Below are positions 1 to 64,000 of a stretch of 64,000 nt of DNA, piece by piece. This DNA comes from Mesoflavibacter sp. GTDB taxonomy: Bacteria > Pseudomonadota > Alphaproteobacteria > UBA8366 > Aestuariispiraceae. Under the pieces are notes generated by a model that ran no database searches, was not told where the DNA came from, and saw nothing but the letters and a program-made list of their open reading frames with translations. The stretch covers positions 1,550,001 through 1,614,000 of the forward strand of contig CP051228.1 of NCBI GenBank assembly GCA_017792345.1. Reading direction: 5' to 3'. A program made the translations under genes and the position numbers. Within the stretch, counting starts at the first letter, position 1, and every line of letters begins with the position of its first letter.

Positions 1-70
1 CCGCCACATGACGAACGCCCTCGTCCAGATCGGAAGCGACGATTGTGATGTGGTCGAGACGATAAGTCAT
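1..70 (-). CDS. VOC/glyoxalase-like protein, N-terminal fragment (runs off left edge)
   Basis: Only the first 23 codons are visible, beginning at an ATG at 70 on the minus strand and reading MTYRLDHITIVASDLDEGVR. The pattern of a short strand, 'DHITI', then 'ASDLDEGV' is the usual opening of vicinal-oxygen-chelate (glyoxalase-like) proteins, where the His is often a metal ligand. A purine-rich ribosome site (AAAGGGA) lies just upstream. It follows the hydrolase gene by about 10 bases, so it is probably the third gene of the ArsR-led operon. Substrate and exact family cannot be judged from this fragment. Confidence 0.6.
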   Translation of the reverse strand, partial: MTYRLDHITIVASDLDEGVRHVA

Positions 71-80
71 GGTGTCCCTT

Positions 81-1001
81 TCAATTCAGGAAAGCGTTGA
101 GCGCGTCATAGGCTTCGTCCGGCGCCTCTTCCGGAATGAAATGGCCGCCCGGCATCGGGGCGACACGGAGGGTATCCGCCCATCCGGCCCAGATCGCCGC
201 CATATCGAAATGCCGGGCCGCGACGCCGTCTTCGCCCCACATTGCCAGGGTTGGGCAGGCGATGCGGCGGCCGGTCGCCCGGTCCGCGCGGTCGTGATCC
301 CGGTCCATCGTCAACCCCGCGCGAAAGCATTCGCACATCGCCGTGACCGCGTCGGGCGTCGCGGCGGAACTCAGATAAACGTCCATTGCGATGTCTTCAT
401 AGGGCACGCCTTCCGGCGACAGGCCGGTCAGAATCTCCCGCACGAAACCGGCCGGGTCCCCGGCGATCAGCCGCTCCGGCACCGGGTGCGGCTGGGTCAG
501 GAAGAAAAAATAGTAATAATCCTGGGCCAGGTCGGCGCTGACACCGTCATAGAAATCCAGGGCCGGAACGATATCCATGACCGCCAGGCGTTCGACCCTT
601 TCCGGGAAATCCAGCGCCAGGCGCCGTGCCACCCGCGCGCCCCGGTCATGGCCGACCAACCGGAACCGGTCGTGCCCCAGGCTGCGCATGACGGCGGCCT
701 GTTCCGCCGCTATCGCGCGTTTGGAATACGCAATATGGCCGGCCGTGCGGCCCGGCTTGTGACTTTCCCCGCGTCCGCGCAAGTCGGTCAGGATGACAGT
801 GTGGTTCTCCGCCAGACGCGGCGCCAGCTTGTGCCAACACAGATGGGTCTGCGGATCGCCATGCAGCATCAGCAGCGGCGGCCCGTCCCCGGCGGTCAGC
901 ACCCGGACCGGCCCGTTCCCGACATCCACGAATGTGCGCGTGAACCCGGGCAACAGCCGCGCATCCGCCTCTTCAAAGAGAGTCACGGACCCACCGCCCA
1001 T
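81..1001 (-). CDS. alpha/beta hydrolase, haloacetate-dehalogenase-like
   Basis: This 306-residue protein has the alpha/beta-hydrolase layout of fluoroacetate/haloacetate dehalogenases and related epoxide hydrolases. The oxyanion region is HGDPQTHLCW (about residue 47), the nucleophile elbow is GHDRGAR (Asp119, with the Arg pair that binds a carboxylate in the dehalogenases), the acid is probably Asp143 (MDIVP), and the base is the His of PGGHF near the C terminus. The halide-pocket positions that are His-Trp in characterised fluoroacetate dehalogenase read Tyr164-Phe165 here, in the segment DYYYFFFLTQP, so true defluorination is doubtful. Its start overlaps the end of the upstream ArsR gene by 29 bases, indicating a common transcript. 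A small hydrolase or epoxide-hydrolase role is equally possible. Confidence 0.85.
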   Translation of the reverse strand: MGGGSVTLFEEADARLLPGFTRTFVDVGNGPVRVLTAGDGPPLLMLHGDPQTHLCWHKLAPRLAENHTVILTDLRGRGESHKPGRTAGHIAYSKRAIAAEQAAVMRSLGHDRFRLVGHDRGARVARRLALDFPERVERLAVMDIVPALDFYDGVSADLAQDYYYFFFLTQPHPVPERLIAGDPAGFVREILTGLSPEGVPYEDIAMDVYLSSAATPDAVTAMCECFRAGLTMDRDHDRADRATGRRIACPTLAMWGEDGVAARHFDMAAIWAGWADTLRVAPMPGGHFIPEEAPDEAYDALNAFLN

Positions 1002-1278
1002 AATCGCTCAATCCTTCCTCGTTCCGGGAGAAGAAGGACCACTGGCCGATGCGCCGGACGGACAGGAACCCGGCGCGCCGCAGCTGGTCCAAATGGCGGC
1101 TGGCCGTGGGCTGACTCATCTGCAGCTTTTCGGCGATGAGGGTGACACAGACGCCGATTTCCGCCGGATCTCCGGTCATCTGATGGGCGAAATGGGATCC
1201 AGGGTCTTTCAACCAGTCCAGGATCTTCATCCGCGCATCGCTGGCCAGCGCCTTGGCCTGTTCTATTCGGTCCGTCAT
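973..1278 (-). CDS. ArsR-family helix-turn-helix transcriptional regulator
   Basis: This 101-residue protein is a winged-helix regulator of the ArsR/SmtB superfamily. It opens with an ASDARMKILDWLKD helix and carries the recognition-helix segment MSQPTASRHLDQLRRAGFL at about residues 53-72, followed by the wing (VRRIGQWSFFSRN). No CxC metal-binding motif is present; the lone Cys lies in 'IGVCVTLI', so metal sensing in the classic way is unlikely and a small-molecule or other signal is more plausible. It is the first gene of the operon with the downstream hydrolase and VOC gene. A perfect inverted repeat begins 8 bases upstream of its start codon and suggests autoregulation. Confidence 0.88.
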   Translation of the reverse strand: MTDRIEQAKALASDARMKILDWLKDPGSHFAHQMTGDPAEIGVCVTLIAEKLQMSQPTASRHLDQLRRAGFLSVRRIGQWSFFSRNEEGLSDYGRWVRDSL

Positions 1279-1285
1279 GAAATTT

Positions 1286-1309
1286 GTATATAGCTATATT
1301 GCTATATAC
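1286..1309. promoter_or_regulatory. palindromic operator upstream of the ArsR-family gene
   Basis: The 9-base arms GTATATAGC (1286-1294) and GCTATATAC (1301-1309) are perfect inverted repeats separated by six bases. The element lies just upstream of the ArsR-family start codon at 1278 and is AT-rich, so it could also contain the -10 region. A dyad in this place is typical of an autoregulatory ArsR operator. Binding is an inference. Confidence 0.7.
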
Positions 1310-1366
1310 GCAATGAACAATTTTCCGATCCCAAACTCCGTATCCGAGATGTGCGACGAAACTTTC

Positions 1367-3958
1367 CTAGCGGCCTTGTGCGGATTTCTTCCCGACGACC
1401 AGATCCTGCAGCACAGCGAAGGGGGAATCGGGATTTGGACGGGCCGGGCTCGGCTTGGCGGACTGTTGCTTCTTGTGTCCTTTGCGCTTCGCACCGCGGT
1501 TTCGGGAGACCGGGACGAAGGCGGCGTTCGGCGAGTCCCCGGTGGCTTCCTGTTTGAAGCCCAGCGCCCGCAATACACCGGGAAGTGCCGGATCGTCCGC
1601 CGCCAGACCCAGCCGGGCGCAGAATTCGACATCGGGCTCGAATCGGGCCCCCTTCTTCCGATTGCGCAACTGCGCCGCCAGTTGCTCCCACCGATCCAGG
1701 CGCAGCGCAATCGGCCCCAGCGGCGCGTAACCCAGCAACGGCCAGACCTGTTCCGGAACCCGGTCGGAGGGCAGGCTGGGTGCGGTCGTGTTCGGGATTT
1801 CCGGCACCGGGCGTCCCGACGCAGCGGCCCAGAGGATCGCCCGGGCGCGCACGGCCTTCACGTCCAGAATCCCGGACAGATAGATCCAGTCGCGACCCAG
1901 CCGCAGTCCCGCCTTGGTCAGGGCCGCCCGCGCGTCGTCGCCCATCGCCTTCAGATTGTCCCGCGCCTCCCGCCGCGCCATCGCGCCAAGCCCTTCGCGC
2001 AGCTGGAACAGAAGTCCCCGGGCCGGCGAATCCAGATCGGCGGCGGACACGTCCGGGGTGTAGAGCGCCGGGAGACGGCGGCGCAGATATCCGTCCAGGA
2101 AGGACTGGGCCCGCAGCCGGACCCGCTCCGCCAGGACCGATTCCGACAGCGAATGGCTCAACAGGACACAGCGCGGCGACAGCAGGGAATCGCCGCGTTC
2201 CACCCGGGCGATCTCACGGCCCTGCCAGGTGATGCGGCCTTCCGGCGTCATGCCGAAGGCCTGGTCTTCGGATTGTTCGACGGCCTGCACCCGGCGCGGC
2301 GCGTCGGATGTCAGCGCGCGGTGGGCGGCGGCCATCAGGGCCTTTGCCTCGCGCCGGTCGGCGGCCTCATGCGGCAGGAACCGCAAGCCCTCCATATGGC
2401 CGACAACGTGGCCTTCGACGATGACCTGGCCCTTGGCGTTGACGGCGGACAGCATTTCCGCCCCCTCCGCGCCGCGCGACCGGCCGATCACCGCCGCGCG
2501 CCGATCGACGAACCGGTCGGTCAGCCGCTGATGCAGGGCGTCGGACAGGGAATCCTCGATCTGGCGGGTGCGCATCTGCCAATCGGCGGCGCCGTCCAGC
2601 CAATCGGCGCGGTGCGTGATATAGGTCCAGGTCCGGATATGAGCCAGCCGCGCCGTCAGGGTGTCGATATCGCCGTCGGTCCGGTCCAACCGTTCGATAT
2701 GCCCGGCGACCCAATCGGTCGGCAACCGACCGTCCCGGTCGACCAGATGGGTGAACAGGCTGGCCACCAGCGTCGCATGATGTTCCGGCATGGTCTTGCG
2801 GAAGTCCGGCACCTGGCAGACATCCCACAGCAATTGGACACGGTCGCGGCTGCCGGTGCGTTGTTCCACCGCCGCTTCCCGCATCAGCGCGGCCAGGACC
2901 AGCTGATCGTCGGCGTCGCGCGCGCGGACCAGTTCGTCACGGCCGGAATATTCGTTCAAACTGGCATAGAGGCGTTCGGGTGTGGCGAAGTCCAGGGCCC
3001 GATTGCGCCAGTAGATCTGTTTGACCGGGGGATAATCGTGCTCTTCCACGCGGCGCAGAATTTCCGGGTCTGGCGGTTTCATATTGTTGGTCACGCCGAA
3101 CGTGCCGTCATTCATATGCCGCCCAGCGCGGCCCGCGATCTGACCGATCTCCGGGGCCGTCAGCATCCGCCGCCGCGCCCCGTCGAATTTGCGAAGCTGG
3201 GCAAAGGCGACATGGTCCACATCCATATTCAGGCCCATGCCGATCGCATCCGTCGCCACCAGATAGTCGACTTCGCCGGCCTGATACATCTCGACCTGTG
3301 CGTTTCTGGTGCGCGGGCTGAGCGCGCCAAGCACCACCGCCGTCCCGCCGCGCGTCTGGCGCAGGGCCTCCGCCAATTCATATACCTGATCCACCGAGAA
3401 GGCGACGACCGCGCTGCGCCGCTTCAGACGGCTGAGCTTTTTCTCCCCGGCCCAGGACAGGGTCGACAGCCGTTCGCGCCCCTCAATCTCCGCATCGGGG
3501 ACCAGCAGCCGGATTATTTCCGTCATGCTGTCCGAGCCCAGGAACATCGTCTCGTGACGGCCGCGGGCGTGCAGCAACCGGTCGGTGAAGATATGACCGC
3601 GTTCCGGATCGGCACAGAGCTGGATTTCGTCGATAGCCAGGAAATCGACATCCCGGTCCATCGGCATTGCCTCGACCGTGCATACCAGAAACCGGGGATT
3701 CGGGGGGATGATCTTCTCCTCCCCCGTGATCAGCGCGACCGAGGCACGCCCGGCCCGGTCGACGATCCTGTCATAGTTTTCCCGCGCCAGAAGGCGCAGC
3801 GGAAAACCGATCATGCCGGTGGCATGCCCCAGCATGCGTTCGACGGCCAGGAAGGTCTTGCCGGTATTGGTCGGCCCCAAGACGGCGCGGATTGACCCGC
3901 GGCGGCGCGAGGGTGTCGCGCGTGACGGTCCCGGTGCGGGCGCGTTTCGTCCTGTCAT
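1367..3958 (-). CDS. Suv3-like ATP-dependent RNA helicase
   Basis: This 863-residue superfamily 2 helicase resembles mitochondrial Suv3, whose relatives are widespread in alphaproteobacteria. Visible motifs are Walker A GPTNTGKT (residues 28-35), the motif II box DEIQ (111-114), the 'ATDAIGMGLN' segment of the second RecA domain, and motif VI QIAGRAGR near residue 276. The middle and C-terminal part carries the extended Suv3-type domain, and the last 40 residues are rich in Lys, Arg, Ser and Pro (KRKGHKKQQ), probably a nucleic-acid-binding tail. In mitochondria Suv3 unwinds RNA for a degradosome; a role in RNA turnover is expected but not proven here. It starts at an ATG at 3958 and is divergent from the TetR-family gene. 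Confidence 0.88.
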   Translation of the reverse strand: MTGRNAPAPGPSRATPSRRRGSIRAVLGPTNTGKTFLAVERMLGHATGMIGFPLRLLARENYDRIVDRAGRASVALITGEEKIIPPNPRFLVCTVEAMPMDRDVDFLAIDEIQLCADPERGHIFTDRLLHARGRHETMFLGSDSMTEIIRLLVPDAEIEGRERLSTLSWAGEKKLSRLKRRSAVVAFSVDQVYELAEALRQTRGGTAVVLGALSPRTRNAQVEMYQAGEVDYLVATDAIGMGLNMDVDHVAFAQLRKFDGARRRMLTAPEIGQIAGRAGRHMNDGTFGVTNNMKPPDPEILRRVEEHDYPPVKQIYWRNRALDFATPERLYASLNEYSGRDELVRARDADDQLVLAALMREAAVEQRTGSRDRVQLLWDVCQVPDFRKTMPEHHATLVASLFTHLVDRDGRLPTDWVAGHIERLDRTDGDIDTLTARLAHIRTWTYITHRADWLDGAADWQMRTRQIEDSLSDALHQRLTDRFVDRRAAVIGRSRGAEGAEMLSAVNAKGQVIVEGHVVGHMEGLRFLPHEAADRREAKALMAAAHRALTSDAPRRVQAVEQSEDQAFGMTPEGRITWQGREIARVERGDSLLSPRCVLLSHSLSESVLAERVRLRAQSFLDGYLRRRLPALYTPDVSAADLDSPARGLLFQLREGLGAMARREARDNLKAMGDDARAALTKAGLRLGRDWIYLSGILDVKAVRARAILWAAASGRPVPEIPNTTAPSLPSDRVPEQVWPLLGYAPLGPIALRLDRWEQLAAQLRNRKKGARFEPDVEFCARLGLAADDPALPGVLRALGFKQEATGDSPNAAFVPVSRNRGAKRKGHKKQQSAKPSPARPNPDSPFAVLQDLVVGKKSAQGR

Positions 3959-4046
3959 GCGAAGAGCCTAGACGAATCTCGGGGCGAGGTGAACCGGAAC
4001 CCGATGATTCCGGTCAGCATTCATTAATTTTTCATACGAATAATAA

Positions 4047-4064
4047 ATTGAACGATCAATCAAT
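4047..4064. promoter_or_regulatory. BetI-like operator in the divergent promoter region
   Basis: The 18-base dyad has arms ATTGA (4047-4051) and TCAAT (4060-4064) around a central GATC, mismatched only at two positions on each side. From memory it closely resembles the published operator of the choline-responsive repressor BetI (ATTGAACG...CAATCAAT type). It sits 50 bases upstream of the BetI-like TetR gene and about 90 bases upstream of the divergent helicase gene. Confidence 0.6.
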
Positions 4065-4113
4065 AAATGGTTGGATGAAACAACAGATTGATCTTTATGG
4101 GGATTAGGGGGCC

Positions 4114-4704
4114 GTGGCGCGCCGATCGATCGAAGAAATCCGCCGGCAGGAACTGGTCGAGGCCTGCCTTGCCGTCGTCGCGGAGGAAGGGCACGACGCG
4201 GCAACGACCCAGCGCATCGCGGCGCGGGCGGAAACCTCGGCCGGGATCGTCCACCATTATTTCGGCGACAAGGCGAGCCTGCTGCAGGCGGCAATGCGGT
4301 CCGTCCGCACCCCGGTGGCCGACGCCTATCGCGACCGCCTGACGGCCGGCGGGATCGCGGACGGGTCCGGCCGCGCGGCCCTGTCCGCCTGTATCGACGC
4401 CCATCTGGATCCGTCGATCCTGACGGTGCGGCGCGCGGCGGCATGGCTGCAATTCACCTCGCGGGTCGCCTATGTGCCGGATTACGCCCGGATCCACGCC
4501 GCGATTCGCTGCCGCCAGATCGCCGCCCTGCGCCGGTCGCTCCGCGGCATGTCGGCCGATCCCGGTGCGGCGCCGGCGGTGGCCTTGCGGCTGGCGATCG
4601 CCATCGACGGGTTCTGGGCCGAATGCGCGACCCGGGAAGGCGGATTGATGCCCGGCGAGGCACGCGCGGCGATCGATGCCATCCTGTCCGATTCCGTTTT
4701 GTAA
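4114..4704 (+). CDS. TetR-family regulator, BetI-like
   Basis: This 196-residue protein begins at a GTG (MARRSIEEIRRQELVEACL). The N-terminal helix-turn-helix reads TTQRIAARAETSAGIVHHYF followed by GDKASLLQAAM at residues 30-60, the spacing and wording of BetI, the repressor of choline-to-glycine-betaine genes. The C-terminal ligand domain ends with 'AIDGFWAECATREGGLMPGEAR', also BetI-like. A dyad matching the BetI operator lies upstream. No betA/betB genes are in the window; the only choline-related gene is the choline-sulfatase at about 31.5 kb. It could equally respond to another quaternary amine. The start could be moved slightly, but the helix-turn-helix fixes the frame. Confidence 0.82.
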   Translation: MARRSIEEIRRQELVEACLAVVAEEGHDAATTQRIAARAETSAGIVHHYFGDKASLLQAAMRSVRTPVADAYRDRLTAGGIADGSGRAALSACIDAHLDPSILTVRRAAAWLQFTSRVAYVPDYARIHAAIRCRQIAALRRSLRGMSADPGAAPAVALRLAIAIDGFWAECATREGGLMPGEARAAIDAILSDSVL

Positions 4705-4734
4705 CCGACCGCGGAGAGGGATAGGCTTCCGGCC

Positions 4735-5451
4735 ATGACGTACCGTTCGATCCGTTCATCCCTGCATTTGGCCGTATTGGCGCTGTTCGTGGCGCTGACG
4801 GCCAGCTGTTACCTGCCGAACAAGTTCGAATTGACCATGCAGGTCGCCCCCGACGGGCGCTACGCCGTCGCCTATGACGGCACCCTGACGCAACTTCTTT
4901 TCCTGCAGCGGATCGGCAGCGGCGAATTGCAGGGCCATGCGATCGACGAATATGTCGGCATCTACGAAAACGAGATGCGGCGCAATTCCGGCTTCAAGGA
5001 AGTCACCTATCTGGGCAATGCCGAATATCAGGTGAAATACGAAAAGCAGGGCAGCCTGGCGAAGGAGAAGCAATACAGCTTCCCGACCCGCCGGGGGATC
5101 GTACTGGGCCTGCGGCGCTGGACCGCCGAAAGCGCGCAGGACTATATCGCCCGGTTCGAGGCGACCGGCCACCCGGCTCTGCAATCGCTGGCCGAGGCCG
5201 GATTCGCACGCGAACCCCATATCATGGAGCTGTTCGGCGACCGGCTGCCGGCCAAGATGCGCCAGGATTTGATTGCCAACGGCTTCTGGATACAGGGCGA
5301 GATCCGGATCTGGACCGCCGCCAAAGTGGGCTATCACAACGCCAACCGCGTCGTCGAAGGCAATCCCAGCCTGTATATCTGGAGCGTCGACGATTTGAAC
5401 CAACCGTCACCGCATATGATTCTGGCCTGGACGCCCCCATCCGCAAATTAG
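4735..5451 (+). CDS. predicted outer-membrane/periplasmic lipoprotein of unknown function
   Basis: This 238-residue protein has a signal peptide with a hydrophobic core (LAVLALFVALTASC) and a lipobox LTAS-Cys around residue 25, so it should be lipidated and exported. The mature part is mixed alpha/beta with no motif I recognise; the start of the mature domain (ELTMQVAPDGRYAVAYDGTL) suggests a beta-rich fold. It lies 30 bases after the TetR gene and 43 bases before the DUF350 gene, all on the plus strand, so the three downstream genes may form an envelope-related unit. Function unknown. Confidence 0.72.
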   Translation: MTYRSIRSSLHLAVLALFVALTASCYLPNKFELTMQVAPDGRYAVAYDGTLTQLLFLQRIGSGELQGHAIDEYVGIYENEMRRNSGFKEVTYLGNAEYQVKYEKQGSLAKEKQYSFPTRRGIVLGLRRWTAESAQDYIARFEATGHPALQSLAEAGFAREPHIMELFGDRLPAKMRQDLIANGFWIQGEIRIWTAAKVGYHNANRVVEGNPSLYIWSVDDLNQPSPHMILAWTPPSAN

Positions 5452-5494
5452 AACCCGTCCGCCGACCATTCATCGCAACAGGACTGTATAGCCC

Positions 5495-5914
5495 ATGGAA
5501 TTCGCCCCGATCCTGCAAAGCCTGCTGGCCGGTTTTCCTTATCTATTGCTGCATTTCGGACTGACCTTGGCGATCTGGATCGCCGGCGTCGTGCTGTACG
5601 CCTATTCCACGCCCTATCACGAGCTGACCCTGATCCGGCAGAACAATGTCGCCGCCGCGGTCACGCTGGCCGCCGCGATGCTGGGCCTCGCCCTGCCGCT
5701 GGCATTTGCGATGGCGTCCAGCGTAAACGCCGCAGACATCCTGGTCTGGGGGGCGGTTACCGTCATTCTGCAGATCCTGGTGTTCCGCGCGATCGACCTG
5801 GTGCTGCGCGGCCTGCCGGCGCGCATCGAAGCGGGCGAAATCGGCCCGGCCATCATGGTTTCCGCCGCGAAACTGTCCGTCGCCGCCTTCAACGCGGCGG
5901 CGGTATCCGGATAG
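5495..5914 (+). CDS. DUF350-family inner-membrane protein
   Basis: This 139-residue protein has about four hydrophobic segments (residues 10-38, 50-72, 80-102 and 118-138). The motif YAYSTPYHELTLIRQNN followed by AAAVTLAAAMLGLALPLA is the conserved core of the DUF350 family of small bacterial membrane proteins, whose biochemical role is unknown. It begins 43 bases after the lipoprotein gene and ends 15 bases before the protease gene. DUF350 genes often sit beside genes for envelope proteins, which fits this context. Confidence 0.82.
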   Translation: MEFAPILQSLLAGFPYLLLHFGLTLAIWIAGVVLYAYSTPYHELTLIRQNNVAAAVTLAAAMLGLALPLAFAMASSVNAADILVWGAVTVILQILVFRAIDLVLRGLPARIEAGEIGPAIMVSAAKLSVAAFNAAAVSG

Positions 5915-5929
5915 AACGGACCCGCCGGC

Positions 5930-6772
5930 ATGCGTCCCGTCGATATAGGCGCGCTGCTGATCCTGTTCGGCGTTCTGGCAGCATCGCTGCTGGGCGCCTT
6001 CGGGGGCGAAAAGGATGTTCAGCGCGGCCCCGGTGAAAAGAGGCGCCCGATGCCGACGGGTCCGGCCCTGCCCGATCCCAGTCCCCGCGATCCCGTCATC
6101 CAGATTCAGGGCGGCGGGCCGAAGAAGAACAGTATCGGGACCGCCTTTTCCCTGGATTCCGACGGCATCTGGATGACCGCACGCCATGTCGTCGACGGCT
6201 GCAAGACGGTCGGGATCGAACGCCGTTCGGGCGAGGCCGTCCGGGCCGGCAAAATCTGGATTCACCCCGACGCCGACCTGGCGATCCTGTCCGATACCTT
6301 GAGGACACCGGCCCTGGAGATCGCGGAGCGGCTTCCGACCGTCGGAGAGACGGGGTTCGGCGTCGGCTATCCGCAGGGAATACCGGCGGAGGTCACCGGG
6401 ACCTTGATCGGCCGCGCCGTATCGGTCGCGCTGCATCGGAACGAGCGTGCGGAGCCCGTCCTGACCTGGGCGGAATCGCGGCGCTATCCCGATTTCGAAG
6501 GAACGCTGGGCGGCATCAGCGGCGGGCCATTGTTTGTGTCCGAAGGCCGCGTGGCCGGCGTCGTCATCTCCGGTTCGCCACGGCGGGGCCGCTTCAATAC
6601 CGCCGCCCCGCGCAGTTTCCCCGCTGCGATCGCTGCGGCGCAACTGACCCCGGACCGGCGGGACCGGTACTTCACCTTCCCGGATTACATCGACGAGACG
6701 TCAATCGACGGGCTTGGCGACGCCTTGCGCAGCGCCGGCGCAGTGGCGCTGGTGTATTGTTTGGTCGAATAA
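5930..6772 (+). CDS. trypsin-like serine protease, membrane-anchored
   Basis: This 280-residue protein begins with a hydrophobic segment (IGALLILFGVLAASLLGAF) that is either a signal anchor or an uncleaved signal. It is followed by a Pro-rich linker and a chymotrypsin-fold domain. The catalytic triad is visible: His in TARHVVDG (about residue 85), Asp in HPDADLAIL (about 110) and Ser in GGISGGPLF (about 199). No PDZ domain follows, so it is a short DegP-unlike protease. It should act in the periplasm, with unknown substrates. Co-directional with the lipoprotein and DUF350 genes. Confidence 0.85.
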   Translation: MRPVDIGALLILFGVLAASLLGAFGGEKDVQRGPGEKRRPMPTGPALPDPSPRDPVIQIQGGGPKKNSIGTAFSLDSDGIWMTARHVVDGCKTVGIERRSGEAVRAGKIWIHPDADLAILSDTLRTPALEIAERLPTVGETGFGVGYPQGIPAEVTGTLIGRAVSVALHRNERAEPVLTWAESRRYPDFEGTLGGISGGPLFVSEGRVAGVVISGSPRRGRFNTAAPRSFPAAIAAAQLTPDRRDRYFTFPDYIDETSIDGLGDALRSAGAVALVYCLVE

Positions 6773-7151
6773 GGTAACGAAACACCGCGAACGCACCCCA
6801 TCAATCAGGCATTTTCATGCCGATTGTTAGGAAAATCCGGCTCCGAATGAAACTTTCGTTCGGGCTTAGAGATGAATAAGGACAAAATTGTTCTTATCAT
6901 TTATAGAAAATGCCATCCATCAAAACAAAATGTTGTGTTGTGTCAAAGCTGTGACCAATACTTTTAGAATTATCTAAATTTAGAGTTACATTTACAAATC
7001 AAAACCAAATAAATCTCCATCACTTTAGTTCCACATCCAAATCGATACTCGTTGCGTTTCAAATCGGACTTTTTGAATGTGGATACCGGCAATCCGCCAA
7101 GAATTCGGCACAACTGCCGGCTTCGTGTCTTGCAGAGAGGAGGATAGGTCT
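6773..7151. other. AT-rich intergenic region upstream of the Flp pilin gene
   Basis: No coding sequence is supported in these ~380 bases. The tract from about 6880 to 7050 is much richer in A and T than the surrounding genes. It holds a perfect 12-base palindrome TCTAAATTTAGA at 6973-6984 and an imperfect dyad CGAATGAAA/TTTCGTTCG at 6844-6862. The pilin ribosome site (GAGAGGAGG) is at its right end. It most likely contains the regulated pilin promoter; I cannot assign -35/-10 boxes with confidence. Confidence 0.55.
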
Positions 7152-7385
7152 ATGCTGACAAAGAAAATCACAGGTTTCCTGAAAGATGAATCCGGGGCGA
7201 CAGCCATCGAATACGGTCTGATCGCAGGTTTGGTCTCTGTGGCCGCCATCGGCGCGCTGCAATTGATGGGGACTTCGCTGGTCGACATCTTCACGGTCGT
7301 CCAGACCGAGCTGGACAACGCGGCGCAATCCGCGACCGGCAGTGCCGGCGGCGGTGGCGGCGAAGGCGGTGGCGGCACCGAGTAA
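7152..7385 (+). CDS. flp: Flp/TadA-type IVb pilin subunit
   Basis: This 77-residue prepilin is the structural subunit of the Tad (tight adherence) pilus. The start at 7152 is chosen because it has a strong GAGAGGAGG ribosome site and gives the normal short leader MLTKKITGFLKDESG. The processing site is Gly-Ala/Thr-Ala-Ile-Glu-Tyr, and the hydrophobic helix TAIEYGLIAGLVSVAAIGAL is the canonical Flp motif with the Glu-Tyr pair. The C terminus is unusual: after residue 58 it becomes a Gly-rich tail (SAGGGGGEGGGGTE). It is followed by the prepilin peptidase gene and the rest of the Tad machine. Confidence 0.93.
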   Translation: MLTKKITGFLKDESGATAIEYGLIAGLVSVAAIGALQLMGTSLVDIFTVVQTELDNAAQSATGSAGGGGGEGGGGTE

Positions 7386-7505
7386 GCGCGACACGGCCCC
7401 GTTGGGAATGGGGCGGAATCCGGCGCGGGGGATAATAGCGCCTGGTTCCGCCTCCCAACGGGAAGGCGGCTTGCGATCACGACGCACCGAGAGGGACCGG
7501 TAGCG

Positions 7506-8021
7506 ATGTTCGATCCACTTGTATCCTTGTGGCAGTTTGGGGATGCCCGTCACGCGGTCCTGATCGTCGGCCTTGCGCTGACCGTCTGGGCCGCGGCGAC
7601 GGACCTTCGCCACTTCACCATTCCAAACAAGATCAGTGCCGCGCTGTTCGCGGCGGGCGCGGTCTGGATTCTGGTATCCGGTGCGGATCCCGGGGCGCAT
7701 CTGGCGGCATTCGCCTGTGTCCTGGCGCTCGGCTTCGGGGCCTATGCCTTTCGCTTCTTCGGGGCCGGAGACGCGAAACTGCTGGCCGTCCTGGCATTAT
7801 GGACCGGGCCGCAGATCGCTGTCGCGTTGGTCCTGCAAACGCTGATATTCGGCGCGATTCTGGCCTTCGCCTGGGTACTGAGCCGCCCGGTGCGCACGGT
7901 CCTGATGGCAGCAGGCCTGCCGGTCGATCCGGAACCGCCGGCCCAGATCCCCTATGGCGTCGCCATCGCGGCCGCCGCCTGCTTCGCCTTCGCCGGCCTT
8001 TGGCCGCCGTTGGGCGGTTGA
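7506..8021 (+). CDS. cpaA: prepilin peptidase of the Tad pilus (TadV/CpaA)
   Basis: This 171-residue A24-type aspartic peptidase cleaves and matures the Flp prepilin at the inner membrane. The two catalytic aspartates are in AATDLRHFTIPN (about residue 33) and in FGAGDAKLL (about residue 89). About five to six hydrophobic segments are visible, the normal size for the short TadV type without the methyltransferase domain. A GAGGG ribosome site precedes the ATG. It is separated from flp by 120 bases and from cpaB by 15 bases. Confidence 0.93.
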   Translation: MFDPLVSLWQFGDARHAVLIVGLALTVWAAATDLRHFTIPNKISAALFAAGAVWILVSGADPGAHLAAFACVLALGFGAYAFRFFGAGDAKLLAVLALWTGPQIAVALVLQTLIFGAILAFAWVLSRPVRTVLMAAGLPVDPEPPAQIPYGVAIAAAACFAFAGLWPPLGG

Positions 8022-8036
8022 ACGGAGGACGGGGCG

Positions 8037-8948
8037 ATGCGCATCAAACTGCTGCTTCTGCTGCTGGTCGCCGGCGGTGCCGCCTTCGGCGCGGTCACCG
8101 TGGCGCGCGGCTGGCTGGAGGACCGCCGGGCCGAACTGCTGGCCCTGCAGGCGAGCGAACCGGTCCAGGTCGAGACCATCGACACCGTCGAGGTGCTGGT
8201 CGCCAAGGAGGACCTGCCGAGCGGCACCTTCCTGAATCTCGACCAGTTCGTCTGGACACCGTTTCCCAGCAGCAACCTGCCGGAAACCTATCTGACGCGG
8301 GCGACGCTGGGCGAAGAGGGCCTGACCGGCGCGGTGATCCGCGGGGCGATCACATCCGGCGAACCGCTGACCAGCGGCCGCGTCATTCGGCCGGGCGACC
8401 GGGGTTTCCTGGCGGCCGTATTGCGACCCGGCCTGCGCGCCGTGTCGGTCCCGGTCGACGCGACGACCGGGATCGCCGGCTTCGTCTTCCCGGGCGACCG
8501 GGTGGACCTGTTGCTGACCCATGAGATCGAGCTGTCCCAGCGCGTGAAGCGGCTGGCGACCGAGACCGTTCTGACCGACATCCGGGTGCTGGCCGTCGAC
8601 CAGCGTACCGACGATACCGAGGGCGAACCGACCCTCGCCAAGACGGCCACGCTGGAAGTTGATTCCAAGTCGGCCGAAGTGATCGCCGTCGCCCTGAGAA
8701 TGGGGCGCCTGTCCCTCGCTCTGCGCTCGTTAGCGCAGTACCCCGACGCCCTGGCGACGGCGACCCCTTCCGATCCCCAGCAGACCTATACCTGGGACAG
8801 CCAGGCCAGCCGTCTGCTGCCCCCCATTGCCGCCCCGGCACAGCCGGAACGCGGCGCGCCCGCCAAACCGGCACCGCCGAAAGTCACCGTGACGGTGTTC
8901 CGGCGCGGCCAGGCGGAAACGGTGGAATTCCGGGACTCGGGATCATGA
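8037..8948 (+). CDS. cpaB: Tad pilus assembly protein CpaB/RcpC
   Basis: This 303-residue protein has an N-terminal membrane anchor (LLLLLLVAGGAAFGAVTVA) and a periplasmic SAF-like domain with the CpaB signature 'TVEVLVAKEDLPSGTFLNLDQFVW'. The next block (LRPGLRAVSVPVDATTGIAGFVFPGDRVDLLLT) is the conserved RcpC/CpaB core. CpaB links the secretin channel to the rest of the assembly platform. Its stop overlaps the cpaC start in an ATGA arrangement, suggesting translational coupling. Confidence 0.94.
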   Translation: MRIKLLLLLLVAGGAAFGAVTVARGWLEDRRAELLALQASEPVQVETIDTVEVLVAKEDLPSGTFLNLDQFVWTPFPSSNLPETYLTRATLGEEGLTGAVIRGAITSGEPLTSGRVIRPGDRGFLAAVLRPGLRAVSVPVDATTGIAGFVFPGDRVDLLLTHEIELSQRVKRLATETVLTDIRVLAVDQRTDDTEGEPTLAKTATLEVDSKSAEVIAVALRMGRLSLALRSLAQYPDALATATPSDPQQTYTWDSQASRLLPPIAAPAQPERGAPAKPAPPKVTVTVFRRGQAETVEFRDSGS

Positions 8949-10354
8949 AACCCCGCATTCGAGCCCTGGCGCTGATTCTGGCTGCCATCGCCGGCGCGGG
9001 ATTGGGATTTACGGCCCCATCCATCGCAACACGGGCACAGGCCGAAACCCATACGGCCGACGCGCCCGGCCAATCCGGCCCGATCGCCATCGATCTGGGC
9101 GCGGGCGAGATGCTGGCGCTGGCCGGTCGGGCGACGGCGGTCTATGTCGCGAATGACGAGATCGCCGATGTCCAGCTTCGGACCCCGATGCTGCTCTATC
9201 TGTTCGGCAAAGCGGCCGGCGAGACGACCCTGACCGTGATCGGCCCGAATGACGAGGTGCTGCTGTCGCGCCGCATCCAGGTGCGCCACAACACCGTGCG
9301 GCTGCAGGAACTGATCGCCGTCATACAGCCGGATGCCCAGGTCGAACTGGCGTCGATCCGGCAATCGCTGGTGATTTCCGGCCACGTGCCCAGCGCCGAG
9401 GCGGCGGAGGACATCTTCCAACTGGCGCGGACCGTGATCGGCGAGGACGGGCTGATCCTGAACCATATGCGGGTCGGCACGCCGAACCAGGTCAATCTGC
9501 GCGTCCGCATCGCCGAGGTCAGCCGCGAGACGACCAAACGGCTGGGCTTCAGTTGGGACATATTGAAAACCGCCGGGGAATTCAGCTTCGGCCTGGCCAC
9601 CGGCGGGTTCATTTCGGGCGCGGTGGACGGGTCCAGCATCTTGTCGCTGGCCAAGGACGGCAGCGGATTCGACGTGAACGGCCTGATCGACGCGTTGGAC
9701 GATCAGGGTCTGATCACCGTTCTGGCCGAACCGAACCTGACGGCGTTGAGCGGCGAATCCGCGAATTTCCTGGCCGGCGGGGAGTTCCCGATCCCGGTCC
9801 CGGACGGCGATGACGGGGCGATCACCATCGTCTTCAAGAAATTCGGGGTCAGCCTGGCCTTCATGCCGGTGGTGCTGGGCGACGGCCGCCTGCATATCAA
9901 GGTCAGTACCGAGGTCAGCCAGCTGGCCACCGCCGGGGCCGTCGCCTTCAACGGGTTCAACATTCCGGCCCTGACCGTGCGGCAGGCGACGACGACGGTG
10001 AACCTGAACAGCGGCCAAAGCTTCGCCATCGCGGGACTGTTGCAGAACACCACCAATCAGGACGTATCCGGCGTTACCGGGCTGAGCGAGATCCCGATCC
10101 TGGGCGCGCTGTTCCGGTCGACGGATTTTCAGCGCGACGAGAGCGAGTTGGTGGTCATCGTCACGCCTTATGTGGTGCGGCCGACCTCGGGGCGGCTGGC
10201 CCTGCCGACGGACGGGTTCGAAGCGCCGACCGACGCCGACCGGATGGCCCACGCCGCCGATCACACCCCGCGCGTCCCGGATACGCGCCGCATCCCGCTG
10301 AACGGCGACGGAACCCAGGGGCTGAAAGGTCCCGGCGGGTTCCTGCTGCGCTGA
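8945..10354 (+). CDS. cpaC: Tad pilus outer-membrane secretin CpaC/RcpA
   Basis: This 469-residue protein has a signal peptide and forms the outer-membrane channel for pilus export. The N-terminal half carries the BON-like/N-domain region (LAGRATAVYVANDEIADVQL, then HVPSAEAAEDIFQLA). The C-terminal half holds the secretin domain, including VLAEPNLTALSGESANFLAG, the sheet 'GGEFPIPVPD' and 'SGQSFAIAGLL ... VSGVTGLSEIPILGALF', and it ends after the 'ELVVIVTPYVVRP' motif. Overlaps cpaB by four bases. Confidence 0.95.
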   Translation: MKPRIRALALILAAIAGAGLGFTAPSIATRAQAETHTADAPGQSGPIAIDLGAGEMLALAGRATAVYVANDEIADVQLRTPMLLYLFGKAAGETTLTVIGPNDEVLLSRRIQVRHNTVRLQELIAVIQPDAQVELASIRQSLVISGHVPSAEAAEDIFQLARTVIGEDGLILNHMRVGTPNQVNLRVRIAEVSRETTKRLGFSWDILKTAGEFSFGLATGGFISGAVDGSSILSLAKDGSGFDVNGLIDALDDQGLITVLAEPNLTALSGESANFLAGGEFPIPVPDGDDGAITIVFKKFGVSLAFMPVVLGDGRLHIKVSTEVSQLATAGAVAFNGFNIPALTVRQATTTVNLNSGQSFAIAGLLQNTTNQDVSGVTGLSEIPILGALFRSTDFQRDESELVVIVTPYVVRPTSGRLALPTDGFEAPTDADRMAHAADHTPRVPDTRRIPLNGDGTQGLKGPGGFLLR

Positions 10355-10367
10355 GGAAGGAAGAACC

Positions 10368-10955
10368 ATGAGATCCCTTTCGCTGATCCTCGCCGCCGCC
10401 GGGCTATTGACCGCGTGCGGTCCGACCCAGATCCGCAGCGACGTGGAACTGCGCCGCGAGCCGGTTTTCGACACCGTCACCGACCGCGCCGTGATCGAAC
10501 CGGGCCTGGCGGGGGACACGGCGCTGGACCTGCTGTTGGCCCGGAACGGCGCGCGCTATGGCGACCGGCTGATCGTCACCGCGCCGCCGGAAACCCTCGA
10601 CGGCCTGCGGCGGCGGCTGGCCGGGTCCGGCATCCGCGTTCTGGCCGCGCCGGAAGAAACCGCCGCCCAGGGCGGGGCCTATAGCGCGACCTTCGTGCGC
10701 TTGGTCGTGACGCCGCCCAATTGCGGGGATTGGTCGGACGACGCGGATTTCGACAACAAGCCGGACGCCTACTGGGGCTGTTCGCAGGTATCGAACCTGG
10801 CCCGCATGGTGGCCGATCCCAACGACCTTCTGGCCGGCCGGGAAGCCGACGCCCCCCACAACACGCAGGCCGACATGCTGGCGATTCGCGCCTATCGCCA
10901 GAAAGCGATCAAATGGGTCAGCGACCCGATGGAAACCGCGACGGTGGGGGATTGA
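10368..10955 (+). CDS. cpaD: Tad pilus lipoprotein CpaD
   Basis: This 195-residue protein has a short signal peptide ending in a lipobox LLTA-Cys near residue 17. It ends with the CpaD hallmark region 'PPNCGDWSDDADFDNKPDAYWGCSQVSNLARMVADPNDLL', whose two Cys may form a disulphide. CpaD is an outer-membrane-associated accessory of the secretin. It follows cpaC by 13 bases with a GGAAGGAAG ribosome site and precedes cpaE by five bases. Confidence 0.93.
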   Translation: MRSLSLILAAAGLLTACGPTQIRSDVELRREPVFDTVTDRAVIEPGLAGDTALDLLLARNGARYGDRLIVTAPPETLDGLRRRLAGSGIRVLAAPEETAAQGGAYSATFVRLVVTPPNCGDWSDDADFDNKPDAYWGCSQVSNLARMVADPNDLLAGREADAPHNTQADMLAIRAYRQKAIKWVSDPMETATVGD

Positions 10956-10960
10956 CGGTC

Positions 10961-12169
10961 ATGGCGATGGAACAATCCCGCAAAGCGACGACGCGTCTGC
11001 CGGACCGGGTCGTCGCCTATATCGACGATACCGCCCTGTGCGACGGGCTGGCCCGGCTGGCGGATGGCTGCGGCATCGCCATGGCGGAAGTCCTGCCGGG
11101 CGGTCTGACCGCGGCGCTGGCCGATGACGCGCCCGCGGCCGAAGTGATCCTGCTGGAAATCGAAAATCCGGACGACGCCGTGGAGGCGCTGTCCGTCCTG
11201 TCGGCCCGGTCGGACGCGCGGCTGCTGGCGGTCGGGCGGCGGGACGATGTGCGCACCTATCGCCGCCTGCGCGAAGCCGGGGCATCGGATTATCTGGTCG
11301 CACCCTTGGACGATGACGATCTGCTGACCGCATTGCGCGTTCCGGCCGGACGCCCCGCGCGCGAGACTTCGGATACGCCCCATCTGACCCCGCGCGTGAC
11401 GGTCTTCCTGGGATGCCGCGGCGGGGTCGGCACGACGAGTCTGGCCGTGTCCTGCGCCTGGTGGGCGGCGGAGAAACTAAAGGTCCAGACGGCGCTGGTC
11501 GACCTGGACCTGGTCTTCGGGACCGCAACGCTGGCCCTGGATCTGTTGCCCGGGCGCGGCCTGCGCGAGGCGCTGGAACATCCGGAGCGGATCGACCCCC
11601 TGTTCGTCGGCAGCGCCATGATCAACGCCACGGACAATCTGTTCGTTCTGGGCGCGGAGGAACATCCGGGACTGGAAACCATGCCGGTCCCGGACGGGCC
11701 GGTTCGGTTGATCGAGGCGGTGGCCGAAAGCGTGCCGACCATCATGGTGGACCTGCCGCGTGCCATGCTGCCCGCGTCACGCGACCTGATCCGCCGGGCC
11801 GATGAAGTGGTGCTGGTCACCGATTTGAGCCTGGGCGGGTTACGGGATTCCATCCGGCTGCGGACCCTGTGCCGGGAATGCGCGCCGGACACGGCGCTGA
11901 CCCTGGTCGGAATCGTGCCGGCGACCGGTGCCCCGCCGATCGAACGCCGCGAGTTCGAGCGGGCCTGCGAATGCGCCGTCGACTGGCTGGTGCCCCTGGA
12001 CGGCAAGGCGGCGGCGGAGGCCGCATCGGCCGGCAAGCCTGTCGCAGCGCGGCTGAAACCCAAGCACGCCTATTCCCGCGCCGTCCGGAACATCGCCGAA
12101 AGGGCGATTCCGGCCGCCCCGACGGACGGCATCCATACCGGCAAGGCGAGGCGCAAATGGCTCTGGTAG
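10961..12169 (+). CDS. cpaE: Tad pilus localisation ATPase CpaE/TadZ
   Basis: This 402-residue protein has an N-terminal receiver-like domain (about residues 1-120) and a MinD/ParA-type ATPase domain. The ATP site is CRGGVGTTSLA (about residue 150). The usual signature Lys of 'KGGxGxT' is Arg here, as is seen in some TadZ proteins. Other ParA-like blocks are TALVDLDLVFGTATLALDLL and VDLPRAML. TadZ/CpaE proteins position the pilus machine at a cell pole. The start at 10961 gives the expected N terminus; a longer upstream reading would overlap cpaD and has no ribosome site. Its end overlaps cpaF by 13 bases. Confidence 0.92.
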   Translation: MAMEQSRKATTRLPDRVVAYIDDTALCDGLARLADGCGIAMAEVLPGGLTAALADDAPAAEVILLEIENPDDAVEALSVLSARSDARLLAVGRRDDVRTYRRLREAGASDYLVAPLDDDDLLTALRVPAGRPARETSDTPHLTPRVTVFLGCRGGVGTTSLAVSCAWWAAEKLKVQTALVDLDLVFGTATLALDLLPGRGLREALEHPERIDPLFVGSAMINATDNLFVLGAEEHPGLETMPVPDGPVRLIEAVAESVPTIMVDLPRAMLPASRDLIRRADEVVLVTDLSLGGLRDSIRLRTLCRECAPDTALTLVGIVPATGAPPIERREFERACECAVDWLVPLDGKAAAEAASAGKPVAARLKPKHAYSRAVRNIAERAIPAAPTDGIHTGKARRKWLW

Positions 12170-13788
12170 ACGATATAGCCAACCGCGCGGCGCGGCGCCG
12201 ACCCGATGACGGCGGCCTGCCCGATCTGATGGAACTGCGCGACCGGCTTCAGGATCAGATCACGGTCGCCTTGGATACCTTCGCCACCGGACCGGGAAGA
12301 GGCGCCAGCCGCACCGACCAGGCCGCCTTCGTCCGCGCCGAGGTCGACCAGTATCTCGACCGCACCGGCCTGGCACTGAACGCGTTGCAGCGCCGGAACC
12401 TGACGACCGCGCTTCTGAACATCTATCTGGCCGCAAAGTCCCAGCCGGACGCCGTCATGGAAACCGCACCCGCACCGCGCCAGGAAACCCGCCCGCCCGC
12501 CGCGCGGCGCGACGAACTGACGACCAGCCGCGAGGGCATTGCGGCGGCGCTGTCGCAAATTCGCGGCCCGTTCATGGAACGGATCGATCCGGCCGCGGCG
12601 GTGAAGCTGCCGCGTCCCGACCTGGCGATGGAGGTCGGGCGGATGCTGCCGGATCTGCTGCGCGAACTGGGGCTGCAATTGAACGGCGCGGAACAGCGCG
12701 ATGTGGTCACCCAGCTGGTCAACGACATGCTGGGTCTGGGACCGCTGGACCCGCTGCTGGACGATCCGTTGATCACCGACATTCTGGTGAACGGCCCGAA
12801 CCAGGTCTATGTCGAGCGGCACGGCAAGCTGGAATTGACCGATGTCGTGTTCCGCGACGGCAAGCATCTGCTGGCCATCGCCCAGCGAATTGTCAACCGG
12901 GTCGGCCGCCGGGTCGACGAAAGCTCCCCCATGTGCGACGCGCGCCTGGAAGACGGCAGCCGCGTCAATGTGATCGTCCCGCCGCTGGCCATCGACGGGG
13001 CATCGATCTCGATCCGCAAATTCGCCGAGAAGAAGATCACGCTGGAGGTCATGGCGCGACAATCCAACCTGTCCGACGCCATGATGCGCGTGCTGCAGAT
13101 CGCATCCCGGGCGCGGCTGAACATCCTGATTTCCGGCGGCACCGGGTCGGGGAAGACGACATTGCTGAACGCGTTGAGCCGGATGATCGACACCCGCGAG
13201 CGCGTGGTGACCATCGAAGACGCCGCCGAATTGCAATTGCAGCAGCCCCATGTCGTGCGCCTGGAAACCAGGCCGCCCAATCTGGAGGGCAAGGGCGAGG
13301 TCACCATGCGCGGATTGGTCAAGAACGCGCTGCGCATGCGCCCCGACCGCATCATCCTGGGCGAGGTGCGCGGCGGCGAGGCACTGGACATGCTGCAGGC
13401 CATGAATACCGGCCATGACGGGTCGATGTGTACCCTGCACGCCAACAACCCGCGCGAGGCGCTGACCCGGCTGGAAAACATGGTCGGCATGTCGGGCGCG
13501 AACCTGCCGCCGAAGGCAGTGCGGACCCAGATCGTCGCCGCCATCGACATGATCGTCCAGGTCAGCCGCATGCGCGACGGCGTCCGGCGCATTACCAGCG
13601 TGACGGAAGTGGTCGGCATGGAGGGCGAGATCATCACGACACAGGAGCTGTTCCGCTATCGCTATGAGGGCGAGGGCGCGGATGGGAAGCTGATCGGCCG
13701 GTTCGAATCCGCCGGGCTGCGCCCCGCCTTCACCGACAAGGCCGGCTATTACGGGTTGGACCGCCCGCTGCTGGACGCGGTGATCTGA
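12157..13788 (+). CDS. cpaF: Tad pilus secretion ATPase CpaF/TadA
   Basis: This 543-residue hexameric ATPase of the type II/IV secretion superfamily powers pilus extension and possibly retraction. The start at 12157 was chosen because it matches the typical CpaF length and overlaps cpaE slightly. The Walker A motif is SGGTGSGKTT, preceded by a conserved N-terminal domain that includes 'DILVNGPNQVYVERHGKLELTD'. The Asp-box (TIEDAAELQL), Walker B (DRIILGEVRGGEALDML) and the His box (GHDGSMCTLHANNPREAL) are all visible and intact. Confidence 0.96.
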   Translation: MALVDDIANRAARRRPDDGGLPDLMELRDRLQDQITVALDTFATGPGRGASRTDQAAFVRAEVDQYLDRTGLALNALQRRNLTTALLNIYLAAKSQPDAVMETAPAPRQETRPPAARRDELTTSREGIAAALSQIRGPFMERIDPAAAVKLPRPDLAMEVGRMLPDLLRELGLQLNGAEQRDVVTQLVNDMLGLGPLDPLLDDPLITDILVNGPNQVYVERHGKLELTDVVFRDGKHLLAIAQRIVNRVGRRVDESSPMCDARLEDGSRVNVIVPPLAIDGASISIRKFAEKKITLEVMARQSNLSDAMMRVLQIASRARLNILISGGTGSGKTTLLNALSRMIDTRERVVTIEDAAELQLQQPHVVRLETRPPNLEGKGEVTMRGLVKNALRMRPDRIILGEVRGGEALDMLQAMNTGHDGSMCTLHANNPREALTRLENMVGMSGANLPPKAVRTQIVAAIDMIVQVSRMRDGVRRITSVTEVVGMEGEIITTQELFRYRYEGEGADGKLIGRFESAGLRPAFTDKAGYYGLDRPLLDAVI

Positions 13789-13790
13789 CC

Positions 13791-14774
13791 ATGATCCCGG
13801 GCCTGTCCAGCGAAAGCGTCGAATACGGGTTGATCGGCCTGGCGCTGATCGCCGGACTGGCCCTGGGTCTCGCCGCGATGACGGCTTTCGACCGCGAGCG
13901 CCGCGCCAGGACGCGGCGCCTGATCCAAACCGCCGCCCGCGCCGCGCCGCAATCGCGCGCGGCGGCGGAAGCGATCCGCCTGACCCGGGACCGGCCGAAA
14001 TCCGGCGTACTGATGGCCGCCCTGCCCCGCCGCAGCCAGTTGAACCGGCGGCTTTCGCGGGCGGGCTACAAGCCCGACCCGCGCCGCTATATCGCCTTTT
14101 CTCTCGTCGTCGGCGCGATCGTGGCGGTCGCGCTCGCCGCCTCAGGCATGGCGGTCGGTGTCGTGCTGCTGGGCGGGTTGGGGGCGGCGCTGCTGATCCC
14201 GCATATGGTCCTGTCGAACCGGATCGGCAGCCGCGAAACCCGGTTCCTGACCAATCTGCCGGAAGGGATCGACATCGTCGTGCGCGGCCTGAAGGCCGGA
14301 CTGCCGGTCAGCGAATCCCTGTCCGCCGTGGGCCGAGAGGCGCCGGAACCGGTCGGCGGCATTTTCCGAGAAGTGGTAAATCTGGTGCGCATCGGCCATT
14401 CGGTGGAGGACGCCATCGCCAAGGTCTCGGACAGTATGGCCGTGCCGGAACTGCGCTTCCTGGGCATCACCCTGTCGATCCAGAAGGAAACCGGCGGGAA
14501 CCTGACGGAAACCCTGCAGAACCTGTCGGACATCCTGCGCAAGCGCCGCCAGATGAAGCTGAAGATCCGCGCGGTATCGTCGGAGGCGCGGGCCAGCGCC
14601 TATATCATCGGCTCGCTGCCCTTCGCCGTCTCGGCCGCGATCTACATCGTCAATCGCGACTACGTCATGTTGCTGTTCAGCGACCCGCGCGGCCTGATCA
14701 TGGTCGCCTGCGGCCTGACCAGCATCGCGGTCGGCGCGGCGGTGATGATGAAAATGGTCAAGTTCGACATCTGA
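13791..14774 (+). CDS. tadB: Tad pilus inner-membrane platform protein TadB
   Basis: This 327-residue protein belongs to the GspF/TadB family. It has a hydrophobic N terminus, a pair of membrane segments around residues 95-140, the cytoplasmic T2SSF domain (NLPEGIDIVVRGLKAGLPVSESLSAVGREAPEPVGG) and two C-terminal membrane segments. It should form the inner-membrane platform together with TadC and contact CpaF. The ATG lies two bases after the cpaF stop. Confidence 0.94.
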   Translation: MIPGLSSESVEYGLIGLALIAGLALGLAAMTAFDRERRARTRRLIQTAARAAPQSRAAAEAIRLTRDRPKSGVLMAALPRRSQLNRRLSRAGYKPDPRRYIAFSLVVGAIVAVALAASGMAVGVVLLGGLGAALLIPHMVLSNRIGSRETRFLTNLPEGIDIVVRGLKAGLPVSESLSAVGREAPEPVGGIFREVVNLVRIGHSVEDAIAKVSDSMAVPELRFLGITLSIQKETGGNLTETLQNLSDILRKRRQMKLKIRAVSSEARASAYIIGSLPFAVSAAIYIVNRDYVMLLFSDPRGLIMVACGLTSIAVGAAVMMKMVKFDI

Positions 14775-14784
14775 GGGAGAAGGC

Positions 14785-15762
14785 ATGGCGCTCGCGGAAC
14801 AGATCATCGCCGTCGCCACCGGGGAAACCGCGCTGTTGACCGCAGCCGCGACCTCCGCCGCCGCCGGGGCCGCCGCCCTGTGGCTGTCCCTGACGGAGCG
14901 CGGGCCGTCCAACCGCCGGGCCCGCGCGCTGTTGGAGCGGCGCGCCGATCTGGGCCGCGCGATCAAGGCGCCCGAGCGGCGCGGTCTGGCCCCGGCCGGG
15001 CTAAGCCTGGCCAAGCGCTTGGTTCACCGTTTCCGCCTGATGGGCAGCGCCCAGGCCCAGGACGCCCAGTTGAAGCTGGAACGCGCGGGCATCCGGTCGC
15101 GCGACGCCATCGCGGTCTTCCTAGCCGCGAAGATGATCCTGCCGGCCGCGTTCGGACTGGTTGCCGCCTTCCTTCTGTATGTCCTGCAGATCGCGGGGGA
15201 CATCCCATCCTTCATGAAGCTCGCCTTGTCCTGCCTGGCGGTGGGCGGCGGCTATATCGCGCCGGACACCTATTGCAAAAACCTGTCTGACCGGCGCAAG
15301 ACCGTGCTGCGCCGCGCCTTGCCGGATGCGCTGGACCTGATGGTGATCTGCACCGAGGCCGGGTTGAACCTCGATTCCGCCTTTCAGCGTGTCGCGCGCG
15401 AATTTCGCGGCGGGTGTCCGGAACTGTCCGACGAGTTCGAACTGACCGCCGTCGAGCTGGGCTTCCTGCCGGAACGGCGGGCCGCCCTGGCCAATCTGGA
15501 CCGACGCACCGACCTGCCCGGCGTCTCGGCCCTGACCGGGACCCTGGCGCAGGCGGAGCAATATGGCACGCCGCTGGCCCAATCCCTGCGCGTCCTGGCG
15601 GCGGAAATGCGCGATCAGCGCCTGATGAAGGCGGAAGAGAAGGCGGCGCGTCTGCCCGCCGTCCTGACCGTGCCGATGGTGATCTTCATCCTGCCGGCCC
15701 TGTTCATCGTGCTGATCGGGCCGGGCATCCTGAAAACCATCGATGCGCTGATTTCTCTTTAA
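14785..15762 (+). CDS. tadC: Tad pilus inner-membrane platform protein TadC
   Basis: This 325-residue paralogue of TadB has membrane segments at residues 10-35, 110-135 and 145-165 and near the C terminus. The T2SSF core reads RRALPDALDLMVICTEAGLNLDSAFQRVA, with 'GTLAQAEQYGTPLAQSLRVLA' later on; both are TadC hallmarks. A GAGGGAGAAGG ribosome site precedes the start. It ends four bases before the stop of the opposing tadD gene. Confidence 0.94.
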   Translation: MALAEQIIAVATGETALLTAAATSAAAGAAALWLSLTERGPSNRRARALLERRADLGRAIKAPERRGLAPAGLSLAKRLVHRFRLMGSAQAQDAQLKLERAGIRSRDAIAVFLAAKMILPAAFGLVAAFLLYVLQIAGDIPSFMKLALSCLAVGGGYIAPDTYCKNLSDRRKTVLRRALPDALDLMVICTEAGLNLDSAFQRVAREFRGGCPELSDEFELTAVELGFLPERRAALANLDRRTDLPGVSALTGTLAQAEQYGTPLAQSLRVLAAEMRDQRLMKAEEKAARLPAVLTVPMVIFILPALFIVLIGPGILKTIDALISL

Positions 15763-15766
15763 AGAA

Positions 15767-16573
15767 TTACCCGGAATAGACGGTACGGATGGCCTGTGCC
15801 TTGCGGGCATGGTCCGGCATGGCGCGCACCGTCCGCAGCAGCGACAGGTTGCGCGACACGGTTTCCGCCGTCTCCGTTTCCGCCATCAGGCGCGCCGCCG
15901 CGCCTTCCTGCCCGTCCAGGGCATAGGCGATGGCGAGCGTGCTGCGATAGCGGGCGTTCCGGTCGTGGACCTGCATCAGATCTTCCAACAGCGACAGCGC
16001 CAAGGGCGTATCGCCCGCAAGCGCCTGCGACAGGCCCAGATTGTTCTTCAGTTCGGGATTGTCCGGCGCCTTGGCGAGGCCCGCGCGGTAGCTGTTCTGC
16101 GCCGCCGACGGGTCGCCCGCCAGATCATGGGCCACGCCCAGGCCCAGATCGGCGCGCCAATCTTTCGGCGCCAGAGCCAGCGCCTTCTGATAGTAGGGGA
16201 TCGCAAGCGCCGGCTGACCCAGCCCGACTAGGGAATTGGCCAGGCCGCGCTGCGCATTGTGGTCGTCCGGCGCGCGGATCAGGGCGGCGCGAAACGCCTC
16301 CGCCGCATCGTCATAGGCGCCGGCGGCTGCCAGGGTCTCGCCCAGCTTGACCAGCGGCGCGGCCTCGTCGGGGCCGGCCTCATGGGCACTGCGATAAAGC
16401 GCCGCGGCGCCGGGCAGATCACCGCTGACCCGGCGGGAATCCCCTGCCTTCATCAGGGACGGCGCGGTCGGCGACCCGGCCGCGACCATCGCCTCCAGAT
16501 CCGTGACGCATCCGGTCAACAGGGCGAGGCTCAAACCCAGCGCCGTTCCGCGCAGAAAACCAAACTTTCTCAT
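15767..16573 (-). CDS. tadD: TadD-like TPR lipoprotein
   Basis: This 268-residue protein has a signal peptide with the lipobox LLTG-Cys and then about five tetratricopeptide repeats (for example AAPLVKLGETLAAAGAYDDAAEAFRAAL and NAQRGLANSLVGLGQPALAIPYYQKAL). TadD is a lipoprotein that helps secretin assembly in Tad systems, so the location at the end of the locus fits. It lies on the opposite strand, convergent with tadC, so it has its own promoter to the right. The start MRKFGFL at 16573 is preferred over an upstream Met because a GGAGGAG ribosome site lies just before it and it gives a standard signal peptide. Confidence 0.85.
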   Translation of the reverse strand: MRKFGFLRGTALGLSLALLTGCVTDLEAMVAAGSPTAPSLMKAGDSRRVSGDLPGAAALYRSAHEAGPDEAAPLVKLGETLAAAGAYDDAAEAFRAALIRAPDDHNAQRGLANSLVGLGQPALAIPYYQKALALAPKDWRADLGLGVAHDLAGDPSAAQNSYRAGLAKAPDNPELKNNLGLSQALAGDTPLALSLLEDLMQVHDRNARYRSTLAIAYALDGQEGAAARLMAETETAETVSRNLSLLRTVRAMPDHARKAQAIRTVYSG

Positions 16574-16676
16574 ACGACGCTCCTCCATTGGGCGATTTGC
16601 CCATGAAGGACGCATTCCCGTCAACGAATATTGAACGGGAAGTATTTGGTATTTCAGCTAAAATTGCGCCTATCGG

Positions 16677-17849
16677 TCAGAGCGACGCCAGGCCGGATTC
16701 CAACCGGTCGAACGCCGTGGACAGGCGTTCCGGCGACTGCGCGAAGCACAGTCGATACCAGCCTTCCGCGCCGGGACCGAAGGCTGTGCCGGGGGCGATC
16801 CCGACCTTGGCCTCGCGCACCAGCCGCTGACAGGTCTCCAATGTCCGGTCCTCCGTCCCGTCGATCCGGAAGAAGCCGTAGAAGCTGGCTTCCGGCTCGC
16901 GGTAGCCGCTGACGCGGGGCAGGTTGGGCAGGCGCTGACTGCAGATGCCCCGCCCCGTCCGGCAATGGCCAATCATCGCCGCAACCGCACCCTCGCCCTG
17001 TTCGATGGCATGGATGCCGCCGCGCTGCAGAAAGGTCGGGACGCAGGAATAGTTGAATTCGATCATGTTCCCCAGCAGTTCGCCGATCTGGGGCGGATGC
17101 GTGATCCAGCCGATCCGCCATCCGGTCATGGCCCAGCTCTTGGAGAAGCTGTTCACCGACAGGACCGGGTCGTCCGGCTCGGCGATTTCCAGGAAGCTGG
17201 GGGCGGCGCGGCCGTCATAGACCATGCGGGCATAGACCTCGTCCGACACGATCCAGATACCCCGTTCCCGCGCGAAATTCAGCAGGTCGCGCATCTGATC
17301 CAGCGGCATGGTCCAGCCGGTCGGGTTGTTCGGCGTATTGACGAAAATCGCACGGGTGCGCCCGTCGCATTGGGCGAAGACCTTTTCCAGGTCCAGATGC
17401 CAGCCGCGCGCCTCGTCATTGTCCAGAACGGCATAGCGCGGCTCCCCGGCCAGGGCGCGCACGACCGATTGGGCATTCGGCCAGACCGGACAGACGATGA
17501 CGGCATTGTCGCCCGGATCCAGGATGGTCTGGAAGATCATCATGATCGCGGACATGCCCGATTGGGTCAGCGACACCCTGTCCGGGGCGATCGGGCGGCC
17601 GTACAGATCGGACATATAGGTCGCCAACGCCGCCTGGAATTCCGGCAGGCCGCGCTTGTGGCCATAGAAGGTCTCGCCCGCGTTCAGCGATTCGATGGCG
17701 ACCTGACGGATGGCCGTATCGGTCGGCAGATCGCTTTCGCCATACCACATGGCGATGACGGAAGGATCCCCCAGGGCCAGCTTGGAGACGGCCAGAATCT
17801 GCTGTTCTTCGATGCCGGCGACGGCGGGTCGGATATGCCCGATCGGCAT
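16677..17849 (-). CDS. class I/II pyridoxal-phosphate aminotransferase
   Basis: This 390-residue aminotransferase has the fold-type I landmarks: the cofactor-binding NTPNNPTGW (about residue 169), SDEVYARMVYD (about 200) and the PLP Lys in SFSKSWAMTGWRIGW (about 235). The N terminus (YGESDLPTDTAIRQVAIESL) is typical of aspartate-type transaminases. Substrate cannot be predicted from sequence alone; related proteins act on aspartate, aromatic amino acids or alanine. A GAGAGGA ribosome site precedes the ATG. It follows the Nudix gene on the same strand at a distance of about 120 bases. Confidence 0.9.
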   Translation of the reverse strand: MPIGHIRPAVAGIEEQQILAVSKLALGDPSVIAMWYGESDLPTDTAIRQVAIESLNAGETFYGHKRGLPEFQAALATYMSDLYGRPIAPDRVSLTQSGMSAIMMIFQTILDPGDNAVIVCPVWPNAQSVVRALAGEPRYAVLDNDEARGWHLDLEKVFAQCDGRTRAIFVNTPNNPTGWTMPLDQMRDLLNFARERGIWIVSDEVYARMVYDGRAAPSFLEIAEPDDPVLSVNSFSKSWAMTGWRIGWITHPPQIGELLGNMIEFNYSCVPTFLQRGGIHAIEQGEGAVAAMIGHCRTGRGICSQRLPNLPRVSGYREPEASFYGFFRIDGTEDRTLETCQRLVREAKVGIAPGTAFGPGAEGWYRLCFAQSPERLSTAFDRLESGLASL

Positions 17850-17970
17850 GGTTGGATTTCCTCTCGGCGGGATGGCGGGCGGACGGCGGCGATGCTGTCC
17901 GAACCCGCCGCCCCTGGCAAGAGCGGTGTCGGAAAACCGTGCGGCCCTGATGTTTGGCTGTGTCTGACTA

Positions 17971-18402
17971 TCAGCCCAGCATATCCAGCGCGACCCGTAC
18001 GATGCGGCGGGTCTCGTCCCATTCCAGCATCGCCTCGACGTCGGTCGCCGGTACCCAGCGCGCCTCGGCGGCGTCGTCGCCGGCCCGCAGGTCGCCGCCG
18101 ACGGCCCGGGCGGCGAAGTCGATCAGTGTGTAGTGGTGAACCGGTTCGCCGTCCGGCCCGGGGCTGATGGCGTCGATCACATCGATCAGACCGGCGATTT
18201 CCACCTCGATGCCGGTCTCCTCCCATACCTCGCGGATGGCGGCCTGGCGGACGGTTTCGCCCCATTCCTGTCGGCCGCCGGGAATCGACCATTGTCCTTT
18301 ACGCGGTTCCTTGCCGCGCCGAACCAGAAGAACCTCGTCCCCAGTTTCACCGGACCGTATCACCACGGTTCCCACGCCTGAAATTGGTAATTTTTCCGCC
18401 AC
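17971..18402 (-). CDS. Nudix-family hydrolase
   Basis: This 143-residue protein has a complete Nudix box, running from GGRQEWGETV to REVWEETGIEV at about residues 42-64, with the Glu residues that bind metal. Nudix enzymes hydrolyse nucleoside diphosphates linked to another moiety; the N terminus (KLPISGVGTVVIRSGETGDEVLLVRRGKEPRKGQWSIPGG) is typical of ADP-ribose pyrophosphatase or MutT-like members, but the exact substrate is unknown. It starts at a GTG with a GGCGAGG ribosome site. Confidence 0.9.
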   Translation of the reverse strand: MAEKLPISGVGTVVIRSGETGDEVLLVRRGKEPRKGQWSIPGGRQEWGETVRQAAIREVWEETGIEVEIAGLIDVIDAISPGPDGEPVHHYTLIDFAARAVGGDLRAGDDAAEARWVPATDVEAMLEWDETRRIVRVALDMLG

Positions 18403-18568
18403 CGCGACCTCGCCTTGTTTTGGTTAACGCTTACCGCCCGAAAAGGTCCAACTTTCGGCAATACCGGCATTCTGGGATAAGTTTAGTCTTTCCTTAACAG
18501 CATTCGGATACTCTTATTTCGCCTGGGAAATCGCACCGGAAAAACCGGTGCGCAGGGGCGGGAATGGA

Positions 18569-20581
18569 ATGATGAAGCACGATCGGCGTCTGCGCCGAGT
18601 TTCGTGGAGCGTTTGGCTCATCACAACGGCGATCGTATTGCTGCTGGGCAGTCTGATCGCGACATTCTCCTATCGTCAATTCATCTCCCAGACCGAGGCG
18701 CGGCTGAGGCAATTGCTTCAGGAAGTGACCCTGGCCACCGATGCCCATCTGAACGGGCATATTGCCGTGGCGCGCCTGGCGGCGGCAACGCAGCTTCGGA
18801 TTTCATGTTACGAACTGTCCGGCGCGGATTGCCGGGCGGCGGCGATTCCGGCAGTCGGCCTGCACGATGCCGGCGGCGGCGGCGTTATCGCCGCCTGTCC
18901 CAACGAGCTGTGGCACGAGCGGACGGACCGGGTCGGCACGGCCCTCGGCCCGGTCGGTCCGACGGGCACCCAGGGCGGGCTGCGCGCGGCGCTGACCGTC
19001 CGGTTCGGCGGAACGCGCAGCTCCCGGTTCGGCGGTCTGTGCCTGGATGTCGACCGAATCCTGGGCTGGTGGCGCAATGCCGATTGGCCGCCTGGTTCCG
19101 AAGTCGCGCTGATCCGCAGCAATGGCGATATCTGGATGACCATCGGCCCGCGCACCGGCATGGAAAGCTATCTGGCCGAGGCCATCTCCTCCCAGCGTGA
19201 AGACGCCGGCCTGCTGGTGACGGGGGATCAGGATACGCCGCACCCCGCCATGGTGATCGCCTGGAGCCGGTCCAAGGTGGCCGACCTGACCCTGGTCGCG
19301 GGTTTCACCACCGATGCCGGACTGGCCGCCTGGTCGCGCCGGTCCCGGCCGCTGTTGATTGCCATCGCGCTGTCGGTCCTGGTCTTTCCCCTGCCCCTCG
19401 CGATGGTCTATGGCCGCCTGGCCGCCAGCAACCGGGAGATCGGCCGGCATGTCCAGCGCCTGAACCTGGCGGTCGACAGCGGCGCGATCGGGGTTTGGGA
19501 ATACGATCCGGAAACCGACGGACTGGAATGGAACGACCAGATGTTCCGCATCTTCGGCGTCGACCCGGAAACCTTCGGCAATCATATCGACGATTGGCGC
19601 CGCACCTGTCATCCGGACGATGTCGGCCCCACGGAAACCGCCCTGGCGCACAGTATCGAGAATGGCACGCGGTTCCAGCGCCTGTTCCGCATCCGCCGCA
19701 AGACCGACGGCGCCGCCCGGTGGATCCAGGCCTATGCCGAGCCCAGCCGCGACGACGGCGGCGCGGTCGTCTCCGTCATCGGCCTGAATTGGGACGTGAC
19801 GCGCGACATCGAAAACAAGGCCGAACTGGGCCGTCGCCTGGCCGAGGCGAAAGAAGCCAACGCCGCCAAGGACCGGTTCCTGGCGACGCTCAGCCATGAA
19901 CTGCGCACACCGCTGAACGCGATCATCGGCTTCACCGACCTGATGCGCAGCAATGTTGTCCGAATGACGTCCGAAAAGCGCGATCAGTATCTGGACGACG
20001 TGCATTACAGCGCCGGGCATTTGCTGAACCTGATCAACGACATGCTGGACCTGGCGCGGATCAACAACGACGCGCTGGATCTGGCCAGCAAGCCGGTCGA
20101 TCTGGGCGACGCCATCGAAACCCTGCCCAGCCTGACCGGCGCGCGCACCGCCAAGGGCGGTGCCGGGCCGCGCCTGGTCTGGGACATCCCCGATCCGGCC
20201 CCGGTCGTCGTCGGCGACGTGCGCGCCATTCAGCAGATCCTGATCAACATCGTCGGTAACGCGCTGAAATTCACCCCGCCGGACGGACGGGTCACGGTGA
20301 CGACCGCCAAGGCCGCGGGCGGCATGATCGACATCGCCGTCAAGGATACCGGCATCGGCATTCCGCCGGAACGCCTGCCGCTGCTGGGCGAGCCCTTCGC
20401 GAAGGGGGACGCGGTCTATCAAGCGAACGAGGAAGGCGTCGGCCTCGGCCTCGCCATCACCAAGCGCCTCGCCGAAGCCATGGGCGGCCGCATCGCCTTC
20501 GAAAGCCAGATGGGCAAGGGCACCAAGGTCACCGTCACCCTACCCGGCGCGGCCCCGGCGAAGACGACGGCGGCGGGGTGA
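18569..20581 (+). CDS. membrane sensor histidine kinase with a PAS domain
   Basis: This ~670-residue protein has two transmembrane helices (about residues 13-33 and 262-282) around a periplasmic sensing region, then a PAS domain (about 297-410, with DRNGAxxW-like 'GAIGVWEYDPETDGLEWNDQMFRIFG'). The kinase core has the phosphoacceptor His in LATLSHELRTPLNAIIGF, the N box NIVGNALKFT, the G1 box DTGIGIP and G2 GVGLGLAI. The periplasmic region has several Cys (SCYELSGADC, IAACPNE, GGLCLDV). No response regulator is adjacent, so it may be an orphan kinase. An in-frame GTG start 7 codons upstream is possible but has a weaker ribosome site. Confidence 0.9.
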   Translation: MMKHDRRLRRVSWSVWLITTAIVLLLGSLIATFSYRQFISQTEARLRQLLQEVTLATDAHLNGHIAVARLAAATQLRISCYELSGADCRAAAIPAVGLHDAGGGGVIAACPNELWHERTDRVGTALGPVGPTGTQGGLRAALTVRFGGTRSSRFGGLCLDVDRILGWWRNADWPPGSEVALIRSNGDIWMTIGPRTGMESYLAEAISSQREDAGLLVTGDQDTPHPAMVIAWSRSKVADLTLVAGFTTDAGLAAWSRRSRPLLIAIALSVLVFPLPLAMVYGRLAASNREIGRHVQRLNLAVDSGAIGVWEYDPETDGLEWNDQMFRIFGVDPETFGNHIDDWRRTCHPDDVGPTETALAHSIENGTRFQRLFRIRRKTDGAARWIQAYAEPSRDDGGAVVSVIGLNWDVTRDIENKAELGRRLAEAKEANAAKDRFLATLSHELRTPLNAIIGFTDLMRSNVVRMTSEKRDQYLDDVHYSAGHLLNLINDMLDLARINNDALDLASKPVDLGDAIETLPSLTGARTAKGGAGPRLVWDIPDPAPVVVGDVRAIQQILINIVGNALKFTPPDGRVTVTTAKAAGGMIDIAVKDTGIGIPPERLPLLGEPFAKGDAVYQANEEGVGLGLAITKRLAEAMGGRIAFESQMGKGTKVTVTLPGAAPAKTTAAG

Positions 20582-20582
20582 G

Positions 20583-20825
20583 TCACTCCGCCAGATCGAA
20601 ACCTGCACCGGCGTTTCCAGATCGACCGTTGCCGACCGGCTCAAAAAGTTGATCCCCGCTCCAGGCGATGGAGGGTCTGGACGCCCCGGAGACGTCCCTA
20701 CGCTCATCACAGGGGCCAGGAAGGGAAGGGAGTGGCAACGCCGCCCCTTCTCTGCCTGTACCCCTGCCCGTCGGCGAGACGCGGGGGTGTGGGGCCAGGC
20801 CCCTACCAGGGAAGCTCGTGATTAG
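20583..20825 (+). pseudogene. decayed remnant with a helix-turn-helix segment
   Basis: One open frame right after the kinase gene reads SLRQIETCTGVSRSTVADRL and continues to a stop at 20823-20825. This 20-residue stretch looks like a winged-helix or phage-type helix-turn-helix, but no start codon or amino-terminal domain is present and the downstream sequence turns into an unrecognisable Arg/Pro-rich stretch. I read it as the 3' fragment of a lost mobile-element gene near the tRNA. Inference only. Confidence 0.35.
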
Positions 20826-20836
20826 GCTAATGGAGA

Positions 20837-21523
20837 TTACTTGTCGTGATCCCGAACCCCTCCTATTGCCTTCATCTCGCGAACAAATTCATCAAGTGCT
20901 TTTTTGGCGCTTTCGGCCTGAAACTGCTTGAACCGACTGATTTCTTCGTCGGTGTCATTTTCAGAAACCGCGTACTTCGCAAGAAGGGAAACGAGTTGAG
21001 TTACGGCGAGGGCAAGCTCTTCGTACTTGTCTGCGAGTTTACTAAACGCTTCTTTTCCTGAAGTTTGGTAAAGCCGTTTCATATTTCGGCAAATTGTATC
21101 CAGAGCGATAATTCTTTCCCGCACTTCAGGGGTCTGGCTTTTCAAATATCGTTCATTTCTGAGCGCTTCGGGGAGGTCGAAACTGGGCTCAGAAGTTCGA
21201 TTTTTCGAAACTCTTATGTTGTTGATCAGATCCACTATTCCCCACCGAAGGTAGGTAGCGCCAATAGTGCGCTCCAGGCGAGCGTTTCGTTCTGCCTCAA
21301 TCCGTTCTGCCGTCATTTTCTCGCGACTTGCGAGGTAGATCAGTGCGCCTCCGCCCAAGGCTCCAGCTCCGCCGAAGACACCTGCGATGAACGTCTGATG
21401 TATTGCAACCGTCGACGTGACAGTCGGCGGCAAGACGATGAGCAGTACAATCAGTGCTGTAAGGGTTGCGAGCGCCATTCCAACAAGAACCAGCACTCTA
21501 GCGACGATCTTATTCGTTTGCAT
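20837..21523 (-). CDS. hypothetical membrane protein with coiled-coil region
   Basis: This ~228-residue protein begins at an ATG at 21523 with an AGAGGT ribosome site. It has two closely spaced hydrophobic segments (about residues 8-30 and 43-62, the second including GVFGGAGALGGGALIYLASR), followed by a charged, mostly helical cytoplasmic region (KMTAERIEAERNARLERTI and beyond). The base composition is clearly lower in GC than neighbouring genes, suggesting recent acquisition. I do not recognise the family. It stands alone between a gene remnant and a second possible remnant beside tRNA-Ala. Confidence 0.6.
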   Translation of the reverse strand: MQTNKIVARVLVLVGMALATLTALIVLLIVLPPTVTSTVAIHQTFIAGVFGGAGALGGGALIYLASREKMTAERIEAERNARLERTIGATYLRWGIVDLINNIRVSKNRTSEPSFDLPEALRNERYLKSQTPEVRERIIALDTICRNMKRLYQTSGKEAFSKLADKYEELALAVTQLVSLLAKYAVSENDTDEEISRFKQFQAESAKKALDEFVREMKAIGGVRDHDK

Positions 21524-21549
21524 TTTACCTCTGCGCGGGAGGCGCTCTG

Positions 21550-22038
21550 ATGTCTCTCGCTGATACTCTCGCAAGCAGTGTTTCACCGTCAACCTTTGGT
21601 GCGACTTTCAGCCATAAGGACAATCGTTACGCGCCACCGGTGCCCAAGGGCGAAAAGGAGGATAACTGCGGTTGGAACGACGGCCCGAAGGAAATCACCG
21701 CAAAGGAAATCGGTGAGGCGATGCTCGGCCGCGAGGTCGCTCGCGATACCTTCCTCGCCGGGCAGCGCCGGGAATGCATTCTGAACGAGCAGGCCAAAGA
21801 CCTGATCGCACGTCTGGAGCGCGTCGGGATCGACGGACGCATCTATGACAGCGAGACGGCAGCGGTTGGCCTGGATAAAGGCCAGCCTCCCCCGCTTCCA
21901 TCCCTTCGAAACCGCAACATGCTGCCGGTGGCGCGGTCGCGGGCCGTTCAAAAACGACGAAACCCCCCGGTTTCCCGAGGGGTTTCGATGGTGGAGCCAA
22001 GGAGGATCGAACTCCTGACCTCTACACTGCCAGTGTAG
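21550..22038 (+). pseudogene. dubious ORF/remnant ending inside the tRNA-Ala gene
   Basis: An ATG at 21550 opens a 162-codon frame whose first ~110 codons look moderately protein-like (for example MLGREVARDTFLAGQRRECI and LNEQAKDLIARLERVGIDGR). Its last 16 codons are simply the antisense reading of the tRNA gene and its terminator (VEPRRIELLTSTLPV), a well-known artefact. If anything is real it is the 5' part, possibly a broken gene of the small island. Low confidence. Confidence 0.25.
21950..21986 (-). terminator. Rho-independent terminator of tRNA-Ala
   Basis: Read on the minus strand after the tRNA CCA end, the arms GAAACCCC (21979-21986) and GGGGTTTC (21959-21966) form an eight-base stem with an internal CGG/CCG extension, followed by a run of five T. 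This is a standard intrinsic terminator a few bases beyond the tRNA. Confidence 0.75.
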
Positions 22039-22064
22039 CGCTCTCCCAGCTGAGCTATGGCCCC
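21989..22064 (-). tRNA. tRNA-Ala (anticodon GGC)
   Basis: On the minus strand the 76 bases fold as a standard cloverleaf: acceptor GGGGCCA/TGGCTCC, D arm GCTC...GAGC, anticodon stem CTACA/TGTAG with loop CTGGCAG (anticodon GGC, reading alanine codons GCC/GCU), T arm AGGAG/CTCCT with the TTCGATC loop, and an encoded CCA at 21989-21991. Its 3' side (lower coordinates) faces the AT-richer accessory patch, a typical arrangement for integration sites. Confidence 0.97.
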
Positions 22065-22162
22065 TTTTGGGACGCGGCCGGTCGGGGTTGGCCCCTGTCC
22101 GGCGCGGCGGCATGCGTTATACACACCGCGCGCGGTCCCGCAAGTGATTTTCCGATCCCGGA

Positions 22163-22507
22163 TCAGGAATCGTCGTCGTCTTCGCCCTTGCCGCCGACGA
22201 CGGGTACATCGTCGTCATCCAGGTCGGACGTGTCTTCCAGGACGCCGTCATCGTCGTCATCGCCCAGATCGTCGTCCAGATCCGAATCCAGATCGTCTTC
22301 GTCCTCTTTGCTGGCAGCCTTTTTCTCGGCTTCCTTCTTGGCCTTTTCGTCCGCGATCTGCTGGCGGCCGCGCTTCAGCTTGGTCGCCGCTTCGGGATCG
22401 AAAGCCGTCTCGCAGGACGGGCAAACGATCGGGGTCTTCTGCAGGTCGTAGAACTTCGCGCCGCAGCTAAGACAGGTGCGTTTGAAGCCCCATTCAGGTT
22501 TCGCCAC
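22163..22507 (-). CDS. FYDLN-acid family protein (TIGR02300-like)
   Basis: This 114-residue protein has a Zn-ribbon-like N terminus with two CxxC pairs, CLSCGAKFYDL and CPSCETAF, and the FYDL signature. It is followed by an extremely acidic C-terminal tail made largely of Asp and Glu. This conserved alphaproteobacterial family is of unknown function. It starts at a GTG at 22507 with an AAGGAGG ribosome site. It lies between tRNA-Ala and aroA, a neighbourhood seen in many alphaproteobacteria. Confidence 0.9.
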   Translation of the reverse strand: MAKPEWGFKRTCLSCGAKFYDLQKTPIVCPSCETAFDPEAATKLKRGRQQIADEKAKKEAEKKAASKEDEDDLDSDLDDDLGDDDDDGVLEDTSDLDDDDVPVVGGKGEDDDDS

Positions 22508-22712
22508 GCCGTCGTCCTCCTTCGGGGTTGGAACCGGTCCGAGTGACCGGGTCCGGAATTCATCGATCGGGCCGTAAAAGACCCATGGCGCGCGCCTTTG
22601 CCAAATTCAAGTCGCGCTGTCAAAAGCTATTTCGAACGCGGCCCCGGAATCTGCGACCGGCATGGGAATTGCTTTCGCTTCGGCGACGCAATTCTTACGG
22701 GAGGATCCGCGG

Positions 22713-23330
22713 ATGTTTGACGCGGTATCATCATTGTTCGGCGGCGCGGCTGCCATGGGCAACGCGGCCTATGGCAAGAAGGCCGCGGGCAAATCGGCGG
22801 AGACCCATGACACCGCCTCCGTGAATGAAGGCCTGCCGCCCAATGTCGCAGCGGTCCAGCGCATCAAGGAAATCGGCTTCTCCAAATGGGCGGAGGAAGT
22901 GCGCGCCCAGAAACTGGAGGAGATGCGCGAGGAGATTCTCGCTTCGATGGGACTGTCGGAGGCAGATCTTGCCGGGATGGCGACCGGCGACCGCGCGTCG
23001 ATCGAACAGATGATCCAGCAGGAAATTCAGGAGCGCATGGCGGCCTCGTCCCTGACCAAGGACAATGCCGCCGGCATCGCGACCAATCAGAGCGGCGTCC
23101 CAGCCCAGCAATTCGGTCAGGCCGGCGCCGCCAATTCCCCTTCCGCCGCCGGATTTGCCATCGGCGGTGCGCCGGGTACCGGGATCAGCATGGGCCCCGC
23201 CGCCATGACCGTCCTGATCAACGCCCAGGAACAAAGCGCGACGCAGGCACAATCCCGCGACGCCGAGCGTGGGTCTGTCCAGAGCCGTTTCGACCCGCCT
23301 CCGGGCCGCCGGGCGGCAAATTTTGCCTAG
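22713..23330 (+). CDS. hypothetical protein, helical and Ala/Gly-rich
   Basis: This ~205-residue protein starts at MFDAVSSLFGG (22713), chosen because a GGGAGG site lies about 10 bases upstream; an in-frame ATG 17 codons earlier lacks one. The middle (NVAAVQRIKEIGFSKWAEEV to EIQERMAAS) is strongly helical, and the C-terminal third is rich in Gly, Ala, Ser and Gln with low complexity. No membrane segment or signal peptide is obvious. I do not recognise the family. It sits divergent from the FYDLN-acid gene and upstream of aroA. Confidence 0.65.
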   Translation: MFDAVSSLFGGAAAMGNAAYGKKAAGKSAETHDTASVNEGLPPNVAAVQRIKEIGFSKWAEEVRAQKLEEMREEILASMGLSEADLAGMATGDRASIEQMIQQEIQERMAASSLTKDNAAGIATNQSGVPAQQFGQAGAANSPSAAGFAIGGAPGTGISMGPAAMTVLINAQEQSATQAQSRDAERGSVQSRFDPPPGRRAANFA

Positions 23331-23485
23331 CCCGGCCCGCCCTGTCGCGGCGGGACGATTTCCTCCAGCGGTTTAAGCCATAGAGCGGATTTTCACACCG
23401 GGGAGCGCGTGCTAAAAGCCGCTCGCCCGGCGGCGTTCCATGCCGGATGCCTGTCCGCAACCTTACCGACTCGAGGCCTTGCCCT

Positions 23486-24823
23486 ATGAGCGCTTCCGCC
23501 AATGCCGCCGCCGAGCCGATTTCCGCCCGCGCCGAAGGCCCGCTTTCGGGCACCGCCCGGGTGCCGGGGGACAAGTCGATTTCCCACCGGTCGGTGATGC
23601 TGGGCGGGCTGGCGGTCGGGGAAACCCGGATTACGGGTCTGCTGGAAGGCGAAGACGTCCTGGCCACCGCCGCGGCCCTGCGCCAATTGGGCGCGTCGGT
23701 CGAGCGCGATCCCGCCGGCACCTGGCGCGTGTCCGGCGTCGGCCTGGGCGGGCTGGCCGAACCGGCCGATATTCTGGACATGGGCAATTCCGGCACCGCG
23801 GCGCGGCTGTTGCTGGGCATCCTGGCCGGGCATCCGATCCGCTGTTTCATGACCGGTGACGCCTCGCTGCGCTCCCGCCCGATGAAACGGGTGACCGACC
23901 CGCTCTGTGCCATGGGTGCGCGGATCGAATGCCGCGAGGGCGGGCGCCTGCCGCTGATGATCGAAGGCGCCGAACCAGTCCTGCCTATTACTTATGAATT
24001 GCCGGTCCCGTCGGCCCAGGTGAAATCCGCCGTCCTGCTGGCCGGGCTGATGTCGCGGGGCGAGACGGCGGTGATCGAATCCGTCGATACCCGCGACCAT
24101 ACAGAACGCATGCTGACGCATTTCGGCGGCACCGTGACGCGCGAGGCGATCGCGGGCGGCGGGGCGCGCATCGCCGTCCTGGGTGAGCCGGAACTGACGG
24201 CGGCGGATATCCTGGTCCCGGCCGACCCGTCCTCCGCCGCCTTCCCGATGGTCGCGGCGCTGATCGTGCCGGGATCGGAGGTCCAGATGCCCAATATCGG
24301 CATGAACCCGACCCGCACCGGCCTGATCGCCACCCTGCACGACATGGGCGGCGATATCGAGATATCGAACGAACGCATCGCGGGCGGCGAGCCGGTGGCC
24401 GACCTGACCGTCCGGCATTCGGCGCTGAAGGGCATCGAGGTGCCGCCGGAACGCGCCGCCAGCATGATCGACGAATATCCGGTGCTGAGTGTCGCCGCCG
24501 CCTGTGCCGAGGGCCGCACGGTGATGCGCGGCGTCGGCGAGCTGCGGGTCAAGGAATGCGACCGCATCGCCGCCATGAAGGACGGGTTGATCGCCAACGG
24601 CGTCGCGGTCGAGGATGGGCCGGATTGGATGATCGTCGAGGGCCGGTCGGGCGATATCGCCGGCGGCGCCCCGGTCGCGACCCATCTGGACCACCGCATC
24701 GCCATGAGCTTCTACGTCCTGAGCTTGGTGGCGAAAAAGCCGGTTACCGTCGACGACGCCGCCCCGATCCGCACCAGCTTCCCGAATTTCCTGGAACTGA
24801 TGCGCGGCATCGGCGCGCAGTAA
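23486..24823 (+). CDS. aroA: 3-phosphoshikimate 1-carboxyvinyltransferase (EPSP synthase)
   Basis: This ~445-residue enzyme joins shikimate-3-phosphate and phosphoenolpyruvate in the shikimate pathway of aromatic amino acid synthesis. The two-domain EPSPS signatures are visible: [18 protein letters not shown] near the N terminus, [30 protein letters not shown], and [16 protein letters not shown] late. The PEP-pocket position that is Ala in the glyphosate-tolerant CP4 enzyme is Gly here (GNSGTA). The start at 23486 ([11 protein letters not shown]) is preferred; an ATG 13 codons earlier is also in frame. cmk follows 20 bases downstream. Confidence 0.95.
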
Positions 24824-24843
24824 GCAGAAGCGGAGACGCCATC

Positions 24844-25545
24844 ATGAACCAGCCCACCCTTCCCATCATCGCGGTCGACGGGCCGGCGGCCAGCGGCAAG
24901 GGCACGCTGGCGCGGCGGCTGGCGACGCATTTCGATTTCGCCTATCTGGATACCGGCAAGCTGTATCGTGCCGTGGGCCTGAAGGTCGTGCGGACCGGTG
25001 GCGACCCGGAGGACGAGGAAGCCGCGGAAGCCGCGGCCCGCGCCCTGGACACGACGGAACTGGACGACCCGGCGCTGAGCGGCGACGACGCGGCCTCGGC
25101 GGCGTCGAAAGTGGCTGCGATCGACGGCGTGCGCCAGGCGCTTCTGCAGTTTCAGCGCAGCTTCGCCGCCATGCCGCCGGAAGGGAAAAAGGGCGCCATA
25201 TTGGACGGCCGGGACATCGGAACCGTGATCTGTCCGGAGGCGACGGCGAAGCTGTTCGTAACCGCGGACGTGGAAACCCGCGCGGACCGGCGCCACAAAG
25301 AGTTGCTCAATCGGGGCGAGACCAGTATATACCCCCGCGTTTTGGAGGATCTTAAGGCCCGGGATGCCCGCGACATGAACCGCGCGAGCGCCCCGCTGAA
25401 ACCCGCCGCCGACGCCACGGTGCTGGACACCACGGCGATGGATGTGGAGCAGGCCTTCGCCGAAGCCCTGAAGATCGTGGGCGGCAAGGTGCAGGAGGCG
25501 TTGGATGTGTTGGCGGAAGATTCGGGCGATCCCGATCTCTTCTAA
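24844..25545 (+). CDS. cmk: cytidylate kinase
   Basis: This 233-residue enzyme phosphorylates CMP/dCMP with ATP. The P-loop is GPAASGKGTLARRLA (about residues 13-27), followed by the YLDTGKLYRAVG segment and the ILDGRDIGTVICPEA motif that binds the acceptor base. The late region KARDARDMNRASAPLKP carries the Arg/Asp residues of the lid. It starts at ATG 24844 with a GGAGA ribosome site, directly downstream of aroA, and precedes rpsA, the classic aroA-cmk-rpsA order. Confidence 0.96.
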   Translation: MNQPTLPIIAVDGPAASGKGTLARRLATHFDFAYLDTGKLYRAVGLKVVRTGGDPEDEEAAEAAARALDTTELDDPALSGDDAASAASKVAAIDGVRQALLQFQRSFAAMPPEGKKGAILDGRDIGTVICPEATAKLFVTADVETRADRRHKELLNRGETSIYPRVLEDLKARDARDMNRASAPLKPAADATVLDTTAMDVEQAFAEALKIVGGKVQEALDVLAEDSGDPDLF

Positions 25546-25670
25546 CACCTTCAGGACACGAGAGTACCGATTGCAAGAGCACAGGGAGCGCCCCCCGATA
25601 CTCGGCCGTGGCTGATGCCGCGGACCCTGGCGGAACAAGAAGGGCGACAGACAGTAACGATGTGCCGGCT

Positions 25671-25714
25671 GCCGCGCGATAAGCCCTAAGCGCGCGGCGG
25701 GCCGTTTTCTTTTT
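25671..25714 (+). terminator. intrinsic terminator between cmk and rpsA
   Basis: The eight-base arms GCCGCGCG (25671-25678) and CGCGCGGC (25691-25698) are perfectly complementary with a 12-base loop, followed after a short GC stretch by the T-rich run TTTTCTTTTT. It lies in the ~240-base gap between cmk and rpsA, so it ends the cmk transcript or acts within the rpsA leader. Confidence 0.7.
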
Positions 25715-25782
25715 GGGGCGAGACCGCCGGAGACAACCGGACGGCCGGAAAACCGAACCAGACTGAAAGGAACAACTGAATC

Positions 25783-27471
25783 ATGGCAAAAGAGAGCTTT
25801 GCCGAGCTTTTGGAAGAATCCCTGGGCGAGCGCGACTCGCTCGAAGGTACGGTAGTTAAGGGGATCGTGATCTCCGTAGACAACGACATGGCGCTGATCG
25901 ATGTCGGGCTGAAGGCTGAAGGCCGCGTGCCGGTGAAGGAATTCGCCGCCCCGGGTCAGCCGGCCGAAATCGCCGTCGGCGACACCGTCGAGGTCTATGT
26001 CGAGCGGATGGAAGACAAGAACGGCGAGGCGATGCTGAGCCGTGAGAAGGCCCGCCGCGAAGAAAGCTGGATCAAGCTGGAAGAGCAGTTCAACAACAGC
26101 GAGCGCGTCAACGGTGTGATCTTCGGCCGCGTCAAGGGTGGCTTCACGGTCGACCTGAACGGCGCCGTCGCGTTCCTGCCGGGCAGCCAGGTGGATATCC
26201 GCCCGGTCCGCGACATCACCCCGCTGATGAACACGCCGCAGCCGTTCCAGATCCTGAAGATGGACCGCAGCCGCGGCAACATCGTCGTGTCCCGCCGCGC
26301 CGTCCTGGAAGAGACCCGCGCCGAACAGCGCGCCGAACTGGTCGAAAACCTCAAGGAAGGCCAGGTTCTGGAAGGCGTCGTCAAGAACATCACCGATTAC
26401 GGTGCGTTCGTGGATCTGGGCGGTGTCGACGGTCTGCTGCACGTCACGGATATCTCCTGGCGCCGCATCAACCACCCGTCGGAAGAACTGTCGATCGGTC
26501 AGACGGTCAATGTTCAGGTCATCCGCTTCAACAGCGAAACCCAGCGCATCTCGCTGGGCATGAAGCAGCTGCTGGCGGATCCGTGGGAAGGCGTCGAAGC
26601 CAAATACCCGGTCAGCGCGTCCTTCACGGGCCGCGTTACGAACATCACCGACTACGGTGCGTTCGTCGAACTGGAAGCCGGTATCGAAGGCCTGGTCCAT
26701 GTGTCGGAAATGTCCTGGACCAAGAAGAACGTCCACCCCGGCAAGATCGTCTCGACCTCTCAGGAAGTCGAAGTCATGGTCCTGGACGTCGACCCGAACA
26801 AACGCCGCATCTCGCTTGGCATCAAACAGTGCCAGGAAAACCCGTGGGATACCTTCACCGAGAAGTATCCGGTGGGCGCCGAGATCGAAGGCGAGATCAA
26901 GAACATCACCGAATTCGGTATGTTCGTCGGCCTGACCGAAGAGATCGACGGCATGGTCCACATGTCGGACATCGACTGGCACACCGCCCCGGAAGAGGCG
27001 CTGGCCGGCTACAACAAGGGTGACCGGGTCAAGGCGAAGGTTCTCGACGTCGACGTCGAGAAGGAACGCGTCTCGCTGGGCATCAAGCAGCTGGAAAGCG
27101 ATCCGTTCGAAGAAGCCATGGACGGCGTCCGCAAGGGCGACGTCGTGACCTGCACGGTCACCAAGGTTCAGGACAACGGCATCGAAGTGACGGTGAAGGA
27201 CTCGCTGCCGGGCTTCATCCGCAAGGCGGAGCTGAGCCGCGATCGTTCGGAACAGCGTCCGGACCGCTTCGCCGAAGGCGAGAAGGTCGATGCGAAGATC
27301 ACCGCCATCGACAAGTCCAGCCGCAAGCTGACCCTGTCGATCAAGGCCTTCGAAACGGCGGAAGAGAAAGAGGCCATGGCCAACTATGGCTCCTCTGACT
27401 CCGGTGCGTCCCTGGGTGATATCCTGGGCGCCGCGCTGAAGAAGAAGGAAGAGCAGTCGGGCGACGAATAA
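25783..27471 (+). CDS. rpsA: 30S ribosomal protein S1
   Basis: This 562-residue protein has six S1 RNA-binding domains in tandem. The domain-opening motifs are recognisable: 'GTVVKGIVISVDNDMALIDVG', 'GVIFGRVKGGFTVDLNG', 'GVVKNITDYGAFVDLGG', 'GRVTNITDYGAFVELEAG', 'GEIKNITEFGMFVGLTEE' and 'CTVTKVQDNGIEVTV'. S1 helps mRNA bind to the 30S subunit. Length and layout are normal for Gram-negative bacteria. The start at 25783 has an AAAGGAACAACTGA leader. A strong terminator follows the stop. Confidence 0.98.
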   Translation: MAKESFAELLEESLGERDSLEGTVVKGIVISVDNDMALIDVGLKAEGRVPVKEFAAPGQPAEIAVGDTVEVYVERMEDKNGEAMLSREKARREESWIKLEEQFNNSERVNGVIFGRVKGGFTVDLNGAVAFLPGSQVDIRPVRDITPLMNTPQPFQILKMDRSRGNIVVSRRAVLEETRAEQRAELVENLKEGQVLEGVVKNITDYGAFVDLGGVDGLLHVTDISWRRINHPSEELSIGQTVNVQVIRFNSETQRISLGMKQLLADPWEGVEAKYPVSASFTGRVTNITDYGAFVELEAGIEGLVHVSEMSWTKKNVHPGKIVSTSQEVEVMVLDVDPNKRRISLGIKQCQENPWDTFTEKYPVGAEIEGEIKNITEFGMFVGLTEEIDGMVHMSDIDWHTAPEEALAGYNKGDRVKAKVLDVDVEKERVSLGIKQLESDPFEEAMDGVRKGDVVTCTVTKVQDNGIEVTVKDSLPGFIRKAELSRDRSEQRPDRFAEGEKVDAKITAIDKSSRKLTLSIKAFETAEEKEAMANYGSSDSGASLGDILGAALKKKEEQSGDE

Positions 27472-27497
27472 TCGCTTCCGTCTGACGGGAAAACGTC

Positions 27498-27535
27498 GGG
27501 CCGGCCCTGCGCAAGCGGGCCGGCCCTTCGCTTTT
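27498..27535 (+). terminator. intrinsic terminator after rpsA
   Basis: The ten-base self-complementary arms GGGCCGGCCC (27498-27507) and the same sequence at 27517-27526 form a strong GC stem with a nine-base loop, followed by the T-rich sequence TTCGCTTTT. It lies about 26 bases after the rpsA stop. Confidence 0.85.
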
Positions 27536-27736
27536 CGGGACCCGCAGCGTCACCCTTCCGGTACGGCCGGAGACGCGAATGCGGGCAAAACAATGACTTG
27601 GCAGGTTTTGGACAAGTCTTTGTCCTTGACGGGAAATCAGGCCTTTGGCAGGGTCTGCAAGGGTTGAGAGTCGCGCCAGAGAAGAAACAACCGGTTCCGG
27701 GGGCGGCGCGCATATGAAACGGCGGGAGACATCCGA

Positions 27737-28018
27737 ATGACGCGATCTGACTTGATCGCCCGTATCGCGCAGAATCGCGGGCTGTTCCAGCGCGACGTCG
27801 AACGGGTTGTGGCGACGGTATTTGAAGAGGTCACGAACGCCCTGTCCCGCGGAGACCGTGTGGAGCTTCGCGGTTTCGGCGCCTTTTCCGTCAAGGACCG
27901 CGACGCCCGAACCGGTCGCAACCCGCGCACCGGCGAAGCGGTGGATGTCGACGCCAAATCCGTTCCGTTCTTCAAGACCGGCAAACAATTGCGTGAGCGG
28001 TTGAACGACTCGCAGTAA
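27737..28018 (+). CDS. ihfB: integration host factor subunit beta
   Basis: This 93-residue nucleoid protein of the HU/IHF family pairs with IHF-alpha to bend DNA at specific sites. The conserved core [20 protein letters not shown] and the DNA-inserting Pro of RNPRTGEAV are present, as is the basic C-terminal helix ([12 protein letters not shown]). The MTRSDLI start and 93-residue length match IHF-beta. It lies about 265 bases after rpsA, another conserved alphaproteobacterial neighbourhood. Confidence 0.95.
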
Positions 28019-28055
28019 GCTGGGTACCGTCGGCGGCAAGCCTCGGAGGGACCCC

Positions 28056-28424
28056 ATGCGCGCAATAGCGAAAATTCTTGGAATTGTGATCGGCCTGCCG
28101 ATCATCATCGTGTCGGTCGCTTTTGCCGTCGCCAATACGGAGCCCGTGTCCCTGGGCCTCTACCCCTTCGAAACCGTGGTCGCCGTGCCGGTGGTTCTGC
28201 TGGTCTTCGTCGTCCTGCTGATCGGATTCGCCATCGGCGCAATCTCCGCCTTCCTGGGCGCCGGCCGGTTGCGCCGCCGCGTCCGGAACGCCGAGTTCCG
28301 GCTGCGCCAGATGGAAATGACCGCCGCGCGCATCAAGCGCGAGGAAGAGGCAGCCAAAGCCAAGGAACGCCAGGAAGCGGCCTTGCAGAAACCCGCCGAC
28401 CGCCCGGTTCTGGCGGCGGAGTGA
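28056..28424 (+). CDS. LapA-domain (DUF1049) membrane protein
   Basis: This 122-residue protein has two hydrophobic segments (residues 8-30 and 41-70) separated by a short loop with the motif ANTEPVSLGLYPF, which is the LapA/DUF1049 signature. The cytoplasmic end is a charged coiled coil (EEEAAKAKERQE). LapA-type proteins are linked to lipopolysaccharide assembly regulation in enterobacteria; here the role is by family only. It lies 37 bases downstream of ihfB, consistent with the common ihfB-lapA pairing. Confidence 0.85.
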   Translation: MRAIAKILGIVIGLPIIIVSVAFAVANTEPVSLGLYPFETVVAVPVVLLVFVVLLIGFAIGAISAFLGAGRLRRRVRNAEFRLRQMEMTAARIKREEEAAKAKERQEAALQKPADRPVLAAE

Positions 28425-28562
28425 CCGGGAACTTTTCCCGTCCCGAAATCGCCTCATTCATCCCCTTCACTACCTGGATAGGGTTGATCCGGCTGGCGTT
28501 GCCGACGAATCGGCGGCACTCTCCGCCCTGTCCGGGATAATGGGTGCTAAGGTGTCGAAGCG

Positions 28563-29186
28563 ATGAAAACCGACGGGATGACCGAAGAAGAGATCAACCG
28601 CCGCCACGCCGAGAAAATGGCGAAGAAGAAGGCTGCGCGGGACAAGATGCTGGCCGACAAGACAATCGAGAAAGGCCTGCTGATCGTCCATACCGGCAAG
28701 GGCAAGGGCAAGACCACGGCCGCCATGGGCCTGGCCGCACGTGCCGTGGGCAACGGCAAGAAGGTCTGCATCGTCCAGTTCGTCAAAGGTGTCTGGAACA
28801 CGGGCGAGCGCGAAGTTTTGAAACATTTTCCTGATTTATGCGTCATGAAGGCGATGGGCGAAGGATTCACCTGGGATACCCAGGACCGCGCCCGCGATAT
28901 CGCCGCCGCGCAAGCGGCCTGGGATTTCGCGAAGGAGGCCATGGCGGACCCGAGTTTCGACATGGTCATCCTGGACGAGATGAACATCGTCCTGCGTTAC
29001 GACTATCTGGACCTGGAGGACGTCATGGCGACGCTGACGGGCAAACGGGAGATGCTGCACGTCGTGGTGACCGGCCGGAACGCCAAAGAGGAACTGATCG
29101 AGGCGGCCGACCTGGTGACCGAAATGACCCAGGTGAAACATCCGTTCCGCGCCGGTGTGAAGGCGCAGATCGGGATCGAATTCTAA
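28563..29186 (+). CDS. cobO: cob(I)yrinic acid a,c-diamide adenosyltransferase
   Basis: This 207-residue CobA/CobO/BtuR-family enzyme transfers the adenosyl group of ATP to the corrinoid cobalt in cobalamin synthesis or salvage. The P-loop HTGKGKGKTTAAMGLAARA is near residues 40-58, preceded by a Lys-rich helix, and the conserved VILDEMN and 'VVTGRNAKEELIEAADLVTEM' segments follow. Length is normal. A second cobalamin gene, cobQ, lies downstream across a SYLF-domain gene. Confidence 0.95.
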   Translation: MKTDGMTEEEINRRHAEKMAKKKAARDKMLADKTIEKGLLIVHTGKGKGKTTAAMGLAARAVGNGKKVCIVQFVKGVWNTGEREVLKHFPDLCVMKAMGEGFTWDTQDRARDIAAAQAAWDFAKEAMADPSFDMVILDEMNIVLRYDYLDLEDVMATLTGKREMLHVVVTGRNAKEELIEAADLVTEMTQVKHPFRAGVKAQIGIEF

Positions 29187-29236
29187 GCCGCGCCCGGACG
29201 GGCAGCCGCGCGCCGGAACCGAAAGGAAGCGACCCT

Positions 29237-29926
29237 ATGCGTATCATCGCTGCGTTTACCCTCGTACTCGCCCTGGCGACAGCCCTGCCCTACGGCACCG
29301 CCCGCGCGGACAAGCTGGACGCCGAACAGCTGGTCAACGACGCCGAATTCACGGTGAAGCGGATGTGGGACCATCCCGAATTCAAGGATTACATCCGCAC
29401 CTATCTGCGCCGGGCGAAAGGCGTGGTCATCGTGCCGACCTTGTTGAAAGGCGGCTTCATCATCGGCGGCGAAGGCGGTTCGGGTGTTCTGATGGCCCGC
29501 GCCCAGAACAATGAATGGAGCTATCCGTCCTTCGTCTCGGTCGGCTCTGCCTCGATCGGGCTGCAGATCGGCGGCCAGACCTCCGAGCTGCTGCTGATCA
29601 TCATGACCGGACGCGGGTTGCAGGCGATCCTGGACGACCAGGTTCAGATCGGCGGCGAGTTGAGCGGCGCGATCGGCCCCTATGGCAGCAGTGCCGAGGC
29701 GTCTACGACGACCAATCTGGATGCCGACATCATCGCCTATTCGATCTCAAAAGGCGCCTTTGTCGGCGTGAATATCGAAGGCACCGCCCTGGTGCCGCGC
29801 GGCAGCTACATCCGGTCCTATTACGGGCAAAGCGTGTCGCCGCATGCCGTCGTTCTGGAGGGCAAGGCCGGCAATCCGCACGCGGATTCGCTGCGCGCCA
29901 CGTTGAAGAGCCTGGTCTCGCAATAG
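29237..29926 (+). CDS. SYLF/YSC84-domain lipid-binding secreted protein
   Basis: This ~229-residue protein starts at [18 protein letters not shown], a clear signal peptide ending near ARA. The mature part is the SYLF (YSC84-type) domain, with [29 protein letters not shown], '[17 protein letters not shown]' and a '[20 protein letters not shown]' end. Eukaryotic SYLF proteins bind phosphoinositides; bacterial members are periplasmic and of unclear role. It sits between cobO and cobQ on the same strand, with 20 bases to cobQ, so co-expression is likely, but a cobalamin role is not implied by the domain. Confidence 0.88.
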
Positions 29927-29946
29927 ACCGAAGGGAGCCCGTCGGC

Positions 29947-31446
29947 ATGACGGCCGCGCCAGACACCCCCGCGATCATGTTCCAGGGGACCGGCTCCGAT
30001 GTCGGCAAAAGCCTGCTGGTCGCGGGTCTGGCGCGGGCTTTCACACGGCGCGGATTGCGGGTCGCGCCGTTCAAACCCCAGAACATGTCGAACAACGCCG
30101 CCGTCACCCCGGACGGCGGCGAGATCGGCCGGGCCCAGGCCCTGCAGGCCCGCGCCTGCGGCCTGGCGCCGGATGTCGACATGAATCCGATCCTGCTGAA
30201 GCCCCAGACCGATATGGGGTCGCAGATCATCGTCCAGGGCAAGGTCTTCGGCACCGCCAAGGCGCGCGATTATTACGGCCTGAAACAGACCTTGCTGCCC
30301 AAGGCGCTGGAAAGCTTTTCGCGCCTGGCCGAACGGGCCGATCTGGTCCTGGTCGAAGGGGCGGGCAGCCCGGCTGAGATCAATCTGCGGGCGGGTGACA
30401 TCGCCAATATGGGATTTGCCGAGGCGGCCGATCTGCCGGTCATCCTGATTGCGGATATCGACCGGGGCGGGGTGATCGCCAGCGTCGTCGGCACCCATGC
30501 GGTACTGGACGACGCCGAACGCGACCGGATACGCGGCTATCTGATCAACAAGTTTCGGGGCGACGTTTCCCTGTTCGACGATGGGATCGCCGCCATCGGG
30601 TCGCGTACCGGCTTGGATTGCCTGGGCGTCCTGCCCTGGTTCGGTGAGGCGGTCCTGCTGCCGGCGGAGGACGCCGTCGCCATGGACCGCGGTGCCATCG
30701 CCACGGCCGGGACCGGCGAGAGGCCGATCAAGATCGTCGTTCCCCGCCTGTCGCGCATCGCCAATTTCGACGACCTGGATCCGCTGCGCGGCGAACCGGA
30801 TGTCACGGTGGAAATCGTGCCTGGCGGAAAGCCCCTGCCCGGCGATGCGGATCTGGTCCTGCTGCCCGGGTCGAAGGCGACCATCGCCGATCTGGAGGAT
30901 TTCCGGCGCAACGGCTGGGATATCGACCTGCTGGGCCATCTTCGGCGCGGCGGTCGGGTGCTGGGGCTCTGCGCGGGCTACCAGATGCTGGGCCGCAAGA
31001 TTTCAGACCCGGACGGGATCGAAGGCCCGCCGGGAACCGTGGACGGCCTGTCGCTGCTGAATGTCGAAACGGTGCTGCAGGGCCCGAAGAAGCTGGTCGA
31101 GGCAGCAGGCCGCGATCTTGCGACCGGTCAGGCGATCGCAGGGTATGAGATGCATATGGGACGCACCACAGGCCCCGGCTGCGACAGACCGGCGGTGGAA
31201 ATCGACGGCCGCCCCGACGGCGCCATTGCCGCCGGCGGCCAGGTCGCCGGATGCTATCTGCACGGCATCTTCGCCTCCGACGCGTTCCGGTCGGCCTATC
31301 TGGCGGGCTTCCGGCAGGGCCGCGAGAGCGGCGCGGTCTATGAGGCGACCGTCGAGAAGACGCTGGACCGGTTGGCCGATCACCTGGAGCGCCATTGCGA
31401 CCTGGACCGCATGCATTTCATCGCCAAGGGCCGAACCGCGCCCTGA
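29947..31446 (+). CDS. cobQ: cobyric acid synthase
   Basis: This 499-residue enzyme amidates cobyrinic a,c-diamide on four side chains to give cobyric acid, using glutamine and ATP. The N-terminal P-loop [17 protein letters not shown] and '[22 protein letters not shown]' form the dethiobiotin-synthase-like domain. The C-terminal glutamine amidotransferase domain has the nucleophile Cys in [14 protein letters not shown] (about residue 342) and its His in [10 protein letters not shown] (about 438). It starts at ATG 29947 with a GAAGGGAG ribosome site. Confidence 0.96.
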
Positions 31447-31495
31447 CCCCTTTTGCCCAATCCGATGAACGGCCTGGATCCCGGGCGCCGTCCCG

Positions 31496-33049
31496 TTACT
31501 TCCAGCGCGGTTCGAACGGAACCGGCCGGGGATAGCGCGACGCGACGTCGTGTTCGGTCAGGTCCATATGGCTGCGCGAATATTCCTCGGTCGCGTCCCG
31601 CTTGGGTTGCCAGTCCCAGCCATGATGCTTTCCGATCCGCAGCGCGCCGGACAGGACGCGTCGGCGCTTCTGGCTGTCCAGCACCCGGTCGTAGATCTCT
31701 GACGGGTCCCAGTGTTCCTTGGCCCAGCCCCGGAACATCGCCATGCGGTCCGCCTGATCCGGGTCGGCGGCGCGGTTGGTCACTTCGTTCGGATCACTGG
31801 CCAGATCGAACAATTGTTCCGGATCGCCGTGGCAGCATGTGTATTTCCAGCTTCCTTCCCGCAGCAGCAGCATCGGCTGGCCGGTGCCTTCGGCGGTGTA
31901 TTCCGCCACGGTCCGGTTCCGGTCGGTCTTGCCGTCGGCGAAATTCAGCAGGCTTTCGCCGTCCAGCGGGTCGACCGGTTCCGGAATCGCCGCGCCGGTC
32001 CCCTCGGCGGCCAGTTGCAGCAAGGTCGGGGTGACGTCGACCTGGCTGACCGGTTCGCGGACCACCATGCCCGCCGGCGTCCGGCCCGGCACATGCAGCA
32101 CCATCGGAATCCGGCAGGACCATTCGAAGAAGCTCATCTTGTACCAAAGGCCGCGCTCACCCAGCATGTCGCCGTGATCCGCGACCAGCAGGATCGCCGT
32201 GTCGTCGGCCAGGCCGCATTCGTCCAGCGCGTCGCGCAAGCGCCCCAGCCAATGATCGACATAGGAGACATTGGCCATATAGGCGCGGCGGGTCCGCTTG
32301 ATATCCTCCGGTCCGAAATCCACGGCGTCGATCGCGGAAACCTTCTCCAGGCGCAGGCTGTGCGGATCGTTGTCCGCGCGCGCCGGGCGCGGAACCGTCG
32401 GCAACGGGATATCCGTGTCTTCATACAGATTCCAGAAGCTGGGCCGCGCGGCATAGGGGTCGTGCGGATGGATGAAGCTTGCGACCAGACAGAAGGGCCG
32501 GCCGTCCTGCGTCCGCGCCGCGTCATAGATCGCCCGCAGACTCGCCGCACCGACCTCATCGTCATATTCAAGCTGATTGGTGATCGCCGCCGGGCCGGAC
32601 TGAATGACGGACGACATGTTGTGATACCACAGATCGATCCGCTCATCCGGTTGCCGCCAGTCCGGGACCCAGCCGAAATCCGCCGGATAGACGTCGGTCG
32701 TATGGCGTTCCTCGAAACCGTGCAATTGGTCCGCGCCGACGAAATGCATCTTTCCGGCCAGGCCGGTGCGATACCCCATCATGCGCAGGTAATGCGCGAA
32801 GGTCGGCACCGTCGACGGCAGATAGGCGGCATTATCCCAACCGCCGAAGCGCGAGATGTACTGACCCGTCATGAAGGCGTAGCGCCCCGGCGTGCACAGC
32901 GGGCTGTTCGTATAGGCGGCGTCATAACGCACGCCTTCCGACGCCAGCCGGTCCATATGCGGGGTCTTCACCGCGCCGTTGCCGTAACAGCCGACCATGA
33001 ACGGCGTCAGTTGATCGGCCATGACAATGAGAATGTTGCGTGCGCCCAT
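31496..33049 (-). CDS. betC: choline-sulfatase
   Basis: This 517-residue arylsulfatase-family enzyme hydrolyses choline-O-sulfate to choline and sulfate. The N terminus reads ILIVMADQLTPFMVGCYG, and the active-site Cys to be converted to formylglycine is in SPLCTPGRYAFMTGQ (CxPxR). The BetC-typical blocks GKMHFVGADQLHGFEERHTTD and 'HPHDPYAARPSFWNLYED' and the choline-sulfatase C-terminal region are present. The start at 33049 has a GGGGGAG ribosome site; an upstream extension of 44 codons is unsupported. It is divergent from the Fur-boxed small gene. No betA/betB are nearby. Confidence 0.92.
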   Translation of the reverse strand: MGARNILIVMADQLTPFMVGCYGNGAVKTPHMDRLASEGVRYDAAYTNSPLCTPGRYAFMTGQYISRFGGWDNAAYLPSTVPTFAHYLRMMGYRTGLAGKMHFVGADQLHGFEERHTTDVYPADFGWVPDWRQPDERIDLWYHNMSSVIQSGPAAITNQLEYDDEVGAASLRAIYDAARTQDGRPFCLVASFIHPHDPYAARPSFWNLYEDTDIPLPTVPRPARADNDPHSLRLEKVSAIDAVDFGPEDIKRTRRAYMANVSYVDHWLGRLRDALDECGLADDTAILLVADHGDMLGERGLWYKMSFFEWSCRIPMVLHVPGRTPAGMVVREPVSQVDVTPTLLQLAAEGTGAAIPEPVDPLDGESLLNFADGKTDRNRTVAEYTAEGTGQPMLLLREGSWKYTCCHGDPEQLFDLASDPNEVTNRAADPDQADRMAMFRGWAKEHWDPSEIYDRVLDSQKRRRVLSGALRIGKHHGWDWQPKRDATEEYSRSHMDLTEHDVASRYPRPVPFEPRWK

Positions 33050-33223
33050 GACGTGATCTCCCCCTTGGATCGATTGCGAACCTCCCTTGCCCTGTGACAG
33101 CGAATGCGCGCCGCCGCAAGCGGAAAACCGCCGTAAACCGCGAAATTCCGGGCCTTCATAAACGGTGTCGATGGCGCCCAATCACGCGATGGATGACAGG
33201 CCCGAAAATGCCTCAATTTTAAT

Positions 33224-33242
33224 ATTGAGAATGATTCGCAAT
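33224..33242. promoter_or_regulatory. Fur-like box
   Basis: The 19-base element is a dyad, ATTGnGAAT around a central G with ATTCnCAAT on the other side, broken at only two symmetric positions and the centre. Its inner part TGAGAAT-G-ATTCGCA fits the 7-1-7 Fur consensus (TGAtAAT-n-ATTaTCA). A second overlapping repeat CTCAAT...ATTGAG spans 33212-33229. It lies 57 bases upstream of the small Cys-rich gene and 175 bases upstream of the divergent betC start. Confidence 0.65.
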
Positions 33243-33298
33243 CGCGTTATTAACAATGGAACGGCGGCGAAGATCGGCCGTCCTGGAAGGAGACGACA

Positions 33299-33463
33299 AT
33301 GACACAGGCCCCTAGTTCCGGATGCTGCGCCGGATGCCCGAAATCGGATGCGCCGCGCGGTCCGACCTGCGGTTGGGCCGACACCCTGTTTCTGCTGCGT
33401 GGACGCCGCCTGTCGCGGCGCCATGGGGCGCACGGAACGATGGAGGGCGTGGCGGAATGCTGA
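33299..33463 (+). CDS. 54-residue Cys-rich small protein, probably iron-regulated
   Basis: An ATG at 33299 follows a strong GGAAGGAG ribosome site and opens a 54-codon frame that stops at 33461-33463. The protein starts MTQAPSSGCCAGCPKSD, with a CCxxC cluster at residues 9-13, a further Cys at 24 and a final Cys at 54, plus a basic RGRRLSRRHG segment. The stop overlaps the start of the next gene (ATGcTGA). The Fur-like box upstream suggests repression by iron. No family is recognised; a [2Fe-2S] or metal-binding role is possible but unproven. Confidence 0.55.
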   Translation: MTQAPSSGCCAGCPKSDAPRGPTCGWADTLFLLRGRRLSRRHGAHGTMEGVAEC

Positions 33464-33984
33464 TCCGAATGGCGGGACCCGGACCGATCGACGCGCTGTA
33501 CCACGCGGTCCGTTTCGACGACCTTAAGTTCGCCGAACGGCTTGCGGTCTGGACCCTACGCCTTTGGAATCAGTCGGTTACGCCGGACGGGTCTCACCGA
33601 AACATCCTGTCCATAGCCTATGAAAAGGCCGGCGTTCCCGACGCCATGCCCTCCATCGACGGCACTTTGTGGGCCTTCCGCATCGGCGGCCATCGCAAAC
33701 TGTCCGTCGGCTTCCCCTGCGCGGCGACCCTGTCCGAGGACGAACGCCGTATTCTGCATCTGCTGTCATGCTACCAAGCCGGGGCGGCACCTGCCGCACG
33801 GCCGGTGATGGATGCGCTGGCCCCTGCGGCAACGGCCCGTGCCGTTCAGGCGCCGCTATCCGTTTGGGCGGCCTGTCTGGAGCGGGCCGGCCTGGTCCTG
33901 CCCATGCGCGATTGGGATCTTCCGGAACTGCGCGGCCCCGCGCATTGCGGCACGGCCGGCTCGGAACATCCGGTCCTTCACTGA
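33457..33984 (+). CDS. hypothetical protein coupled to the Cys-rich small gene
   Basis: This 175-residue protein begins at ATG 33457 (MLIRMAGPGPIDALYHAVRFDDLKFAERLAVW), whose start codon overlaps the stop of the 54-residue gene by seven bases, implying translational coupling. It contains few Cys (PCAAT, LLSCYQAG, WAACLERAG, AHCGTAG) and no membrane segment. I do not recognise it. Its 3' end overlaps the convergent hybrid kinase by seven bases. With the upstream gene it likely forms a two-gene iron-responsive unit. Confidence 0.6.
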   Translation: MLIRMAGPGPIDALYHAVRFDDLKFAERLAVWTLRLWNQSVTPDGSHRNILSIAYEKAGVPDAMPSIDGTLWAFRIGGHRKLSVGFPCAATLSEDERRILHLLSCYQAGAAPAARPVMDALAPAATARAVQAPLSVWAACLERAGLVLPMRDWDLPELRGPAHCGTAGSEHPVLH

Positions 33985-35858
33985 CCCGGCGAGTCCAGGG
34001 CGCGGTTCAAAGCCTCATACAGCGCATGGGGCATAATCGGTTTGGCCAGATAGTCGTCGAACCCATGTGCCAGATAACGTTCTCGCGCGCGGTCCAGCGC
34101 ATCCGCGGTCAACGCGACGATCACGGTATTGGTATTGGGTCCGGCCGTCGATCGAATGGTCCGAACCGCTTCGATCCCGTCCATGTTGGGCATCTGTGAA
34201 TCCATCAGGATCACGTCGAACTTCGTATCGGCAGCCATCCGCACCGCGATCACGCCGTCCTCGGCGAAGTCGACCGCCCCGCAGCCCAATGCCGACAGCA
34301 ACGTCCCGATCAACTCCCGATTGGTTTCGTTGTCTTCGGCGACCAATATGCGGGCCGCGGTCCAGTCCGATTCCTGGGTTGGCGCCGCCGCCTCAACAGG
34401 CTCTTGCGCGGCACCGGCACGAATTTCGGCACTGGTTTCCAGCGGGATATCGATCCGGAAGGTCGCCCCCACGCCGGGCCGGCCGTCGGCACGCACCTCG
34501 CCGCCCATCGCGGTGACGATACGCCGGACGATGGCGAGGCCTAGCCCGGTGCCGCCGAAACGGCGCGTCGTGGTCTGATCTTCCTGTGTGAACGCCTCGA
34601 ACAGGTATTCCGCCATATCGGGCTCGAACCCGATACCGGTATCCTCGACCTCGATCCGCACCTGCCAGGACGTGTCCGACACCTCCCGCCGGAAGGCGCG
34701 GACGGTCACGCCGCCCTCTTTCGTGAATTTCAGCGCGTTGCTGATCAGGTTTGTCAGCACCTGGCGCAGGCGCGTCGGATCGCCCAGAACGCCGGCATCC
34801 AGCTCCGGCTCCAGTTCCAGGGTCAAATCGAGGCCTTTCTCGGAACAATCGCTGCCGAAGACCTCCGCCGCCTCCCCGATCAGGCGCGACAGGTTGAACG
34901 GCACCTTTTCCAGGACAAGCTGATCCGCCTCCATCTTACTGACATCCAGGATGTCGTTGAGGATCGACAGCAGCGACCGGGCCGACCGGCGGACGATTTC
35001 GGCATAGCGTTTCTGGGTCGGTTCCAACGGTTCCGCCGCCAGCAAATCCGCCATGCCGATAATGCCGTTCATCGGCGTGCGGATTTCATGGCTCATGCTG
35101 GTCAGGAATTGAGTCTTGGCAGAATTCGCCCGTTCCGCAGCGGCGCGGCCCTCCTCGGCGCGCAGAAGGTTGCCCCGCACGGCCTTTACCGCCGGCCACA
35201 GAACCAGCGCCCCGATCAGGACCACGCAGACAAGCATCGCCAGCCAGAGGCCGACGGTGATCCGGTTCAGTGTCGTCTGCGAATTCTCGGCTGCCTGCTG
35301 ATACAACAGGACGGCGTTATCCAGCCCCTGCAACAGCGGCTGCCGCGCCTCCCGCGACAGATGGTCCAAATCCGCGGGCGAGGCGATGCCGGTCTTGGTA
35401 TCGCGCTCGACCCGTTCCGCCGTATCCAGGAAGTTGCCGACGCGGAGGTCCAGGGATTGCGCGCCACTGAAATAATGGTCGGTCAGGGCGCCGTCGGGCG
35501 GGGGCAGTTCCGCCCCGGATTCACCCATCGTCAGGGCGCGATGGGACTGGCGCATCAGGTCGATCGCCGCCCGCAGGTCGGCCCGCGTCTCGTCGGTCGC
35601 GGCACCATAAAGGGTCACCTCGCGCGAGGCTTCCGCCGCCAGGCCGGCGGTGCGTTGGCTCAACATTCGCTGCCGCCCGCTGATATTGATCAAGCGGGCA
35701 TAGGCGCTTTGAGAATCGACAATCAGCTTGGAAATCACGAATTCGGCGGTCGCCAGCGCGGCGATCAGCGACAGCGCCGCCACGACCCGAACCGTCAGTT
35801 TCCGGGACGCCGCCATTACATTCGGCGTGTTGCCGGGCATGCCCTTGCTCTCGCTCAC
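33978..35858 (-). CDS. hybrid histidine kinase with PilJ-type periplasmic domain
   Basis: This ~626-residue protein has an N-terminal helix, a periplasmic type IV pili methyl-accepting-chemotaxis N-terminal domain (ARLINISGRQRMLSQRTAGL, the nitrate/nitrite-sensor-like fingerprint), and a second membrane segment near residues 205-225. The cytoplasmic part has HisKA (QFLTSMSHEIRTPMNGIIGM), an HATPase domain (NLISNALKFT, DTGIGFEP, GTGLGLAI) and a C-terminal receiver domain with the phospho-Asp in DVILMDSQMPNMDG. The GTG at 35858 (VSESKGMPG) has a GAGG ribosome site; the upstream ATG at 35894 lacks one. No partner regulator is adjacent. Confidence 0.88.
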   Translation of the reverse strand: MSESKGMPGNTPNVMAASRKLTVRVVAALSLIAALATAEFVISKLIVDSQSAYARLINISGRQRMLSQRTAGLAAEASREVTLYGAATDETRADLRAAIDLMRQSHRALTMGESGAELPPPDGALTDHYFSGAQSLDLRVGNFLDTAERVERDTKTGIASPADLDHLSREARQPLLQGLDNAVLLYQQAAENSQTTLNRITVGLWLAMLVCVVLIGALVLWPAVKAVRGNLLRAEEGRAAAERANSAKTQFLTSMSHEIRTPMNGIIGMADLLAAEPLEPTQKRYAEIVRRSARSLLSILNDILDVSKMEADQLVLEKVPFNLSRLIGEAAEVFGSDCSEKGLDLTLELEPELDAGVLGDPTRLRQVLTNLISNALKFTKEGGVTVRAFRREVSDTSWQVRIEVEDTGIGFEPDMAEYLFEAFTQEDQTTTRRFGGTGLGLAIVRRIVTAMGGEVRADGRPGVGATFRIDIPLETSAEIRAGAAQEPVEAAAPTQESDWTAARILVAEDNETNRELIGTLLSALGCGAVDFAEDGVIAVRMAADTKFDVILMDSQMPNMDGIEAVRTIRSTAGPNTNTVIVALTADALDRARERYLAHGFDDYLAKPIMPHALYEALNRALDSPGQ

Positions 35859-36021
35859 GTCACAACCTCGGCCCCAGCCATGAAGTCCTTCCATTCAGCA
35901 ACCGGTCCACTTGCCAAGGTCGCGCCGTCCCACTAGAACGCCGTGTCGGGTCGCGCCGGTTGGCTGCGGCCCGGCCCAGCCGTGCCCGTATCACACCGCG
36001 TCAGCATAGGGAACGTTCTAG

Positions 36022-37236
36022 ATGACCAAATCCGTAAAGAAAGTCGTATTGGCCTATTCCGGCGGTCTGGACACGTCGGTCATCCTACGCTGGCTGCAGG
36101 ATACCTACAAATGCGAGGTTGTGACCTTCACCGCCGATCTGGGTCAGGGCGAAGAGCTGGAACCGGCGCGCAAGAAGGCCGAAATGATGGGGATCAAGGA
36201 GATCTTCATCGACGACCTGCGCGAAGAATTCACGCGCGACTATGTCTTCCCGATGTTCCGCGCCAACGCGCTGTATGAAGGCACCTACCTGCTGGGCACC
36301 TCCATCGCGCGGCCGCTGATCGCCAAACGCCAGATCGAGATCGCCGAAATGACCGGCGCCGACGCCGTCGCCCATGGCGCGACCGGCAAGGGCAACGACC
36401 AGGTTCGGTTCGAACTGGGCTATTACGCGCTGAAGCCGGACATCAAGATCATTGCCCCCTGGCGCGAATGGGACCTGACGTCGCGTACCAAGCTGATCGA
36501 CTATGCCGAAAAGCACCAGATCCCGGTGCCGAAGGACAAGCGCGGTGAGGCACCCTTCTCGCAGGACGCCAACCTGATGCACATCTCCTCCGAAGGGAAG
36601 ATCCTGGAGGATCCGGCCCAACCGGCGGATATGGACCTTATCCTCAGCCGCATGGTCACGCCGGAAAGCGCGCCCGATAAGGCAGAGGAAATCGTCATCG
36701 ACTTCGTCAACGGCGACCCGGTCGCGGTCAACGACCAGACGCTGAGCCCCGCCGACCTTTTGACCAAGCTGAACGAGCTGGGCGGCAAGCATGGCGTCGG
36801 CTGTATCGACATCGTCGAAAACCGCTTCATCGGCATGAAGTCGCGCGGCGTTTACGAAACGCCCGGCGGCACGATCCTTTTCGCCATGCGCCGCGCGGTC
36901 GAGAGCCTGACGCTGGACCGCGGCGCCATGCATTTGAAGGACGAGCTGATGCCGCGTTATGCGGAGCTGGTCTATAACGGTTTCTGGTTCTCGCCGGAAC
37001 GCGAAATGCTGCAGGCCGCGATCGACCACGCCAGCCAGGCCGTCACCGGCCGCGTCACCGCGAAACTGTACAAGGGCAATGTCATCGTCACCGGCCGCAG
37101 CGCGCCGAAGAGCCTGTATGACGCCGACATCGTCACTTTCGAGGAAGACAGCGTCTACGATCAGCGCGACGCCGAAGGCTTCATCAAGCTGAATGCGCTG
37201 CGCCTGCGCCTGCGTGGCCGGTTGCTGGGACGGTAA
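36022..37236 (+). CDS. argG: argininosuccinate synthase
   Basis: This 404-residue enzyme condenses citrulline and aspartate with ATP to argininosuccinate in arginine biosynthesis. The ATP pyrophosphatase signature [18 protein letters not shown] is at residues 8-25, followed by '[19 protein letters not shown]' and the substrate-binding block '[19 protein letters not shown]' family pattern. Length is normal for a type I bacterial ArgG. It is monocistronic here, with a 117-base gap before the next gene. Confidence 0.97.
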
Positions 37237-37354
37237 GGAAAGCCTTTCCATTCCAAGTTTCTAGATTGTAGTCTCGCAGCCGGGCGTTTGGGGAGGCGCG
37301 CCGGCAGGGCGGTATTTTCCGCCGAGACGGGATCGGTGGAGTTGGGGGAGAGCC

Positions 37355-38839
37355 GTGCGTCGCAGCGCAGGCCGACAATCCGGAATGTCTTGGGCGTGCC
37401 GAGGGGCCGCCCTTTTTCTGTGCCTGGGCCTCCTGTTCCCAGCGACTTCCGGTCCGGCCAAGGCGCAGACCGGCGGCAGTACCGTCGAAACAGAGGATCC
37501 GGACCGCGCGCGCGGTGAAGTCGACGCCGCGGCGGACGATCTGGACGCGCTGACCCAAGTACGCCAGGCGCTGCAATCCGGTTCCTCCCGCCAGGTCACC
37601 TATGCGGAAATTCTGAAAGACCCCGACAATATCGCCCTGAACGTCGCCTATGCCCGTCAGCAGGTGGAACAGGGCCGATTGAAGGCCGCGGCGACCACGT
37701 TGGAGCGGGTGCTGCTGGTCGAACCGAAACTGCATGAAGTGCGCTTGTTCTATGCCCTGGTCCTGATCCGGCTGGACAGCCTGGAAACGGCGGAGCGCGA
37801 GTTGGAGCAATTGCGGCAATTGGACATGCCGCCCGATCTGCGCGCGCAGTTGGACGGTTTGATCGCCCAGATCAACAACAGGCGCCGACGCTGGGAGGCA
37901 AGCCTGCTGACCGGGTTCGGCGTCAGTTATGACTGGAACATCACCGGCGTTCCGGCCAATCGCCAGGTCGTCTTCGCCGGCGTCCCGGCCCGGCTGGACG
38001 ATCAATCGGACCGGACCGGAGATTTCGCCTTCACCGCCTTCAGCCGGGTCGACGTCGCCTACGATCTGGGCTTCCAAGCCCGGCATCAATTGATCGGTTC
38101 CGCCACCGGCTATTTCAACGACAAGGTCAATGTCGACCGGCTGGATGTCGGGTCCTATGCCGTGGATGCCGGACTGCGCCTGCGCCTGCCGGGCTTTACC
38201 CTGACGCCGGAAGTGTTTCACAGCGTCCTGTGGCTTTCCCACGAACGCTATTACTCCAATTACGGTGGACAGGTGAAGGTGCGGGTCCCCCTGCCGCCGG
38301 ATATCGCGCTGTTCGGGCAGGCCAGCTATACCAATGAAGGTTTCAACCGGATTTCCGAGACCACCTCCGCCGTCCAGGATTCCGGCTGGCGTCTGGACGG
38401 GCTGGTCGGGCTGGAATGGGATCTGGACGCCCGCAACCGGCTGACCTTCACCTATGACGCACGGGCGAAATACGGCGCCTTCAACTACGATCATAACTGG
38501 CGGCACGGACTCACTGCGGATTACCTGCGGATTCTGGACAAAGGCGTGTTCGTCGGCGGCAATCTGCGCCTTGCACGGCGTCAGGACTTCCGCGGCGATC
38601 CCTTCGTCGACCCCGCACGCCAGCGCCAGGACGACATCGTGCGGGTCCGTGCGCGGATCGGGGCGCCGATCAATGCCCTGATCGACCTGGACGGCATGCC
38701 GGACGCGGTGCGCGACGGTCTGGGCAAGACCGTGGCTTCAGCGACGGGCGAGGTCTATCGGTCGATGTCGAACATTCGGAACTATCAGTACTGGAACCGG
38801 CGGGCGGATGTGCTTCTGACCCGGAAATGGACATTCTGA
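37355..38839 (+). CDS. Slam-like outer-membrane protein: TPR plus C-terminal beta-barrel
   Basis: This 494-residue protein begins at a GTG with a GGGGGAGAG ribosome site and has a signal peptide (FLCLGLLFPATSGPAKA). The N-terminal part up to about residue 180 is tetratricopeptide-like (NVAYARQQVEQGRLKAAATTLERVLLVEP and the next repeat). The rest is a beta-barrel of alternating hydrophobic strands (for example YGGQVKVRVPLPPDIALFGQASY), ending in the outer-membrane signature Trp-Thr-Phe. This TPR-plus-barrel plan matches surface lipoprotein assembly modifiers (Slam, DUF560, type XI secretion). The FecR-domain protein that follows is the natural substrate candidate. A plain porin-like role is the alternative. 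Confidence 0.72.
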   Translation: MRRSAGRQSGMSWACRGAALFLCLGLLFPATSGPAKAQTGGSTVETEDPDRARGEVDAAADDLDALTQVRQALQSGSSRQVTYAEILKDPDNIALNVAYARQQVEQGRLKAAATTLERVLLVEPKLHEVRLFYALVLIRLDSLETAERELEQLRQLDMPPDLRAQLDGLIAQINNRRRRWEASLLTGFGVSYDWNITGVPANRQVVFAGVPARLDDQSDRTGDFAFTAFSRVDVAYDLGFQARHQLIGSATGYFNDKVNVDRLDVGSYAVDAGLRLRLPGFTLTPEVFHSVLWLSHERYYSNYGGQVKVRVPLPPDIALFGQASYTNEGFNRISETTSAVQDSGWRLDGLVGLEWDLDARNRLTFTYDARAKYGAFNYDHNWRHGLTADYLRILDKGVFVGGNLRLARRQDFRGDPFVDPARQRQDDIVRVRARIGAPINALIDLDGMPDAVRDGLGKTVASATGEVYRSMSNIRNYQYWNRRADVLLTRKWTF

Positions 38840-38845
38840 GGGGGC

Positions 38846-38861
38846 TGTGACCGGTGTCACT
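38846..38861. promoter_or_regulatory. CRP/FNR-like dyad between the Slam-like and FecR genes
   Basis: The sequence TGTGA, six bases, then TCACT at 38846-38861 differs from the cAMP-receptor-protein consensus TGTGA-N6-TCACA by a single base. It lies immediately after the stop of the barrel gene and about 75 bases before the FecR-domain start. It may give the downstream gene its own promoter control. Weak evidence, since one such match can occur by chance. Confidence 0.3.
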
Positions 38862-38935
38862 TACATGCGCCGGGCGCAATACGATATGAAAGAAACGCGG
38901 GAAAAGTCGGGGCGATGACAGGCGGAGACCGAGCG

Positions 38936-40315
38936 ATGCGATCCTGGAAGACGGTTTTGACGGCGGCGGCGCTGACCGGCCTTGTGGCCTATACCCCGGC
39001 CGGCGCGGCCGAAATGGCGGGCGTTGCCGCCGGGGTCACCGGCTCCATCCAGGTGGCTCGCCTGACCGACACTGTCGGACGCGACGCGGTCAGCGGCGAC
39101 GAGATTTTCCTGGGCGACTCCATCACTTCCGCCGCCGACGGCCAGATGCAGCTTCTGCTTTTGGACGAAACGGTCTTCACCATCGGCCCAAATGCCGAAT
39201 TGATCATCGACGAATTCGTCTACGACCCGGAAACCAATGCCGGCAAGGTCGCGGCCCAGGTCCTGAAGGGCGCCTTCCGCTTCACCACCGGGCTGGTGGG
39301 CCAGGAGGACCCGGATTCCGTCTCCATCGGCACGCCCCTGGGCACGATCGGCATTCGCGGCACCATCGTCGCGGGTGTCGTTTCCGGCGACCAGGCGCTG
39401 GTCGTTCTGATCGGGCCCGGCGACGAGGGATCCAGCAAGGAACGCGTCGGCCGGATCGAGGTCTCCAACGGTGAAGGCAGCGTGTCGATCTCGCGCAGCG
39501 GCTACGGCACTATCCTGGGCGCCGGTGGCCCGCCCTCCGCCCCGGTCGCGATCCCGCTGGACACGATCAACGCCGTGCTGGGCGCCGTCGGCACCAACCG
39601 TCAGGGCCGCCCGGCGGCGCAGTCCCAAACCGCCGCGACCGACGAACAGGGTGGCGAGGAAACAGCGTCCGACGAGGGCAACAGCCAATCCGAAGGTGGA
39701 TCCGACACCAGCCTGACCGGGTCTATCGGCGGCGCCAATGTCGGAAGCCTGGCCGGCAATACGCGCGACATCGCCGTCGGCGGCAACTATCAAACCACCG
39801 ACCCGGGCGCCAAGGGCGGGAAAAGCAACGACGACACCGGAGAGCCGGCCATAACCAGCAATGTGGCCGATCGGGTCACCACGATCAGCGACTTGGTCAG
39901 CGTGACGACCGGCACGGCCACCATGTCCGGCAGCGGCAATTTGACGGGCGACCAGGGATCGACCGGGTCCTTTACTTTCTCCGGCACCTTCAATTTCGGC
40001 AATCAGACGGCCCAGTTTCAGATGAACGGATCCTGGACCGGTACGAATTCCGGCAACTATGCGATCAATGCCGGTCCCGACACCTATACGAACATCTTCG
40101 AAAACGGCGGCGAGCGGTTCAGTTCCTTCAGCGACGGCGACTTGCAACCCTTCAAGGACACCGACAACGACTTCACCTTGAACGGCGCCAACAGCGGCAC
40201 CGTGAACCTGCGGGTCCGCAACGTGAACGGCGTCGTGGCCGGAGCCCTGGACACCAATGTCTCCATCGTCGACGGCGCCGAAACCATCACCGGCAGCGCC
40301 ACTGCATCGCGGTGA
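38936..40315 (+). CDS. secreted FecR-domain protein with C-terminal beta-rich domain
   Basis: This ~459-residue protein starts at MRSWKTVLTAAALTGLVAY with a GGAG ribosome site and a signal peptide ending near AGAAE. Residues 30-190 carry a FecR-type domain (GDEIFLGDSITSAADGQMQLLLLDETVFTIGPNAELIIDEFVY, then LKGAFRFTTG and 'TPLGTIGIRGTIVAG'). A disordered Ser/Gly/Gln-rich linker follows (about residues 215-305), then a C-terminal domain of repeated beta strands (GSFTFSGTFNFGNQTAQFQMNGSWTG). It lies 96 bases after the Slam-like gene, consistent with a substrate that carries a small beta-barrel end domain. Surface location is inferred. Confidence 0.75.
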   Translation: MRSWKTVLTAAALTGLVAYTPAGAAEMAGVAAGVTGSIQVARLTDTVGRDAVSGDEIFLGDSITSAADGQMQLLLLDETVFTIGPNAELIIDEFVYDPETNAGKVAAQVLKGAFRFTTGLVGQEDPDSVSIGTPLGTIGIRGTIVAGVVSGDQALVVLIGPGDEGSSKERVGRIEVSNGEGSVSISRSGYGTILGAGGPPSAPVAIPLDTINAVLGAVGTNRQGRPAAQSQTAATDEQGGEETASDEGNSQSEGGSDTSLTGSIGGANVGSLAGNTRDIAVGGNYQTTDPGAKGGKSNDDTGEPAITSNVADRVTTISDLVSVTTGTATMSGSGNLTGDQGSTGSFTFSGTFNFGNQTAQFQMNGSWTGTNSGNYAINAGPDTYTNIFENGGERFSSFSDGDLQPFKDTDNDFTLNGANSGTVNLRVRNVNGVVAGALDTNVSIVDGAETITGSATASR

Positions 40316-40384
40316 ATGGGGCGCTTTCAGTATGGATGGCGCATTTAGCGCCGTCGCCGGAGGGTCGAGCCAATTCCCACCCGT

Positions 40385-40459
40385 GTTCCTGCGGAAGCAG
40401 GAACCTTCATAGGTCACGCACGGTGCCGGGTTTGAGAAGGCTCCCGCTTTCGCAGGAGC
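40385..40459. repeat. REP-like pair of GC hairpins between convergent genes
   Basis: The first unit GTTCCTGC-GGAA-GCAGGAAC (40385-40404) is a perfect eight-base stem with a GGAA loop. The second unit, GCTCCCGC-TTTC-GCAGGAGC (40440-40459), is the same motif inverted with one mismatch, with loop TTTC. The pair resembles the short 'TCCTGCGAAAGCAGGA' palindromes found in multiple copies in alphaproteobacterial genomes. It lies between the convergent FecR and Rrf2 genes and may also act as a terminator for both. Copy number elsewhere cannot be seen here. Confidence 0.6.
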
Positions 40460-40475
40460 ACGGCGGCGCCCCGCC

Positions 40476-40928
40476 TCAGATCATGAAGTCGAACTGGTTC
40501 TGGGAATGGCTTTCGATGCCCGCGCGCTGGGCGGATATGCAGAGGTCTTCGATGGTCGTCTTGGACAGGCGTTCCATCGCGTATTCTTCGATTTCCTGCC
40601 AGATCGGGCGCAGGACGGTATGGCCCAGTTCGCTGCCCGCCGGGTCGGTCAGGGGGTCGCGGCCGCCTTCCATGTCGTGGACGACGGTGGCGATTTCGGC
40701 GACCGTGATGCGGCGGCGTTCCTTGGCCAGGCGGTAGCCGCCGCGCGGGCCGCGCACGCCGCGCAGGATTTCGGCGTGGACGAGTTGCTGCAGGACCTGT
40801 TCCAGATAGCGGCGCGGGATGCCCTGACGGTCGGCGATCTCCTTCGACTGCACCGGCAGGTCGGAGGCATGATAGGCGATGTCGAGCACCGCCTCGATGG
40901 CGAACATCAGTTTCTTGGTCAGCCGCAT
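40476..40928 (-). CDS. Rrf2-family transcriptional regulator without IscR cysteines
   Basis: This 150-residue protein has an Rrf2-type helix-turn-helix at the N terminus (SKEIADRQGIPRRYLEQVLQQLVHAEILRGVRGPRGGYRLAKERRRITVAEI). The three iron-sulfur Cys of IscR are missing; the only Cys is at 'IEDLCISAQ', so it should not bind a classical [2Fe-2S] cluster. Rrf2 members without a cluster can sense small molecules or interact with partner enzymes. It starts at ATG 40928 with a GAGGGA ribosome site. dut lies just upstream on the same strand. Confidence 0.85.
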   Translation of the reverse strand: MRLTKKLMFAIEAVLDIAYHASDLPVQSKEIADRQGIPRRYLEQVLQQLVHAEILRGVRGPRGGYRLAKERRRITVAEIATVVHDMEGGRDPLTDPAGSELGHTVLRPIWQEIEEYAMERLSKTTIEDLCISAQRAGIESHSQNQFDFMI

Positions 40929-40959
40929 TGGTCCCTCGTCCCTTTCGCCTTTTCGTTTT

Positions 40960-41415
40960 TCAGTTCACACCGGTCGACCCGAAGCCGCCTGCCCCGCGCG
41001 CCGTTTCGTTAAGGTCGTCCGTCTCCTGCCAGGCCACCTGAAGCACCGGGGCGATCACCATCTGGGCGATCCGCATACCACGCTCCACGGCGAAGTCCGC
41101 CGTCCCGTGATTGATCAGGATAACCCCGACCTCACCACGATAATCGCTGTCGACCGTGCCCGGCGTATTCAGGACGGTGACGCCGTTCTTGGCCGCCAGA
41201 CCGGATCTCGGGCGGACCTGCGCCTCGTAACCGGGCGGCAGGGCGATCTTCAGGCCCGTCGGCACGATGGCGCTGGCGCCGGGGGCCAGCGTCAGCGTGT
41301 CCGTCACCGCCGCAACCAGATCGCAGCCCGCCGCTTCCGCGCTGCCATAGGCCGGCAGCGGCAGGCCCTCGGCATGGGGCAGGCGTTGGACGCGGACGGA
41401 AACGGGATCGGACAT
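40960..41415 (-). CDS. dut: dUTP diphosphatase (dUTPase)
   Basis: This 151-residue homotrimeric dUTPase lowers dUTP and supplies dUMP for thymidylate synthesis. The five conserved motifs are visible, notably [10 protein letters not shown] (motif 1), [11 protein letters not shown] (motif 2), [17 protein letters not shown] (motif 3), [10 protein letters not shown] (motif 4) and the C-terminal GAGGFGSTG (motif 5). It follows coaBC with only seven bases between them, so the two genes are very likely one transcript, a common alphaproteobacterial pairing. Confidence 0.97.
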
Positions 41416-41422
41416 GGCGGGA

Positions 41423-42673
41423 TCAGCCTTTCTGGATCAGGACGGGTTTGTCGGTTTCGGAGACGAAATGCGCGGCGATGCGGCCGGCGAGACGCTCGGC
41501 GACCTCGGCCTTGGACAGGCGCGGCCATTCCTCCGCACCTTCCGGCGTGATCAGATGGACCTGATTGTCCTCACCGCCGAACGTGCCGCTGCCGGTCGAG
41601 ACGTCGTTCGCAACGATCCAGTCGCAGCCCTTACGGCCGCGTTTGGCGATCGCCTTTTCGACGACCGATCCCGTTTCGGCGGCGAAACCGACGACAAGGG
41701 CGGGCCGGTCTTTCGGCGCGCTTGAGACGGTCTTCAGAATGTCCGGATTTTCGGTCAGGGACAGGGTCGGCGGGGCGGACCCGTCTTGCTTCTTCAGCTT
41801 GCTGTCGGCCGCCTGTTCGACCCGCCAATCGGCCACGGCGGCGGCAAAGATGGCCACATCCACCGGTAGCGCCTTGCGGCAGGCATCCAACATCTCCTGC
41901 GCGCTCTCCACCCGGATCGTTTCGACCCCCGCCGGATCGTCCAACCGGGTCGGGCCGGAGACGAGGGTAACCTGCGCGCCCTGGGCCGCGAGTGCCGCCG
42001 CGATGGCATGGCCCTGCTTGCCTGAGGAGCGGTTGGCGATATAGCGGACAGGGTCGATCGGTTCATGGGTCGGACCCGATGTGACCAGCGCGGAGCGCCC
42101 GGCCAGCAAGGGCCGTTTCGGTGCCGTATCCTTTTTCAGAGCCTCCAGAACGGCCACCGCGATCGTTTCCGGTTCGCTCAGGCGTCCATAGCCGAACTCG
42201 CCGCAGGCCATCGGTCCTTCGTCCGGGCCGATCACCTGAACGCCACGTCGTTTCAGGGTCGCCAGATTGTCCTGTGTCGCCGGATGATCCCACATTCGGA
42301 CATTCATGGCCGGCGCCACCATGACGGGTTTATCCGTCGCCAGCAAAACGGTCGTTGCGATATCGTCCGCCAGGCCAGCGGTCATCTTTGCAAGGATGTC
42401 CGCGCTGGCCGGGGCGACCACGATCAGGTCCGCCTGGCGTGACAATTGGATATGGCCCATTTCGGATTCGTCGGTCAGCGAGAACAGGTCGGTATAGACC
42501 TTGTCCTCACTCAGAGCCGCGAGCGACAGGGGGGTCACGAACTCAGCGCCACCCTTCGTCAGGACGCACCGGACCGCGACGCCGCGTTCGCGCAGCCGCC
42601 GGATCAGCTCCAGCGACTTATAGGCGGCGATACCCCCTGAAACGATCAGAACGATGCGATGCGATGCCGTCAT
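41423..42673 (-). CDS. coaBC: bifunctional phosphopantothenoylcysteine decarboxylase/synthetase
   Basis: This 416-residue enzyme makes 4'-phosphopantetheine in coenzyme A synthesis. The N-terminal flavin decarboxylase part starts [20 protein letters not shown], with the active His region and '[18 protein letters not shown]' (PAMN motif). The C-terminal synthetase has [32 protein letters not shown]. The start at 42673 is chosen because a GGAGAGG ribosome site precedes it and gives the normal N terminus. It leads the coaBC-dut unit and has a CtrA-like box about 120 bases upstream. Confidence 0.96.
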
Positions 42674-42792
42674 GTGGCCTCTCCGCCGGGCGGCTATAAA
42701 ACAGGACATCTATGTAGATTATTCCCGGCCCAGGGACAAGCGCGGGAGTTTTTCATATTCTACACCGGTTAATCCGTTTGGGATCGAAATAG

Positions 42793-42807
42793 TTAAACGA
42801 AGGTTAA
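42793..42807. promoter_or_regulatory. candidate CtrA box (TTAA-N7-TTAA)
   Basis: TTAA at 42793-42796 and TTAAC at 42804-42808 are separated by exactly seven bases, the full consensus for CtrA, the alphaproteobacterial cell-cycle regulator. It is located about 120 bases upstream of coaBC and in the region between that gene and the end of ubiB. A single match in AT-rich sequence is suggestive only. Confidence 0.5.
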
Positions 42808-42896
42808 CGGTGAAAAAACTACGAATGAAGTTTTTTAGCGCCCTTGGCACCTCAAAATATGGTGTCCCGCGGGGCCCCTGACTGCAAATGTAGGAG

Positions 42897-44444
42897 TCAG
42901 TTGTTGAACAGGCCTATTGTCATCGCCCCCAATACCGCCAGAACGACCACAGGTCCCCAGAAACGCACGTTTTCCCGCATTCCGCCCGGTTCCCGCAGGC
43001 TGCCATCCGGGTTCATGCCCGCCTTGGCCAGCCGGTCCAGCGTCTCCTCCGCTTTGCGCAGGGTACGGGGCAGGCGTTCCAGACTTTCCATCGTGTCGCG
43101 CACCGTCTCGACGATCCGCGCCTCCGGCCCACGATTGGCGATCATCCATTCCTCGATCAGCGGACGGGCCAACAGCCACATATTGACGTCGGGATTGAGT
43201 TTGCGCCCCACGCCTTCGGCCACCAGCATGGTTTTCTGCAGCAGCAGCAGATCCGGCTGGGTCGGCATGTCGAAGCGTTCGGTGGTGCGGAACATCTGTT
43301 CCAGCAGACGGCCGACGGAAATCTCGTTCAGCGACTTGTCCAGAACCGGCTCCCCGATGGCCCGCAATGCCTGGGTGAACAATTCACGCGACTGGGTCGG
43401 GGGGACATAGCCAATTTCGAAATGCGCATCGGCCACCCGGCGGTAATCGCGACCCAGGAAGCCGACCAGCGTGTCTGCCATGAACAGCCGCTGGCGCCGC
43501 GTCACCCGACCCATAATCCCGAAATCGACCGGACAGAGCCGCCCTTCGGCATCGATGAACATGTTCCCCGGATGCATGTCGGCGTGAAAATAGCCGTCGC
43601 GAAAGACCTGCAGGAAGAAGATGCGGGCCGACCGGGCCAGGATGTCTTCGATATCGTGACCCGCCGCCCGCAGCGCCTCGACATCGTCGATATTGTGTCC
43701 CCGGATGCGTTCCGTTGTCAGCACGCGCTGACCGGTGCGTTCCCAATCCACATCGACGACGTGGAAACCCTCGTCGCCTTCGCAATATTCCTTCAGCTCG
43801 GCAGCGGCGGCGCCTTCGAGACGGAGATCCAGCTCGACCCGGATCCATTCTTCGAACGTGTCGACCACGGCGACCGGACGCAGGCGCCGGACCGGCGGAT
43901 GCGCCCTTTCTGCCAACCGGGCAAGAAAGCGGAACAGGCCGATATCGCGCTCCAACCTGTCCTCGATCCCGGGCCGCAGTACCTTGACCGCGACCTCGCG
44001 CCCATCGGCGGTCGTCGCGAAATGCACCTGGGCGATGGAGGCGGCGGCGACCGGGTTGCGGTCGAATTCGGCGAAGGCCTCGGCCAGCGGCATCGCCAAG
44101 GTGGCCTCGATCGTCTCGACGGCCTTGTCGGTCGGAAAGGGGTCCAAACCGTCCTGCAACTGTTCCAGATCGCGCGCGACCTCGTCACCGACCAGATCGG
44201 CGCGGACCGACAGCGCCTGACCCAGCTTCACGAAGCTGGGCCCCAGATCGGCCAGCGCGACGGCCAGCCTTTCCCCCGGGCGTCCGGGGCGGCGGCGACG
44301 GAACAGAATTCTGAGACACCAGACACAGGCCCGAAGCGGCGCCGCGCGGCGGCTGACCATTTCCAGCGGCCACAGCGCGTCGTGGCGGGCCAGAGTCCGC
44401 GCGATCCCGACAAGCCGGGTGAGATGAATGATGGGAAGAAACAT
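42897..44444 (-). CDS. ubiB: ubiquinone biosynthesis regulatory protein kinase UbiB
   Basis: This 515-residue membrane-associated atypical kinase (ABC1/ADCK family) is needed for early ubiquinone synthesis. The family KxGQ motif is in LGPSFVKLGQALSVRADL (about residue 75), and the kinase-like Lys in EVAVKVLRPGIEDRLERDI. The catalytic-like region HADMHPGNMFIDAEGRLCPVDFGIMGRV is present, and two C-terminal hydrophobic helices (VRFWGPVVVLAVLGAMTIGLF) anchor it. It lies six bases after ubiE on the same strand. Confidence 0.95.
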   Translation of the reverse strand: MFLPIIHLTRLVGIARTLARHDALWPLEMVSRRAAPLRACVWCLRILFRRRRPGRPGERLAVALADLGPSFVKLGQALSVRADLVGDEVARDLEQLQDGLDPFPTDKAVETIEATLAMPLAEAFAEFDRNPVAAASIAQVHFATTADGREVAVKVLRPGIEDRLERDIGLFRFLARLAERAHPPVRRLRPVAVVDTFEEWIRVELDLRLEGAAAAELKEYCEGDEGFHVVDVDWERTGQRVLTTERIRGHNIDDVEALRAAGHDIEDILARSARIFFLQVFRDGYFHADMHPGNMFIDAEGRLCPVDFGIMGRVTRRQRLFMADTLVGFLGRDYRRVADAHFEIGYVPPTQSRELFTQALRAIGEPVLDKSLNEISVGRLLEQMFRTTERFDMPTQPDLLLLQKTMLVAEGVGRKLNPDVNMWLLARPLIEEWMIANRGPEARIVETVRDTMESLERLPRTLRKAEETLDRLAKAGMNPDGSLREPGGMRENVRFWGPVVVLAVLGAMTIGLFNN

Positions 44445-44450
44445 CCCGCT

Positions 44451-45200
44451 CTAGATCCGCCAGCCCTGATGGATTGCCGCGATTCCGCCGGACAGGTTGC
44501 GGTAGCCGACGCGTTCCAGCCCCGCTTCGCGCATCTTGCCGCACAGCACGTCCTGCGGCGGGAAGCGCCGGATCGATTCCGCCAGATAGCGATAGCTCTC
44601 CTCGTCCTTCGCGACCCAGCGGCCCAGGGCCGGCAGAACCTTGAACGAATAGGCGTCGTACAGGCGGTCCAGCACGGGCAGGGCGACGGTGCTGAATTCC
44701 AGACACAGGAACTTGCCGCCCGGCCGCAACACCCGGCGCGCCTCGGACAGGGCGCTGTCGATATCGGTGACGTTCCGCAGGCCGAATGCGATGGTATAGA
44801 CATCGACGCTGCCATCCGCGATCGGCAGACGCTGGGCATCGCCGACGGTCCAGTCCAGCCCCGTCAGGCGTGCGGCGTCGATGGCCCGGTCGCGGCCGAC
44901 CCGGACCATGCCCTCGGTCAGGTCGCAGACCGTTACCCTGCCGCCGCCTGCCGCCAGGAAGCGGAAGGCGATGTCCCCGGTCCCGCCCGCGACATCCAGC
45001 AGATGCTGACCCGGCCGGGGGCGGATCTGGTCGATCAAGGTCGCCTTCCACAGCCGGTGGATTCCGCCCGACATCAGGTCGTTCATCAGGTCATAGCGCG
45101 ACGCGACCGACGAGAAGACCCCCCGCACCAGGCCGGGCTTTTCCTCCGCCTCAACGTCGCGATAGCCGAAGCTCGCGTTATCGCTGGAATTTTCGCTCAT
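44451..45200 (-). CDS. ubiE: ubiquinone/menaquinone methyltransferase
   Basis: This 249-residue S-adenosylmethionine methyltransferase methylates the ring carbon of demethyl-ubiquinone precursors. The family signature SVASRYDLMNDLMSGGIHRLWK is at residues 30-51. The SAM-binding motif I VAGGTGDIAFRFL (about 70) and the second block RIAFGLRNVTDIDSALSEARRVL are clear. It is divergent from mutM across a 49-base gap and leads the ubiE-ubiB unit, the conserved order in alphaproteobacteria. Confidence 0.96.
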   Translation of the reverse strand: MSENSSDNASFGYRDVEAEEKPGLVRGVFSSVASRYDLMNDLMSGGIHRLWKATLIDQIRPRPGQHLLDVAGGTGDIAFRFLAAGGGRVTVCDLTEGMVRVGRDRAIDAARLTGLDWTVGDAQRLPIADGSVDVYTIAFGLRNVTDIDSALSEARRVLRPGGKFLCLEFSTVALPVLDRLYDAYSFKVLPALGRWVAKDEESYRYLAESIRRFPPQDVLCGKMREAGLERVGYRNLSGGIAAIHQGWRI

Positions 45201-45249
45201 GATGGGCCAGACAATAGCGCTGGCCCTCCACTAATCAAAGACTATCCGC

Positions 45250-46116
45250 ATGCCGGAACTGCCTGAAGTCGAGACCGTTTGTCGCGGATTGCGCCCGGCG
45301 CTGGCCGGCAAGCGCCTGTTCCGGGTTGAGCAGCGCCGGCCGGACCTGCGCTTTCCGTTTCCGGACGGGTTCGTCGCACGGCTGGAAGGCGCGCGGATCG
45401 CGGCCGTCGAGCGGCGCGCGAAATACATTCTGATCCGGCTGGAGGACGGCTGGACCTGGCTGGTTCATCTTGGCATGTCCGGTCGGTTCACCGTGACGCC
45501 GGGCGCGCAGGCGTCCAGCGGTCAGGCCGGGCACAATTCCGGCTGGGCCATGGTCGAAAAGCACGATCACGTCCTGGTCGAAGTCGAAGATGGCGGCCGG
45601 CTGGTCTTCAACGACACCCGGCGTTTCGGCTTCATGGACCTGATCCCGCCCGGCGGAGAGGCGGCAAGCCCGCATCTGGCGCATCTGGGGCCGGAACCGC
45701 TGTCCGACGCGTTCAGCGCCGAGGCATTCTCCGCCGCGCTTGCGGGCAAGCGCACGCCGATCAAGGCCGCGCTGCTGGATCAGCGCCTGGTTGCCGGTCT
45801 GGGCAATATCTATGTCTGCGAGGCGTTGTGGCGGGCCGGAATCAGCCCCAAGAGATCGGCCCATACCGTGGCAGGCGCGCGCGCCGCGCGTCTGGTCCCC
45901 GCCGTGAAGGAGGTCCTGGCCGCCGCGATCGAAGCCGGTGGGTCGTCCTTGCGGGATTACGTTCAGGCGACGGGGGAACTGGGCTATTTTCAGCATTCCT
46001 GGGACGCCTATGACCGGGAAGGGGAGCCCTGCCGCCAACCCGGTTGCGACGGTACTGTCGTGCGGATCGTGCAGTCGGGCCGGTCCAGTTTCTACTGTCC
46101 GCGCCATCAGCGATGA
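45250..46116 (+). CDS. mutM: formamidopyrimidine-DNA glycosylase (Fpg)
   Basis: This 288-residue DNA repair enzyme removes oxidised purines such as 8-oxoguanine. The catalytic N terminus PELPEVETVCRGL begins with the essential Pro after Met removal, and the conserved Lys region (RAKYILIRLEDG) and helix-two-turn-helix (LLDQRLVAGLGNIYVCEAL) are present. The C-terminal zinc finger has C-x4-C in EPCRQPGCDG, but the last ligand pair is YCPRHQR, with His where Cys is usual. A Cys/His zinc site can still work. Divergent from ubiE. Confidence 0.96.
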   Translation: MPELPEVETVCRGLRPALAGKRLFRVEQRRPDLRFPFPDGFVARLEGARIAAVERRAKYILIRLEDGWTWLVHLGMSGRFTVTPGAQASSGQAGHNSGWAMVEKHDHVLVEVEDGGRLVFNDTRRFGFMDLIPPGGEAASPHLAHLGPEPLSDAFSAEAFSAALAGKRTPIKAALLDQRLVAGLGNIYVCEALWRAGISPKRSAHTVAGARAARLVPAVKEVLAAAIEAGGSSLRDYVQATGELGYFQHSWDAYDREGEPCRQPGCDGTVVRIVQSGRSSFYCPRHQR

Positions 46117-46201
46117 GCCGCCGGTTGCGGTAAACCCAGCGAAATCAATCTGATTCAGATCGTCATTGTGCAGGGCATCAAAACGGGATAGCAAATCCGC
46201 C

Positions 46202-46564
46202 ATGGGAAGACGCCTTGCATGGACGGTTTTTGCCGTCGCGACCGTGATCTCAACCGCGCTGGCCGGTGCCGGCGCGCAGAGCTTCATCGAAGGCTCCGAG
46301 GATCTGCCGCTTGCTCCGGTTCTGGAGGCGGTGGACGAGGCGGGCATGGTGTTCGATTCCCCGTCCGGACGGATCGTCGAGGCATTTGCCACCGGCGACA
46401 CCGACCGGCAGGAGGTACTCGCCTTTTATGCTGAAACACTGCCCTCGCTGGGATGGGAACAACTGGCCGACGGCCGGTACCGGCGCGAGGGCGAACGACT
46501 GGCCATCGACTTTTTCGGCGCCGACGGCGCGCTGAGCGTGCGCTTCACGCTGGCACCGGAATAA
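46202..46564 (+). CDS. small secreted protein of unknown function
   Basis: This 120-residue protein has a signal peptide (AWTVFAVATVISTALAGAGA) with a likely cleavage after the AGA-Gln region. The mature part is compact, with 'EVLAFYAETLPSLGWEQLADGRYRREGERLAIDFFG', a pattern seen in short alphaproteobacterial periplasmic proteins of unknown function. The start at 46202 gives the signal peptide; an upstream ATG twelve codons earlier is less likely. It lies between mutM and the enoyl-CoA hydratase gene on the same strand. Confidence 0.75.
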   Translation: MGRRLAWTVFAVATVISTALAGAGAQSFIEGSEDLPLAPVLEAVDEAGMVFDSPSGRIVEAFATGDTDRQEVLAFYAETLPSLGWEQLADGRYRREGERLAIDFFGADGALSVRFTLAPE

Positions 46565-46603
46565 TCGGGCCCCCTTTCCAACGACATCTACGAGGATCAC
46601 CCC

Positions 46604-47380
46604 ATGGGCTATGAATTCATTCAGACGGAGAAGAAGGATGCGGTCGGCATCATTACCCTGAACCGTCCGAAGGCGCTGAATGCGCTCTGTGCCGGCCTGA
46701 TCGAAGAACTGGGCCGCGCGCTCGACGATATGGAAGCCGACGATGCGATCGGCGCGGTCGTCCTGACCGGGTCCGAGAAAGCCTTCGCCGCGGGCGCCGA
46801 TATCAAGGAGATGTCCGAGAAGTCCTTCATGGACGTCTATCTTCAGGATTTCATCACCGACGGCTGGGAGCGGATCACGACCTGCCGCAAGCCGATCATC
46901 GCCGCCGTCGCCGGCTATGCCCTGGGTGGCGGCTGCGAGGTCGCGATGATGTGCGATTTCATCATCGCCGCCGAAAACGCCAAGTTCGGCCAGCCGGAAA
47001 TCACCATCGGCACCATTCCCGGTTCCGGTGGGACCCAGCGCCTGACCCGCTTCGTCGGCAAGTCCAAGGCCATGGAAATGTGCCTGACCGGCCGTCTGAT
47101 GGATGCGGCCGAGGCGGAGCGCGCCGGACTGGTCAGCCGCATCGTCCCGAATGACGAATTGATGAGCGACGCGCTGAAAACCGCGGCCCAGATCGCCGGC
47201 CTGTCGCGCCCGATCGTGATGATGGCCAAGGAATCCGTGAACCGCGCCTACGAGACCACGCTCGCCGAGGGCGTCCGTTTCGAACGCCGCCTGTTCCATT
47301 CGACCTTCGCGACCGAAGATCAGAAGGAAGGCATGGCGGCCTTCGCGGAAAAGCGCACCCCGAAATGGCAGAACCGCTGA
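46604..47380 (+). CDS. enoyl-CoA hydratase
   Basis: This 258-residue crotonase-fold enzyme hydrates trans-2-enoyl-CoA in fatty-acid or amino-acid degradation. The oxyanion pieces [10 protein letters not shown] (about residue 65) and the two catalytic Glu regions [19 protein letters not shown] and '[20 protein letters not shown]' are intact. Length matches short-chain crotonase. It lies between a secreted-protein gene and rpsT; the crotonase-rpsT-dnaA order is common in alphaproteobacteria. Exact substrate chain length is unknown. Confidence 0.95.
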
Positions 47381-47501
47381 TTGCGGTCCCAGGGATCAGT
47401 GCGGGGTTGACGGGCCGGTCCGGTATCCGTATAAGCCCCGCCGATCTGATACATGACTGGCCCGGCGCTGACCGGCGCCCTGGAAGGCAAGAGACAAAGA
47501 T

Positions 47502-47768
47502 ATGGCGAACCACGCATCCGCGCTGAAGCGCATCCGCCAGACCAAAAAACGCACCGACCGCAACATGGCGCGTCGCAACCGCGTCCGCACCTTCGTGCGC
47601 CGCGTCGAGGAAGCGATCGCTTCCGGCGACAAGGAAGCCGCGGAAGCCGCCCTGAAGGTGGCGATGCCGGAACTGCACCGCAGCGCGTCGAAAGGCGTCA
47701 TGCGCAAGGACACCGCGTCCCGCAAGATCAGCCGCCTGACGCACCGCGTGAAGGCCGTCGGCGCCTGA
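47502..47768 (+). CDS. rpsT: 30S ribosomal protein S20
   Basis: This 88-residue basic protein starts [25 protein letters not shown] and continues with the helical hairpin typical of S20, ending '[20 protein letters not shown]'. S20 binds 16S rRNA early in subunit assembly. A perfect tandem terminator follows. It precedes the dnaA region, a conserved alphaproteobacterial neighbourhood. Confidence 0.97.
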
Positions 47769-47777
47769 CGGATTGCT

Positions 47778-47840
47778 TCCGGGATCTTCGGCTCCCGGAT
47801 CTGATTGATCGAACCGCCGCCCGGACTCCGGGCGGCGGTT
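47778..47840 (+). terminator. tandem terminator after rpsT
   Basis: Two hairpins follow rpsT. The first has arms TCCGGGA (47778-47784) and TCCCGGA (47793-47799). The second has 13-base arms AACCGCCGCCCGG (47812-47824) and CCGGGCGGCGGTT (47828-47840) with a three-base loop, then a T-rich TTTCGCTT run. The second is a strong intrinsic terminator. Confidence 0.8.
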
Positions 47841-48726
47841 TCGCTTGCCCATTCATCGTTCTGTCGCCTTTCCGTCACACCCGGACGCCACCGTAATATT
47901 TCTGTCCATGGATGAAAAATCGCGGAGTTCCGGGGATACATTTGCCATCTCGCAGACTCGCAACGCTTTTTCGCGGCGCAATACATTGTTTGTGTTTTGA
48001 GGGCTTCCGGCGGAGTCAGAATGGGTTCAGAGTCAACAGATTTATTTTCCGAATCACCCTGGCAGGCGGCTTGATCGGCAAATAGCCGCTGAGTAGGATC
48101 ACTTCCGGTGAGGTTGGTCATACCTTCCCGGAACCAGAAGAACAGTAGAACTTTCAATAAAATGAAAGATAAAAACCGAGGACAAGAAGCAACAATAGGT
48201 CGTTCAGTTTAATCACGCCTGGTCTATGCTTTCTTCGGAACTGTTTCTACTGTCGCTTGCCGGGCATCGGCGAGGCCTGCATTTGTTTTTGGCGCTCGTC
48301 CTTGGGGAGTACAAAGTAGTGAGGAGACATCCAACGGCGTTGCCGTTGCCGGGTTCCTATTACTTTGCGCTTTAGGGTTCCACCGATCCTGTTCGGCCGG
48401 CACGGGGGCGCTGGCGGCCGGATAAATCTCCGTCCCGCTCCCGGTATTGACCGGGGCATCGGGCCGGGCGCCGGGACCGTATTTTCGCAGACGACCTCCT
48501 CGGTCCGAAACGAACAGGCGGGAACGGTGGGGGTGGGCAGGTATTTTGGCAGGATCGCGGCGCCGCTCAGGCGGGGATCCGGCTCCTACCGGCGGCGGGC
48601 TGGCCGTCGGAGAACTGGAACGGGTCGACGGCATTGGGCGTTTTTCGGCGTCGGTGATCGACGATTGGTATAGGCGAAAGCGGGCCAAACTGGCCGCATC
48701 GAATTTGGCGGGGGTTACGTCGGTCA
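47841..48726. other. non-coding region between rpsT and dnaA
   Basis: About 890 bases separate the rpsT terminator from dnaA. The left half (47.9-48.3 kb) is AT-rich and contains a short dyad CTTTCA/TGAAAG at 48151-48168. The right half is GC-rich and has only low-complexity open frames, which I do not support as genes. I looked for DnaA boxes (TTATCCACA and one-mismatch forms) on both strands and saw none, and no CtrA box. It is a plausible origin neighbourhood only by position. Confidence 0.55.
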
Positions 48727-50091
48727 ATGGACGGCACTACGACTGAGCAATGGGCGCGCGTGCGCGCGGCGCTGCGCGAAGAATTCGGCGAGAACGCATA
48801 CCGCAGCTGGCTCAAACCGCTGACCTTCGAAGGGTTGGACGGCGACACGGTCCATCTGTCCGTGCCGACCCGCTTCATGCGCAACTGGATCGAATCCCAA
48901 TATGGCGAACGCCTGACCGCGTTGTGGGCGTCGGAGCGGCAGAGCATCCGGACCGTCTCGGTCCGACAGGCGAAACAGCGCCCGTCGGCGCAGGACCTGC
49001 CGGACGAGGCCGCCGCCCTGCCGGCCGCCGAACTGACCGAGGCGCCGGAGGATGTCGCCGCCGCCAATCTGTCGGCCCCGATAGACCCGCGCTTCACCTT
49101 CGAGACCTTCATCGTCGGTAAACCGAACGAGCTGGCCTTCGCCGCCGCGCGCCGCGTGGCCGAAGCCCCCAATGTGCCGTTCAACCCGCTGTTCCTGTTC
49201 GGCGGCGTCGGCTTGGGCAAGACCCATCTGATGCACGCCATCGCCGGTCATATCCGCACCACCGCGCCGCAGAAGAAAGTGCTCTATCTGTCCGCGGAAA
49301 AGTTCATGTACCAGTTCATCCGGGCGCTGCGGTACAAGGACACGATGGCGTTCAAGGAGATGTTCCGCTCCGTCGACGTGCTGATGATCGACGATGTGCA
49401 GTTCATCGCCGGCAAGGAAAGCACCCAGGAAGAGTTCTTCCACACTTTCAACGCCCTTGTGGACCAGAACCGCCAGGTCGTGATCTCCGCCGACAAATCG
49501 CCGGCTGAGCTGGACGGGATCGAGGACCGGATGAAGTCCCGTCTGGGCTGGGGCCTGGTCGCGGAAATCCATTCGACCACCTACGAGCTGCGCCTCGGCA
49601 TCCTGCAATCCAAGGCCGAGCAGATGCAGGTCGACGTTCCGGTGAAGGTCCTGGAGTTCCTGGCCCACCGCATCTCGTCCAATGTGCGGGAGCTGGAAGG
49701 CGCCCTGAACCGCCTCGTTGCCTACGCCAATTTGGTCGGCCGCCCGATCACCCTGGAGAACGCCCAGGACGTGCTGCACGACCTGCTGCGGGCCAATGAC
49801 CGCAAGGCGACTATCGAAGAGATCCAGAAGCGCGTCGCCGAACACTACAACATCAAGGTCTCGGAAATGCACTCCGCCCGCCGCAGCCGCGCCGTCGCCC
49901 GGCCGCGCCAGGTGGCGATGTATCTGTCCAAGCAGTTGACCGCCCGGTCGCTGCCGGAGATCGGCCGCAAGTTCGGCGGCCGCGACCACACGACGGTCAT
50001 GCACGCCGTCAAGAAGGTCGACGAACTGCGCCAGAGCGACCACAGCTTCGCGGAGGATGTCGAGCTGCTGCGGCGCATGCTGGAGGGGTGA
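48727..50091 (+). CDS. dnaA: chromosomal replication initiator protein DnaA
   Basis: This 454-residue protein has the four DnaA domains. The AAA+ P-loop is FLFGGVGLGKTHLMHAIAGH (about residue 155) and Walker B is 'VLMIDDVQFIAGKESTQEEFFH'. Domain IV has the DNA-binding signature RPRQVAMYLSKQLTARSLPEIGRKFGGRDHTTVMHAVKK. Domains I and II precede it and are of normal length. The start at 48727 gives MDGTTTEQW. It leads the dnaA-dnaN-recF-gyrB cluster. Confidence 0.98.
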   Translation: MDGTTTEQWARVRAALREEFGENAYRSWLKPLTFEGLDGDTVHLSVPTRFMRNWIESQYGERLTALWASERQSIRTVSVRQAKQRPSAQDLPDEAAALPAAELTEAPEDVAAANLSAPIDPRFTFETFIVGKPNELAFAAARRVAEAPNVPFNPLFLFGGVGLGKTHLMHAIAGHIRTTAPQKKVLYLSAEKFMYQFIRALRYKDTMAFKEMFRSVDVLMIDDVQFIAGKESTQEEFFHTFNALVDQNRQVVISADKSPAELDGIEDRMKSRLGWGLVAEIHSTTYELRLGILQSKAEQMQVDVPVKVLEFLAHRISSNVRELEGALNRLVAYANLVGRPITLENAQDVLHDLLRANDRKATIEEIQKRVAEHYNIKVSEMHSARRSRAVARPRQVAMYLSKQLTARSLPEIGRKFGGRDHTTVMHAVKKVDELRQSDHSFAEDVELLRRMLEG

Positions 50092-50573
50092 TTCGCGAAA
50101 ATCGCCCCGGGCGGACGAATCGGGACCCGTTGCGCCGGAATTGCGGACTGAAACGCGCGTGGCACCGCCATTTAAGTGTTTTTGAATAACTCCATAATAT
50201 CAGGGGCTTACAAAGCGCCTTCCGGAACCACCTCGACGCCGGAGCGCGGCCCCGGGAATCGCCAAAAAAAACGCGGATTTCTTGGGCGTGCATGCTATAG
50301 TCCGGTCCCGTTCGGACCCCTCGGCAAAACCGTCGAAATCCTCGGTACGGCGGGCGGAATCCGGTCTCGCGATTCGGCCGGTCCATCCGCGAAACCACCC
50401 CAAGTCCGACCTCGATTGAACGGGGCGGGCATGATCCCCGGAAGCGGGGTCGCATGGGTCGAGACTGACGAATAGGGAGTGCGCTCGCGGCGTTTTCGCC
50501 CGGAAATGCTGGAAGTACAGGGTCCCCGCGGACGCTTAAGGTGAAACCAAACACGGAAACGATCTTCTAAGCC
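50092..50573. other. intergenic region between dnaA and dnaN
   Basis: This 482-base gap is longer than usual between dnaA and dnaN. No coding frame is convincing. It includes an AT-rich stretch at 50172-50210 and the A-run at 50265-50275, and a TATAGT hexamer at about 50295, which may be a -10 box for the dnaN promoter, though no clear -35 is placed. I saw no DnaA boxes. Confidence 0.5.
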
Positions 50574-51689
50574 ATGAAACTCACCATTGAACGGGCCGCG
50601 CTGCTTCGCGCTTTGAACCATGTGCAGAGTGTCGTCGAGCGCCGCAATACCATCCCGATCCTCGCCAACGTCCTGATCGAGGCGCGCGACGGCATGTTGA
50701 GCCTGAACGCGACTGATATGGACATTTCGATCGTCGAGCGCACGGCGGCGGAAGTCGCCACGCCGGGGTCGATCACGGCGCCCGCCCATACGCTGTACGA
50801 CATCGTCCGCAAGCTGCCGGACGGCGCCCAGGTCGATCTGGACGCGACGGGCGAGGGCGACCGCCTGATCCTGTCGTCGGGCCGGTCGCGCTTCACGCTG
50901 CAGACGCTGCCGACGGAGGACTTCCCGGTCATGGCCGGCGGCGACATGCCGCACAGCTTCGATCTGGATGCCGGCGCGCTGCGCACGCTGATCGACCGGA
51001 CGCGCTTCGCGATCTCCACCGAGGAGACGCGCTATTATCTGAACGGCATTTACCTGCACAGCGTCACCGAGGACGAGCCCAAGCTGCGCGCCGTAGCAAC
51101 GGACGGGCACCGTCTGGCGCGGGTCGAAATCGACCTGCCGGAGGGTGCCGCGGGCATCCCGGGCGTGATCGTACCGCGCAAGACCGTGGCCGAGCTGCGC
51201 AAGCTGATCGAGGAAACCGACGGCGCGGTCACCGTGACCCTGTCGGACACCAAGGTCCGCTTTGCCTTCGACGAGGCGGTGCTGATTTCCAAGCTGATCG
51301 ACGGGACCTTCCCGGATTACGAACGCGTCATTCCGACCGGCAACGACAAGATCCTGTCCGTCGACCGCAACAGCTTCTCCCAGGCCGTCGACCGCGTGTC
51401 GACCATCGCGACCGAAAAGCTGCGCGCCGTGAAGCTGAGCATCGATGCCGGACAGCTGACGCTCAGCGCGTCGAGCCAGGAAAACGGCACGGCCGTCGAG
51501 GAACTGCCGGTCGATTACGACAAGGATTCCATCGAAATCGGCTTCAACGCCCGCTATCTGATGGATATCGCGGATCAGATCGAAAGCGTCCAGGCGCAGT
51601 TCGTTCTGGCCGATGCGGCCTCTCCGACCATCGTCCGCGATTCCGAAGATCCCGGTGCGCTTTATGTGCTGATGCCGATGCGGGTGTGA
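50574..51689 (+). CDS. dnaN: DNA polymerase III beta subunit (sliding clamp)
   Basis: This 371-residue clamp tethers the replicative polymerase to DNA. The N terminus MKLTIERAALLRALNHVQSVVERRNTIPILANVLIEA and three repeated clamp domains are present, ending 'VRDSEDPGALYVLMPMRV'. Length is normal. recF follows within about 45 bases and dnaA precedes it across 480 bases. Confidence 0.98.
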   Translation: MKLTIERAALLRALNHVQSVVERRNTIPILANVLIEARDGMLSLNATDMDISIVERTAAEVATPGSITAPAHTLYDIVRKLPDGAQVDLDATGEGDRLILSSGRSRFTLQTLPTEDFPVMAGGDMPHSFDLDAGALRTLIDRTRFAISTEETRYYLNGIYLHSVTEDEPKLRAVATDGHRLARVEIDLPEGAAGIPGVIVPRKTVAELRKLIEETDGAVTVTLSDTKVRFAFDEAVLISKLIDGTFPDYERVIPTGNDKILSVDRNSFSQAVDRVSTIATEKLRAVKLSIDAGQLTLSASSQENGTAVEELPVDYDKDSIEIGFNARYLMDIADQIESVQAQFVLADAASPTIVRDSEDPGALYVLMPMRV

Positions 51690-51732
51690 CCGCTTCGTGT
51701 CCACCCTCGTCGCAGCGTCGGCCGAGACGCGA

Positions 51733-52890
51733 ATGGCAATGTCAGAGACCGGACCCGTTCGGGCCTTGGCGGTTCGCCGGTTGCGGCTGACCGCCTTCCG
51801 GAATTATCCGTCGGCGGCGCTGGATCTGGACCCGCGGCCCGTCGTCCTGACCGGACAGAACGGCGCGGGGAAGACGAACCTGTTGGAGGCCGTTTCGCTG
51901 TTGACGCCGGGCCGCGGCCTGCGGCGGGCGAAAACGCAGGAACTGGACCGGGTTTCACCGGACGGCGGCGGCACTGGGACGGCCTGGGCTGTCGCCGGAA
52001 CGGTCGATACGGCAACCGGCCCGGTCGATCTGGGTACCGGGCGCGATCCGGATGGCGACCGCCGGGTGGTCCGGATCGACGGCGAGGCCGGCCGCAGTCA
52101 GGCGGCGTTGGGCGAGCATCTGTCCGTCGTCTGGCTGACGCCGCAGATGGACCGGCTGTTCCAGGAATCGTCGGGCGAGCGCCGGCGGTTCCTCGACCGG
52201 CTGATCTATGGTTTCGATCCGGCCCATGCGGGCCGGGTCACGGCCTATGACAAGGCTTTGCGTCAGCGCGCGCGGCTGTTGAAGGACGGGACCGGCGACG
52301 ATACCTGGCTGGGCGCATTGGAGGCCCAGATGATCGAGCGGGGCATCGCCATCGCGGCGGCCCGGCGCGACATGGCGGACCGGTTGGCCCGTGCCTGCAC
52401 CCGGCAGGACGGTCCCTTCCCCGGCGCGGCAATCGCCGTCGACGGCGATGTGGAGACCTGGCTGGCCGAGTTGCCCGCGCTGGAGGCGGAGGACCGTTTC
52501 GCGGCAGCCCTGCGCGACAACCGGCGGCGCGACGCCGAGGCGGGCGGCGCGGCGGTCGGGCCGCATCGGTCGGATCTGGCGGTGACGCATCTGGCCAAGG
52601 GCCTGCCCGCGTCGCAATGCTCGACCGGGGAGCAGAAGGCGCTGCTGATCGCCATCGTCCTGGCCCATGCGCGGCTGCAGGGCGCGGAGCGCGGGGCCGG
52701 GCCGGTCCTGCTGCTGGACGAGGTCGCGGCGCATTTGGACGAGGCGCGACGCGACGCGCTGTTCGGCACGGTGCTGGGCCTGGGCTTGCAGGCCTGGATC
52801 ACCGGCACGGATGCCGGCGTGTTCGGCGCTTTGGGCGGCCGGGCGCAATATTTCGAAGTGGCGGCGGCGACCATTCGCCCCGCCGGATGA
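51733..52890 (+). CDS. recF: DNA replication and repair protein RecF
   Basis: This ~385-residue SMC-like ATPase loads RecA at gapped DNA. The Walker A is VVLTGQNGAGKTNLLEAVSLLTPGRG, and the signature SGERRRFLDRLI and Walker B VLLLDEVAAHLDEARRDALF are clear. The start at ATG 51733 has a GAGA site nearby; a GTG at 51697 and an ATG at 51739 are the alternatives. The gene is short after dnaN and ends 32 bases before gyrB. Confidence 0.95.
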   Translation: MAMSETGPVRALAVRRLRLTAFRNYPSAALDLDPRPVVLTGQNGAGKTNLLEAVSLLTPGRGLRRAKTQELDRVSPDGGGTGTAWAVAGTVDTATGPVDLGTGRDPDGDRRVVRIDGEAGRSQAALGEHLSVVWLTPQMDRLFQESSGERRRFLDRLIYGFDPAHAGRVTAYDKALRQRARLLKDGTGDDTWLGALEAQMIERGIAIAAARRDMADRLARACTRQDGPFPGAAIAVDGDVETWLAELPALEAEDRFAAALRDNRRRDAEAGGAAVGPHRSDLAVTHLAKGLPASQCSTGEQKALLIAIVLAHARLQGAERGAGPVLLLDEVAAHLDEARRDALFGTVLGLGLQAWITGTDAGVFGALGGRAQYFEVAAATIRPAG

Positions 52891-52898
52891 CAGTGTAA

Positions 52899-55379
<2,481 letters not shown>

Positions 55380-55667
55380 TTCGGGACAATGTGACCTGCC
55401 ACGGACCCTCGGGATTCTGACTCAGAAAGTCGGAAACCCGGACGCATGAAGCCGGCCTCGACGGTGCCTGGCGTTCGAACCTTGGCACCAGATTGCGTCA
55501 GGCAGCTGGCCTTTAACAAGCCAGCTGTGGCGGCTGTTGCGTTCGGTTTGATGTAAGTGTCGGCTCGACCGCTTCTGACCCTGAGCGGACGTTTGCCACA
55601 TCACCGATTAACGAACATGCGGAAACTTGCGGTGACTACAAAACGCGCTCGTCAGCACCAGCCGTGA
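55380..55667. other. intergenic region after gyrB with a hairpin
   Basis: This 288-base gap marks the boundary from the replication cluster to the accessory island. A clear hairpin has arms CAGCTGGC (55503-55510) and GCCAGCTG (55520-55527) with a nine-base loop but no T-run, so it is not a standard terminator. No coding frame or repeat shared with the right edge of the island was found by eye. Confidence 0.45.
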
Positions 55668-56543
55668 CTACTTGGACGTATTGGAGCGCTTCAGAGCCTT
55701 GTCGAGATCGTCGTATGTGAAGGCAGCGTTGCGGCCTATCAGAGAGGATGGCGCGAAGTGATCGATCATGTTCTGCCCTGGTTTCAGAGATTCACGAACG
55801 TTCTTCCGGATTTGCCTGAGTTGCGCATTGGAGGGTGACACGATTCCGTTACGCTTTAGCATCGCTGTGACCATGCACTCCTGCCGTTCCTGTCTCCTTC
55901 TCCCCATGCAGTAGTTGCGGATGTATCTCAGTAGGGACTGAAAAAAGAGGCCCTGACAGTGGAACGACTCCATGTTCGCGCCAAGGGTTGCATCGAACGC
56001 AGCCGTCACATCCGAGGTTTGGTTGATTTCACGGTAAAAGGCGAGCGTCTGCTCTTCCAAAAAGCCCACGCTGACTTCCGAAGGCGGAGCACAGTACAGA
56101 TAAGCAGGCACGGCCTTCTTTAGGCTTACCTGTTTGTAGAGATGAAGCCCAAAACACAGGGCAAACACGCAGGTCAGATTGTTCGTCGTCGCGACATTCA
56201 GTCCGCGAATGAGATCAATGACCTCCGCCCAACCAACTCGTTCGCCACTCGGAGCAAGTAATAGGCCTTCGGCGACCGTTCCGTGAGCGTCAACATGGAG
56301 CACCGGTCGCAATCCCCGTTCGGCCTTCGTCGTCAACTCGTTGAAGACCGCTTCCAACTCAGCACGGTTTCCAACCGCATACTCGATGACTGGGAAGCCA
56401 TCTGCCCTGGAGAGACCTTCGAGGTCTTCCAATATGCGTCGCGTCGGACCCATCTCATTTTCGGGCAGCGAATGAATCCAGACAATTGTGTTGGTTTGCA
56501 ATGTTTCTGAGATCGTAAGTCCGGTGTCTGAGTAAGATATCAT
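55668..56543 (-). CDS. caspase-like (clan CD-type) His/Cys protein, possible defence effector
   Basis: This 291-residue protein has the pattern of a caspase-like peptidase fold: the His motif VLHVDAHG at residues 81-88 and the Cys motif TCVFALCFG at 124-132, about 43 residues apart, with hydrophobic strands before each. No transmembrane segment is present. In bacteria such proteins act as proteases in CHAT/caspase-like defence or signalling systems. The gene is in an AT-richer tract between gyrB and a HEPN-like gene. The family is inferred from motif pattern only; a non-peptidase hydrolase is the alternative. The start at 56543 has only a weak ribosome site. Confidence 0.55.
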   Translation of the reverse strand: MISYSDTGLTISETLQTNTIVWIHSLPENEMGPTRRILEDLEGLSRADGFPVIEYAVGNRAELEAVFNELTTKAERGLRPVLHVDAHGTVAEGLLLAPSGERVGWAEVIDLIRGLNVATTNNLTCVFALCFGLHLYKQVSLKKAVPAYLYCAPPSEVSVGFLEEQTLAFYREINQTSDVTAAFDATLGANMESFHCQGLFFQSLLRYIRNYCMGRRRQERQECMVTAMLKRNGIVSPSNAQLRQIRKNVRESLKPGQNMIDHFAPSSLIGRNAAFTYDDLDKALKRSNTSK

Positions 56544-56685
56544 TTCGAAGTTCTATCAGTTTTTCCGGGCCGCATGCCGCCGATCTAACTGAGGCTAAAT
56601 GTCATTGGAACGATATCGATCAAGACCCGCTTTGTCTGAAACGTCACAATCCGCAATTGAGTATTTTAGCCACTCATACCAGCTC

Positions 56686-57366
56686 TTACTCAGCCCACGG
56701 CCTTATTGCGTTTAGCTCCTCACGCAGTTGCCGAAGCAGGGCGGCGCGCCTGATGCTATCTGCTTCATCCATATGCCGAAACGGCCACGGGTCAGCGGCA
56801 ATCTTCTCGATAATGCCGAGAACATCGAGGAACATAACCGGTATTCCATCAAGCTCAATGGACCAGCCCTTAGGTGTAAAGTGCGCGAGTTTGTTCCGCA
56901 GACCATGGAGGCGTTGAAGGGACTCACGTTCCGACAAAGTTATTTCGACAACTCCACCCGCTCCCGGTTCAATTCTTTTCGACATGTCGCCGAGCCGCTT
57001 GAACAGCTCCCGAGTGTCAGCGAGGCGTTCTGGCGGAGGGCCATAACCTTCGGCAATACGAAATTGCGGCATACCAAGTTCATTGGTACCGCAATCTATC
57101 CGTTTGATTTCGCCCCGTCGGTCACGTTCATGCCAGTCGAGCCAATCCGACGCCGACTTTTTGGTAAGTGCCCCTAATTGTGCGGTGCCAGATAAATGAC
57201 AAACCATCCCGCCTTGGACCGCGCTGTGGAGCGACAAGATCGCCCATTTCCACAGGCCGGGGTCTTGATCGCAATTTTTTACGCACAATAGACATGACGA
57301 CAACGAAGCCAGCACATCGGTACGTTCGTCCATTTGTAGAATTTCGAATGCGCTAGCCTTCGCCAT
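56686..57366 (-). CDS. HEPN-like protein with R-x4-H motif, possible RNase effector
   Basis: This ~226-residue protein has the segment LRNKLAHFTPKGW near residue 160, where an Arg and a His separated by four residues match the HEPN ribonuclease motif (R-x4-6-H). The rest is mostly helical. The C-terminal helices are charged. HEPN proteins often act as RNase toxins or in abortive infection, usually with a partner. Its start (ATG 57366, with a GGGGG site) lies directly after a truncated recombinase, with a GTG alternative overlapping that stop. Functional role is an inference. Confidence 0.55.
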   Translation of the reverse strand: MAKASAFEILQMDERTDVLASLSSCLLCVKNCDQDPGLWKWAILSLHSAVQGGMVCHLSGTAQLGALTKKSASDWLDWHERDRRGEIKRIDCGTNELGMPQFRIAEGYGPPPERLADTRELFKRLGDMSKRIEPGAGGVVEITLSERESLQRLHGLRNKLAHFTPKGWSIELDGIPVMFLDVLGIIEKIAADPWPFRHMDEADSIRRAALLRQLREELNAIRPWAE

Positions 57367-57368
57367 CG

Positions 57369-57665
57369 TCACCCCCGCATCGCCGTTCTTGGCGTCGCCA
57401 TATCGACCCCGAACAGCTCCGCCATCGCCGCCCGCGTCTCACGGCCCCACTCAACAATAGATCGCGCGTGGTCGCGTTGTCGCGCCGATAGCATTAGCGG
57501 CCGGCCGATATGCTCGCCCCGCCACCGGGCTGATGCCATCCCGGCCTTCGCCCGTTCGGAGATCAGTTCGAGCTCGAATGCGGCAAGTGCGGACAGCGTA
57601 CGAAGAATATCGCGTAGCCAGCAAAAATGTCCCAGAACGCCAGAATGCGTTCGAATTTGCAGCAA
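57369..57665 (-). pseudogene. serine recombinase remnant (C-terminal part)
   Basis: The last ~77 codons read ALAAFELELISERAKAGMAS followed by WRGEHIGRP and a helix-turn-helix-like LSARQRDHARSIVEWGRETRAAMAELFGV, which match the end of the catalytic domain and the DNA-binding end of Tn3-family or invertase-type serine recombinases. The N-terminal catalytic part with the active-site Ser is absent, and the first ~20 codons do not fit the family, so the gene is truncated. It is a trace of mobile DNA at the left of the AbiV genes. Confidence 0.65.
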
Positions 57666-57862
57666 AGTTGAACTGTATCATGCGATATGACCGTCAGTTC
57701 GTTAGCGTTTGCATTCCTCTGATCAAGTCCTTTTTATGCGAAGGGATGCGTCGACAACACTACAGCGGACCTTCGAGCGCTGCTATGCAGTATGGTAGCC
57801 TTTGTGCTCAAAACGGAAAACTGGGTGGGTCTTCGCAGACGTCCGTGCCTAGCTAACGGTCG

Positions 57863-58138
57863 CTAGTTGACTCGGAAGCCGGTTACGGCGCTTTGATATT
57901 TTCCAAAAGGCTGGCCTGTCTCGGTCATAGTGAAAGTCTTGTTGTTCGATGTGCATTCGACAGTCTTACCAGTCCGCTTGGTTACCACACCGCTGGCGCG
58001 TCCATTATCGGCAAACTGTATCTCGAATTTCGCTCCCACAAACAGAACAGGAAGCCTGCTGGTTGAACTAGGCTGGGCCATGACATCGACATAGATACCT
58101 GTGCCGATATCGTTTCCAGTGCAGATTAGTAGAAACAT
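57863..58138 (-). CDS. small hypothetical protein paired with the AbiV-like gene
   Basis: This 91-residue protein starts at ATG 58138 with a strong GGAGG site seven bases upstream and lies 13 bases after the AbiV-like stop, so the two are very likely co-transcribed. The sequence is polar and beta-like (FVGAKFEIQFADNGRASGVVTKRTGKTVECTSNNKTFTMTETG) with two Cys. I recognise no family. It may be a partner or immunity/regulatory component. Confidence 0.55.
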   Translation of the reverse strand: MFLLICTGNDIGTGIYVDVMAQPSSTSRLPVLFVGAKFEIQFADNGRASGVVTKRTGKTVECTSNNKTFTMTETGQPFGKYQSAVTGFRVN

Positions 58139-58151
58139 AGAAACCTCCGAA

Positions 58152-58769
58152 TTAAGCGAACTTGTGTGCGTTGCCTGTTAGGAATGCCGATCCAAGTTCA
58201 ACTGCCCGTCTCGCGCGTTCAAGAAACTCCGTGGATTGGTCTTCTGTAAAAGCGGCGGGATCGTTGATGTTGCCGTCTGAATCCGAGTCTACATAGAGCG
58301 CACTTTGTTTCAGGGCATCGATTGCCCCTCCCAAAGCTTGGTCTAGAAACTGCTCATCTGGATGGTTGTGCAGTTCAGACTCAAGGTGCGATACCAGCTT
58401 CGTCCGCAGCATAGATAACTGTTGTTGTCCTTGCTCGGAATCGAGATACGCACGCTGCCAATCGGAGAGCTCGTCGTTGTGTCGTATTTCGAAGTCATGC
58501 GACTTTAGGAAGGACAATATCGCTTCCTGGGAAGTGTCAGCCACGTAGTACGCACCAATTGCAACTTGTTTATTGCGGTGCCGTCGTTGCTCTGCGGCGG
58601 TGGCATTCAAGTTGGCAACCATTCGTAGCTTGCCCATCTCTTCGATTGCGAGAACAGACAATGCAATGGAAGACGCCCACCGCCTATGCTTGTGCAGTAG
58701 TGAAGCGTCAAACACCAACCTTTCCGCATTTTTGTAGATGGCTTGTTTGAGTTGGCTTTGTTTGGTCAT
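58152..58769 (-). CDS. AbiV-like abortive infection protein
   Basis: This ~205-residue protein has the AbiV-family opening: KNAERLVFDASLLHKHRRWASSIALSVLAIEEMGKL at about residues 13-48, the fingerprint of the AbiV HEPN-type family of phage abortive-infection proteins. The remainder is helical and charged. The start at 58769 (MTKQSQLKQA) is chosen from the family N terminus; a longer upstream frame exists without support and no good ribosome site is seen. It is followed by a small unknown gene. AbiV proteins act by stopping phage growth; direct activity here is not shown. Confidence 0.7.
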   Translation of the reverse strand: MTKQSQLKQAIYKNAERLVFDASLLHKHRRWASSIALSVLAIEEMGKLRMVANLNATAAEQRRHRNKQVAIGAYYVADTSQEAILSFLKSHDFEIRHNDELSDWQRAYLDSEQGQQQLSMLRTKLVSHLESELHNHPDEQFLDQALGGAIDALKQSALYVDSDSDGNINDPAAFTEDQSTEFLERARRAVELGSAFLTGNAHKFA

Positions 58770-59150
58770 AGCGTTGGCTACAATGGTGGAAGGAGGTTGC
58801 AAACTGATTGGTAGTATAGAACCGGCGTTGAACGAAAGGTAGGGTTCGACAATTTTGCTGCACCAATGCGCACCTTTAAAAAGAACCAGACTCGGCGTCC
58901 TTCCCCGTCCAGCCATCGCCGTTCGGATGCAGATCAGCGCTGCAACAACACGCAAACACGCTGAATTCTGCAAACGAACTGCAAACACTCAGACCTGAGC
59001 CCTTAAACTTCCTCCAGATTTGGGTAGAGTCCGTTTCTGGCTAAAGTCAGCCCATTGCGGCGCTTGCGTCCCATGTCTTGTTTCGTTTCACGAACAACGC
59101 GTCATCAGAATGAGTGGGGCGGGCTTGCCGACAAGGTCTGACGCCGTCCA
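58770..59150. other. intergenic region between the AbiV-like and LysR genes
   Basis: About 380 bases with no supported gene. A longer open frame of the AbiV-like gene continues to 58988 but carries no family sequence, so I exclude it. No hairpin terminator, tRNA or direct repeat to the left island edge was found by eye. This is the right border of the accessory island. Confidence 0.4.
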
Positions 59151-60056
59151 TTAGGTCGGCTCCCCCTCAAACAGCCTTGTCACGATGTTCTGGAATGCCG
59201 TTGCGAATTGCTGGGCGGGGGGCGGAAGAACTCGGTCGGGTCGTTTTACCAGGGCCAGGCCGTGCCTGGAGGTCTGGAGGATTTTCCGGGCGACGAGCCC
59301 CTCGGTCAGGCCGGTGGTTTTGGTTGCCAATTGTTCGACGATCGCCGGCTTGGACAGGGCCCGGGATACCGCCACAAGCGTCGGTGTCGAGTTGGACGTA
59401 ACCGCCGCGTTCGCCACGATGTGATCGATCACGGCCGGGGAATACCGCATGACTTCAAGCAATTGGCGGTCATAGGACACGAACGAACCCGCATCCAATT
59501 CCATGATGTCGACAGGGGCCTCGGACCCTGCCAGCGGATGGCCTTCCGGTATCAGACAAACCCCGTCAAACTCGATCTTGAAGACGATCTCGACATCCTG
59601 AAGCGTCACCGTCGCGCCGACCACAGCGATATGGATATCGTTCAGAAGCACGGCATTGATCAACGCCGGCGCCGTTCCGACCGAAATATGTATGCGCCGG
59701 TTTGATGCGGCGTCCCGCAGGCCGGTCAGTGCCCTCGGCACCAGCGACTGGGCCACCGATGGGATGGAGCCGATGGCAATCTCCCCGTCGTGGCTCTCCG
59801 CGATACCCCGCGCGGTGTCCCTCAGACGCTCCATGCCAAGGTAGGATTTCTCAACAGCCTCGTGAAAGAGCCGCCCCTCGATTGTCGGGACCATGCCGCG
59901 CCGCCCCCGGGTGAACAGGGCGAAGCCGATCGACGCTTCCAGGTCGGCGATCAGGCGGCTCAAGCTCGGTTGGGACGTATGAAGAATGGCCGCGCCGCCC
60001 GACACCGAGCCGGCCCGGAAAACCGCGCGAAAGGCCTCCAACTGTCGCATGTTCAT
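59151..60056 (-). CDS. LysR-family transcriptional regulator
   Basis: This 301-residue regulator has the LysR helix-turn-helix at the N terminus (RQLEAFRAVFRAGSVSGGAAILHTSQPSLSRLIADLEASIGFALFTR) and the periplasmic-binding-protein-like co-inducer domain after residue 90 (EIAIGSIPSVAQSLVPRAL, later 'DIHIAVVGATV'). It is divergent from the TauD-type gene across a 180-base gap, so it probably controls that gene. The inducer is unknown; a sulfonate-related compound is a guess from the neighbour. Confidence 0.9.
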   Translation of the reverse strand: MNMRQLEAFRAVFRAGSVSGGAAILHTSQPSLSRLIADLEASIGFALFTRGRRGMVPTIEGRLFHEAVEKSYLGMERLRDTARGIAESHDGEIAIGSIPSVAQSLVPRALTGLRDAASNRRIHISVGTAPALINAVLLNDIHIAVVGATVTLQDVEIVFKIEFDGVCLIPEGHPLAGSEAPVDIMELDAGSFVSYDRQLLEVMRYSPAVIDHIVANAAVTSNSTPTLVAVSRALSKPAIVEQLATKTTGLTEGLVARKILQTSRHGLALVKRPDRVLPPPAQQFATAFQNIVTRLFEGEPT

Positions 60057-60236
60057 GGGCGTCCCCTAATGCTTATGATCCCCGACAGCACGCTTGGAAC
60101 TCCACTTGAGCGCAGATTCCAAACTATATCAAAAATGAAATCCAACCGAATAGACGGTATTTTACAGCATATCTGATCCTTGGCAGCATTGTCATCGAGG
60201 CAACCGGCTTCGCATTATTCCGGAGAACGACCGACG

Positions 60237-61193
60237 ATGATCCGCACACCGAAACTGGATTTCAGCCATTTCGAAACGCGCCCGCTGACGCTGCATATCG
60301 GCGCGGAACTGGAGGGGCTCGATCTTTCCGTCCCCTTGTCGCCCGGCGCCTTGGACGAGCTGCAGCAGGCGCTGGTCGGGTGGAAGGTCATCTTCATCCG
60401 GGGTCAATTCCTGGATCATGCCGCCCATGTCGCGCTTGCACGGCAATTGGGACGGCCCACCATCGGCCATACGGTTTTCGGCCACGACGAAACCTTCCCG
60501 GAAATCTATTCGGTCGGGAAGCATCGCACCGCGAACAGCATCCGGCCGAACAAGGTCCTCAGGGCCTGGACCGATTGGCACACGGACATCACGGCCGCGG
60601 TCAATCCACCTTCGGTATCCATTCTGCGCGGTGTCGAGATTCCGCCCTATGGCGGCGATACGTTCTGGACCAATCTCGCCGCCGCCTATCTTGGCCTGTC
60701 CGAACCGCTTCAAAAATTTCTGGAGACCCTCGACGGGCTGCATCGCTTCGAGCTTCCTTCCGAGAAGGCCAACGCCTCCCAATATCTTTCCAAGATCGAG
60801 AGCCGGTTTATGGAAAGCAGCCACCCGCTGGTCACGGTGCATCCGGTCACCGGGGAACGGGTCCTCTTCGTCAGCCCCGATTTTCTCTATCGGATAGACG
60901 GGCTCGGTCCCCGAGAAAGCCAGGCCCTGCTTCAGTTTCTCTGGGAACATTCCGTGCGCCCGGAATATTCGGTCCGATACAAATGGCAACCGGGCGACGT
61001 GGCCATCTGGGACAATCGCGCGACCGCCCATCTGGCGCCGTCGGACATTTTCGACACCGATTTTGACCGCCAATTGTATCGCGTGACCCTGGTCGGCGAG
61101 AAGCTGGCCGGCGTAGACGGCCGGCAATCGCGCGCAATCAGCGGCGGCCCCATTCTCTCGGCCGAAGAAGAACTCGCCCTGCGGGCCGGATAG
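60237..61193 (+). CDS. TauD/TfdA-family 2-oxoglutarate-dependent dioxygenase
   Basis: This 318-residue Fe(II)/2-oxoglutarate oxygenase is of the taurine dioxygenase type. The metal triad is His115-x-Asp117 in TDWHTDITA and His265 in NRATAHLAPSD. The 2-oxoglutarate Arg282 (LYRVTLVG) is present, and the N-terminal 'GAELEGLDLSVPLSPGALDELQQAL' is a family block. Substrate is unknown: taurine, alkylsulfate or 2,4-D-like compounds are family possibilities. The start at 60237 has a GGAGA site. Divergent from the LysR regulator. Confidence 0.88.
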   Translation: MIRTPKLDFSHFETRPLTLHIGAELEGLDLSVPLSPGALDELQQALVGWKVIFIRGQFLDHAAHVALARQLGRPTIGHTVFGHDETFPEIYSVGKHRTANSIRPNKVLRAWTDWHTDITAAVNPPSVSILRGVEIPPYGGDTFWTNLAAAYLGLSEPLQKFLETLDGLHRFELPSEKANASQYLSKIESRFMESSHPLVTVHPVTGERVLFVSPDFLYRIDGLGPRESQALLQFLWEHSVRPEYSVRYKWQPGDVAIWDNRATAHLAPSDIFDTDFDRQLYRVTLVGEKLAGVDGRQSRAISGGPILSAEEELALRAG

Positions 61194-61333
61194 ACGACGG
61201 GCGCCGGGCTGTCCCGCCACAAAACCCTATTCCCTGCGGCATGGGGTGCCATTGCGTGTCTTACCGGGGTTGGGTAAATAGCTATTCAGCGGTGATTGGC
61301 ACCGATTTCAGAACCCATCCGGCGAGATTCATC

Positions 61334-64000
61334 ATGACACTTTATTCCGATTATCTGACAGAAATCGCAGATCGTAAGAAACAGGGCCTGCACCCGAAGC
61401 CGATCGAAGACGGGGCGCTTGTCGAGGCGCTGATCGCGCAGATCAAGGATGTGGGGCATGAGCACCGCGCGGATTCACTGAATTTCTTCATTTACAACAC
61501 GCTTCCGGGCACCACGAGCGCGGCGGGCGTCAAGGCGGCCTTCCTGAAAGAGATCATCCTGGGCCAAGCTTCGGTCGAGGAGATCACCCCGGAATTCGCC
61601 TTCGAACTTCTGTCCCATATGAAGGGCGGACCGTCGATCGAGGTCCTGCTGGACCTGGCCCTGGGCGACGATGACAGCGTTGCCAAGCCGGCGGCCGAGG
61701 TCCTGAAGACCCAGGTCTTCCTCTACGACGCGGACCAGGATCGTCTGGCGGCGGCGTACAAGGCCGGGAACGCACACGCCGAAGACATTCTGAAAAGCTA
61801 CGCCGACGCCGAATTCTTCACCAAGCTGCCCGATATCGAAGACGAGATTAAGGTCGTGACCTATGTCGCGGCGGAAGGCGACATTTCCACCGACCTGATG
61901 TCGCCGGGGGCCGAAGCCCATTCCCGCGCCGACCGGGAGCTGCACGGCAAGTGCTTCATCTCCGAGGCGGCGCAGAAGGAAATCGAGGCGCTGAAGATCC
62001 AGCATCCCGGCAAGCGCATCATGCTGATCGCCGAAAAGGGCACGATGGGCGTCGGCTCGTCCCGCATGTCCGGCGTCAACAACTGCGCGCTGTGGACCGG
62101 CCAGCAGGCCAGCCCCTACGTCCCCTTCGTGAATTTCGCGCCGATCGTGGCGGGCACCAACGGTATTTCGCCGATCTTCCTGACCACCGTCGGCGTGACC
62201 GGCGGCATCGGCATCAACCTGAAGAACTGGGTCAAGAAGGTCGACGAGAACGGCAAGGTCATCGTCAACAATGACGGCAATCCGGTGCTAGTGGAGAAAT
62301 ACTCCGTCGCGACGGGCACGACCCTGACCATCAATACCAAGGCGAAGAAGCTCTATAACGAGGACGGTTCCGAGGAACTGGCCGATGTCGCCGCCGCCTT
62401 CTCGCCGCAACTGGTCGAGTTCATGAAGGCGGGTGGGTCCTATGCCGTCGATTTCGGCAAGAAGATCCAGATCTTCGCGGCGGAAACGCTGGGCGTGGAG
62501 CCGAAAGCGGTCTTCGCGCCGTCCAAGGTGGTGTCCCATGAGGGCCGCGGCCTGACCGCCGTCGAGAAGATTTTCAACAGGAATGCCGTCGGCGTGCCGG
62601 AAGGCAAGGTTCTGTATGCCGGCTCGGACGCCCGGGTGACGGTCAACATCGTCGGGTCTCAGGATACGACGGGCCCGATGACCGTGCAGGAACTGGAAGC
62701 CATGGCCGCGACCGTGATCTCGCCGGTTCTGGACGGCGCCTATCAGTCCGGCTGCCACACCGCCTCCGTCTGGGACAAGAAGGCACAGGCGAATACGCCG
62801 AAGCTGATGGCCTTCATGAACAAGTTCGGGCTGGTCACCGGGCGCGACCCGAAGGGCGTCTATCCCGCGATGACCGACGTCATCCACAAGGTCCTGAACG
62901 ACATCACGATCGACGACCGGGCGATCATCATCGGCGGGGATTCGCATACGCGGATGTCCAAGGGCGTCGCTTTCGGGGCGGATTCGGGCACCGTCGCCCT
63001 GGCGCTGGCGACCGGCCAGGCCAGCATGACCGTGCCGGATTCGGTCAAGGTCACCTTCAAGGGCAAGATGGCCGAGCATATGGACTTCCGGGACGTGGTT
63101 CACGCGACCCAGGCCCAGATGCTGGCCCAATCGGGCGGCGAAAACGTCTTCCAGGGCCGCGTCATCGAGGTGCATATCGGCACGCTGCTCGCCGACCAGG
63201 CCTTTACCTTTACGGACTGGACGGCGGAGATGAAGGCCAAGGCCTCCATCTGTATTTCCAATGACGAAACCCTGATCGAATCCCTGGAAATCGCGAAATC
63301 CCGCATCCAGGTCATGATCGACAAGGGCATGGAAATCGGGTCCGGGATGTTGCGCGGCCTGATCGACAAGGCGGACCAGCGCATCGCGCAGATCAAGTCC
63401 GGCGAGCAGCCCGCGCTGAAGCCGGACGAGAACGCGCATTACTTCGCCGAAATCGTTGTCGATCTCGACCAGATCAACGAGCCGATGATCGCGGATCCCG
63501 ATGTGAACAACATCGACATTGCGAAGCGCTACACCCACGACACCATCCGGCCGATCTCGTATTACGGCGCCGAAAAGAAGGTGGACCTGGGCTTCGTCGG
63601 GTCCTGCATGGTCCACAAGGGCGATATGAGCATCATCGCGCAGATGTTCCGCAATATCGAAAAGGCCCAGGGTAAGGTCGAGTTCAAGGCGCCGCTGGTC
63701 GTCGCCCCGCCGACCTACAACATCGTCGACGAGCTGAAGGCCGAAGGCGACTGGGACATCCTGAAGAAATACGCCGGTTTCGAATTCGACGATACCGCGC
63801 CGAAGACCAAGGCCCGGACGGAGTATGAGAACATCCTCTATCTGGAGCGTCCCGGCTGTAACCTGTGCATGGGGAACCAGGAAAAGGCAGCCAAGGGCGA
63901 TACGGTCATGGCGACGTCGACCCGCCTGTTCCAGGGCCGAGTCGTGGCCGATTCCGACGAGAAGAAGGGCGAGTCGCTCCTTGCCTCGACCCCGGTCGTC
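61334..64000 (+). CDS. acnB: aconitate hydratase B (truncated by right edge)
   Basis: The frame opens at ATG 61334 (MTLYSDYLTEIADRKKQGLH) and stays open for 889 codons to the window edge. The start carries the AcnB N-terminal HEAT-like domain, followed by the swivel-type domain (MSPGAEAHSRADRELHGKCF) and the aconitase core. The iron-sulfur ligands are visible as GSCM (about 63603) and the PGCNLCMGNQ pair (about 63855), matching the three-Cys pattern of E. coli AcnB. The enzyme isomerises citrate to isocitrate and can act on 2-methylisocitrate. The E. coli C terminus extends about 85 residues past this point, so the end lies outside. Confidence 0.97.
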   Translation, partial: MTLYSDYLTEIADRKKQGLHPKPIEDGALVEALIAQIKDVGHEHRADSLNFFIYNTLPGTTSAAGVKAAFLKEIILGQASVEEITPEFAFELLSHMKGGPSIEVLLDLALGDDDSVAKPAAEVLKTQVFLYDADQDRLAAAYKAGNAHAEDILKSYADAEFFTKLPDIEDEIKVVTYVAAEGDISTDLMSPGAEAHSRADRELHGKCFISEAAQKEIEALKIQHPGKRIMLIAEKGTMGVGSSRMSGVNNCALWTGQQASPYVPFVNFAPIVAGTNGISPIFLTTVGVTGGIGINLKNWVKKVDENGKVIVNNDGNPVLVEKYSVATGTTLTINTKAKKLYNEDGSEELADVAAAFSPQLVEFMKAGGSYAVDFGKKIQIFAAETLGVEPKAVFAPSKVVSHEGRGLTAVEKIFNRNAVGVPEGKVLYAGSDARVTVNIVGSQDTTGPMTVQELEAMAATVISPVLDGAYQSGCHTASVWDKKAQANTPKLMAFMNKFGLVTGRDPKGVYPAMTDVIHKVLNDITIDDRAIIIGGDSHTRMSKGVAFGADSGTVALALATGQASMTVPDSVKVTFKGKMAEHMDFRDVVHATQAQMLAQSGGENVFQGRVIEVHIGTLLADQAFTFTDWTAEMKAKASICISNDETLIESLEIAKSRIQVMIDKGMEIGSGMLRGLIDKADQRIAQIKSGEQPALKPDENAHYFAEIVVDLDQINEPMIADPDVNNIDIAKRYTHDTIRPISYYGAEKKVDLGFVGSCMVHKGDMSIIAQMFRNIEKAQGKVEFKAPLVVAPPTYNIVDELKAEGDWDILKKYAGFEFDDTAPKTKARTEYENILYLERPGCNLCMGNQEKAAKGDTVMATSTRLFQGRVVADSDEKKGESLLASTPVV

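Follow-up and report, generated by a model that had tools for sequence, protein, structure and literature searches.

A Fur-type box precedes a two-gene unit encoding a genus-specific microprotein and a predicted helical protein of an apparently undescribed alphaproteobacterial family

Organisation of the unit and its operator

The locus considered here lies within a window of 64,000 nucleotides (the whole stretch of DNA that was analysed) and comprises two forward-strand genes, a short frame termed ORF1 and, overlapping its end, gene 2, with a Fur-type operator ahead of both. Its features, numbered from the first letter of the window, are as follows.

33225..33241, no strand assigned: Fur-type operator TTGAGAATGATTCGCAA, a 17-bp dyad overlapping a possible -35 hexamer, TTGAGA
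33248..33253, forward strand: possible -10 hexamer TATTAA, 17 nt past TTGAGA, a weak reading from the sequence
33287..33292, forward strand: ribosome-binding site AAGGAG of ORF1, read from the sequence, 6 nt before the ATG
33299..33463, forward strand: ORF1, a genus-specific microprotein of 54 aa (54 codons; ATG at 33299, stop at 33461-33463) with the conserved core L..LRGRRL.R
33457..33984, forward strand: gene 2 (ATG at 33457, stop ending at 33984), a predicted all-helical protein of 175 aa from an apparently undescribed family of Alphaproteobacteria
33976..33981, forward strand: C-terminal Leu-His codons of gene 2, which fit the Lon H-degron pattern

The stop of ORF1 and the start of gene 2 share the letters ATGCTGA, an overlap of 7 nt. 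Upstream lies a divergent choline-sulfatase-like gene and downstream, on the opposite strand, a hybrid histidine kinase gene overlapping the last bases of gene 2; since both flanking genes occupy the other strand, the two genes form a unit of their own. An earlier note on this DNA had described just this arrangement, a Fur-type dyad before a 54-codon gene with a good ribosome site whose stop overlaps the start of a 175-codon gene, and the description holds in each of these particulars; what the note missed was the family to which gene 2 belongs, the hydrophobic-His tail of its product and the parallel with hemP.

The arms of the dyad, TTGAGAAT and ATTCGCAA, agree at 7 of the 8 positions, and the box is an exact match to the pattern TTGMRAATNATTYKCAA, the sole one in the 4.9-Mb genome. 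Within the window it is also the only site with at most two mismatches, against 0.12 expected, the composition statistics being based on the window and the fetched loci. A search for further boxes of this form, as the note had proposed, shows that the genome holds 17 sites with at most two mismatches to the box pattern and only 1 for a reversed control pattern. Among the genes behind these other boxes, identified by eye from their sequence and not by a family search, are a TonB-dependent receptor, a FecR-linked TonB receptor, Dps, and a DUF2325 gene together with a paralogue of gene 2; some of the two-mismatch sites, which fall inside unrelated genes or adjoin genes with no known link to iron, are probably due to chance. 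From the iron-type genes preceded by boxes of the same form, and from the four FUR-family genes of this genome (PF01475 matches above the cut-off), we infer that the unit is under Fur control, a conclusion well supported by the sequence, with Fur as the presumed occupant of the dyad. The reading of the -35 and -10 hexamers is weak, because a stricter sigma-70 scan calls no promoter at the box and does not report TATTAA.

The choline-sulfatase-like gene (31496-33181, reverse strand), which is divergent from the box, is adjacent in the genus genome G001 as well and is not adjacent in G005, so that the box goes with gene 2. All six genus genomes retain the box-form dyad itself.

ORF1 and the slot before gene 2

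ORF1 stands at the same place in five of the six genus genomes, with 53-54 codons, a conserved GGAG before the start and the same 7-nt overlap, while the sixth, G001, is devoid of ORF1 and has its box starting 52 nt before gene 2. Conservation of frame and box in relatives was the test which the earlier note had set in advance for its proposal; both are kept in the five genomes, and the box and gene 2 in the sixth. Across the genus genomes the dN/dS values of ORF1 range from 0.13 to 0.43, its LRGRRL core is invariant, and purifying selection in its own frame is evident in three genome pairs (Fisher p = 0.023, 1.5e-4 and 6.6e-7). Since the substitutions between genomes favour synonymous sites, ORF1 is selected as a protein: the hidden microprotein gene suspected earlier is a real protein-coding gene under selection in the genus.

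Other suggestions of the note fare less well. A profile built from the five ORF1s found no homologue outside the genus among 59 genomes, so that tandem conservation of the two genes across Alphaproteobacteria is not supported; in these genomes ORF1 is confined to the genus, and gene 2 alone is widespread. The CCxxC motif is present as CCAGC at residues 9-13 but is private to the source genome, being replaced by ARAGC in the nearest relative (G003) and absent from G002, G004 and G005. Because not even the closest relative keeps the motif, an iron-sulfur or heme role resting on it was rejected. The final Cys is dictated by the letters which ORF1 has in common with gene 2. In one genus genome the ORF1 profile also picked up a second fragment, 27 residues long, at the end of a contig.

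One could suppose that ORF1 is only a leader, the translation of which controls gene 2 while its product is irrelevant, and the stop/start overlap, the confinement to one genus and the situation in G001, where gene 2 directly follows the box, would all accord with this; the selection acting on its amino-acid sequence (the dN/dS values and the invariant core) makes such a reading rather unlikely.

A different perspective is provided by a group of relatives, f24, which we take from gene order to be Rhodobacteraceae. In all seven f24 loci fetched, hemP is found immediately upstream of the gene 2-family member, and where the starts are clear the two genes overlap by 4 nt. ORF1 fills the slot held by hemP in these other operons and is not recognisably HemP. 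Size, place and stop/start overlap are alike in ORF1 and HemP/HmuP (PF10636), whereas a relation in sequence was not detected: Pfam returns no HemP match for ORF1, a profile comparison gives a probability of 0.2%, the alignment scores fall within those of shuffles (p 0.18-0.39), and the signature KLILTK (the C-terminal KLIL.K motif of HemP) is missing from ORF1, which ends MEGVAEC. That ORF1 is nevertheless a strongly diverged HemP, and the unit a hemP-gene 2 operon opening with a small regulator of heme and iron uptake genes, is very unlikely in our estimation, for although slot, size (53-56 aa) and a similar overlap recall the f24 hemP genes, and the string LLRGR is common to ORF1 and the HemP of G001, a true HemP is encoded elsewhere in the source genome and in four of the five other genus genomes, in addition to the sequence differences just given. 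HemP is accordingly ruled out on sequence and kept solely as a positional parallel.

The gene 2 family and its association with iron

Relatives of gene 2 were found by single-sequence search in 19 of 59 near genomes, by profile search in 82 of 289 genomes of the class Alphaproteobacteria and, across a sample of the phylum, in 51 of 397 genomes, all but one belonging to the same class; these sequence sets are samples, and genes in the fetched loci were called by a simple script. Gene 2 has no match in Pfam, NCBIfam or PHROGs, in keeping with the earlier view of the second gene as undescribed, and 47 family members run against Pfam yielded only single weak matches at chance level. In plasmid records the relatives are either unannotated or entered as 'hypothetical protein'. 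On the evidence of these searches, gene 2 founds an as yet undescribed, Alphaproteobacteria-wide family. Its invariant or near-invariant positions are R35, W37, D95, E96 and Q107, and the predicted structure consists of six helices with disordered ends. For two models of the fold (pLDDT 83 and 88), comparison with PDB and viral structures produced nothing of note (best VIA-align Z 3.0, 4.9 Å over 107 residues), a result which does not show the fold to be new.

The association with the operator extends to the family as a whole. A dyad with at most two mismatches lies within 250 bp upstream of 37 of 59 members in the first set, the distances being approximate because start codons were set by rule, compared with 7 of 225 other genes at the same loci, some of these seven being divergent neighbours which share the same box (p = 5e-24); among shuffles the same criterion is satisfied in 0.03%. 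The pattern was drawn up after some of the upstream regions had been sighted, and the controls used the identical pattern. After thinning at 60% identity the box is found in 34 of 61 members of the whole family set, and in a second set, richer in f24, the dyad precedes 6 of 32. Upstream of hemP in the f24 loci inspected there is no Fur-type dyad, from which it follows that the regulator differs in these loci. A seemingly conserved 'box' before the f24 members turned out to be HemP coding sequence and was discarded.

The neighbourhoods lead in the same direction. Among 39 loci, bacterioferritin lies within 2.5 kb of the family member in 6, imelysin in 4, FbpA in 4 and Dps in 3, and Bfd and DUF2325 genes also adjoin relatives of gene 2. 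An imelysin gene directly follows the family member in loci L135-L137, and the order in L078 is family member, Bfd, bacterioferritin; around many members no iron gene is recognised to a distance of about 5 kb. Taken together, the neighbours point to release of stored iron, heme uptake or iron allocation. Since hemP, imelysin, Bfd/bacterioferritin and DUF2325 genes share operons or clusters with relatives of gene 2, its most likely role would be in mobilising or allocating scarce iron. A family that more than a quarter of the sampled Alphaproteobacteria genomes possess is in this way tied to an iron operator and to neighbours in iron storage and heme uptake, and yet goes unnamed in the main family libraries.

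The closest published counterpart of the f24 arrangement that we consider is the operon of Rhodobacter sphaeroides in which, according to the passages dealing with it, hemP, irpA, bfd and bfr form one transcript, under IscR control and induced at low iron, with an IscR Iron-Rhodo-box as operator (PMC4618611, PMC3413700). The likeness resides in the f24 order of hemP, gene 2-family member and imelysin and in the control by iron starvation, and the difference in the IscR box and in the source unit, which has ORF1 in the place of hemP and is without imelysin; the same passages do not name a gene 2-family member (PMC4618611, PMC3413700). The Fur regulon of Caulobacter crescentus likewise includes iron-uptake, storage and hypothetical genes and lists hypothetical genes that are strongly derepressed, but the gene 2 family is not named there (PMC3751524).

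Several smaller observations concern these loci. In the source genome, beyond the window at G000:C1:4807088-4808892 (L063, L026), a DUF2325 gene with a Fur box is followed, with a 4-nt overlap, by a gene 2 paralogue ending in TIH, beside a PepSY-domain gene; the overlap of DUF2325 gene and paralogue is also present in G003. Divergent pairs of gene 2 paralogues, with Fur-type dyads in their common intergenic region, occur in L012, L013, L016, L017 and L019. Directly before hemP in three loci (L134:5569-5736, L135:4309-4461 and, in L136, just before 4641) there is a small ORF sharing the stretch L(E)W(L/M)(L/M/I)D(R/K), and this ORF may encode one more unannotated microprotein of the operon.

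The C-terminal tail and the proposed function

Gene 2 ends in PVLH, that is, x-hydrophobic-hydrophobic-His. Counting family members of at least 130 aa (n = 86), a terminal His is found in 62, each time preceded by L, V, I, M or F, compared with 2 of 359 other predicted proteins from the same loci, and thinning leaves it in 43 of 61. The residue before the hydrophobic-His pair is often T, A, R or S and not hydrophobic, the residues ahead of the tail do not align among members, and the tail belongs to the low-confidence, disordered part of the gene 2 model. The tail is dispensable in the family as a whole, since 24 of the 86 members do not end in His. A C-terminal x-[L/I]-[L/I/V]-H constitutes an autonomous Lon degron in which His is the preferred last residue and its change to Asp drastically cuts degradation (PMC11986505), and alphaproteobacterial LarA uses its final residues, which end V-H, to bind Lon and activate it, H89D disrupting the degron (PMC10665427). 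Tests of the Lon motif come from Yersinia and Caulobacter, and how strong a degron it makes depends on the residues preceding the His. The source genome contains a Lon gene. At the level of a motif match, then, the conserved tail suggests a Lon degron, which would make these short-lived proteins of iron starvation. Were this so, a dedicated protein would link iron starvation to regulated proteolysis.

The reading we favour, and regard as reasonably probable, is that of a Fur-repressed operon for a helical, probably Lon-controlled iron-starvation protein and a coupled microprotein. In the presence of iron, Fur would bind 33225-33241 and block the promoter; on iron scarcity, an mRNA of ORF1 and gene 2 would be made, and ribosomes having translated ORF1 could re-start at the overlapping ATG of gene 2, thereby coupling the two products. 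The product of gene 2 would be a soluble six-helix protein of an iron-regulon family, which Lon, presumably recognising the Leu-His tail, may clear either constantly or once iron returns. Transcriptional control by Fur combined with removal by Lon would thus restrict the protein to periods of iron starvation.

The tail could also be construed as a docking site and gene 2 as an iron-starvation counterpart of LarA and HspQ, made on relief from Fur and activating Lon or redirecting it to iron-using or damaged proteins. LarA (Caulobacter, PMC10665427) and HspQ (Yersinia) have a C-terminal Lon-binding signal, of which the tail of gene 2 is a candidate counterpart, and are stress-induced, as gene 2 presumably is; the last residues of LarA are essential for Lon activation, and in the gene 2 family a conserved folded domain accompanies the conserved tail. 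The comparison is made at the level of the motif; LarA is an 89-aa, heat-shock controlled protein and gene 2 a 175-aa, helical, Fur-boxed one, and about 2.3% of Caulobacter proteins bear variants of the H-degron motif (PMC11986505), so that the motif by itself makes no regulator; we consider such a function unlikely. The more encompassing proposal of an undescribed alphaproteobacterial family, made in iron starvation, which docks on Lon by its Leu-His end and redirects proteolysis, with lineage-specific microproteins or HemP in the preceding slot, we would advance only as a speculative one and rate somewhat lower still.

Similarly doubtful is a function in storage or delivery, with iron, heme or some other metal bound in many members by a loop of paired Cys (RCPxC.xVSxDE) together with the C-terminal His. 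The middle loop holds a C-x2-C in 47 of the 86 members and 58 have two Cys close together, the neighbours are iron genes, and an Fe-S cluster governs the Lon sensitivity of Caulobacter FixT (PMC7078487). Against this, the source gene 2 has a single loop Cys (GFPCAATL), the pair is not kept by the genus members, and no further conserved ligands accompany the C-terminal His in its disordered tail.

A last observation concerns the architecture of the family: at L080:4836-5975 (L050) an open frame of 379 aa, ending in RTLH, contains two matches to the gene 2 profile and is apparently a fused tandem copy.
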